A stretch of 64,000 nt of DNA from Amyelois transitella (Eukaryota > Arthropoda > Insecta > Lepidoptera > Pyralidae). The translations under genes and the position numbers were made by a program. Below, piece after piece: positions 1 to 64,000 of this stretch. Under the pieces are notes generated by a model, which saw only the letters and a list, made by a program, of their open reading frames with translations, was not told where the DNA came from and ran no database searches. Each line of letters begins with the position of its first letter. Position 1 is the stretch's first letter. The stretch lies in NCBI RefSeq assembly GCF_032362555.1, contig NC_083506.1:9223501-9287500 (forward strand). Direction: 5' to 3'.

Positions 1-82
1 AATTTTTAGTAATTTTTCACTATAACACTAGACATGCAACTTTCATGTAACTTAAATAAAACAACAAAATTTTTTTTTTCAG

Positions 83-3000
83 AAAGTCATTAAGGAGGTT
101 CCCTGTGTTCAAAAAATAAATACATTCTACTCAGCGAAAGCCCTATGTAAGTTGTGTTATTAGAGAATCTGTAAAAATAATGAACCAAGTACTGTAGAGT
201 TATAAAGATATTATTCATTTAATTAATTCAAGCTATTGCAACCAAACGTTATGATAGAATTATAAAATTTGTGTTTTTTAGGCCGTATGGACTTTGAACC
301 AACTGAAGGAAAATATTTAGCATACCCAAGTAACAGAGAAGTAATATTGCTAGATTCAGAAAGTTGGGGGCAAAGAATGTCATTCACTCACAGCTCGGTA
401 TTGTTTATATTTGAAATTTTATTAATCTTATAACTTACCAATTAAATATGAAACATGTGAAGTCCTCACCATATTCTAAATGATATCCCATATTAAGGTA
501 AATAAGTAACTTTGCCAACATAATGGAATACACACAACTCTTTTGAGATAAGTAGCATTTGCCAACAATCCTAGATTACATAAAACAGGTTTTATTGACC
601 TCTGCTATTTTTTAGGGGAACCTAACCCATATTGGATCATGGTAAATGTTGTACTTGATGAGTATTCCTTTTTCCTTAGTTGCTTTTTATAACATCCATG
701 AAAATAAAATGAAGTGGTTCTATTCTATTAAAGTACCAAGAAGCACATGTTTCACTTAGTATTTTTTTTCCATAGTTCAACATTTATATATGTTTTAAAC
801 TTTTAGATCAAATGTGCAATATCTCAGTGTCAGTTTTCACCCTGTGGTGAGTACTTAGCTGGCAGCACTATTGCCGGTCAGATAGCCGTGTGGGAAGTTC
901 AGAGTGGCACTTGTATGGGGATCATTGACCATCCCACTTCTCATAATGTGTCTGCTATGGCCTGGAACCCTAAAGGCAAGTTGTTTGTTACATTATGATA
1001 GTTAAGGCGATACATCATAGATTTTGGGTCATTTTCACTTGGTTTTTTCTCATAAAATATAACTTGCATCGTTTCTATATTTTTGGATATGAAAGTAAAT
1101 ATATTCAATTATATTTGTGGAAGATGAAAACACGATTGGAACAAAAATCCTCGATCAAAAAAATTCAGGAACACAAGTCTAGATTTCGATTATTTATCTC
1201 AAACTATAAGGATTTAAAATTTGAATTTTGTACCAAATTGAAGATCATTAAAAAATAATAACTTCTGGAAGATGAAATTTCGATTGGATGTTTTGTTTAG
1301 ACGTAATTAAACTAAATAGATGAAAACAGGAATTAAAATTGTTGCGACAATAGTACTGGACAGTAGAGTGTTGACACTTTATCTCTGTCTCATTCCTACA
1401 CGACCGGGTGGGATAAAGCGCTATCCTTTGTAAGCGTGCCTTCACTCCGCGGATCACATTCTCCGACGCAGGACCTGTGCCAATCGCTCCGAGCGTCGTT
1501 GAAAAATATTCTGCGAAGTATTTAATTTCCCACATTCATTTTGTTTGAATTTATTTCTGTACATAATTGTCAGCTCAGCTTATTGAATTGTGTCGTTGAT
1601 CTCTGAATCTTACGCGTCGCTTTTCCGCCGGACGGGGTGATATTACGTAGGTATTTAGGATCGTGGATTTTGATACTTTTTTTTTTTTGGTACTTTCTGA
1701 AATATACCTATTATAGATAGTTTAGGTTAGTTTTTAATACAGTTTTTTTGTTTCGTTTAGTGTAAATAGGTGTATAATTTTACGTCATGATAGCATGTTA
1801 AATGTTAGCATGTTAAAAAAAACCTTGAAAGAGCTTCCCATATGGGACAATTAAGATGGTGGGTACTAATTACACTTACTAATAGATAGACATATAGATG
1901 CCTACTGAGATTTTCTCCGCAAACACTGAAGGTGAAAAATATTTCATTTGATACCGGCTTGTGGCGGGGCGGCAGTAGGTAGATAGATAGATAAAACAAC
2001 AACAAACAACAGCTCCGCCGCCGTCGGTTATACTGTCACTAGTTGTTGCCCTGGTCTTTGCCTACGGAAACAGTACTTTTTACTGGATGATTGTTCTGTC
2101 TTTTTCTATAGGTACTTACTCCTAGGTAACTGTATTATTCAGGGTACCTCCTCAGCTGCAAGACGTCGCAGGGTTTACTTTTCTTCGCTTTCTTCATTTG
2201 GCACGATCACAGTCATTATCCCATTATTTGATTGTTATTAATTTTTAGGAAAAATAAATTGTCTCCGATATCGTCGTTGACAATGTCCGAACAGAGAAGT
2301 GCGGATGGTGTGGAGTCGACAGTTGATATTATGGACTTAGATAGTCATGGCATTATTCCGACGCCGACATCAACGACAACCCAAGATAGAAAACCATATA
2401 TAGAAAACCATAGGTTCCGTAGCCATTTGGCTACGGAACCCTAAAAATATATGATATACATTACTATGTAAATTACCTTTGATTGAACGAAATCGAATAA
2501 GTAATTACGAGTAGTTTTTTTAAAACCATTACAAACTTATTCATTTTATACAAAATTTTTGCATACATCCGCAACTATATCATTGCTTATAATGTAATTT
2601 AATATATGTATGTTTTTTTGTAAAATTATTTTATTGTATCAAAAACAACAAAATATTCTGATGCGGACTCCATTGCATTCGCAAACTTTATTCGGTACGT
2701 GAGGTCACGCGCCAGCGGCTACGGTGCAGCGGCGATCTAGCGGGGTAAGCGTGGTCGGGGGTGAGCCCCGCACGGGGTGAGCCTCTCGCCCGCATCGAGG
2801 TACATGTAATCTGAATGTAGCGCCTTAAGATATAGCAGTTTTTAAAGTGAAAGCAGAAACAAGCTATAATAGCTTTCCCCTGTGGCTCCCAAGCGTGAAA
2901 AGCACACTATGTATATTCTTCTCCATACTTCAGTTCAGTGGTTTCAATGTGAAAGACTGACAAAAAAAAACCATTTTGTATTTAAAATATTATTATTCCC

Positions 3001-6000
3001 CTTTTGTTTGCATTTGCATCATGAAAAATGTAAATTTTACTAATGTAAGGAAAAGAAACTTCTGGAAAAGAGCTCCGACAGCACTTGTGATGAACATTAA
3101 GTGGATAAGTCAAGTTCATACCCATTCCTTAATGAAATGGAGAATACTTCAAACTTACTTACTTCTAATTTCAGGCAATGGTGTCCTTGCTTATTGTGAC
3201 GTTGCTGGTCAACTTGGTACATTAGTCAATTGTTATGGTAAAGACAGCAGCAAATTTGGTGCAGATGACAATTTAGATGATATTGAAATGGTTGAGAGGG
3301 CAGATGGTAATATTTTATTACTTGTACTGGTGGATCGTTTAAGATTAAAAAAAATTACGCAAGTTAATTATGATTAATTTACTGTCTAAACCACTCCATA
3401 TCTTTCCCAAAGATGTAAAAGGCGACTAAGGGATAGGCTTATAGACCCTCTTGTAGATGATAGTTTAGGAAGTATGCTTTGAGGTATTTCTATGCTGAGT
3501 GATCATTGACTTGATGGAAAGATGCAAAAAGGAGGCAGAGCATGAAAATAACTGCAAGACAAATTAAATGTGTACTGCAACATTTGCCTAAAATCGTAAT
3601 AGCCAAGTTTCTATTTTAAAAGTATGGTTCGCACATAAGTTTGTAATGTATTATGTAATCTCTTCTTGCTTTTAAAAATATTGCAAAATAACTTTTAATA
3701 AAGTGAAGTATTATAGACTCAATCTTTTCTTAATTTTGCACAACAGATGACGGCTTAGTAGATGAACTTATCCAAGCGGACGACAGCGACGACGACAACG
3801 CCATTTCCCTGGAGAAGATCAAGAACGAGACTCTCGGGCTGCCCTCGGAGCCCGAGTCGCGGCCGCAGTCGCGAGTGGCCGCCGTCGCCGCCGCGGTGCC
3901 GCGGCAGCCTCCCTTCCAACCGTCTTCTACGCCTTCACAGCTTGAGCATAGGTAGGAAGCATGGACAAGGCTTCATGTTTGCCATCTGGGGATGACAACT
4001 GCGACCAAATATAGTGAACGGTTGCTTGTTCATTCACCAAGGAATGTATATGATTTCAAAAAAAAAGAAAAACAATTCTAGCTTAGGTACTATTTATTAC
4101 GTTATTTCAACAACAATAGTTATAAATGATTAATACGGCGTTTTGTAGTATATGAAGACACGCCGACTCGTTTTTTTTATGCAGCACTTATGAATTTTGT
4201 GTCTTTTTTTCAGATATCTATGTTGGAATGAAGTGGGCATAGTCAGATGTCATACTTTAGAGAACGGGGAATCTAGTATAGACGTTGAGTTCCACGACAC
4301 CAATGTGCATCACGGGATAAATCTAAATAACTATTTAAACCACACAATGGCTAGTTTGTCCACAACTGTGCTAGCTTTAGCATGTGAAACACCTAGGTAA
4401 GTGATGAAGTCTTTATTTGGGAGGTACATTTCTTAGACTGCGAAACATGTCCCTTTATACTTATAAATACGTTAAATCTTAAGTTGCCACGAGTAGGATG
4501 AAATAAGAAGTAAATACTTACGACAATTGGGCTGTCAGGCTCCTGGACGTTCCTAATGAACTTCTGTTTTGTGTGTCCAGCAAGTTGGTGTGCATCTCGC
4601 TGGTGGGGAGCAGCAAGGAGTGGTCGGTGTCGCTGCCGGACACCGAGGAGGCGGTGTGCGTCAGCGCGGCCGCGAGTGTGGTGGCGCTCGCCAGTGACGC
4701 TGCGCTGTTGCGGCTCTTCACGCCGCTGGGCACGCAGCGACAGGTAGCTCTCTCTCTCTCTAGCGCGCTCGCCAGCGACGCCGCGCTGCTGCGGCTCTTC
4801 ACGCCGCTGGGCACGCAGCGACAGGTATCTCTCTCTCTCTAGCGCGCTCGCCAGCGACGCCGCGCTGCTGCGGCTCTTCACGCCGCTGGGCACGCAGCGA
4901 CAGGTATCTCTCTCTCTCTAGCGCGCTCGCCAGCGACGCCGCGCTGCTGCGGCTCTTCACGCCGCTGGGCACGCAGCGACAGGTAGCTCTCTCTCTCTCT
5001 AGCGCGCTCGCCAGCGACGCCGCGCTGCTGCGGCTCTTCACGCCGCTGGGCACGCAGCGACAGGTATCTCTCTCTCTCTAGCGCGCTCGCCAGCGACGCC
5101 GCGCTGCTGCGGCTCTTCACGCCGCTGGGCACGCAGCGACAGGTAGCTCTCTCTCTCTCTAGCGCGCTCGCCAGCGACGCCGCGCTGCTGCGGCTCTTCA
5201 CGCCGCTGGGCACGCAGCGACAGGTAGCTCTCTCTCTCTCTAGCGCGCTCGCCAGCGACGCCGCGCTGCTGCGGCTCTTCACGCCGCTGGGCACGCAGCG
5301 ACAGGTAGCTCTCTCTCTCTCTAGCGCGCTCGCCAGCGACGCCGCGCTGCTGCGGCTCTTCACGCCGCTGGGCACGCAGCGACAGGTAGCTCTCTCTCTC
5401 TCTAGCGCGCTCGCCAGCGACGCCGCGCTGCTGCGGCTCTTCACGCCGCTGGGCACGCAGCGACAGGTAGCTCTCTCTCTCTCTAGCGCGCTCGCCAGCG
5501 ACGCCGCGCTGCTGCGGCTCTTCACGCCGCTGGGCACGCAGCGACAGGTAGCTCTCTCTCTCTCTCTAGCGCGCTCGCCAGCGACGCCGCGCTGCTGCGG
5601 CTCTTCACGCCGCTGGGCACGCAGCGACAGGTAGCTCTCTCTCTCTCTCTCTAGCGCGCTCGCCAGCGACGCCGCGCTGCTGCGGCTCTTCACGCCGCTG
5701 GGCACGCAGCGACAGGTAGCTCTCTCTCTCTCTAGCGCGCTCGCCAGCGACGCCGCTGGGCACGCAGCGACAGGTAGCTCTCTCTCTCTCTCTAGCGCGC
5801 TCGCCAGCGACGCCGCGCTGCTGCGGCTCTTCACGCCGCTGGGCACGCAGCGACAGGTAGCTCTCTCTCTCTCTCTCTAGCGCGCTCGCCAGCGACGCCG
5901 CGCTGCTGCGGCTCTTCACGCCGCTGGGCACGCAGCGACAGGTAGCTCTCTCTCTCTCTAGCGCGCTCGCCAGCGACGCCGCGCTGCTGCGGCTCTTCAC

Positions 6001-9000
6001 GCCGCTGGGCACGCAGCGACAGGTAGCTCTCTCTCTCTCTCTCTAGCGCGCTCGCCAGCGACGCCGCGCTGCTGCGGCTCTTCACGCCGCTGGGCACGCA
6101 GCGACAGGTAGCTCTCTCTCTCTCTCTAGCGCGCTCGCCAGCGACGCCGCGCTGCTGCGGCTCTTCACGCCGCTGGGCACGCAGCGACAGGTAGCTCTCT
6201 CTCTCTCTAGCGCGCTCGCCAGCGACGCCGCGCTGCTGCGGCTCTTCACGCCGCTGGGCACGCAGCGACAGGTAGCTCTCTCTCTCTCTAGCGCGCTCGC
6301 CAGCGACGCCGCGCTGCTGCGGCTCTTCACGCCGCTGGGCACGCAGCGACAGGTAGCTCTCTCTCTCTCTCTCTAGCGCGCTCGCCAGCGACGCCGCGCT
6401 GCTGCGGCTCTTCACGCCGCTGGGCACGCAGCGACAGGTAGCTCTCTCTCTCTCTAGCGCGCTCGCCAGCGACGCCGCGCTGCTGCGGCTCTTCACGCCG
6501 CTGGGCACGCAGCGACAGGTAGCTCTCTCTCTCTCTCTCTAGCGCGCTCGCCAGCGACGCCGCGCTGCTGCGGCTCTTCACGCCGCTGGGCACGCAGCGA
6601 CAGGTAGCTCTCTCTCTCTCTAGCGCGCTCGCCAGCGACGCCGCGCTGCTGCGGCTCTTCACGCCGCTGGGCACGCAGCGACAGGTAGCTCTCTCTCTCT
6701 CTAGCGCGCTCGCCAGCGACGCCGCGCTGCTGCGGCTCTTCACGCCGCTGGGCACGCAGCGACAGGTAGCTCTCTCTCTCTCTAGCGCGCTCGCCAGCGA
6801 CGCCGCGCTGCTGCGGCTCTTCACGCCGCTGGGCACGCAGCGACAGGTAGCTCTCTCTCTCTCTCTCTAGCGCGCTCGCCAGCGACGCCGCGCTGCTGCG
6901 GCTCTTCACGCCGCTGGGCACGCAGCGACAGGTAGCTCTCTCTCTCTCTAGCGCGCTCGCCAGCGACGCCGCGCTGCTGCGGCTCTTCACGCCGCTGGGC
7001 ACGCAGCGACAGGTAGCTCTCTCTCTCTCTAGCGCGCTCGCCAGCGACGCCGCGCTGCTGCGGCTCTTCACGCCGCTGGGCACGCAGCGACAGGTAGCTC
7101 TCTCTCTCTCTCTCTAGCGCGCTCGCCAGCGACGCCGCGCTGCTGCGGCTCTTCACGCCGCTGGGCACGCAGCGACAGGTAGCTCTCTCTCTCTCTAGCG
7201 CGCTCGCCAGCGACGCCGCGCTGCTGCGGCTCTTCACGCCGCTGGGCACGCAGCGACAGGTAGCTCTCTCTCTCTCTAGCGCGCTCGCCAGCGACGCCGC
7301 GCTGCTGCGGCTCTTCACGCCGCTGGGCACGCAGCGACAGGTAGCTCTCTCTCTCTCTAGCGCGCTCGCCAGCGACGCCGCGCTGCTGCGGCTCTTCACG
7401 CCGCTGGGCACGCAGCGACAGGTAGCTCTCTCTCTCTCTCTCTAGCGCGCTCGCCAGCGACGCCGCGCTGCTGCGGCTCTTCACGCCGCTGGGCACGCAG
7501 CGACAGGTAGCTCTCTCTCTCTCTAGCGCGCTCGCCAGCGACGCCGCGCTGCTGCGGCTCTTCACGCCGCTGGGCACGCAGCGACAGGTAGCTCTCTCTC
7601 TCTCTCTCTAGCGCGCTCGCCAGCGACGCCGCGCTGCTGCGGCTCTTCACGCCGCTGGGCACGCAGCGACAGGTAGCTCTCTCTCTCTCTCTAGCGCGCT
7701 AGCCACTCTAGAGCGCAGGTTGCACCTTTTGACCATTATCTAGCAAGTACTTGACCAACTTACAAAATAAAGTAATATACAAATAACATACTTAGTAGTA
7801 ACCTAAGATTTCGTTTCCAGGTGATATCGCTGGCCGGGCCGGCAGTGTGCCTGGCGTCGTACAACACGAGCGTGATGGCGGTCTACCACGCGAGCGAACC
7901 GGTTTCGGAACAGCACCTTAACATGGATATTGTTGCTATCAATGGTAAGTATATATAAAGCTAAGTCCAAGGAGGTGAAAGTGGTCTTACGGCGAGGGAA
8001 AAAAAACATCGTTAGGAAACCTGCAAAATCAGGCTATTTGATATAATATGGGGTAGATTCCATTAAAGTGTGAAGTTCAAACGGATCGCAGAAACCTGAC
8101 TTATCCCCTCCTGGATTGCGACCGTAGGTGACCTCTGGGCTCCCAACATGGCAAACCTGTCAGTAGTGAATATCCTAATTTACATCAAAAAAAATTTATA
8201 CTGCAAATAAAACTATCCTAAGCATTAAAGTTTTCTTCAAACAATTTTAGGTCGTCAAGTTCGCAGTAAAACTGTTCCTTTGCCCCTAACCTCGGGCTCC
8301 AAACTGTCTTGGCTCGGCACTTCCGATGTAGGGTCGCCATGTGCGTACGATAGTACCGGCGTGTTGCGGTTGTATGACGTCGCAAGTGGAATTTGGATGC
8401 CCGTATGTGACACTAATACGCATTCTAAAGGTGCTTCGGACTCTTGGTTTGTTGTTTCTGTAAGTAGCAGTTTCTCATATCTTTTTTTTTAATACATTCC
8501 AATATGTGTAGTTCTCTAGAATATTAAGCAGAAAATTTTACATGTTTCTTTATCAAGTGAAAGTAATTGTTAACCAATTTTTTAAATTGTCTAGGACAAC
8601 TTTTCGAGGAGACAAATGACTTAGTGAAGCTTTCCTATACTTCAATCGCAATACGCATATACACGATAAGAGATAATGATGGAAAAACATAAAATTTATA
8701 TGAAACTCTGTTTTTATTAATATTATTTTTCAGGTGTGTGAACCAACGCAAACAGTTCGTGCGATACTCTGTAGAGGAACGTCCTTCCCTCTCACTGTTC
8801 CTAAACCAATAGTGGCAGAATTGCCGATTCAGGTAAGACTACTGCTCGAGAAAAAATAAAATGCGAAACGGTTATACATTTTCGCGCGATTAAAAAGGCG
8901 GAGATTAAAATTCGATTTCACTTTTACAATTTTTATTTACTGATGTGCTATTTCAGTATACGATAGAGAGTTATTAATTCACAGATACCCCTCTGCGAGT

Positions 9001-12000
9001 TGGAGTCTGAGAAGTCTCAATATGAAGAGCAGTTAGTTCGCTGGGCGCATACCACTGCGGACGTCGACGTGAAGACTGCGAGGGAAACCTCACTAAAACT
9101 ATTTGCGGTGAGTAACAGAAAAGATTTCTACATACATACATAAAATCACGCCTCTTTCCCGGAGGGGTAGGCAGAGACTACCTCTTTCCACTTGCCACGA
9201 TCTCTGCATATTTCCTTCGCTTCATCCACATTCATAACTCTCTTCATGCAAGCTCGGCGGTTTCGGGTACTTTTGACCTGACCCTTTACCAGGACGTCCT
9301 TAATTTGATCAAGATACGTTCGTCTAGGTCTTCCCATTCCGACCTGCTTAGTCAACCTGTTTTCATTCATCCTCTCCACATGACCGAACCATCTCAACAT
9401 ACCCTTTTCTATTCCTGTAACTACATCTTCTTTCACATCACAACATTCCCTTATCACGCTATTCCTTATCCGGTCACTCAATTTCACACCCAATATACTC
9501 CTTAACGCTTTCATTTCCACTGCCTTTATTCTGCTTTCGTGCTTCTTTTGCCATACCCAACTTTCACTCCCATACATTAATGTCGGGACCAACACGCCCC
9601 TGTGCACAGCCAGTCGAGCCTTTTTGGATAGTTTCTGACTGCTCATAAAGGCATGCAAAGCCCCATTCACCATGTTCCCCGCGTTCACTCTCCTTTCAAT
9701 ATCACTATCACACTTGCCATCTGATGTAAACTTTGATCCTAGATATACAAACTCTTTCACTTGCTCAACTTTTTCTCCTCCAATCAAAATATTACTTCCT
9801 TCCCTACTGTCCTTAATGTTAGTATTCGGGCATTCTAAATGCAACCAACCTCCTTATTTAGTTTTTTCAAGTCGGAAAAGGTTTGTCATACATACCACAT
9901 CTACGCAGCGCCATAATGGCGATTCAAAGATGTAGTATTTTTAAAGATATTTGAGTATGTGCAATCTTCATCTGATCAGAGTTACATTTTCAATGCGGGG
10001 TATAGCAGCTTATGCAACTATCATTGACGCTTGTAGAGTTGTTTTTATTTGCCGTGTAAATATTGTTATTCCCGCGTGATATTTATCTAAAACGTGACAT
10101 AACTTTACATAATTTTAATTATATAAACAAAGTCACATCTGCAATAATTCCGAATTATCATTGTTTGGAATTATATTCTATGACGTAATTAATGCAGAGC
10201 ATATATAAACAATGTTTAATTAAGTTATGATTGTATAACAATTTTTTTTATGAATGATGTTTATCTATAAGTAGAAGTTTGTTTATAATAAATTGATTAG
10301 TTGGGTTAGTACCTTGTAACACAAGATTACGCCAGATTTAGATGATGAAGGTCCCTTTCAGATTATGGCTTTAATTTTTTTTGTGTGTGTATTTGTGCAA
10401 TTGCCTGATTTCTATTCTTTTCATTACAGTTGGCTTGTCGAAGTGAAATAGAACAGCGGGCATTAGAACTAATGGAATTATTAAAAGACGATCGTCTCCT
10501 GCCATTAGCGGCCAAGTACGCATCTCGCCTCGGCCGAGTTCATTTGGCAGATAAACTTACAAACCTTGCAGATACTTGGGAGAGAGACAATGAGAAGTTA
10601 AATGTAGCTCAAAATTCGCACTTCCTAGAATTAGACACGCAAGAGACGTATGACGTCACGAACACAGAGGATATGAACGCGAGTTTGATTATACCTCAGA
10701 AAGCTAAGGAGAAGAGAACGGAAAATATCACGCCAATTAAACCAGTGGTAAGTTATATTTATTTTGTATAAGGCGCCTGTTTAACATTGTCATGCAATGT
10801 TCCCTTAATAGAAAGGTTTTTTATTTATTTATCTTTTATTTATCATTTTAACGCCATAATTTAAAATAAATGAAAAGAAAATGAAGATAAAACATAAGAT
10901 GTGACTCGGACAGTCTAAACTTTAGACTGTGTTTAAGGTTTATGTGATAGCTTTAGACTCTAAACTCTAAAGCTATCACATATACCTTAAATACTTATAT
11001 TTTATCTAGCCTATCAAATCTTCGCCTGGTGGCGCAAGAAATCCCTTCAAAAAACAACAAGAGGCATCAAAGAATGTGCAAAGCCCGCTGACTTTGACGG
11101 AGAGGACTTTAGTCGAAGTGCACTCTTCAGATGACGTTTCGGAGAATAAAGATGTAAGTAATATCAAGTATAAATTATTTATCATTATCAATCAATAGAA
11201 TAGAACAGATTTATTTTCAAAATTGGATACGAGGTATCACTTATTGACGTCACATCACTTAAATCTAATTATAACTACTACCGCCTCCAAAGCGCATATG
11301 TAGAAGAAGCGGCGGAACAAACTACACTGCAGCATTTTCATCGGACGTCATTATACAAATATAGATCTTTTAAACTAAATCATGGACGAATGCACATTGT
11401 CTACATTTAAAACATGAATGAATGTAGAACTAGTTATTTCAATATGTACGAATATTTCGTCAAATAAATAAAGATAAAATAAAATATGTACACACTGTAC
11501 AAATTATGCCAACACCATGTCAAAAATGCACAAGCATTTAAGAGGCCATTATGTCAAGCTCGGGCCACACATGTTTAAGGCTTTCCTACAAAGCTCATTA
11601 TCAACATGTTTCCTACATGTTTGACTAATTGATAAATCCGTTATCTACTCAACTTCGAAATTCGTAAAAAGTCTTGAGAAATGTGTATGACTGTCTATTA
11701 AAACACCCGATTGCTTTTAAAAAGGGAAATTTTATATTTCAGCCATTAAAACCTCTCGACGGGGAAACCTTCGTGATTTGGTTCGATCGCAACAAGAAGG
11801 CATTAGAGCAGGAAAGTCCCGACCTTACTCCGTCAGAATTAACTCGCAACGCCGTCCGAATGTTCAAGAGTCTGCAGACTAAGACTAGCGACACCAACGG
11901 TAATAAGAGGAAACTAGACGAACACAGTGACGCCACGGATCCACCAATTACAAACGCCCCGAAACAATCCAAACTTAGTGCCTTTGCTTTTCAAAAGAAA

Positions 12001-12006
12001 GCTTAG
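83..12006 (+). CDS. WDHD1: WDHD1 / And-1 / Ctf4 replisome scaffold protein (5' partial, spliced)
   Basis: Trimeric hub that couples the CMG helicase to DNA polymerase alpha-primase in nuclear replication. Exons, all phase-consistent: 83-146, 282-397, 807-975, 3175-3306, 3747-3951, 4214-4396, 4581-4743, 7821-7944, 8251-8459, 8734-8832, 8985-9107, 10430-10747, 11010-11153, 11743-12006, ending in TAG. The first four encode WD-repeat segments (for example CQFSPCGEYLAG and AMAWNPKG). An acidic linker follows (DELIQADDSDDDN), then the central SepB-type beta-propeller, a helical region (LELMELLKDDRLLPLAAKYA), and a C-terminal HMG-like stretch (FVIWFDRNKKALEQESPDL) closing with KLSAFAF, a C-terminal signature that I recall from animal WDHD1. 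The N-terminal exons lie left of the window. The intron after 975 uses a GC donor, and the donor at 4744 sits in a tandem array. A polyadenylation signal lies at 12096. Identity is confident; individual exon edges are predictions. Confidence 0.93.
398..806 (+). other. WDHD1 intron with a decayed SINE-A tail
   Basis: AT-rich intron. Positions about 655-740 resemble the SINE-A segment around the phrases CCTTAGT, ACATCCATG and GGTTCTATTCT seen in the better copies at 20599 and 41346, heavily diverged. Nothing else is recognisable. Confidence 0.5.
976..3174 (+). other. Long WDHD1 intron with GC donor; unclassified retroelement-like insert
   Basis: The intron starts GCAAGT at 976 and ends at the acceptor before 3175. 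Its middle (about 1370-2445) is richer in GC than the flanks and contains a short open frame at 2284-2443 (starts MSEQRSADGVEST, 53 codons) ending in a 12-bp inverted repeat, GGTTCCGTAGCC at 2413-2424 and its complement at 2429-2440. A second GC-rich patch lies at about 2690-2810. I recognise no protein family here. A truncated mobile element or a promoter-like insertion is the likeliest reading. Confidence 0.4.
2413..2440. repeat. 12-bp inverted repeat, 4-nt loop
   Basis: GGTTCCGTAGCC at 2413-2424 pairs perfectly with GGCTACGGAACC at 2429-2440 across ATTT. It lies at the end of the small open frame in the WDHD1 intron. Confidence 0.85.
3307..3746 (+). other. WDHD1 intron with SINE-A fragment
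   Basis: Positions about 3395-3480 contain CATATCTTTCCCAAAGATG and GGCGACTAAGGGATAGGC, matching the SINE-A copy at 42262-42518 in the same orientation. The remainder is AT-rich with no recognisable content. Confidence 0.6.
4684..7704 (+). repeat. Exon/splice-donor-derived 81-bp minisatellite array, about 37 copies
   Basis: The unit is the last 60 nt of the WDHD1 exon that ends at 4743, followed by the donor (GTAGCT or GTATCT), a CT dinucleotide run and TAGC. I count about 37 copies by the conserved CAGCGACAG junction, at 4743, 4824, 4903, 4982, 5063 and so on to 7672. Unit spacing is 79, 81, 83 or 85 bp, the difference lying in CT-run length and in donors GTATCT versus GTAGCT. One copy, ending at 5773, has lost about 25 bp between short ACGCCGC repeats. 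The array ends in a partial unit near 7704. The first copy is coding; the rest should lie in the intron 4744-7820. The long minus-strand open frames over the array are periodic by-products of the repeat. Confidence 0.97.
7945..8250 (+). other. WDHD1 intron with SINE-like remnant
   Basis: Positions about 8065-8160 contain a GC-richer stretch (GAAACCTGACTTATCCCCTCC, then GACCTCTGGG) that resembles the tails of the tRNA-derived repeats at 32250 and 39545. Similarity is weak and judged by eye. Confidence 0.3.
9127..9860 (-). mobile_element. 5'-truncated RTE-type LINE, 3' end of the pol ORF
   Basis: On the minus strand an open frame at 9844-9146 (232 codons) encodes the region downstream of the reverse transcriptase core: FVYLGSKFTSDGKCD, then VPTLMYGSESW, then MLRWFGHVERM and a terminal [12 protein letters not shown]. 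These are hallmark blocks of the RTE/BovB-like pol C-terminus. The catalytic RT motif and the endonuclease are missing, so this is a 5'-truncated, dead copy. It ends next to a TACATACATA run at about 9127-9140, consistent with a 3' microsatellite-like tail. It lies antisense in the WDHD1 intron 9108-10429. Shorter 3' ends of the same family occur at 12578-12775 and 44615-44725. Confidence 0.85.
9861..10429 (+). other. Remainder of the WDHD1 intron
   Basis: AT-rich sequence, with a GC-richer short stretch at about 9890-9935. No gene, RNA or mobile element recognised. Confidence 0.5.
10935..10988. repeat. Snapback inverted repeat in a WDHD1 intron
   Basis: A 23-nt arm at 10935-10957 (begins AAGGTTTATGTGATAGC) is nearly perfectly complementary to 10966-10988, with an 8-nt loop. 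It ends about 20 nt before the acceptor of the exon at 11010, so it may cover the branch-point region. Confidence 0.85.
11196..11475 (+). repeat. Dispersed repeat SINE-B, copy 1
   Basis: This stretch (markers GACGTCACATCACTTAAAT and ACACTGCAGCATTTTC) recurs inverted at about 22370-22630 and in diverged form at about 37340-37570. It ends in AATAAATAAAG, like an A-rich SINE tail. It lies in the WDHD1 intron 11154-11742. The rest of that intron is AT-rich with nothing recognised. Confidence 0.7.
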
Positions 12007-12437
12007 TTAAGACTGACTACTAATAAATGAAATTGTTGTTTTAAATCATAGTTTTGAATGTAAGGTGTGTTTATGACTGTACATAGGTAAGGTTTAATAA
12101 ACTTTTTTTAATAGATTTGTTTTATATTTATTTAAAAATATTATAAAAAATAGTAAATTTTTCTCATCAATAGAAGTAACAATTATATAAAATAAATTCA
12201 TGTGGATAGTTTACGTGATACAATAGCAAATTATTGGCCATTTAATAGACCCAAAACTTTAAATCTTATTTTCAATTGCGCAGGCGATTTTATTTTTTTC
12301 ACAGACAGGTTGGATTTGGAGTAATTCTTTGTTTTGATGTCTATCACACCTACTCCCAGACAGCTTATGGTTAGTTCGTTGCATTTCACCTCAATTTTTT
12401 GACTCTTGGTCTTGCCTATCGAAAGGAGGACATAACA
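12007..12437. other. Convergent intergenic region WDHD1 / ENOSF1
   Basis: The two genes end tail to tail 431 bp apart. AATAAA at 12096-12101 probably serves WDHD1. TTTATT at 12289-12294 (AATAAA on the minus strand) could serve ENOSF1. No other feature seen. Confidence 0.6.
12096..12101 (+). promoter_or_regulatory. Polyadenylation signal for WDHD1
   Basis: AATAAA 90 nt after the WDHD1 stop codon, followed by a T-rich stretch. Confidence 0.6.
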
Positions 12438-15400
12438 CTAAGCATTGACAAGTTCAGCTTCATCAGGCCGCGGGAAGATGCCCTCTCTAAACATCCTCTG
12501 CCACTCACTGCCGTTCGGATAAGAGTACTTTTCTACCGTCTCTGGGAAGAACTGCGTGCTGTAGCCAGGATTCTGAAATATGTTAAAAGAAGATTTGAGA
12601 TAGTCAAAGGACGTCCTAGCAAAGGGTCAGGTCAAGAGTACCCGAAACCGCCGAGCTTGCATGAAGAGTTATGAATGTGGATGAAGCGAAGGAAGTATGC
12701 AGAGATCGTGGCAAGTGGAAAGATGTAGTCTCTGCCTACCCCTCCGGGAAAGAGGCGTGATTTTATGTATGTATATATGTAAAATTTGAGATGACTTAGG
12801 CGTGATCATATTGTACTTCTGTGTATGAATTTCAATCACTTTATGCCGAGTGGTCTCCTCTCTTTCTGTCTTCCGGTGGAGTTGCCAGCCGTAATAATCT
12901 TACGTCAGATGTTAATTATTAGGGTTAGGATATTACCATAAATTTGAAACCCAAGTTTTTGGCTTTATATGCCATGTATACATATTTTTTTTTACAATTG
13001 TTGTTTGAATGAACGAATTTCCTAACCTTAGGCGCCAAATATCTCGCATTCTCCACGACACATGGGTCGTAGAAGTGTTCGTGTTGTTGGTCCACGTACT
13101 CGATGAGGCGGCCGTCGATGGTCCCGGACAGACTCGCGTAGTCCCAGAATTGCAGGTGGTTCACCATCTCACAGAGACCTACCCCGCCGGCGTGCGGGCA
13201 TACTTTCACTGAAATTAAGAGGTATCTGTAACGTGATTCTTTGTTTTTATCAATCCCCGATGGAAAAAGAGGGATGACACCCCTCTTTTTCCATCGGTTG
13301 TATTTCAGAGCTGCACAAGCCGAAAACTGTTTTAAGAACCAGACCTTTAAGTCTACCAAAATATGAATAATCTATACTAATATTATAAAGCTGAAGAGTT
13401 TGTTTTGTTTGTTTATTTGTTTGTTTGTTTAAACGCGCTAATCTCAGAAACTACTGAACCGATTTGAATAATTCTTTCACTGTTAGATAGTCTATTTATC
13501 GAGGAAGGCTATAGGCTACATTTAATCCCGGATTTCCTACGGGAAACGTCAACAATGCAGGTGAAAGTTGAATGAGTCGGCCATCTGCGAGCTTTCCACG
13601 CGAACGCTGCGCAAACCAACAAACATATAGTAAAACAATGTACTAAAGACGTGAAGTACTCATTTTTTGCCACAAAAAAGTCCGCGAGAGCATATATTTA
13701 TCTCTTAAGGTTTACTTACAATAACCACTTTTATGTTCATTTTTTAAGATTATTTTTTCATTATAAACATGAGTTATTTTGAAACCAATTTTCTTTAATT
13801 CAGTATTAATCCTTATCCAAATAAATATGTTTATTACTTTCGGCTTTTCATGTAGACTAAAATTGCCATTTACAGTATATAAATCAGACGAATAGGTTTT
13901 GAGATATAGTCGTTATAAGCAATTTGCAGCGAAACATTTAATACGGCGAACCAGCGTTCTTTCTAATACGCGTGACCGCCTGACCTTTTATTTATTAAAA
14001 TCGGACCAGTAGTTTTGGAGATATATGCTAACATTGGTTTGCACAAACAAACGCACAACCTCTCACCCTAAACGCATATATACGGTCTCCGTTCGGTCGC
14101 GGGTAATGATGTGGGCCAAGTCGTCGCCAAGTCGCATAATAATTAGCAGCTATAATTGATAAAGACGAGGAGGATGTTTGCAAAACTAAATATGATGCCC
14201 AAAATAACTATTCCACGCGGACGAAGTCGCGGGCACAGCTAGTACTTGATATTTACCTACTTAGATTTTTATAATCTGTCGTTATTTTGTTGAACCAAAC
14301 ACGAAGTAACAAATCACCCAACCACGTACCAACCAACCAGCCAACTAAATATTTGAGCGCTGCCTAAACAACAATGCCGCCGTACCTTTCAGCTTCTCAG
14401 CCATGAGGTAGACCGAGAGGATCTCGTTGATGCCTCCGATGCGAGCGGAGTCTATCTGACAGTACTGCATGCCTCCACTCTGGAGGAACTGCTTGAACAT
14501 GACGCGGTTGGCGCACATCTCGCCGGTCGCCACGCCGATGCCCAACGGCCTAAAATTATGAACAACCTTAATGGAGGAACTAATGCAGTTATATAATTCT
14601 GAAAATAAAAATGTCATAACAATTTTTAGGTTCCCTTTTTTCTGTCTGATTGCATAGAAATAAGAATAGCATTTGCAATAAAAAGAGAGGATCGATAGAA
14701 TCCAATTTTATTCATTCTAAAACAAAATTTATATTTAGGAGTTTGCCTTCCAGATGTATCTCTGTACCGTAACCAATGCCCAACACCGCCGTTTCTTATA
14801 AATAAAATCAGGCGTTGAGTTGAGAGTGAGATTAAGAAATTAGTTCTAAACCACAAAACTTTTGTACCTGAGTCTTATGCAAATAACACTTACCGAAGGG
14901 CTTTGGAGATGGTCGCGTGACCGAGCACGTCGTCAGGCGAAGTGGGCTCCTCGATCCACAGAGGCTTCAAGTGCGCAAGTTTCTTCATCCATTCAATAGC
15001 TTCACCCACACTCCATGCTTGGTTGGCGTCCACCATCTATGAACAAATAAATTTGTTCTTCGCTTATTCTTCTTTCTATTTGTAAATAAAAAAAATGTTT
15101 CATTTATAAACTCAAAGATAACACATCTATGGGGCTTAGGTACGAGTATATTGCCTTTGCATGCGGTTTCGCCAGCATGAATGTCTATTACGTAAAAATA
15201 ATTCAGTCCATTTTGATTTTAAGTGAATGAATTTTTGAAATTGGTTGGATAATTCCTATTAGTGTAAATGAAATTTCTCACCAAAATTTTGTCGTTCCCT
15301 ATGTGCTTGCGCACGGCAGTACATCTTCTGAGGTCATCAGCAAGGTTAAGGCCAACCTTGACCTTGAAATTCGTAAAGCCGAGCTTCAAATACTTTTCAC

Positions 15401-17550
15401 ACAGTTCTTTTACCAACTCATCGCTGTATCCCATCCAACCTGAAAAGGGTAAAATAATTATTAGAATTCATACCGATTGCGGGTGACGAATGTTTAGTTT
15501 AGTTAGTATGTAGTGTGTGTGTATATATAGAATACTGTGAACGAATATATTGGTGATGCATTTTTTTAATCCTTTTGGTCTATTTAGTTTCCCTTAGAAG
15601 TTAATACATTTTCGTAGCATGTCTATCGCCATGTTTCAAATATAAGTTTTTACTCAATTTGCTAGGATTTAATTTGCTCAATTAGGGCCCCGCCTTTTAG
15701 AACCTGTGCGGGGTATGCGTTTAAAGGTGACCATTAAACTAAAGGGCGTACGGGTGGCGATTAAAGCACCAGCGTAGTCTGCCGCCATTTTAGTTCAACT
15801 TATATACCTACATGATATTTAAGTCAATTAGCTGCCTACCAACTTGTGTCGTATATGCTGGGTATCCATTATCGATGAGGTATTTCACTCGCTCTGCTTT
15901 TCCTGATTTTTTTGCCTTGAGCATCTGAATAGCTTCCTCTTTTGTGATGACATCGGTTATGTAACGGAAGTCGATCGAAGACACTAATTCCTAAAATAAA
16001 ATAAATAGTAAATAATAGGGATTCAATTTCATATAAAGTATGTGATAGGTAGTGTTACTCAAAAATATTCTAGTTTTTTGTTTCCCAGACAAACCATGAA
16101 CAACAAACAAACAACGTACAACAAAGTAACCGTTTATTGATTTCGCCTAAATACTTTGTGTGGTTCAGAACCGTTGTCATTAGGTAAGTTTTATATATTT
16201 TTTAAACAGATAAGACTTATACAGTCGGTACATTATTATCAATACCCGCGTTGTTTTCTCATGTCATAGGTACTTATTACTTAATAGCGATAACGATTTT
16301 AACTCTGCATACTTGTAGAAATATGTTCTAAACAGCGGATCACTTAATTTCATGATGTGAAAGGCCGTATATAATACAGTCTTCGATCAAGTATAAAAAA
16401 CAATATAGTTAAGATTTTTAACAGCTCTCATGATATGAACCATACAGGAACTAACGCCAACCAAAACCAAACAGATTCATAAAAGTCGAAGGACTTTGTA
16501 ATTGTGATTTAATCCTTCAAGAACTTGTATTTAAATTTCAGCTTCATGTTATTGCCTTCAAAGGCACAAAAGAAATACTAAGTCATAAGTAAATGAACAA
16601 GGAAATTTAATAAAATTCACTAAAGAAAATAAAACCGTTTTACCTCTGGCTCCATGTCCACGAGCAGTCTCCATAATGGTTTATTCTCGAGTCTTGCCCA
16701 AAGGTCCCATAGCGAGTTCAGAATGGCAGCTGCTGCTAGGTGGGCCACTCCTTTCTCAGGCCCAATCTGTGTCAAGCAAAGTTACATAGAAAAGTAGTGT
16801 ACAAAAATCTAAACAGGTATAAATAGGAGACTTTGTCTCTCTCTCTCACTCAATTTTTTTTCTACCACCAAAAAGTCAGAATTACACCTTGAATTATCCA
16901 CTCCTAACAAACTTAGCATTTCCGAAAGCACTATAAGATCTTCCAGTAACACTTCTGCGGTTTGAAGTAGATACGAAAAATGTGACTTAGTTATTATTGG
17001 CAACTCTTGTTATTTACCATATGACCGATAAACTTACCCATCTCATCTGTGAATCGTTGGTGATAGCACGCCAGAACCCAGCGAAGTCAGAAAAGATATC
17101 TGCGGCATTCTTTCCGACTATGAATCTCTTCATTGCGCGTACGCAGAGCACCACGATCTCCGTGCCGCGGCCGCAGGTGAAGGTCAGCCCGAACCCTTGT
17201 TTCCCATTTTCAGTGGTTGTAGTCACGTATGCGCATGAGTAATTGGGGTCTGTATGCTTGGAAAATGGCAAAAGTAACAGATAAGGTCGGTATCAAATCT
17301 TCGATTGATGAAACCGAAAACATATTATGGAAAAATACTTTGTAGGTTGACCTCTATTTTAGGTCTACTAGGTCAGAGTGAAGGTATATCAACAATTTAA
17401 GAAAGTACCATATCATTCAAAATATAATCACATAAAATTTGCCGTACTTACCAAGGCATCAGATCCGTGACCCCCAAGGGATGTGGGGAATCTCACGTCT
17501 TTAACGTCTAATGAGACGATTTTAAGACCATTTCTATTAGGCAGCGGCAT
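12438..17550 (-). CDS. ENOSF1: ENOSF1, mitochondrial-type enolase superfamily protein (L-fuconate dehydratase family)
   Basis: Enolase-superfamily dehydratase; characterised relatives remove water from L-fuconate. Nine exons (minus strand): 17550-17452, 17256-17038, 16766-16644, 15990-15840, 15439-15282, 15036-14894, 14549-14386, 13208-13027, 12572-12438. They join in frame to 457 residues, close to the family length. Visible catalytic features: the FKVKVG base motif (K223/K225), metal ligands D253 (MVDANQAW), E279 ([10 protein letters not shown]) and E308 (ATGEM), and H358 in CPHAGGVG. The start [10 protein letters not shown] is followed by [15 protein letters not shown], the conserved N-terminus. 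All key residues are present, so the enzyme should be active. Introns hold a Helitron (13371-14242) and an RTE fragment (12578-12775). It is convergent with WDHD1. Despite the common name, no obvious mitochondrial presequence is seen. Confidence 0.95.
12578..12775 (+). mobile_element. RTE-type LINE 3'-end fragment
   Basis: Plus-strand remnant with a stop inside. It encodes [14 protein letters not shown], then [16 protein letters not shown] and [11 protein letters not shown], matching the last part of the pol frame at 9146-9844. It ends in ATTTTATGTATGTATATATG, the same tail type. It lies in the last ENOSF1 intron, antisense to the gene, directly beside the last exon's acceptor. Confidence 0.8.
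13257..13297. repeat. Perfect 17-bp snapback inverted repeat in an ENOSF1 intron
   Basis: CCGATGGAAAAAGAGGG at 13257-13273 is perfectly complementary to 13281-13297, with a 7-nt loop. It sits 49 bp upstream (in gene orientation) of the exon ending at 13208. Confidence 0.9.
13371..14242 (+). mobile_element. Helitron-like element, non-autonomous
   Basis: Starts TCTATACTAATATTATAAAG and ends with a GC-rich hairpin (GCGGACGAAGTCGCGG) followed by CAGCTAG. The flanks are A (13370) and T (14243), the classic A^T Helitron target without duplication. No Rep/helicase frame fits in 872 bp, so it is non-autonomous. Diverged copies lie at 30354-30566 and, inverted, at 31871-32145. It occupies most of ENOSF1 intron 13209-14385. 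Confidence 0.8.
14550..14893 (-). other. ENOSF1 intron
   Basis: 344-bp AT-rich intron. Nothing recognised beyond its splice sites. Confidence 0.6.
15440..15839 (-). other. ENOSF1 intron
   Basis: 400-bp intron. Positions about 15686-15785 are GC-richer (GGGCCCCGCC, then GTGCGGGG, then TGACCATTAAAC) and look like an old repeat, but no family is recognised. Confidence 0.4.
15991..16643 (-). other. ENOSF1 intron
   Basis: 653-bp AT-rich intron with no recognised gene, RNA or mobile element. Confidence 0.5.
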
Positions 17551-17686
17551 TGTGTCAGCACGACGAACTCAACATACGAACTAACTTTGATACGACAAGT
17601 TATGTGAATAACGAATATATAGGAGATAACGCGATCAACACAAGATTCGAAGCAATAAATGTATTTATCATTTTATTGTTTACTTG

Positions 17687-17737
17687 TTTTAATTAAGACA
17701 TGCTATTGGATGTTCCAACAGCATGTCTTAATTAAAA
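17687..17737. repeat. 24-bp snapback hairpin, 3-nt loop
   Basis: The arm at 17687-17710 (TTTTAATTAAGACATGC...) pairs with 17714-17737 with a single mismatch (tolerated as G-U in RNA) across TGT. It lies 137 bp upstream of the ENOSF1 start codon. Confidence 0.9.
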
Positions 17738-17784
17738 GCAACACATACTCGTATGTAGCATTAGATTGTGTAAGTTATGATATA

Positions 17785-17903
17785 CATACCTACATACATT
17801 AATAATCACTTCTTAATACGAGGTAGACAGGGCCAACAGCCAACAGTATGGGCCGTTGGCCTTGTCTACCCCGTTAAGACGAGATTATATGTATGTAGGT
17901 ATG
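17785..17903. repeat. Inverted pair of SINE-A ends (119-bp imperfect palindrome)
   Basis: CATACCTACATACAT at the left mirrors ATGTATGTAGGTATG at the right. Inside, GAGGTAGACAGGGCCAACAG mirrors GTTGGCCTTGTCTACCCC. Both halves are the tail-proximal end of SINE-A, joined head to head. Confidence 0.8.
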
Positions 17904-19646
17904 AATATTTATATACAACATTCATTGGCATATACAAGAATAAAGCATTATCCTAATTCATTATTAGGGTAAAACCCGGGCAATGTGTGCGAAAACAACT
18001 TTGATCCACTACATAGTTGATTCGATATACTTAATGGGTCTTTAGAATAAAGGTGATATTCGAAACAATAACACTGCACCTAACATAACATTACAATGGC
18101 CATGAAAATTTTATTCATACACATATTAAGTCTTGTTAGTGTGTTGTTAATAATACACTATTGTGTACACTATTTTTTTACAATTTATAAATCGTTTTCC
18201 AAAACTACATTGTGTGAAAAGTATTTCTAAACGCCTATACGTAGTAGGGCAGGTAGATGCATGACATACATTAATATTATTTTCAGATAATTGAGAATAA
18301 TGAAGCACTTAGTTCTAAGAATGCTTACTTTTATAATTAAAATGTCCAAAAATTAGTACAAAATAATTTATTGAAATAAGAACTGTCAAATATTGAAACA
18401 ATTAAAATTCATTACTAATTGCAACCGTGATATAAATTTATATAATGACTAGAATATATGTACATATAATAATAAATTAATTTGTTAACAATGTTTTGAA
18501 TAATTGTGATGTTTTAATCTTGGTAAATATGATGTTGCAATATCAGTCGTTATAATGACTAAAGTAGTGATTTTTAATAAAAATTGCATAAAAGTAATTT
18601 CTTAAACCTAACAAAATATCTTATAATTAGGTATTGTCGTATATTTTAACCATAATACATAGGTATAATCATCAAAACTTAATATATATCTTGGACCAAA
18701 TATAATATGAATAATATATATAGTAACTGGTCATTAAAAACAGTACAATACTATCACTTTTATAAGTCGCATCGGTAATATTCCTTTACACCTTATTACA
18801 AGTACCTACATTAAAGTTAGCTTAAAAACCAAAAACAAAATTTCTCCTGCTATCTCATGATAGCAGACAGTTCAGTTTGCTCGTTCAAATGGCGTGCTCT
18901 GATAGGCTCAATATTTTCTTGCTATACAAAAATTTTCCTTTTGCGCAGGTACATCAGGGTTACTTATAAAAGTGGTCATATAACATAATATAAGGCATAA
19001 CAAACCGCGTAAAAACCGCTTAATCTTGAGTACCGCTTTCATGTAATGAGCGAATAGCTAAGGATGCAAAGAGAAAAAACTGTGATCGTTAAATTCGCTA
19101 TTTTAAATATACACAATGCAATTTTTATCCTTAAAAGGCACATCTCAATCAAAAGTTGAAACTAACTCTCAAAAAGAAAAGTAACATTGCGGAACGAATA
19201 TTAGTTTAGCTATACACTTTACACAATGTGTTTTTAATTATAAATAAAGTTTATCTTAAAACTAATTTAAAAATTTCAATACAAAAGGAATGTACTTTTA
19301 TGTTGTAACAAATAATTCATCTCTCCAATTTTTTTTTAAGAAATTGTATATAAAATGGAATAATAATAATGGAGCAATGCTTTTTGTAAATAAATGCTAT
19401 TATCTTTTTTTTTTGCCATATTAACTGCTCCAATGTAAATATATTTTTAAGGTACTTTTAGCTTTTTATCACAAAAATCCATACTAATATAATAACATTG
19501 TATTTTTGTTTGTAACGAAAAAAAAAACAAAAACTATTTTGTCGAAATTTGGACACAGAGATAAAAAAAAACCATTAAGAAGTAACATAGGCTACTTTTT
19601 TAATGAAATTCCTACGGGAGGGTATCCCCGCACAAGAGTTAGTAGA

Positions 19647-21576
19647 TTATAATTTCTTTTTGTTCCTCTTATAAATAATAGATAGTCCTTTGACCACCTC
19701 CCTTTCACCTTCTTCCCACAGTTTGTTAGCTAGGTAGCCAAGGGAAGGGTCATCAGTATTGCGCTGGTAATCCAAGAGGATCTTGTAGCGTACCTGAAAA
19801 AACAAACAGATTAAAGAACATTATTGACTTGCCAAGTGGAATAAATTTGATATATTTTTTAATAAATCTAAGACTACATATTTTGTATTCATTTGTAATG
19901 TTTGTTTTATCCAACAAGGTTATTGTGGTTATTGAATAAGACAAGAACCTTCTTCACCACTCTTGTTTGTTTTAATAAGAAACATACAATTTTTGATAGT
20001 AGAGCAGAGTTAAAACATTAGATAAATAAAAGAAGTTGATTGTTTTTAATATATTATAGTTATAATAACAGATGTTACTATGTGTGAAATTTTGTTTTCT
20101 TTCTCACCTCAGCTAATCCATTTTTGATTTCATCATGCTCGAAAGTTTCTATTGATCCTTTTGTGTAGCCCAAACTTCTGAAAAAGCTTTTCCATTTTCT
20201 TCCTAAGTTCTTTGCAATGAAATCTAGGTAGTCATGTTCAATCTGAAAAATTTTGATTGTAATTATTTAAATTCACAATGCAAAAATGATGCAACTGATT
20301 AGATTATTATGATATTCATGACCAATAAGAAGTCTTGAACTTATAATGCTCAATCTGTATGATGATTTTAGCATTTTTTTTATTTTCTTTATTGTAAGGA
20401 CTTACAAAATATTGTGCAAAGATCACTTCTGGTTTGGCACAATTGACAGCCCAAGCAGAAACAAATTGTTTCACTAAACTATTACTTTATTTATGAATGA
20501 TCACTAGCACAGCATTGACTGTGTGTTCTTACTTAAGACCAAGAATAACATCAAGAGGAAGTCCTCTTGATGTTAGTCTTGGTCTTAAAAATATACATAC
20601 ACATACACACACACACGGTCACGTCTATATCCCTTGCGGGGTAGACAGAGCCACCAGTCTTGAAAAGACTGAATGGCCACGTTCAGCTATTCGGCCCAAT
20701 AATAAAATTGAGATTCAAATAGTAACAGGTTGCTAGCCCATCGCCTAAAATAGAATCCCAAGTTTGTAAGCCTATCCCTTAGTCGCCTTTTACGACATCC
20801 ATGGGAAAGAGATGGAGTGGTCCTATTCTTTTTTGTATTGGTGCCGGGAACCACACAGCAAAAAAATATACATTTATATTAATAGACTGAAATGAATTAA
20901 GAGTATGTATGTTGTCTATTAAACTAATAATTTTATGACTCACCTCTTCTTTAGCTTCTAATACCAAGACAATGAGATTGTCCTTCTGTATCACTTCATC
21001 ATCCGAGTCAGCATCCACAGTAGCCTTCTTGGAGCCCAGATGATAGACATAATTGTTGCCCCAGTGTGTTCCTTTGCTATTGACTATGGTCACAACATGT
21101 CCCGTTGCTGTAAGTTTTACAAGTATAGGTAAAGTCCTCAATATAGTCTTATCAACAAAACAAACAAAAAATAAACTTTCATTAAAACATGTAATACATC
21201 AGACAAAACAAGTGAAACAATAAAAAACTGAACAGGAAAATTAAATGACAAACAACTAACCTTGAGTATTAACTGTTACTGGCTTATTAGGATCAATATT
21301 TTCACTCTTAGGTTTTGAGCCCATAAAATCTGACTTTTTCTTATTTTTGAAAAATGAACTTTTCACTTTTGGTCCATCTTCTGTATTGCTATCATTATCT
21401 TCTATCAAGATTTCGTCAGGTTCCTGCGAAGCATTGTCAGCCGTGCTATCATTTGAAGGGGGATTTTCTTCAGGCACTTCATTCTCTTCTGTACTTGGAC
21501 GAGGGGGCCTCGGAACAGCATCTGATTTAAGATTTCGACGAATCAAATCCAGGAAACGAGAAGTAACACTTGTCAT
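19647..21576 (-). CDS. imd: IMD-like death-domain adaptor of the immune deficiency pathway
   Basis: Adaptor that links peptidoglycan receptors to FADD/DREDD and the Relish branch in the cytoplasm. Four exons: 21576-21261, 21107-20944, 20242-20108, 19793-19647. They give 253 residues ending LSIIYKRNKKKL. Residues 1-105 are polar and acidic (RPPRPSTEENEVPEENPPS), as expected for the disordered N-terminus. Around residues 108-130, THWGNNYVYHLGS resembles a cryptic RHIM core. Residues about 161-240 form a death domain (DYLDFIAKNLGRKWKSFFRS, then LGYTKGSIE, YLANKLWEEG). Length and domain order fit insect IMD. A clear DREDD cleavage/IAP-binding motif is not evident; ILIED-N near residue 65 is only a candidate. 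An in-frame extension upstream lacks an ATG. FADD is the main alternative, but no death-effector domain is seen. Confidence 0.75.
20533..20588. repeat. 27-bp snapback inverted repeat, 2-nt loop
   Basis: The arm 20533-20559 (TTAAGACCAAGAATAACATC...) pairs with 20562-20588 with one mismatch, across AG. It abuts the target-site duplication of the SINE-A copy at 20599, inside an IMD intron. Confidence 0.9.
20599..20861 (-). mobile_element. SINE-A, near-complete copy with target-site duplication
   Basis: Flanked by AAAAATATACAT at 20587-20598 and 20862-20873. Read on the minus strand it starts near TGTGTGGTTCCCGGCACC and ends in a (TG)n/(TATG)n-type tail, seen as the AC-rich run at 20600-20617. 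It lies in the IMD intron 20243-20943 in the same orientation as the gene. Confidence 0.85.
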
Positions 21577-22369
21577 TGTTCCAGGTAGGTATTTACCCGT
21601 GGTATTTACCAATACGTAAGGACAAAGAATGTGTAAGATAACAAGTGACTTATATCTAGTAGTTGACTAAGTGCTCTGTTATGACACAAGTGATATTCAG
21701 GATAGGTTTTCCTTGATTTTCCCAAAACAAATTCAAGTTTAGTAAAATATAAAAAGAAACCACAAAACAAAATATAACTAGTTCTGTAAAAAACGAAAAC
21801 TTGTTTTTGAGTTTGACAAAATCTTGATTTGACTGAACTTTGACAGCAGCTGTCAGTTGTTGTCAGTGAAGGTAATTTTTTTTTTATATTTTGTTCGATT
21901 CCGTATACCCCTGTTAAAGATACGTTGTTGCTTAGAGGACCGAGAAAATAATGTACTTAAATCACATTGGTAAATACCTACATACACGTAGTAATGCAAT
22001 CATGGGGGTCTAGTCTAGTTAGATTCAGCTCTGCGTGGCCGTGGGTAGAGAAGTAGCTGGTAATGTTGTTCTAACCCGTGACACAGGTTTCCTTCGCTAT
22101 CACGCCTATTGGATCTTTGCACTAGGTAGAATAAAAGGGAATGGTCTTATTCTAACATGTTGAGAATTAAGTTGTATGAAATGCAACCGTAAGCAGAAAT
22201 TATATTTTCTTTCTCCTGGCGTTAGTCTCGGTCACATGCTCCCCTCCTCGGAGAGGAGCACGGTGGTATCGGGTAATTCACGCGTGTCTGGAGGTAAGAC
22301 GACCTTTTAAGGGGGAACCTAACCCTTATTTATTTTTATAACCTAATCTTTATTTATTTGTCGAAATAT

Positions 22370-22630
22370 TCATAGGTTGAAATAATTAGTTTTACATTCA
22401 TTCATGTATTTTTTAATGTAGACAATGTGCATTCGTCCACAATTTAGATTTACGAGATCTATATTTGTAAATTGAAGTCCGGTGAAAATGCTGCAGTGTA
22501 GTTTGTTCCGCCGCTTCTTCTACACATGCCCTTTGGAAACGGTAGTAGTTATACCTAATTAGATTTAAGTGATGTGACGTCAATAAGTGATACCTTGTGG
22601 ATTTTGAAAATAAATCTATTCTATTGGATC
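22370..22630 (-). repeat. Dispersed repeat SINE-B, copy 2
   Basis: Reverse complement of the 11196-11475 copy. Shared markers are GTGATGTGACGTCAATAAG, TGCTGCAGTGTAGTTTG and CAATGTGCATTCGTCCA. Confidence 0.8.
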
Positions 22631-22721
22631 ACTTGTGATCATATCACGGAAGGTCTCTAAGCAATTCAGTTGCCTGATGTGTAGGTTTCACATTTTTTAC
22701 ATATTTAAAAATATATATCTA

Positions 22722-22935
22722 ATCATGTCTATATCCCTTGCGGTATAGACAAAGCCAACAGTCTTAAAACACTGATACATTCAGCTGTATGCCTTAATAA
22801 TGGTATTGAGATTTTAATTGTGACAGGTTGTTAGTCCGCATCGCCTTCAATTTATTTAAGAATTACGACTTAGTCGCCTTTTACGACATCCATAGGAAAG
22901 ATAAAGTGGTCCTATTCTAAAGTACTTACTGGAAA
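22722..22935 (-). mobile_element. SINE-A, diverged copy
   Basis: Shares CTATATCCCTTGCGG, CAACAGTCTT, TAGTCGCCTTTTACGACATC and GTGGTCCTATTCT with the copies at 20599 and 41346. The 5' end is lost. Confidence 0.8.
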
Positions 22936-23164
22936 TCAAACGGAACTTCTGAACTTTTTAATCTTTCCTGTCCCGTTTTTGCAGGAAACTATAAAATAGG
23001 TACGTGAGATTGGTGACCTCTAGATTTAATTGGAACTTTATCTCAAAACGCCATTTCCTTATTTGTGAGATTAAATAATAACAAAATTTGTTGCGTGTTG
23101 TCTGAGAATGTGTTCAACAGTTATATATCTGCCTATAAAAGTAATAGGTAAGTAGTAAAAATAT

Positions 23165-23232
23165 TGAAACGTGCCCTTAAGTCTTTTCAAGACTGTTGGC
23201 CCTGTCTACCCCGCAAGGGATATAGTCGTATG
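23165..23232 (+). repeat. SINE-A tail fragment
   Basis: GTCTTTTCAAGACTGTTGGCC followed by CTACCCCGCAAGGGATATAG is the tail-proximal third of SINE-A. Confidence 0.75.
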
Positions 23233-23387
23233 TAAATATTGAAACTAAGTACTCATTTAATAGAAAATACAAAGAAAATAAAAGAAGTCAATTTGACAAT
23301 AACATAGGTAATTCATGCAATTTTGTGACGTTTCGATAATTTTATAATTTAATTTTTGTTTAATTACAACTCTACCAAAAAAGTAAC

Positions 23388-25008
23388 ATGGAAACTACCA
23401 CCCAATACAATACACCTTGGTGGACCAACTTACTAAGTACAATTTACGCTGCAGGAAAATCTAGGGAATGTCCATCAAAAGCATCCATTAGGGCAGATGC
23501 TCCACGGGGGAAACAAGGGGCAGGGGACGCGCCTCCGCCGGGGTCCCAATTGGAACCCTGTGTTTGCCGTCCAAAAGAATCGAAAGTTACGGCCTCTGAT
23601 CGAGGAAAAACGGGAGCCGGCGTTACAGGGTCGCGTAAGGGGCCTTGTTCTGAAAGAGATCCAGATGAGCTTCCTGCTGGAGCAACTAACCCTGGTCTCT
23701 TACGCTATATTCACAACGCTGCCCGCTACCGCCTGCCGCAGTGCTTCGAGGGTGGAAGTGTGTCCGTGAAACAAAGCTCTCAGAGCAACTGGATTCTAGG
23801 ACACTCGCTATCGTTTAGTTCTGTGTCTCCTGGTGGCTATAAGCTATTATTGTCTTACGTGGATAAATCAAAACCTTCAGGTCTTCCATACTTTGTGATG
23901 GAAGCGGCCCCCGGAGGACAAATGAGTTGCGAAATGCGAGTCGGACCTTCGCAAGGAACGAGGGCGACTGTAGTAGCGCAAATCGCTGATGCTGAGTTCT
24001 ACAGTTTTGAAAGCATTTTCGATGCATACTTCAATAGTTTTACGGCTTCTATTATTGCGGTCAATCGTGAATTTATAGCAATGCATTATTTACAGGTAAT
24101 ATGAGAACATTTCAAAGTAATTCTATAAAGACGATGTTTTTATCTCGTAATTAATGTGCTGTTGATTTATTTTCAAGGCTATCACGGAGCAGATATCATT
24201 AGGAGCCGAGATAGTGGCGCGGGGGCAGGCCACGGAACTAAGCTCTGCATCTGGCGCCGGTCGATGGGTCAGTGACGAGCATTCCATCAGCGCCACCCTC
24301 GGCAATAGGGGCTTAGACCTGTGCTACGCGAGGGTTATCACTCCATATCTCACCGTGGCTGGTATGCTTGAGGTTAGTGACGTATCGGAGACGCTTGAGG
24401 AAAGGGACAGCTTGCTCTAATCGCTGTTACTTTTATCATTCAAGTAGGTATCTTATAATTTAGAAGCATTGAAATTTAATGTTCTTTTGTAGTTTCACCA
24501 TCCATTTACGTTCATTGTGGTGTGGTAGTCTATTTTAATAAATCGCAAATACTTATACAATGTAAATTTCAGGATAATTAGGAATTGATCATGGTGGCCC
24601 TGGTGAAATGTTATGTCACGATTACTACGGTTAAGGTAACCTTAACCGACGACCTTGCATGAAAAAAAGATGTGTGTAAGGAGCGCGAAGAGTAGAAAGA
24701 TATTGACTACCTTTCAGGAAAAAGGCGATATGTTAGTTAATTCTGCTACCTACTGCTGGCTTTTCCTATTTTCAACTTGACAGGTTGGATTCGCAATACG
24801 CAGAGCAGTAGCCACTCTGGCTTACGAATGGCGCAGTGAGGACTGGACGGTGCGCGGGTCTGCCGACTCCGACGGGCTGGTGGGGGCCACGCTGGAGCGC
24901 GCGCTGGGCGGCAAGCACGCTGATCTGGCCTGCGCCATCTCCGCGTTGCTCAACCACCCCAACGACAAATTCAGGCTCGGCTTTGGGATTACCGCCGCTA
25001 TTGTCTAG
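23388..25008 (+). CDS. TOMM40: TOM40-like mitochondrial import pore, divergent copy
   Basis: Beta-barrel channel of the outer mitochondrial membrane through which precursor proteins enter. Exons 23388-24095, 24178-24372 and 24784-25008 join in phase 0 to 375 residues ending GFGITAAIV. Recognition: TNPGLLRYIHNAARYRLPQ followed by CFEGGSVSVKQ matches the start of the TOM40 barrel, then HSLSFSSVSPGGYKLL, LGAEIVARG, and the C-terminal strand block (SADSDGLVGATLER, then LLNHPNDKFRLGFG). The first 100 residues are polar, Gly/Pro-rich and unlike the usual TOM40 N-terminus. Overall similarity to canonical TOM40 looks moderate, so this may be a second, possibly testis-biased paralogue as known in flies (inference). 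It is head to head with IMD. A polyadenylation signal lies at 25211. Confidence 0.87.
24373..24783 (+). other. TOMM40 intron 2
   Basis: AT-rich. It contains a 21-nt palindrome at 24628-24648 (two 10-nt arms, CGGTTAAGGT, around one A) and at about 24690-24720 a pol-3'-like scrap (AGTAGAAAGATATTGACTACC) too short to assign. Confidence 0.5.
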
Positions 25009-25641
25009 TTCCACACTCTCATATTTTGATCAATAACCCACCAATTACTCTTATGTTTCATATGAATTTTCTTCGTTTTCAGATAAGTTAGGTAATCTTA
25101 GAGTTATCCTTATAGATACTTATATCCCAATTTTAATATTAGATTATTTTATAATTTTAATACGAATATTATATAGGAGTGTTTACAATTATGTCTTACG
25201 TTTACGATTAAATAAAATTTGCACTTATATTTTGGTTTTAATAATCACTTACCTGTAGCCATTATCATGATCGTCTAGTAACCATTGTCACCTCACAAAT
25301 CGACACCGAACCCCCGGGGGACACATCACACTAACTGCACATTAAACATTCACATTCGACATAACGATAATGTAGGCGTGTATCCCACCGACGGCACGGA
25401 AGTGCCGCCAGCGGCCGAGACGCAGGGCGGGCGCGTGCGCGAGCTTTGGGCGGGGTTTCTGATACCGCCCTACTCGCTCGCCCAATAAATTTGAACCTTG
25501 TACTGTTTCGAGTTTAGGTTTATTCGGAAGGAAATGATCATTCTGTGGTGTGGTGTGGGCGGGCGTCCGCCTCCATCACGGCGCAGTCGGTTGAGCGTGT
25601 CGAGCGATGGCCGCGCGCGACGACGCGTGCGATCGGCAGTA
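25009..25641 (+). promoter_or_regulatory. TOMM40 3' flank and GC-rich SHOX promoter/5'UTR region
   Basis: AATAAA at 25211-25216 probably ends TOMM40. From about 25360 the sequence becomes GC- and CpG-rich (GGGCGGGG box at about 25449). This continues into the SHOX first exon, as expected for a developmental gene promoter. A 37-codon open stretch at 25375-25488 (VGVYPTDGTEVPPAA...) ends beside AATAAA at 25484. I do not recognise it and treat it as chance or an unidentified terminal exon. Confidence 0.5.
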
Positions 25642-38901
<13,260 letters not shown>

Positions 38902-39542
38902 CCTATTATAGTTCTTAACGAGATGACCGCAAGTTAATCCCCCTAAGGTGGATATTTGAAATTGAAGATCTACCTACTTACTGATTTTAGTTTATCAATA
39001 ATTTCAAATTAGACGTCAAGCCATTTGGTTTGGTTGACTGAAACAAAAATCATGAAAAAAAAATTCATAAAGACCTATTTTAATCATATTAAAAACATAA
39101 TAATTATAAATTAACAAAAAAAATAAAAGCATGCCGCACTTAGAATATTATATACTCAATCAGAACCGTATTGTAAATGTAAAATTAGTTATTATTTTCT
39201 CATCATATTTTAACCGATTTAAGAAGAACTTATGTTTCTAAAAATGTTTCTAAAAAAATGGTTTATTAACTCGAATATACCATTTTTTCGACCGGGTTAC
39301 ACACCTTAATGCATGATTAATGCAATGTTTATAAGTATTGAAGAATGTTCATCGTCCTGCATTATAGGAGCAGGAACAAACCTCAGCTTAATGACATTAA
39401 AACTACCTACTACCACTTTGTTAAATAAAATGCTGATTTAGATTTAAATTAATGTAATTGGCTTCCTATGTATCTTTATTTCGCGCATGCATTATGTAAA
39501 TTTTAAAGCAACAGTTCTATGTAGGTACTTTTACTTTTGTAA

Positions 39543-39890
39543 AGGGGCATCGGTGGTCGTAGTGCTCCGCAGAAAGGCATCAATGACTAATAATGTACAT
39601 TAGTATGAATACTAACCGATGCTCTTACGGTGTTGGAAAACATCGTGAGGAAAGCTGCACATTTAGGCAACTGGATGTGTAACTATAATCGATCCAATAC
39701 GGGTTAGGTCCCCCCGCAAAGGTTACGAAAGTCAGATAGGAGCCGCTTCGTGTAAAAACGTGACTCACCTCATCTATAATCCGTTATCCATGGTCAGAGG
39801 TATAATCCATGATCCATGGTCAAACGTATGCCTTTGACCACCTCTCCAGAACGGTGAGGATGCAATCGAGACTTAAGCCAGAAGGACTTA
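39543..39890 (+). repeat. SINE-C-like repeat
   Basis: Starts GGCATCGGTGGTCGTAGTGC, then CCGATGCTCTTACGGTG, ACATCGTGAGGAAAGCTGC and GAGCCGCTTCGTGTAAAAAC. The order of phrases matches the tRNA-headed repeats at about 32250 and 60450. Confidence 0.6.
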
Positions 39891-41345
39891 CTTTTACTTT
39901 ACGAGAAGTTACTCTTACTTTTGATAGACTAAGAACTTATTTCTAAGTATTATCATATAGATGCCGTATACGTGTGTGTGTATAATGTAGTCTTTGCTTC
40001 AAAAACGCATAGAAGTAATGTGTGATAAATAAATAGAATATTGTTTCGATTCATGTTATGAAAGGAAGTGAACTTTGACCAAATGAACTGTGAATTTGTA
40101 TATTGTTAAACTGTGATAAGTGCACGCGTTGGAAGGTTTAATCCTCGTTAAATTCATTTAGCCTTAACTGGACTTAATTGTAATAAAGTTACTGATATTG
40201 TCTAATATTAAAACAAACGCGTTTTTGATTATAAATTGTTGTAAATACTTACTAAGTTATCTGGTTAACTTATTGTGTTTAGTACTGAATTCAAAATGCT
40301 CTGTTCATAGCTGTATAATTATTAATTACAATAATATTTATTACTACACTAAATAAATATAATAGAGGAAGTTTCTTTTCTCCATTTATTTTATACAGAT
40401 AATGACCTAGACAGCTACTGGTTGGTACGTTATACTTAAACTTTGTTAGTCTCTATATATTCCATATTTACAAATTCTATTTTTCTACAAAAGTGATCAC
40501 GTAGGGAAAATCACAATGCTGCATAATACACAATATTATGATAAGAGGGAATCACATCAAATTACATCAATTTCGAATAAAAATAAATGCATCTCCGTTG
40601 AAAATAATATTAGAATGAGAGACCGCGAGCAATGAGTGATACAGATGAGTTCGCGATTTGCTGCGAGTCCCATTAATCAGGGCTCGGGCACAGGGCTCTC
40701 TCCGCTACCGACCGGGGATTCAAACTATGGAGAGTGTAAAATAGTCACTTAACATAAAAAAACTAGAGACATCCGTTTTCGACCAACAAAAAAGATTGTA
40801 CCTAAACAAGTTACTTAAACCAACATTAACTTAACTAATTAAAAATAATAAATATAAGTATAATAAAATTAATATAAGTATAGTAAAATTAATGTAAGTA
40901 GGTATAATTATACTTATATTAATTTTACCAATGTGTTTTGATATTGGGCTTTTAATGCTCTGCCTAGATGCAGTGTCCTAAACGCCTATAATTTTTTCTC
41001 ATATTAAAGCCAAAAATCTCGAATCGTGAATTCGAATTTAACAATCCTTGGCGTAAGAGAAAAGTTATCTTAGCAGTTAAATCAAAATTTCAAAGTTACA
41101 TCTTAAACTGTTTTAAAAATTGTGTTCTGCTCATATATAAATAGGTTTAGTAGACTCCTACAAACTTATGTCTGATTACTATAATTTCATAGAATTAAAA
41201 ATATTTGGTTTTAAACAAGCGCACTCGCTAATCAATTATGTCTATGGTAATATATAATTCGCCGAGAAGAAAAGAAATAAAATCTTATTTCAGTACTTCT
41301 TGTGTAAAATCACAAAAAACTATTAGATCTACTAGAGCAGAAAAA

Positions 41346-41604
41346 CATACATACATATAATAACGCCTATATCCCTTGCGGGGTAGATAGAGCCAACAGT
41401 CTTAAAACGACTGATAGGCCACGTTCAGCTGTTTGGCTTAATGATAGAATTGAAATTCAAATAGTGACAGGTTCCTAGCCTGTCGCCTAAAAGAAGAATC
41501 CCAAGTTTATAAGCCTATCCCTTAGTCCCCTTTTACGACATCCATGAGGAAGAGATTGAGTAGCTCTATTCTTTTTTCTAATGGTGCCGGTAACCACACG
41601 GCAC
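41346..41604 (-). mobile_element. SINE-A, full copy with 12-bp target-site duplication
   Basis: Flanked by AGAGCAGAAAAA at 41334-41345 and 41605-41616. On the minus strand it runs from GTGCCGTGTGGTTACCGGC to a (TATG)n tail. An intact duplication shows a genuine retrotransposition event. Confidence 0.9.
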
Positions 41605-42261
41605 AGAGCAGAAAAAAGTAGTTATAATTCTGCATTATAATTATTTTAGACCAGGATCGGTGCGATTGTTTCTGTATTTGCGCTGATTGATGGCGGGTCT
41701 GCCCTCGCCTGACGACGGCTCGCTGCATTGTTAACAACAAGAGTACACTAGCATGCTGATACATGAATATCAATGAGGGTTTATATCATCGTTTATATAA
41801 AGCCTCTGTTTATTTTTTATTGATATCAGTATATGTCGCTAGGTACATAACATAACAGGAACTTAGCCACTGTAGTTTTGTCAAATTTTACGAGTTTCGA
41901 TATATTTTTTATTTAAAAAGTGTTTAATTAAGTAATATTGAAACTAATCTGTAGGTAACTAGATTTATAAACCTTAGCCAATAAAACAATAAACCTCTCA
42001 TGTTGGTTTTCCAACCGCAGATAAGTAGTGCAAAACAGAATAAATTATCTTTAATCTCTAGGAAACCCTTGAATCATAATTTGCAAGAAAAATTCCAACT
42101 AGGTAGAACTTACTTCAAATTCATTTCCCTGGAGAAAACACTGTTTACGCCGAGTTATTTGTAAAACTTTGCGAGTAACTAGTCAGTCTTAAAGTTGAAA
42201 TCAAGTCACTATTTGTATCCATTATAAACTTATCTATAATATAATATGTTGACTGATATAT

Positions 42262-42518
42262 GCCGTGTGGTTCCCAGCAACAATACAAAAAGAATAGGAT
42301 CACTCCATCTCTTTCCCATAGATGTCGTAGAAGGCGACTAAGGGATAGGCTTTCAAACTTGGGATTCTTTTTTCAGGGGATGGGCTAGCAACCTGTCACT
42401 ATTTGGATCTCAATTCTCTCATTAAGCCAAGCTGAACGTGACCGATCAGTCTTTTCAAGACTGCTGGATCTATCTACGCCACAAGGGATATAGACGTGAC
42501 CATATGTATGTATGTAAC
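42262..42518 (+). mobile_element. SINE-A, full copy in plus orientation
   Basis: Begins GCCGTGTGGTTCCCAGC and ends in CATATGTATGTATGTAAC. Flanked by GACTGATATAT (42251-42261) and GACTAATATAT (42519-42529), a target-site duplication with one mismatch. Confidence 0.87.
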
Positions 42519-43599
42519 GACTAATATATATCAACGTGCGGGCCAAGCCGCGGGGTCTGAAATTAAAATTGGACATCTTTACACGTAGATAGGTTTCCTT
42601 TATATTGTCAATAAGTGAGGATTCCTCGAAATTTACACAATATGCCTTATTTTGAAATCTGACTTTAATTATTTATCATCTAAATCCGCTCAAACGCTTA
42701 GCAAATACCTATCCGCAGATATAAATATACCTATAAATACAAATAAAAACTACGGGAGTAAACTATAAATAAGTTTTGTTTACTCAAGTGAACCTTAAAT
42801 CTTATAACAGCCTAACAAGATCTATCAATTTATCTAAACAACAATGAAATGGCGTGAAATCAGTAGTCTGGTGTGGCTTGTTTGCGCAAGCTGTTTAAAA
42901 AAGCGGCCCTACCGGGGCGCCCAATTAGGGCGGCGACGATGCTGATTGGGCGTAATCCCGTTAACATCGGCGCGGGGTCACGCTGTCTCACATGAACGTG
43001 ATGTTACAGTTTGGATATGACACGCCACGCCATAGCTTTGATCGACCTACTAATAAAAGCACACTTTTCGGGATTTGTGGCACTGAAAGACAAATATAAA
43101 ACTACATATATAGCAAATTTTGCGCTACTTTTGATTTAAGTTTTGATGTAAATTGTCTGCCATGACAAGACTTATAACGCCACAATGTTTTTCATAAATA
43201 ACAGGACATGTAAAATTTGCTGAATCTGTTTTCCGATAGTCATGTGGCATACGAACATCAGTCATCGAATATAATCGATTTCATAGCTTTATCACTAATT
43301 TTTATAAGCAGTTGAAGAGGAGTTAGGTACGCTCGCTCTAATGCATGAATTACTGTAAAACGAAAATGGTTACGTTACGGTGATAAAATACTGTTACGAT
43401 CCTCAGTATGATATCACCGATAAGTCTCTTTGAACATACCTACTAGTTCAATTTTCCAACATCGCACATATTCTTTTCAATAAACTTCATTTAAAAAATT
43501 GTATTTGTCTAACCCTAGAGTGTCCACTTAATCATAAATAATTAAGTTTAACCCTTATGGGATAACGACGTATAGATACATAATGCATATTAATTTTAT

Positions 43600-43710
43600 T
43601 TGTGTTCTGTGATTCCCAGCCCCAGCACATAAGAATAAGACCAAGCCATTTCATTTATATGGGTGTCGTTAAAAGCGACTAAGGAAATGGACACATTAGT
43701 CTATTAAGGT
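43600..43710 (+). repeat. SINE-A 5' fragment, diverged
   Basis: GTGATTCCCAGCCCCAGC, AAGAATAAGACCA and GGTGTCGTTAAAAGCGACTAAGG match the 5' half of the 42262 copy. Confidence 0.65.
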
Positions 43711-43941
43711 ACCTAATCATCAGAATTTTTAAATTAAGATAAGTCATTCTAATTAATAATAAGAAGATGATTACAGAATCATCAAACTTCAAAAATATTG
43801 GTCGATACCAGTTTGTCAGCCACTGTGTGCATAATATGATTATTATTGCATTCTTGACATGCGTATGATACGAATAGAGGTAGTTTATAGGATTGTAATA
43901 TAAACGTTACTCGCATTTCACGTAAGAGGCATAACATTAAC

Positions 43942-46356
43942 ATGGCACTGTTGGTGAATACTGTATTTTTGTTTCTCGTACTGTCCGTGTGTAGCATTTT
44001 CTGTTCAGATGATAACGGAACATTCTTTTATTTTGCATACGGTAGTAATTTACTTGATAAACGAATAAAGTTGAATAATCCGACGGCGATCTTTACTGGT
44101 CCCGCTGAATTAAAGGTAAGAATTTTACATTCTTCTTATGCAATCCTCATATCAACAGTAGGAACTCTTTTCTGATTAGTACGTTAGTTTGAATGCTACA
44201 CGAACATGCATTATAAAGTCCCCATATTCTCTCTATCTGTATGTAGGTACTTTTGAAATCTTAATCTCTGAAAGTTGTGGACGTATTTTGTTTCTGTTTG
44301 AAATGTAGGAAACACTGTTTTCAGAGGAAGATTTTTATTTATAAATGCTACCTGTGGTTAGGTGAAGCGAGTCGCTAAGTAGTTTAATAATAAAATTGAG
44401 ATTCCGAGAAGTGGCACGTTAATAACTCTTTGCCTAAAAGTTAGCTTTTAAATTTAGGACTTTTATGTTTTATCAATGGGTTATCAATCTGCTATTAGGA
44501 CTAACATATGACGGAAAAAAATTTACAGCATGGCTAACCGTATAAGGCATAAAGGTGTGATGTGTGGGTGTGAATAATCCATGAGTAGGTACACACATTA
44601 GGCGTGTATTATGATACATATATAAAACCACACCTCTTTCCTGGTGGGGTGGGCATAGACTACATCTTCCCACTTGCCATCTATGATCCCTGCATACTTC
44701 TTTCGCTTCATCCACATTCTGTAGTCGCCTTAAAAATATTGCATGCCTGAAGGGGCAAACTGTTGATACTATTAAATGTATATCCATCAACATGTCTACA
44801 TAGTTATACAATAAATATTTTGAGTTTGAATTTGAGTTCACGCAAGATCGTCGAAACAAAAGCCTTGTATAAAAATAAATATCTATAATAGGATTACAGG
44901 TTAGATTTCTTTAACTACATAAAGTATTGGGAAGGAGCTGTAGCCACAATAGTTCCACATCCTGGACACGTGGTGTGGGGTGCCCTGTGGACTCTTGACA
45001 AAAAGGAGATGGACCGTCTCGATAAGTAAGCAGTTTATACGGATAACTGTCCGTTCTTCATACCTTTTGTCCATCCTTCCGCAAATAAAATGTATTTTTA
45101 TTTGTAACGAATGTACTCAAAACTTCACTAGACCGATATTGATGATACATATGTATGTTCCCCGCAAGGGTAGACAGAGCCAACAGTCTTGAAAAGACTG
45201 AAAGGCCGCGTTCAGCTGTTTGCCTTTAAGATAGAATTGAGATTCAAATAGTGACAGGTTGCTAGCCCATCGCCTAAAAGAAGAATCCCAAGTTTATAAG
45301 CCTACCCCTTAGTCGCCTTTTACGACATCCATGGGAGAGAGATGGAGTGGACCTATTCTTTTTTCTATTGGTGCCGAGAACCACACGGCACTGGATATTG
45401 ATGATATTTAAAGGTATGAACGAAAATGGAACGAAGACTTTTTTGTGAATCCAACCGCAGTGAAAGTCTACGTATAGCTAGGCGTAATACTGAAAATACC
45501 AAGCAAGAAAATACCCAAGTACCTGGCTGTGTAACCTCAAGATATGAACTATATTTATGCAATATTTCATTAAAAATCAACTTTCTAGCCGAGAAAACGT
45601 AACAGGCAGAAATACAGACATGTGTACCTCTCTTTTGCATTTAAAATACTTACCTATTAGTATGAAGCTTCAAATAAATAACCTAGCTACCTATGGAAGC
45701 ATGGCATGAATTTGATGGGATTTTTTTGTCAATTTAATTAATCAGGCAAGAAGGCGTAGACGTTGGACTGTATTTTGCTCTGAACAAGACTGTGACGATG
45801 CCGGGAGGAATCAGCGTCGAGGCTCGCACATATCAAGCCACCAAGCTTCCTAGTTTTGATGACTTGCCAATGCAAAGGCAACCGTCCAACACCTACTTGC
45901 AGGCAAGCATTAGTTTTAATGCAGTTGTAAAGAGTAGGTGCGACTCCGCTCATTTTATATATTTAAATAAATTTATAAAGACAAACACGTCCATTTTCTG
46001 AGACACGATTCAGTGAGTTATTAATTTTTTTTATTGTTCTATTTCTGTCCAAATATTAAATAACACTAAATAAATTTATTTTATGCAAATTGTACGGTGG
46101 TCCAGCATCGCCAAAAAAAGTCTGTAAGAACTTGTAACGCTTTCAGCCAACAATTTTCCTTTTAAATAGATTTTTGGCAAAAATTTTATTCCATAGTAAA
46201 ACCATACTAAATAAACATATTTTACAGGTGATTTTCTTGGGTGCTGTGGAGAGCAAACTTCCAGCAGATTATATCGGGTCGCTTTTGACCATTAACCCTA
46301 ATGGACAATTTGCAAATGAAACGATCCGGAAAAGTCTTGGATACCCTTTTTATTAA
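43942..46356 (+). CDS. Gamma-glutamylcyclotransferase paralogue 1, with signal peptide
   Basis: GGCT-fold enzyme; family members release 5-oxoproline from gamma-glutamyl amino acids. Exons 43942-44115, 44892-45025, 45746-45902 and 46228-46356 give 197 residues. The N-terminus (MALLVNTVFLFLVLSVCSIF then CSD) is a convincing signal peptide, unlike cytosolic GGCT. Then FFYFAYGSNLLDKRI carries the YGSN substrate loop. Exon 2 is DYRLDFFNYIKYWEGAVATI, and LDKQEGVDVGLYF supplies the catalytic glutamate (E105). The C-terminal helix IFLGAVESKLPADYI fits the family. Choosing the acceptor before 44892 avoids a stop and matches the start of exon 2 in the neighbouring paralogue. The third intron has a GC donor (GCAAGC at 45903). 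Polyadenylation motifs lie at 46469. First of three paralogues; probably secreted or luminal (inference). Confidence 0.88.
44116..44891 (+). other. GGCT-1 intron 1 with RTE 3' fragment
   Basis: Positions about 44615-44725 hold a minus-strand RTE tail (see its own entry). The rest is AT-rich with no recognised content. Confidence 0.6.
44615..44725 (-). mobile_element. RTE-type LINE 3'-end fragment
   Basis: The minus strand encodes [11 protein letters not shown] and continues into a frame-shifted GKW...CPPHQERGVV, the degraded end of the frame seen at 9146-9844. Confidence 0.75.
45147..45393 (-). mobile_element. SINE-A copy with 12-bp target-site duplication
   Basis: GATATTGATGAT at 45135-45146 is repeated at 45394-45405. 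The element lies in GGCT-1 intron 2 (45026-45745), antisense to the gene. The rest of that intron is AT-rich without recognised content. Confidence 0.9.
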
Positions 46357-47755
46357 TAACACCTACCTAACAAATACCTAAATACAAATTATTAAAAAAT
46401 TATTTAGGTACATCTGTTGATACCTAAACTATATATACTAGCTTGTACTCCGATATATTTCATCTTCAAATAAATAAAAAGTTCTACTATAAATAATTAA
46501 GGTACCTAGTGTGTTTAACCCATTTTTAAACTACACAAAGCCAGTATTGTCTAGTTATTTACTGTTGAGGTGAGGACCTCAAAAAAACAGAAGATAAGAC
46601 GAAATTTTAACTTCTTTGCAACATGAATAGTCTATGCCTGTTAGTCAATAGCCTCAAAAAGACTTGAGTGACCTAATAAATAAGAAGTCGATTGATTATT
46701 ACCATCATATTGTTGCATTTCAAAGATCCATGGTATAAAACCTGGTACAAAACTATACCTAGATCTTTGAAATCCGACAATATAGGACTTACCTGAGTAC
46801 CTACTGTACCTACACAACCTACGCTAGTATAGTAAAGGTATTTTCATTCAATGTTGTTTCTTGCGCCACCGTCTGTATGCTGTGTATTTTTCCTCTCCGT
46901 CCACTGGTTGTCTGGAAGAATCGCTCAATGCGATAAGACCGCTCATTGTACTAAAATCTTCTATCATCAATTAGATATCTATCATCTAGGTAGGTATATA
47001 CTATTTCCACAACATTGTTCCTTTCTTGTGTGCAATAATATAGCTATAACATGGAGTGATTCATTAATTCATTTGAATGAATTGCGCTCAAGATGGCGTG
47101 CGACCCGCGGTGATCTAAATCTTCCTACTTCGATTCCTGCTAATGTATGGACTGCTCCATACTCTGCGAATTAGCGAAGTTATAATGATTAGATATTACC
47201 ACTTTCACCACAGACATATAATAATGTCAGTATGAGCATGTCTGTGGTAAGATGTACTTAGGATGTCTGAAACTGAAACAACACATTCTGTATTATAAGC
47301 ATAAACGATTGAAAAGCAAACACAATGTATTCTATAGCCTGACACCTTAAGTCCAGAAGTTAAATAAAAAAAAATTATGGGTGAAATCTGTTACTGTCGG
47401 AACAGGGAAAATAATAATTCTTTGATTTCAACGCGATGCTCTTTCTTTTTCTTTTGCATGTCAAACAATTCAACACGAAAGAGACAAACGCAACGACCGT
47501 CGATTGTCGACTTGATTGTCGATCGCGGAAATGTTAAGTGTTTGGCAAAGAAACAAAATCAAACAACAAAAACCAGTTAACTAACATCGAACAATTAATA
47601 CAAAATTATAGTGATTAAGAAGTTTAAGGTTTTGCAAATAACACTGTGCATTAGTGTAGCATTTTCGTGTATAATGTTAACCGTAAATAAATGTGAAACT
47701 GCCGTTCAGTTTCACATTAGTTAAGTGATAATTTTTTACGAATATAAAACCAAAC
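46357..47755. other. Intergenic region GGCT-1 / FAM20B
   Basis: It carries the GGCT-1 polyadenylation signals (46469-46478), an imperfect inverted repeat (46709-46738 with 46753-46781), a second stem (CACAGACAT at about 47211 with ATGTCTGTG at about 47238) and the FAM20B promoter and 5'UTR next to 47756. No other gene recognised. Confidence 0.5.
46709..46781. repeat. Imperfect snapback inverted repeat, arms about 29 nt
   Basis: The left arm contains ATTTCAAAGATCCATGGTAT, the right arm ATACCTAGATCTTTGAAAT. Outer bases TATTGT/ACAATA also pair. The loop is 14 nt. Confidence 0.75.
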
Positions 47756-50347
47756 ATGTCTATGAATTATGCCTTTGGATTCTCAATAATTCTATTAATT
47801 CTTGTTGTTCTCAATATATATTTCTTTTACACACTAAATACTGTAGGAAAAAAGGGATCCTCATATAAAGTGCCCAGTGAGGTTGACCTCACCACAAATA
47901 TTTATAGAGAAATTAATGATTACCTGAATTACTTGCCAAGCCAATACAAAAATAGAAATCCCAAATATACACCTATACAAAGAAGTTTAGTCCAATCATT
48001 CAATTCAACAAAATTAAACATTATAAAGGATGTGTGGCAATACTCAAAGAATGTAAGTTTATTTTTATTTTTCAACCTATACTTATATTGATAACTTAAG
48101 TAATTCACAACCATGTTCACAATTATGTTCACCTGTTGTAGCTTTTAACCTTAAAGTTATTTAATTAAGTATTCAAGTTAGTATTTAATATATAGTTATG
48201 AGTCTCATCATTGAAAAAATAATATAGTTTATTTTTATAATTTCAGTGGGAAAGTGAAGAGTCTTTGTTTCCACAGGAAAGTGGAATTCTTGGCAAGCTT
48301 CTTCAAAAAATGAGAAAAGCTACAATATACCTGGTTGATGTTGCTCCAAAAGGGTCTCAAATGAAATTGTCATTGCTACTCGAGGTACCTTTGAGGTTAA
48401 CAATCGTGTTGATGAAAAATCCAGAGTAGAGACTATGCAATATAATAGGACCACCTAGTCATACTTTTTTAATATGTTTTCAACTTCTGCATGCTTATTG
48501 TATTCACTGATATCTGGCTTAAAATGCAGCAGAGAAGTCACAAACAGTTTGGGTACCTCCTCTATTATATTGATCTTACCTTTGTTTTTTAAAGTACTGA
48601 ATACCTTAAAGACATTTTTTTAATTAAATAATAAATTAAATTGAGTTACAATACAAATGTCCAAATTGTAATAATATTGTGAATCCTGCCACAGTGATGT
48701 AACTTTAAAAATTTCAGGGAAAAAATAAAGTGCTGTTCAAGCCAAAGAGATATGAGCTGAATCATGTTATAGCAGCAGGTGATATTTACGGGGGCTTTGA
48801 CCGCCACAACTCTGAAGTGTTTGCATATTATCTAGCAATGGTAATGAATTTTAAGTGGATTGCTCCCTCAGTCTTGAGAAAGATTAATGTCAAGAATGAT
48901 GTGTTTCCCGTAGCCACAAGATCGTTGAAGCTCACTATGGTAAAAAATGGTAATAAGAATTTGGAAATCACTTTCCTTAGGAAACCTAAACATATCTAAA
49001 ATCAATTCAAATTTTTAAATTGTTTCAAGCAACAAGAACAATCAACTTAAAAAGGAAATGGATCCAAGCTCCAAAGCATTGCATACAACGGGAAACATGC
49101 AATGATAAAAGATAATCCCAATTTAAAAAGATTTTTTCTTTAAAATAGATGCCTCGATATGGTGTTAGTTAATAATTGCTAAGTATCAAGGAATCAATAC
49201 ATTTTCGTTTCTTCCCATCAGGTACAACACGGTGTATATTTGGAAAATGTTTATATTGCCATGTCAAACATACAGTCTGCCCTGACAAAAATGGCGACAT
49301 AGAGGGGGCAGCTATTTTATTTCTCGAAAAAAAATTTCAGACCCATGCGTCACCGTGGCGACGCTCCTATAACAGCAGAAAAATGAGTTGGGAATTGGAG
49401 CATAATTATTGTATGTAAGTAAAATGTTACATGAACTAAGTATTTCATAAATATTAGTTATTACCAAAAACCTAGTGGTCTTTGTTCAAGATGCTCAAGT
49501 GAACTTCTGTAGCTACTATTTATCTCAGTTCACTACCCTGTTTGTATTAGGGGTAGAAGAAAAATGATCATAATGTCATACTTTTCAGGAAACTTACGAA
49601 GAATCTCACTTTAAAGCGAATTTTAAATCTAGTAGATGTTTCACTATTCGACTTCCTAATTCAAAATGGGGATCGACATCATTATGAAGTTTACAAGGAC
49701 AAAATTATTCTATTAGACAATGGTAAAGGATTAGGAAATCCTACAGCTGATGCAATGGATATTTTAGCACCTCTATATCAGTGCTGCATGTAAGTACCTT
49801 TGTCTCACTATTTTATCAAACCAGACTTATAATCCAGTATCATGTTCAAATTAGACATTTTGCTGTGGTTGACGTTTTACTGCCAAATGGAGCACCCTGA
49901 GCTGCTCTCGAGATAGATAAGGATGTGTCAGGATTATCGCCAGAAGGAAGAACAATGACAAATTTTTATTCAGTAAGTTTGTTAAAATTGGCTCGCTTCC
50001 ACTTTAAGTTGATGATGTGGGAGCCAGTGCCTGGAGTTCTATTTCACAGATGCATGCATATTTTTACAGTTTCCCATACAGATACTTACAAAGATATGTT
50101 TTTTTTGTGATATAATATTCTCTTCAATTTATTTTACAGGATATCAAACTCTACATGGCGACATCTTGAACTGCTTTCTGGGGGAATCCTGACGGAAACA
50201 ATTAAAATTCTCTCGTCGTTTGAAGGGTACAAATTGGCGACGGACGATCATTATAAAGCAGTTGAGCGTAGACTGTTGAAAATTTACGCAACAATACAGT
50301 ATTGTATAGGGAAACATGGCAGTTCTAAAGTATTTAAAATAAGTTAA
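47756..50347 (+). CDS. Fam20B: FAM20B-type glycosaminoglycan xylosylkinase
   Basis: Golgi kinase; FAM20B phosphorylates the linkage xylose of proteoglycans. Exons 47756-48052, 48247-48384, 48718-48949, 49222-49414, 49589-49789 and 50140-50347 give 422 residues, close to vertebrate FAM20B. Residues about 5-27 (AFGFSIILLILVVLNIYFF) form a type II signal anchor. Kinase features: VLFKPKRYE (ATP-contacting Lys), GGFDRHNSEVFAYYL, Cys-rich GKCLYCHVKHTVCPD, EHNYCMKLTKNLTLKR, the catalytic DRHHYE (D315), and DNGKG in place of DFG (D330), then DILAPLYQCCM. All key residues are present. The fourth exon joins after a single G, giving VKNGTT, a possible N-glycosylation site. It lies between GGCT paralogues 1 and 2 on the same strand. 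Confidence 0.93.
48385..48717 (+). other. FAM20B intron 2
   Basis: AT-rich 333-bp intron; nothing recognised. Confidence 0.6.
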
Positions 50348-52102
50348 TATTAAAAGAAATGTTTTTATGGATTAATAATTTAAGTATAAATATTGTTATA
50401 CATACATATTGTAACGACAAAGAAAGAAAGATATTGTTATGAGAGAAATTTTGATCTTTTTTTTAAATTTTACCAAAATACAGCACATATTTTTTATATG
50501 TCGCATCAAAACGTCTTGAGAATATTGCGATCATACTGTCTTACTCGTGACCATAAAACATAAAAACACGAAAATACGTTGTCATAGTACGTATAGGTCG
50601 CGCGGTGGTTAAAGAACGCTCGGAAAAAATAGTGGGGGCAAACGGCGCATGTGTACATTCGCGCTCAAAAATGCTAAGGGAAATGTTTTTTTTTTTTATT
50701 TATTTAATACTAACTGTTGTCCCGCAACTTCGCCCGCGTGATTTTCCAAAAAAAGTAGCCTATGTTTTAACTCGGTTATTTAACTATGTATATCCATATC
50801 TTATAATATACTTATAATGTTAGTATGGATTTTGTGCCTTATGTATACTTATAATCCCTACTTATATTATAAATGCGAAAATGTGTTTGTGTGTATGCAT
50901 GTTCAGTTTTCACACTTAACCTGACCTGGCTGAACCAATTTTGATGAAATTTGACATAGTTATATTCAACCGTGGACGGACATAGGGTAGGGGCGACTTG
51001 TACTGTTTGAGAATTGATATATTATTTTAAGTTGTCGCGTACAAATACGATAAAACAATTTGTGCGCAACAGTACCCAAGAGACACGGGACGCGCGAACT
51101 CAACGCGGGAAGTAAAGAGTGACTAATCCACCAATACGTGTCGCCGTCGGCGCACACCCGCCCCCCCTCTCTCCTCGTCGCACCTAATAGACCTAAAAAT
51201 TGATCACTGCGCATGCCCCTTCTACTTTTGCCGAGCGTTCTTAAACCACCGCGCGACCTATAGTCGGATTAAATGCGTTGCTTGTTTTGAAAAAAAAAGA
51301 TTATTTTGGTCATGCCTGAACTTTTTTAAAATGGCAACACTGATAAGCAACAAAACCAAATAAGTCATGACAGTTATCAGCCAGCTGACAAAGTAAACAT
51401 TTATCTTTAGAGATGCGAATCATACATTGAGTTATGTACACTATCGATGAGTAATCTTTTACTGAAACCTGGACTTAAAATTAACCAAAACCGCTCGCAA
51501 ACGCAGAACATAATAGAGCTGTTACTGTGCGCCTCTCGCGTACTCACTCTTCATGCACCGAGCACCAGACTACTATAGCCAAAGATATCACTTTAGTTTT
51601 TTGGTTACAGTATACGGAACACAAAGACTAGAGACTGAGAGCAGAAGAGGAGGCAGTTACTTAAACAAAACCTTGTAATATAATAAATTAGAAGTTTTTA
51701 ACAAACATTAGAAATTATAATTAACGAATAAGAAAATATCGAATAACATCACATCACTCTTAACCTAAAATTTTGTTTTGATATTTTTTTTTTTACAAAT
51801 CTGCAGATAATTATTTTTTCTACTAATTTACATCAATAAGTTAATCAAAATAATAGTTTCGTGGTCGCTTTATCACATGTTTATTTTGAGAGCTCTTGTG
51901 CTACATGTTTCATGGCTTTGAGCAAACACCGGATTGTGAGCATTGACAGTGGTTTTAATATTTATAAGATTCACTTATTTATTATTTACTGGTAAGTACA
52001 CACTTATAGGTAGTGTGCTAAATCGTTTTTTTTTTTGTTTTACAGCTATCACCAAAAAATATTTTGTGAACCAAGTTTTCTCTACAAAATACGTATTCAA
52101 CT
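50348..52102. other. Intergenic region FAM20B / GGCT-2
   Basis: It contains the 663-bp MITE at 50596-51258. From 51260 to 52102 lies the probable GGCT-2 promoter and 5'UTR. A T-rich acceptor-like stretch ending TTTTACAG at about 52045 suggests a spliced 5'UTR. No other gene recognised. Confidence 0.5.
50596..51258. mobile_element. MITE with about 28-bp terminal inverted repeats and TA target, carrying a nested insertion
   Basis: The left end GGTCGCGCGGTGGTTAAAG is mirrored at the right by ...TTAAACCACCGCGCGACC, the repeats extending through GAACGCTCGG with one or two mismatches. Both ends abut TATA, so a TA (or TATA) duplication is likely. No transposase frame. At about 50686-50960 a T-run and a repeat with CCGCAACTTCGCCCGCGTG suggest a second element inserted inside. 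Confidence 0.8.
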
Positions 52103-52982
52103 ATGATCTCCAATATTAAAGATACTTTCTTGTATTTTGCTTATGGCAGTAATTTATTTAAGAAACGAATTCACATTAATAATCCATCTGCTGTATTTAT
52201 TGGCGTCGGAAAATTAGAAGTAAGTATATGTATCTAATATAGCGGCTCACACAGCACATATATAGCCAATATAATATGTGGATATATAATGATAGGTAAT
52301 ATGGGTTTTTACAATATCTACAGGATTATCAATTAGACTTCATCAAGTACTCAGATAACTGGCGGGGGAGCTCTGCAACTATTGTGCCTGTAGAAGGAAG
52401 CCAAGTATGGGGTGCTATATGGAGAGTTGAAAATATACATATGCCAGCCTTAGATAGGTAATATACATATGTTTATTGATTGATAATTTTGTTACAAATT
52501 TTTATTCACATTATCTCAATGACTCAACATAGACATCAAAATACATATTACATGCATAGTGATTAACAAAAGAAAATTATGAAGATATTACCTGTCGGAC
52601 TACTACAAAAGATAATCATTAGATATTAGATGAATAAAAAGAATGAATTTTAGTTTAAGTATAATAAGCTTTTTAACAAAAATCATTTCACTTTTGCAGA
52701 CAAGAAGGAGTGGAAACAAATTGGTACTTCCCTAAAACTGTCACAATTTTTACTGAAGATGGAAAGAAAGTAGAATGTCGAACATATCAACAGACAATTA
52801 ATCCGCCACCACGCAGGGATGATCAAGATATACCAATAGATAGGAGGCCATCCATGACCTACATGGAATGCATTCTGAAAGGAGCCAAGGAGTGTGGACT
52901 TCCCAAAGAATATATTAAGAAGTTGGAGAGAATACCACATAATGGACAAGAGGCACCAAACATGAAAAAGCTTTTGGAATAA
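52103..52982 (+). CDS. Gamma-glutamylcyclotransferase paralogue 2 (canonical, cytosolic)
   Basis: Exons 52103-52219, 52324-52457 and 52700-52982 give 177 residues, near the length of vertebrate GGCT. TFLYFAYGSNLFKKRIHI has the YGSN loop. Exon 2 starts DYQLDFIKYSDNWRGSSATI, and LDRQEGVETNWYF keeps the catalytic Glu (E86). GAKECGLPKEYIKKLERI is the C-terminal helix. There is no signal peptide, so it should act in the cytosol on gamma-glutamyl peptides from glutathione turnover (family knowledge). Intron positions and phases (after the equivalent of residue 39, then after two bases of the codon before QEG) are shared with paralogues 1 and 3, showing tandem duplication. Polyadenylation signal AATAAA at 53005. 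Confidence 0.92.
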
Positions 52983-53471
52983 TTTATGTAATAAGCCCTA
53001 CCATAATAAATAAATAAAACTGACATTCAAGATGATGATGAATAGCAAAGACTTAGTACTTTGTGACTGTGATTTATATTATTTATGTTAATAATAATAT
53101 ACCTATGTATGTTACACTATGAGCTAGTGTTTATTTATTCCCTCAAAATCTCTGCTCCAGTCAATCTTTCTCTCATCTTTGGGAAATCTCCATTCAGTAT
53201 CATAGTATTTCATATGCTTCTATTCTCTATTGTTTAAAATATTCGGAATATAGATATTTGACAAATATTCCGCTTTGAGTACATATTTGACATTCTCATT
53301 ATTCCTCAGCAGTGTTCATTCTGTAAAAATCTATGATCAAATGTCAATTTGAAATAAAGGTGCCTATTTTATAAAAATGCCAATATATTTTACACAAGAA
53401 GAAATGAGCAATACATAAATCATGAGTGGATTTTTTTAAACTTTATAAAGATTACCACCACATTTAATACT
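52983..53471 (+). other. Intergenic region GGCT-2 / GGCT-3
   Basis: AT-rich; holds AATAAA at 53005-53010 and the short promoter region of the third paralogue. Nothing else recognised. Confidence 0.6.
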
Positions 53472-55875
53472 ATGAATGCTCCGGCTATAAAAGAACCTGA
53501 TTCATTCTTATATTTCGCTTATGGCGCGAATATACTTCCTTACAGAATGCGCATGTACAATCTATCACCAGAATTCGTATCAATTGCACGAATTGAGGTA
53601 AGTTTTCCTCGTGAGGATTTTGTTTTTAACCCTTTCCATGCGGCTGGCGTATTATCACGTATAACTAAAAACCGTTGGCCACACGGTGGGCGTATTATTG
53701 CGTCCAAAACAATTCCTTGTGTTAAACGATTAGACCAATATGAAAGTTGGTTCCCCTGTACTGTAGTTATAAACTCAACAACCTTACGTGAAACGGTGGA
53801 AAAATACTTACTTATTATTATGTAGATATGAGTGCATGGTTTACGCCGATAGTGTTGTAAGCTTTTTATATAAAAAGTCTAATAAAAGGAGAATAATATA
53901 AATGGTAAGTTTATTACTTATAATTCTTAATAATGTGTTTTACCTCGACGATAATATTTTTAAAGATAAATCTTCAGATGAGACTCAAATTGACGAGCAT
54001 GAACCATATTCGCAACCAAATTTTATCGACGATGATGAGATGTCGCAAAGTATTTTATCTAGAAAACGAGGAAGAAACAATGAAATTTCTCCCGAAACTT
54101 TTGACGAGGTCAAAGAATCTCAAGTATTTAAGATACCGCAACGAATTTTACAAAATAAAGTGAAATGTTATGATGACTCTCCAAATCCGATAACACCATG
54201 TCCAATAAAAACACGATACAATGTACAAGATATGTCAACTAGCCAGTTACTTATTGTACCCTCATAAATTAAATTTTAAGCTACCCTCGTTACATTTTAT
54301 TATAACCATAGATTTTTTTTTTAAAGCATGATAAAATAATATAAAAAAATGTAAAATGAGTATGTAAAAAACTGAGTGTTAATTTGCTTATATGCTTGCT
54401 CATACCCAGTTGCCCAAAAAATTATTATGATTAATAAAAATTTGATTTCAATTTACTACATATTTCAGTTTTTTATAAAAAAAATATATATGCAAGTAAT
54501 TTTATATAAATATTTGATATTCTTTTTGTATTTTTGCAGCAAATGTTCATTATTCTCAATCATAATTCAATTTTGCTCATTTCTGCTTATAAAGACGTTA
54601 TTGTTTCAAGGTATGGCAACACCAAAATTGTCTATATAATTTTGAAAACGAAATAATACGCCATCCGCGTCTAGCGAAAGAAATTACAGAACGCAATAAT
54701 ACGCCTTCCGTACAGTAGAACCAGTTTTGTTAAGACGTAATATCTCGCCCATCGTTTTATAGAAGGGCCTTAATACAAAACCGCCCGTACAGAGACGGCG
54801 AAATTGAAATAATGCTTCCGCATGGAAAGGGTTAATCTAGCCCTAGAGGGCTGCTAAAGAAGCCTTCACAAATTCGAAGACCTCTTAAAGAAAGTATGGT
54901 GAATATGAAGCCTTCCTTCGCAAAGCACACCATCACCATATCCGACGATAAATCCTGATACCTTTTAATTATATATAATAACTGATAATAAATTTCTTAT
55001 TGCTATTTTTAAGTACCCTTATTCTTTATAGAATTATAGACTGGATTTCATAAAATATTCCAAATATTGGGGAGGACCTACAGCTACGTTAGTGCCGACT
55101 GCCAATGCTCATGCATGGGGTATCATTTGGCGCATGAAAATCAGCGACAGGGATTCCTTAGATGGGTAAATCATTTGGTAAATTACTAGCTTTCGCCCAC
55201 AGCTATCAACCAAAATAAACCCCAAATGTCATAAAAATCGGTTTAGTGGTTTAACTGTAAATTGGTAACAAACACTAATCGAGTTCGACTCTTTTAGCGA
55301 AATTCGATGGTTTTTCCTTTGAAATTTTGATGGTTGTCCATTTTAGTGGAAGGGCACTAACAAATTTGACCTATATGTGTCATTTAGCATAGATATGCCA
55401 ACGTTTGAAGAATACAATGTGTAAACTTCGGACTATAAAATATTTTGTGTAGTACCTATGTAACGTTCATATTTTTAGATTGAAGGAAGTAGAGGTGAAG
55501 AAATATTACGTAAAAATAGTTGAAGTTTTGACGCCATACATGGGATACTTTAGATGTCGAACATATATTCAGAAAGTTAACCCCTTGCCTAGAGGAGATA
55601 AGGACACCATTCCCGTGGAACAATGGCCTTCATGGTCCTACCAGCGCATCATGTTGCTCGGTGCGATAGTGAATGAGCTGCCAGAATATTACATCAGTTT
55701 TCTGCGTAAATTGAAGCATAATGATGACGAGGGCTGCGTGCGCACAGACTGCCTACTGGTCCGTTACTCGCGGGAGCCACCTTGCGAGTGCCGCGTGCCC
55801 GGCAGGATCCCCAGGCTGCCTCTCAAGCTCGATTTGAAAACGAGAAACGTCAGAGTGCAGGCTCAGACCAGATGA
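53472..55875 (+). CDS. Gamma-glutamylcyclotransferase paralogue 3, catalytic Glu replaced
   Basis: Exons 53472-53597, 55032-55165 and 55479-55875 give 218 residues. The fold is clear: SFLYFAYGANILPYRMRM, then NYRLDFIKYSKYWGGPTATL, AWGIIWRM, GYFRCRTYIQKVNPLPRGD and MLLGAIVNELPEYYISFLRK. Two active-site changes stand out. YGSN is YGAN, and the LD-QEGV block reads LDGLKEVEV, putting Lys (K89) where the catalytic Glu lies in the paralogues. The C-terminus has an Arg/Cys-rich extension of about 40 residues (REPPCECRVPGRIPRLP) absent in paralogue 2. The reading frame is intact, so this looks like a re-purposed, probably non-catalytic paralogue, not a pseudogene. A piggyBac-like element sits in intron 1. 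Polyadenylation signal at 55892. Confidence 0.88.
53630..54831 (+). mobile_element. piggyBac-like non-autonomous element with TTAA target duplication
   Basis: The ends CCCTTTCCATGCGG (53630-53643) and CCGCATGGAAAGGG (54818-54831) are perfect 14-bp inverted repeats flanked on both sides by TTAA (53626-53629, 54832-54835), the piggyBac signature. Subterminal motifs recur inside both ends (GCGTATTATT at the left, AATAATACGCC at the right). At 1202 bp it is too short for a transposase. It occupies intron 1 of GGCT-3 without touching splice sites. Confidence 0.92.
53902..54267 (+). CDS. Acidic open frame inside the piggyBac-like element
   Basis: 121 codons within the TTAA element. After a hydrophobic start the product is acidic and polar (DETQIDEHEPYSQPNFIDDD) with a basic patch, SRKRGRNN, and later FKIPQRILQNKVKC. 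piggyBac transposases begin with an acidic, disordered region of this sort, so it may be the leftover N-terminus of a deleted transposase. No DDE motifs are present. The ATG is directly followed by GTAAGT, a splice-donor-like context, so the true start is uncertain. The function is unknown. Confidence 0.4.
   Translation: MVSLLLIILNNVFYLDDNIFKDKSSDETQIDEHEPYSQPNFIDDDEMSQSILSRKRGRNNEISPETFDEVKESQVFKIPQRILQNKVKCYDDSPNPITPCPIKTRYNVQDMSTSQLLIVPS
55166..55478 (+). other. GGCT-3 intron 2 with repeat scrap
   Basis: CTAGCTTTCGCCCACAGC followed by AAAATCGGTTTAGTGG at about 55185-55250 is a short remnant of a common lepidopteran retroelement-associated repeat. Nothing else recognised. Confidence 0.45.
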
Positions 55876-58800
55876 AAATGTTCTTTGACGAAATAAACAC
55901 ATTTCTATTGAAAAAATTATTTTATTTTGAGAAATGTATAGGCTTCGCTTTTAACTAGTTATAAAATATATTCAAACAGGGGGTATATTTTAAGGATACA
56001 TTTCGATATTCAAAACTATACTTCATTTATTTTTTCCAGTTTTTATTAATGTAAAATATTTAAATTATTATTAATAGGTACTCGGTTCTCATTAAATTAA
56101 ATTAAATATAAAAATTGTACACTATCTAAATCGTTTGGTGAAATCGTATCTAAATTGAGCATAAAGCACAACGCTACCCCGACACTTTACATAACACGCA
56201 CACAAATCACACGAGGAACACATCATTTGGAAAATATTTTATCAGTCAATAATTTACGAATAATATAATTACTAAAATGAGGTAATGTAACTGCCTTACT
56301 AGATGGAAATCACAATTTAATTAAATACTGATAAAAATAAGGGCGTAGGTAAGTAAAAAGTTGAAGAGCAAAGCCCGCAGAAGTATGTGCGAGGCAACGT
56401 TGTGCACCGCGAGGCAGCGGCACAACATTACGGCGCAGCTCGAGTGCGCGGGCTGCACTGGATCATTGCGAATTACGACGAAGGTGGAACGAAAGTATGG
56501 CCTACATTTAAAATTACGCTTAATAGTTACATACACTAACTTACATTTCATAAATTGAGCAAAAGGCACTATGCAATTTCTAAAATTAAAGAAATATTTG
56601 GATTTATACTTTGGAAATTTCATTATGATCAAACTTTTTTTTGAGTGTTTTCGAAATTAGATTTTTTTTTATATTTATGTATTTGAAAAGATACAATTAA
56701 TGCAACGTGCCTTGAGCCCCTCGTCAATGACAACAATACTCATACCCATTCATCAGTTCCGGGACACCGTCGCCGGCAGCGAGCCGGGGGCGGTGCGCTG
56801 GAACAGCAGGCGTCCACTCCGCTGCCTAACACATAGCCCACTCCAAGCCAGCCCGTCGAATTACATTCCTGTGGCACGGTTTTCGGTCGTGGTTCTTTTT
56901 GTTATAAAAAAAAGCTAAGAGATAATTTTTCCGAAGTTAACATTAAAGATATAATTTGCACAAATGGAACTGCACGATTCGTATACCGTCGGTGCACAAA
57001 CAATGCACAAATTATATGCATCATGTGTATCCACACAATCAACAATCCTGCATTCCGCTGAAGGCTGGATGTCTGAAGGCACTCGTTTATACCCTTAAAC
57101 ATTAGTTAAAGTTACCGGGAGCAGCGCTCCAATGCACAGGATTGTTGCAAGTATATCGGACTAACTTTGGTGGAGTTTACATAAATACAAAACATTCCAT
57201 AACTTAACACATGTATATAATGTAGCTGGCGTATATTTATTTTATACATTTATTTATCGAGACAAGTTATAACCTGATGATAACAATATTATTTTATGTA
57301 TAACTATTATATATTTTAAATATAATCGAATTATACTATATGTGTGTATTCATACCTGTTCTGGAATATTACGTTAAGTTTATTATTATGATATACATAT
57401 GTAGTCTTACGCCAGTCGCACACTAAACTCTACACGTTACATTAGTTTGAACTTTTATCCCATAAAATAGAACTTCATAAAATTATGTAATAGGATCGGG
57501 ACCAAAAATATGATTATTCACGAAATAGCTGCCGGATGCGCATGCGCAGAGTCCAGCGTGCGAAAGTGCTAATATCCAATGTACAAATTACAATTCATAC
57601 GATCTCTCAATATTAAAATCATTCCGCATAATACATAATGTAGATGCTTTACAAATGTGAGAGAATAAATTAATATGTTATTAAACATATTTAGCCGGGA
57701 TGGGTAGATTACAATAATCTTAAATATTTATTTATATGATTCTCTAGTCTGTCACGATTAGCTAGACATTATATAGAGTATAATTAAATATAAATACTAA
57801 AACAATAATAGTTGGTAGTACAACTACATAACAATAATGGCAGGTATCTCTATTGCATTGTGATTGAACCGGGAAAATCTTGGATGCATACAACTACATA
57901 TTAAACTAATAGGTAGATACGCACATTGTCAGATGATTTTTGATTGTCAAGTAAAATAATAAGTCTATAAACTGGCGTTCATCTTTAACTATTAGTCCAT
58001 TTCGTTTCAAGTAAAATATTGAATATTTCAAGTTCGTCAATGTCTTTGGTTATCAAACCGAATGTTAGAACCAATATTACTTTTATAAAGACAGACATCA
58101 AGTAACAGTTAAGCGAGGAAGAAGGGCTCTCGAACAGATTGAGTATTATAACATTTGCATAAAATTGCATCGAACAGTACGAGTGACAAATTCGTGGATA
58201 GGAATGCGCTTTCAACAAAAAGCGCTTTTAACAGCAACATCAACAACCTCGACAAATTTGACACTCGTCGGGATTTCTCTCGAGATAACGAAAACGTCAG
58301 CCGGTGAACGCGAACAAATCAATTCGTACATGAACTAGCCCATGCGATAACATAGCTATTACACACATTACAACTTACATCGTAAACTTAACATTAATAG
58401 GCTATGTCAAAAATGACACCGATACAACTATATTATTGAGGTAAACTATATAGGATCCGCGTCGAAACGAATCGACTCAATATAGCTTCAGCAAAAATAT
58501 TAATTTCCTGATATGAAAACGAATCGAGGGACGCTTGCCTCTTCGGAGGCGGAGTCGAGGCGAGCCTCGGCGCCGGACTCGCAATAAATAAAACGACGCG
58601 GGACGCGACAATTTACTAGCTACGCTTACGACTAACATTCGAAGAGCCGACCGCGCCGAGCGGCCGGCCTGAGGTAGATAGAGCGGGCTAGCAGGGCTGC
58701 TAGGTGACACCGCGCGACACTTTCACCCGTCTTTTGAGAACACATTGTGTTCAGTCGGGCGGTTTCGTATTTAATCTAGAAACAGACTCGAGTGCATTTA

Positions 58801-58983
58801 ATTTTTATAGAGATTCGTGAAATCCTCAACATGGGTTTTCTATAAAATACAACACGTTTTAAATTCTCCAAAAGCTGTGCTTTAATTCAAAACGTCGTAA
58901 GAATTGAAAAGAACTCAAGACCATGAAATGGTGAAAAGTGTCACGCGTCATCACTCCTCAGCCTCCGGGCAGCCCGGCGGGCG
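55876..58983. other. Convergent intergenic region GGCT-3 / insulin receptor
   Basis: Contains AATAAA at 55892 for GGCT-3, then about 3 kb that probably includes the long 3'UTR of the insulin receptor (minus strand). GC-richer unique patches lie at about 56370-56470, 56755-56870 and 58535-58730. No gene recognised. Confidence 0.5.

Positions 58984-64000
<5,017 letters not shown>

Follow-up and report, generated by a model that had tools for sequence, protein, structure and literature searches.

Host gene and exon model

The locus raises the question of how a tandem array that begins within a coding exon and repeats the splice donor of that exon has arisen, and which of its many donors is then used. 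The gene carrying the array, located in the stretch of DNA analysed here (64,000 nt, referred to as the window), looks like an animal WDHD1, as judged from its sequence. The gene model, whose 5′ part lies beyond the window edge, contained 14 exons and was intact, with donor 1 giving an open frame of 770 aa from the first in-window exon to the stop codon. Profile searches revealed matches to PF24817 (3.4e-40, partial owing to the window edge), PF12341 (5.5e-82) and PF20946 (1.5e-16), all above the cut-off, and the WD40 N-terminal, Mcl1_mid and Ctf4_C domains of the WDHD1/AND-1/Ctf4 type were all found in the model, whereas the HMG_WDHD1 profile gave an E value of 1e-4 and 22.6 bits relative to a curated cut-off of 51.6. 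The identity of the gene as WDHD1, proposed in the original prediction, agreed with both the domain profiles and the alignment with human WDHD1.

The intron hosting the array was 3,077 nt in length from donor 1 to the acceptor at 7821, and 9 of the 12 other introns in the model were 135-440 nt. The 148-nt stretch from donor 37 to this acceptor (Table 1) is read as the remnant of an original short intron.

Table 1. Features of the WDHD1 exon-intron junction and its array (positions in the window)
Feature	Position	Strand	Basis
WDHD1 coding exon, last 60 nt being copy 1; GC3 0.93	4581..4743	+	gene model, human WDHD1 alignment
Authentic 5′ splice site CAG/GTAGCT, phase 0	4744..4749	+	gene model
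Copy 1: 60-nt exon end (3 synonymous T for C) followed by GTAGCT, CT run and TAGC	4684..4764	+	
Copies 2-37, within the intron; 60-nt exon part identical in 35 of 36	4765..7695	+	
Copy 14, 23-nt deletion in the exon part between two ACGCCGC stretches (flanks read by eye)	5737..5796	+	
148-nt stretch running from donor 37 up to the acceptor exon	7673..7820	+	gene model
GCGCTAGCCA, matching 9/10 of GCGCTCGCCA, the 10 nt that open the unit (4684-4693)	7696..7705	+	10-mer comparison
Next WDHD1 coding exon, acceptor TTTCGTTTCCAG/GTG	7821..7944	+	gene model, human WDHD1 alignment

Architecture of the array

Direct parsing revealed 37 head-to-tail units at 4684-7695, followed by a 10-nt near-match at 7696-7705. 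TRF reported the array as 37.1 copies with a period of 81 bp (4684-7705, score 4440), and it also reported periods of 166 (5750-7705, score 3563) and 247 (score 5484), which are the sums of two and three unequal units, respectively. Each copy consisted of an exon-derived part and an intron-derived part with the GT donor and the CT run, so that the unit spans the exon-intron junction; the first copy closes the coding exon in phase 0. The expectations of about 37 such copies and of a first copy being the real exon end, in frame, were thereby confirmed for the sequence as assembled. The exon-derived part was 60 nt in all copies except copy 14 (37 nt), and the intron-derived part came in four lengths: 19 nt (3 copies), 21 nt (21 copies), 23 nt (4 copies) and 25 nt (9 copies). 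The commonest unit was therefore 81 bp (60 nt plus 21 nt), and the near-identical units lie head to tail, as expected of a minisatellite. This unit is much longer than that of the minisatellite in human IFI6, which we take to be 12 nt.

The array length and identity leave no room for chance. A search with one unit (blastn-short) for dispersed copies elsewhere in the window gave a longest match of 12 nt. The exact 33-nt unit pattern had no match in IMG/VR, and a 166-aa stretch of WDHD1 gave 2 pattern matches there, neither confirmed as a relative.

Apart from copies 1 and 14, the exon parts (35 copies) were identical to one another, and such extreme homogeneity would also be seen if the assembly had multiplied a true allele of one or few copies. 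We regard this artefact as improbable, since the array is broken up by differing CT-run lengths, by three copies each lacking a GC and by the 23-nt deletion, interruptions that are not expected from a simple duplication at a contig end.

Comparison with known splice-donor minisatellites

Tandem duplication over an exon-intron junction to this copy number had been considered unusual. This rarity was overstated, as a splice-donor minisatellite of comparable or higher copy number is present in human ABCA7, and another in human IFI6, according to the accessible parts of the reports; the WDHD1 array is thus not a new kind of thing. The ABCA7 intron 18 VNTR (Acta Neuropathol 2018, PMC5954066) is described in the available text as a 25-bp array starting at the splice donor, whose unit number is 23.7 in the human reference, falls to 12 in the shortest allele and, by our arithmetic, reaches about 390 in an expanded allele of 9711 bp; the donor one unit downstream is also used, yielding an out-of-frame transcript in addition to the canonical transcript. 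In IFI6 (1995), as far as the accessible account goes, two downstream units are used as donors and three mRNA species are produced.

As described in these texts, the ABCA7 and WDHD1 arrays are alike in beginning at an authentic donor beside a coding exon, and IFI6 shares with WDHD1 the minisatellite units that serve as potential alternative donors at an exon end. In agreement with this type, the authentic donor of the coding exon was included in the WDHD1 array (copy 1 donor, 4744). The ABCA7 unit, however, is intron only, starting from the GT, whereas most WDHD1 units span 81 bp, of which 60 nt are coding exon, and each unit has a pyrimidine tract and AG; ABCA7 is backed by RNA and population data. 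These comparisons suggest that the ABCA7/IFI6 type of splice-donor minisatellite extends to arrays whose unit includes coding sequence.

More distant parallels were noticed in three reports, each compared over its accessible text: 1) in potato RdRp, a boundary-crossing tandem duplication likewise copied splice signals and made a new intron, but it was on the acceptor side and happened once, whereas WDHD1 has 37 copies, on the donor side, and any intron newly made there is hypothetical (PMC4974935), 2) the TERT intron 6 VNTR is intronic and affects splicing of its own gene, but differs in having a 38-bp unit (PMC3948165), and 3) GC-rich tandem repeats fill introns of coding genes and assemble poorly in GC-rich bird genes, for which units with exon end and donor, unlike those of WDHD1, are not described there (PMC6792250). 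For Drosophila, the available text on gains and losses of introns (PMC3296678) offered no closer match, and no similar array in WDHD1 or in any insect was found among the matches listed in the open-licence literature.

Splice donors and reading frame

CAG/GTA was present in all 37 units, as CAG/GTAGCT in 34 and as CAG/GTATCT in copies 2, 3 and 5, the three lacking a GC. The predicted 37-fold multiplication of the 5′ splice site is therefore borne out, 34 sites being identical over 9 nt and 3 having the +4 base changed, and donor 1 has 36 rivals as good as itself or nearly so. In a small matrix, the array donor was weak, scoring below 11 of the 12 other WDHD1 donors. When each was used singly, donors 1 and 2 alone kept the frame, donor 2 (at 4825) adding 27 aa, and with any of the other 35 of 37 translation of the model ended after residue 376. 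From these sequence features, it is most likely that donor 1 is used and that the array would be removed as a 3,077-nt intron. One duplication of an exon-intron junction can thus expand without breaking the reading frame of the gene. With 37 donors in one transcript facing one acceptor, the array amounts to an experiment of nature on how a splice site is chosen, posing the question of whether the first-made or the nearest donor wins.

The premature stops from 35 donors are also consistent with a role in splicing regulation, in which U1 competition from the extra donors, or a longer intron, would let the copy number set the WDHD1 dose, whether through unproductive isoforms or through loss of the next exon by skipping. 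If that exon (7821-7944) were skipped, translation would end early, after model residue 356; skipping of ABCA7 exon 19 rose with VNTR length (PMC5954066) and the TERT VNTR alters splicing (PMC3948165), as stated in the accessible parts of the two papers. However, no sign of selection for the array was found in the sequence, and the available text on ABCA7 reports that internal-donor use was unchanged with VNTR length (PMC5954066). Regulation of this kind is, in our judgment, unlikely.

Acceptor-like signals in the units

The unit was originally described as exon end, GT donor and CT run. All three were present, but the CT run is in addition a pyrimidine tract with an AG: each unit contains a donor, 13-18 uninterrupted pyrimidines and an AG. 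Because the CT run closes with TAG, each unit repeats acceptor-like material beside its donor. All 37 array units have an AG behind such a pyrimidine run; of the 3194 AGs in the rest of the window, only 1 does. If donor i were joined to the TAG of a later unit, units would enter the mRNA as 61-nt pseudo-exons, and two further features are compatible with this: the A of a yUnAy match, TTCAC, lies 43 nt ahead of the TAG end in the unit measured, and the frame stays open when one 61-nt pseudo-exon is included three times (183 nt).

As regards intron gain by tandem duplication, GT and tract-TAG both lie in the duplicated segment, but its AG sites have low acceptor scores. A matrix built on the 12 other introns of WDHD1 gave the array acceptors scores of -1.58 to 0.69; 10 of the 12 native acceptors, each left out in turn, were above the best of them, 21 of the 37 array acceptors were below all 12 native ones, and 21-35% of the AGs elsewhere in the window scored as high. 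Furthermore, the GT-AG distance within one boundary is only 18-24 nt, and adding a single pseudo-exon disrupts the frame in every one of the 36 cases, 35 of them with 61 nt and one with 38 nt. Inclusion of units as exons is hence very unlikely, and we would give barely any weight to the array as a cassette of up to 36 micro-exons, with variable numbers of 61-nt exons spliced in; in such a cassette, the frame of WDHD1 would be regained with every third exon, and a change in copy number would alter both protein and dose.

Origin of the array

Copy 1 differed from the exon part shared by the other copies in 3 substitutions (T/C), all of them synonymous, with a chance of about 0.05-0.07 that all would be so. 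The notion of one repeated unit thus holds for the 35 identical exon parts but not strictly for copy 1, and the internal copies are not plain duplicates of the present-day exon end. Since copy 1 differs while 35 of the 36 others are identical, copies 2-37 were probably amplified or homogenised later.

A minisatellite selected for a role other than splicing, in chromatin or DNA structure, might be considered, as the array is GC-rich (about 0.70) with CT/GA tracts. This is extremely improbable: RNA folding of the unit was no better than in 200 shuffles (z of 0.12, 1.14 and 1.12 for 60, 81 and 160 nt, respectively), no Rfam match was found at 4000-8500, and the divergence among copies is close to zero, pointing to a young or rapidly renewed array. 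It is probable instead that the array is a young minisatellite, presumably variable in copy number, which arose by one duplication over the 3′ end of a WDHD1 exon and then expanded, with donor 1 mostly being used.

Comparison of the exon with the remaining intron revealed one 10-mer pair matching at 9/10 or better among 21,406, located exactly at the breakpoint; when exon and intron were shuffled, 15% of 200 sets contained at least one such pair at any position. Because this sole match coincides with the breakpoint, a microhomology-mediated first duplication is suggested, although GCGCTAGCCA at 7696..7705 may represent a truncated final copy and not a microhomology that existed beforehand. Judging from the breakpoints, GCGCTCGCCA in the exon would have mispaired with GCGCTAGCCA about 80 nt downstream, just beyond the CT run of the short intron, thereby duplicating 60 nt of exon and about 21 nt of intron. 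Unequal exchange or slippage may then have raised the number to 37 and, as the copy identity implies, kept copies 2-37 alike, while copy 1, under coding constraint, would have retained or acquired its three synonymous differences. The spliceosome would mostly pair donor 1 with the acceptor at 7821 and discard the array, donor 1 presumably being favoured as the first transcribed and the sole donor yielding the normal protein. Since leaky use of donors 3-37 would lead to premature stops, the array is expected to be tolerated, at most lowering or tuning WDHD1 output with copy number.

GC-biased gene conversion around the array was also considered, given a GC3 of 0.93 in the exon before the array and of 0.90 over the initial half of the exon that follows it; it was not concluded, because GC in the right-hand intron was 0.28-0.33 and an exon about 0.7 kb upstream was also high (0.74). 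Block amplification was not supported, as the longest repeated run of unit types (7) was no longer than in shuffles (mean 5.6, p = 0.19; 3′ part, p = 0.15). It was also noticed that adjacent long-CT units were fewer than in shuffles (p = 0.08 for the whole array and 0.03 for the 3′ part), but as the latter was one of four tests, no weight was placed on it.

Structure of WDHD1 and of the repeat array

Fourteen exons, with splice sites picked by hand, gave a single open frame of 770 residues between position 83 and the stop codon at 12006 when joined; the 5′ end of the gene lies beyond the window. Pfam matches of the product were Mcl1_mid at 5.5e-82, WDHD1's first WD40 domain at 3.4e-40 and Ctf4_C at 1.5e-16; a match to the WDHD1 HMG box fell under its cut-off. 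The best structure matches were solved WDHD1 chains (E 5.3e-104), to which the alignment was ungapped across the join between the two exons bordering the array. This open model, the Pfam matches and the ungapped alignment bear out the original observation that the exon really ends with copy 1; it does so in phase 0, and copies 2-37 are intronic.

TRF and direct parsing placed 37 units head-to-tail, and the 10 nt directly after the last one nearly match the beginning of the unit. Each unit comprises, in order, an exon-derived part ending in CGACAG, GTA, GC (absent from copies 2, 3 and 5), a CT run and AGC. The exon-derived part was 60 nt in 36 of the 37 units, copy 14 missing 23 nt between two ACGCCGC stretches, and was identical in 35, copy 1 carrying three substitutions. 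The intron part measured 21 nt in 21 copies, 25 nt in nine, 23 nt in four and 19 nt in three, differences that come from CT-run length and, in the 19-nt copies, from the missing GC. Despite a higher TRF score at period 247, the sum of three units (5484, versus 4440 at 81), a shuffle test showed no higher-order pattern in the sequence of unit types.

Features of the WDHD1 region and the rest of the window
Feature	Position	Strand	Remark
WDHD1 exon	3747-3951		GC3 0.74
WDHD1 exon ending in copy 1	4581-4743		GC3 0.93
Repeat array	4684-7695		37 units
Near-match to unit start	7696-7705		10 nt
WDHD1 exon after the array	7821-7944		GC3 0.73
Apparent GC donor	975-976		AAG/GCAAGT, intron after exon 807-975
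Inverted repeat	10944-10979		GTGATAGCTTTAGA...TCTAAAGCTATCAC, perfect, 14 bp, in the WDHD1 intron ending at 11009
NVDEAKE site, 235-aa ORF	9149-9853	-	
NVDEAKE site	12674	+	
NVDEAKE site	44718	-	
Enolase C-terminal-like ORF	14348-14707	-	MR_MLE_C 1.4e-12
AIG2-like match	55453-55872	+	weak, under curated cut-off

The WDHD1 exons formed a GC3 mosaic, the three listed standing against 0.25-0.59 in the other eleven; the exon separating 3747-3951 from 4581-4743 had 0.38. Where introns were measured next to the array and the two exons flanking it, GC content was 0.28-0.42.

Origin and turnover of the copies

Among 21,406 10-mer pairs between the exon ending in copy 1 and the remaining intron (7673-7820), a single one matched at nine or more positions, and it coincided exactly with both breakpoints (4684, GCGCTCGCCA; 7696, GCGCTAGCCA). 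Since at least one such pair, at any position, occurred in 15% of 200 shuffled sets, it is the location at the breakpoint that carries the weight. This fits a first duplication via mispairing at microhomology; alternatively, the near-match at 7696 would be a truncated last copy. A short pre-expansion intron would be ordinary, because nine of the gene's 12 other model introns measure 135-440 nt (the others 589, 1322 and 2199 nt); donor 37 lies 148 nt from the real acceptor.

Copies 2-37 showed no substitution in the 2,100 bases of their 35 full-length exon parts, versus three differences in 60 positions between copy 1 and the internal copies. All three are synonymous (chance about 0.05-0.07). 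The internal copies thus seem to share an ancestor much more recent than the one shared with copy 1; amplification or homogenisation may have followed the first duplication, or copy 1 may have been exchanged with another allele. Within the array, no block structure was shown in the order of CT-length variants.

Splice sites and predicted consequences

As the CT run terminates in TAG, each unit holds, besides its donor, an AG preceded by 13-18 uninterrupted pyrimidines; the donor and CT run had been recognized originally, but the closing TAG was overlooked. Such a run preceded 37 of 184 AGs in the array (one per unit) versus one of 3,194 elsewhere in the window. With a small, rough matrix from the gene's 12 other introns, array acceptors scored low (-1.58 to 0.69), ten of 12 native acceptors outscored even the highest of these, and 21-35% of AGs in the rest of the window did as well; the array donor was low too (3.83; GTATCT form, 3.35), 11 of 12 other donors being higher. 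The acceptor-like feature is thus anatomically clear but a weak predictor of use.

When each donor was joined singly to the real acceptor in the model, donor 1 was predicted to give the normal protein, donor 2 an in-frame gain of 27 residues, and each of the other 35 a stop after residue 376. Adding one array unit as a pseudo-exon would disrupt the reading frame in all 36 cases, and three copies of one 61-nt pseudo-exon would leave it open. WDHD1/Ctf4 is an essential gene, and the simplest way for it to tolerate the array would be splicing from donor 1, the first to be transcribed, with removal of everything after it.

In human ABCA7, a 25-bp VNTR starts at the exon 18 donor and ranges from 12 units to a 9711 bp allele; use of a donor one unit inside yields an out-of-frame transcript, and skipping of exon 19, but not internal donor use, goes up with VNTR length (PMC5954066). 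Repeat units supply alternative donors in human IFI6 (PMC4526556, citing Turri et al. 1995), and tandem duplication across an intron-exon boundary created a new intron in potato (PMC4974935). From these cases the WDHD1 array differs in carrying 60 coding bases and an acceptor-like sequence in every unit. By anatomy, it belongs with splice-donor minisatellites and may work like them, with putative use of internal donors and possible variation between alleles.

Other features

Three sites, one of them inside a WDHD1 intron, encode the peptide NVDEAKE with tails that resemble each other to varying degrees. The 235-aa ORF, possibly a retroelement, had no Pfam match. The enolase C-terminal-like ORF probably represents an exon from an adjacent gene.
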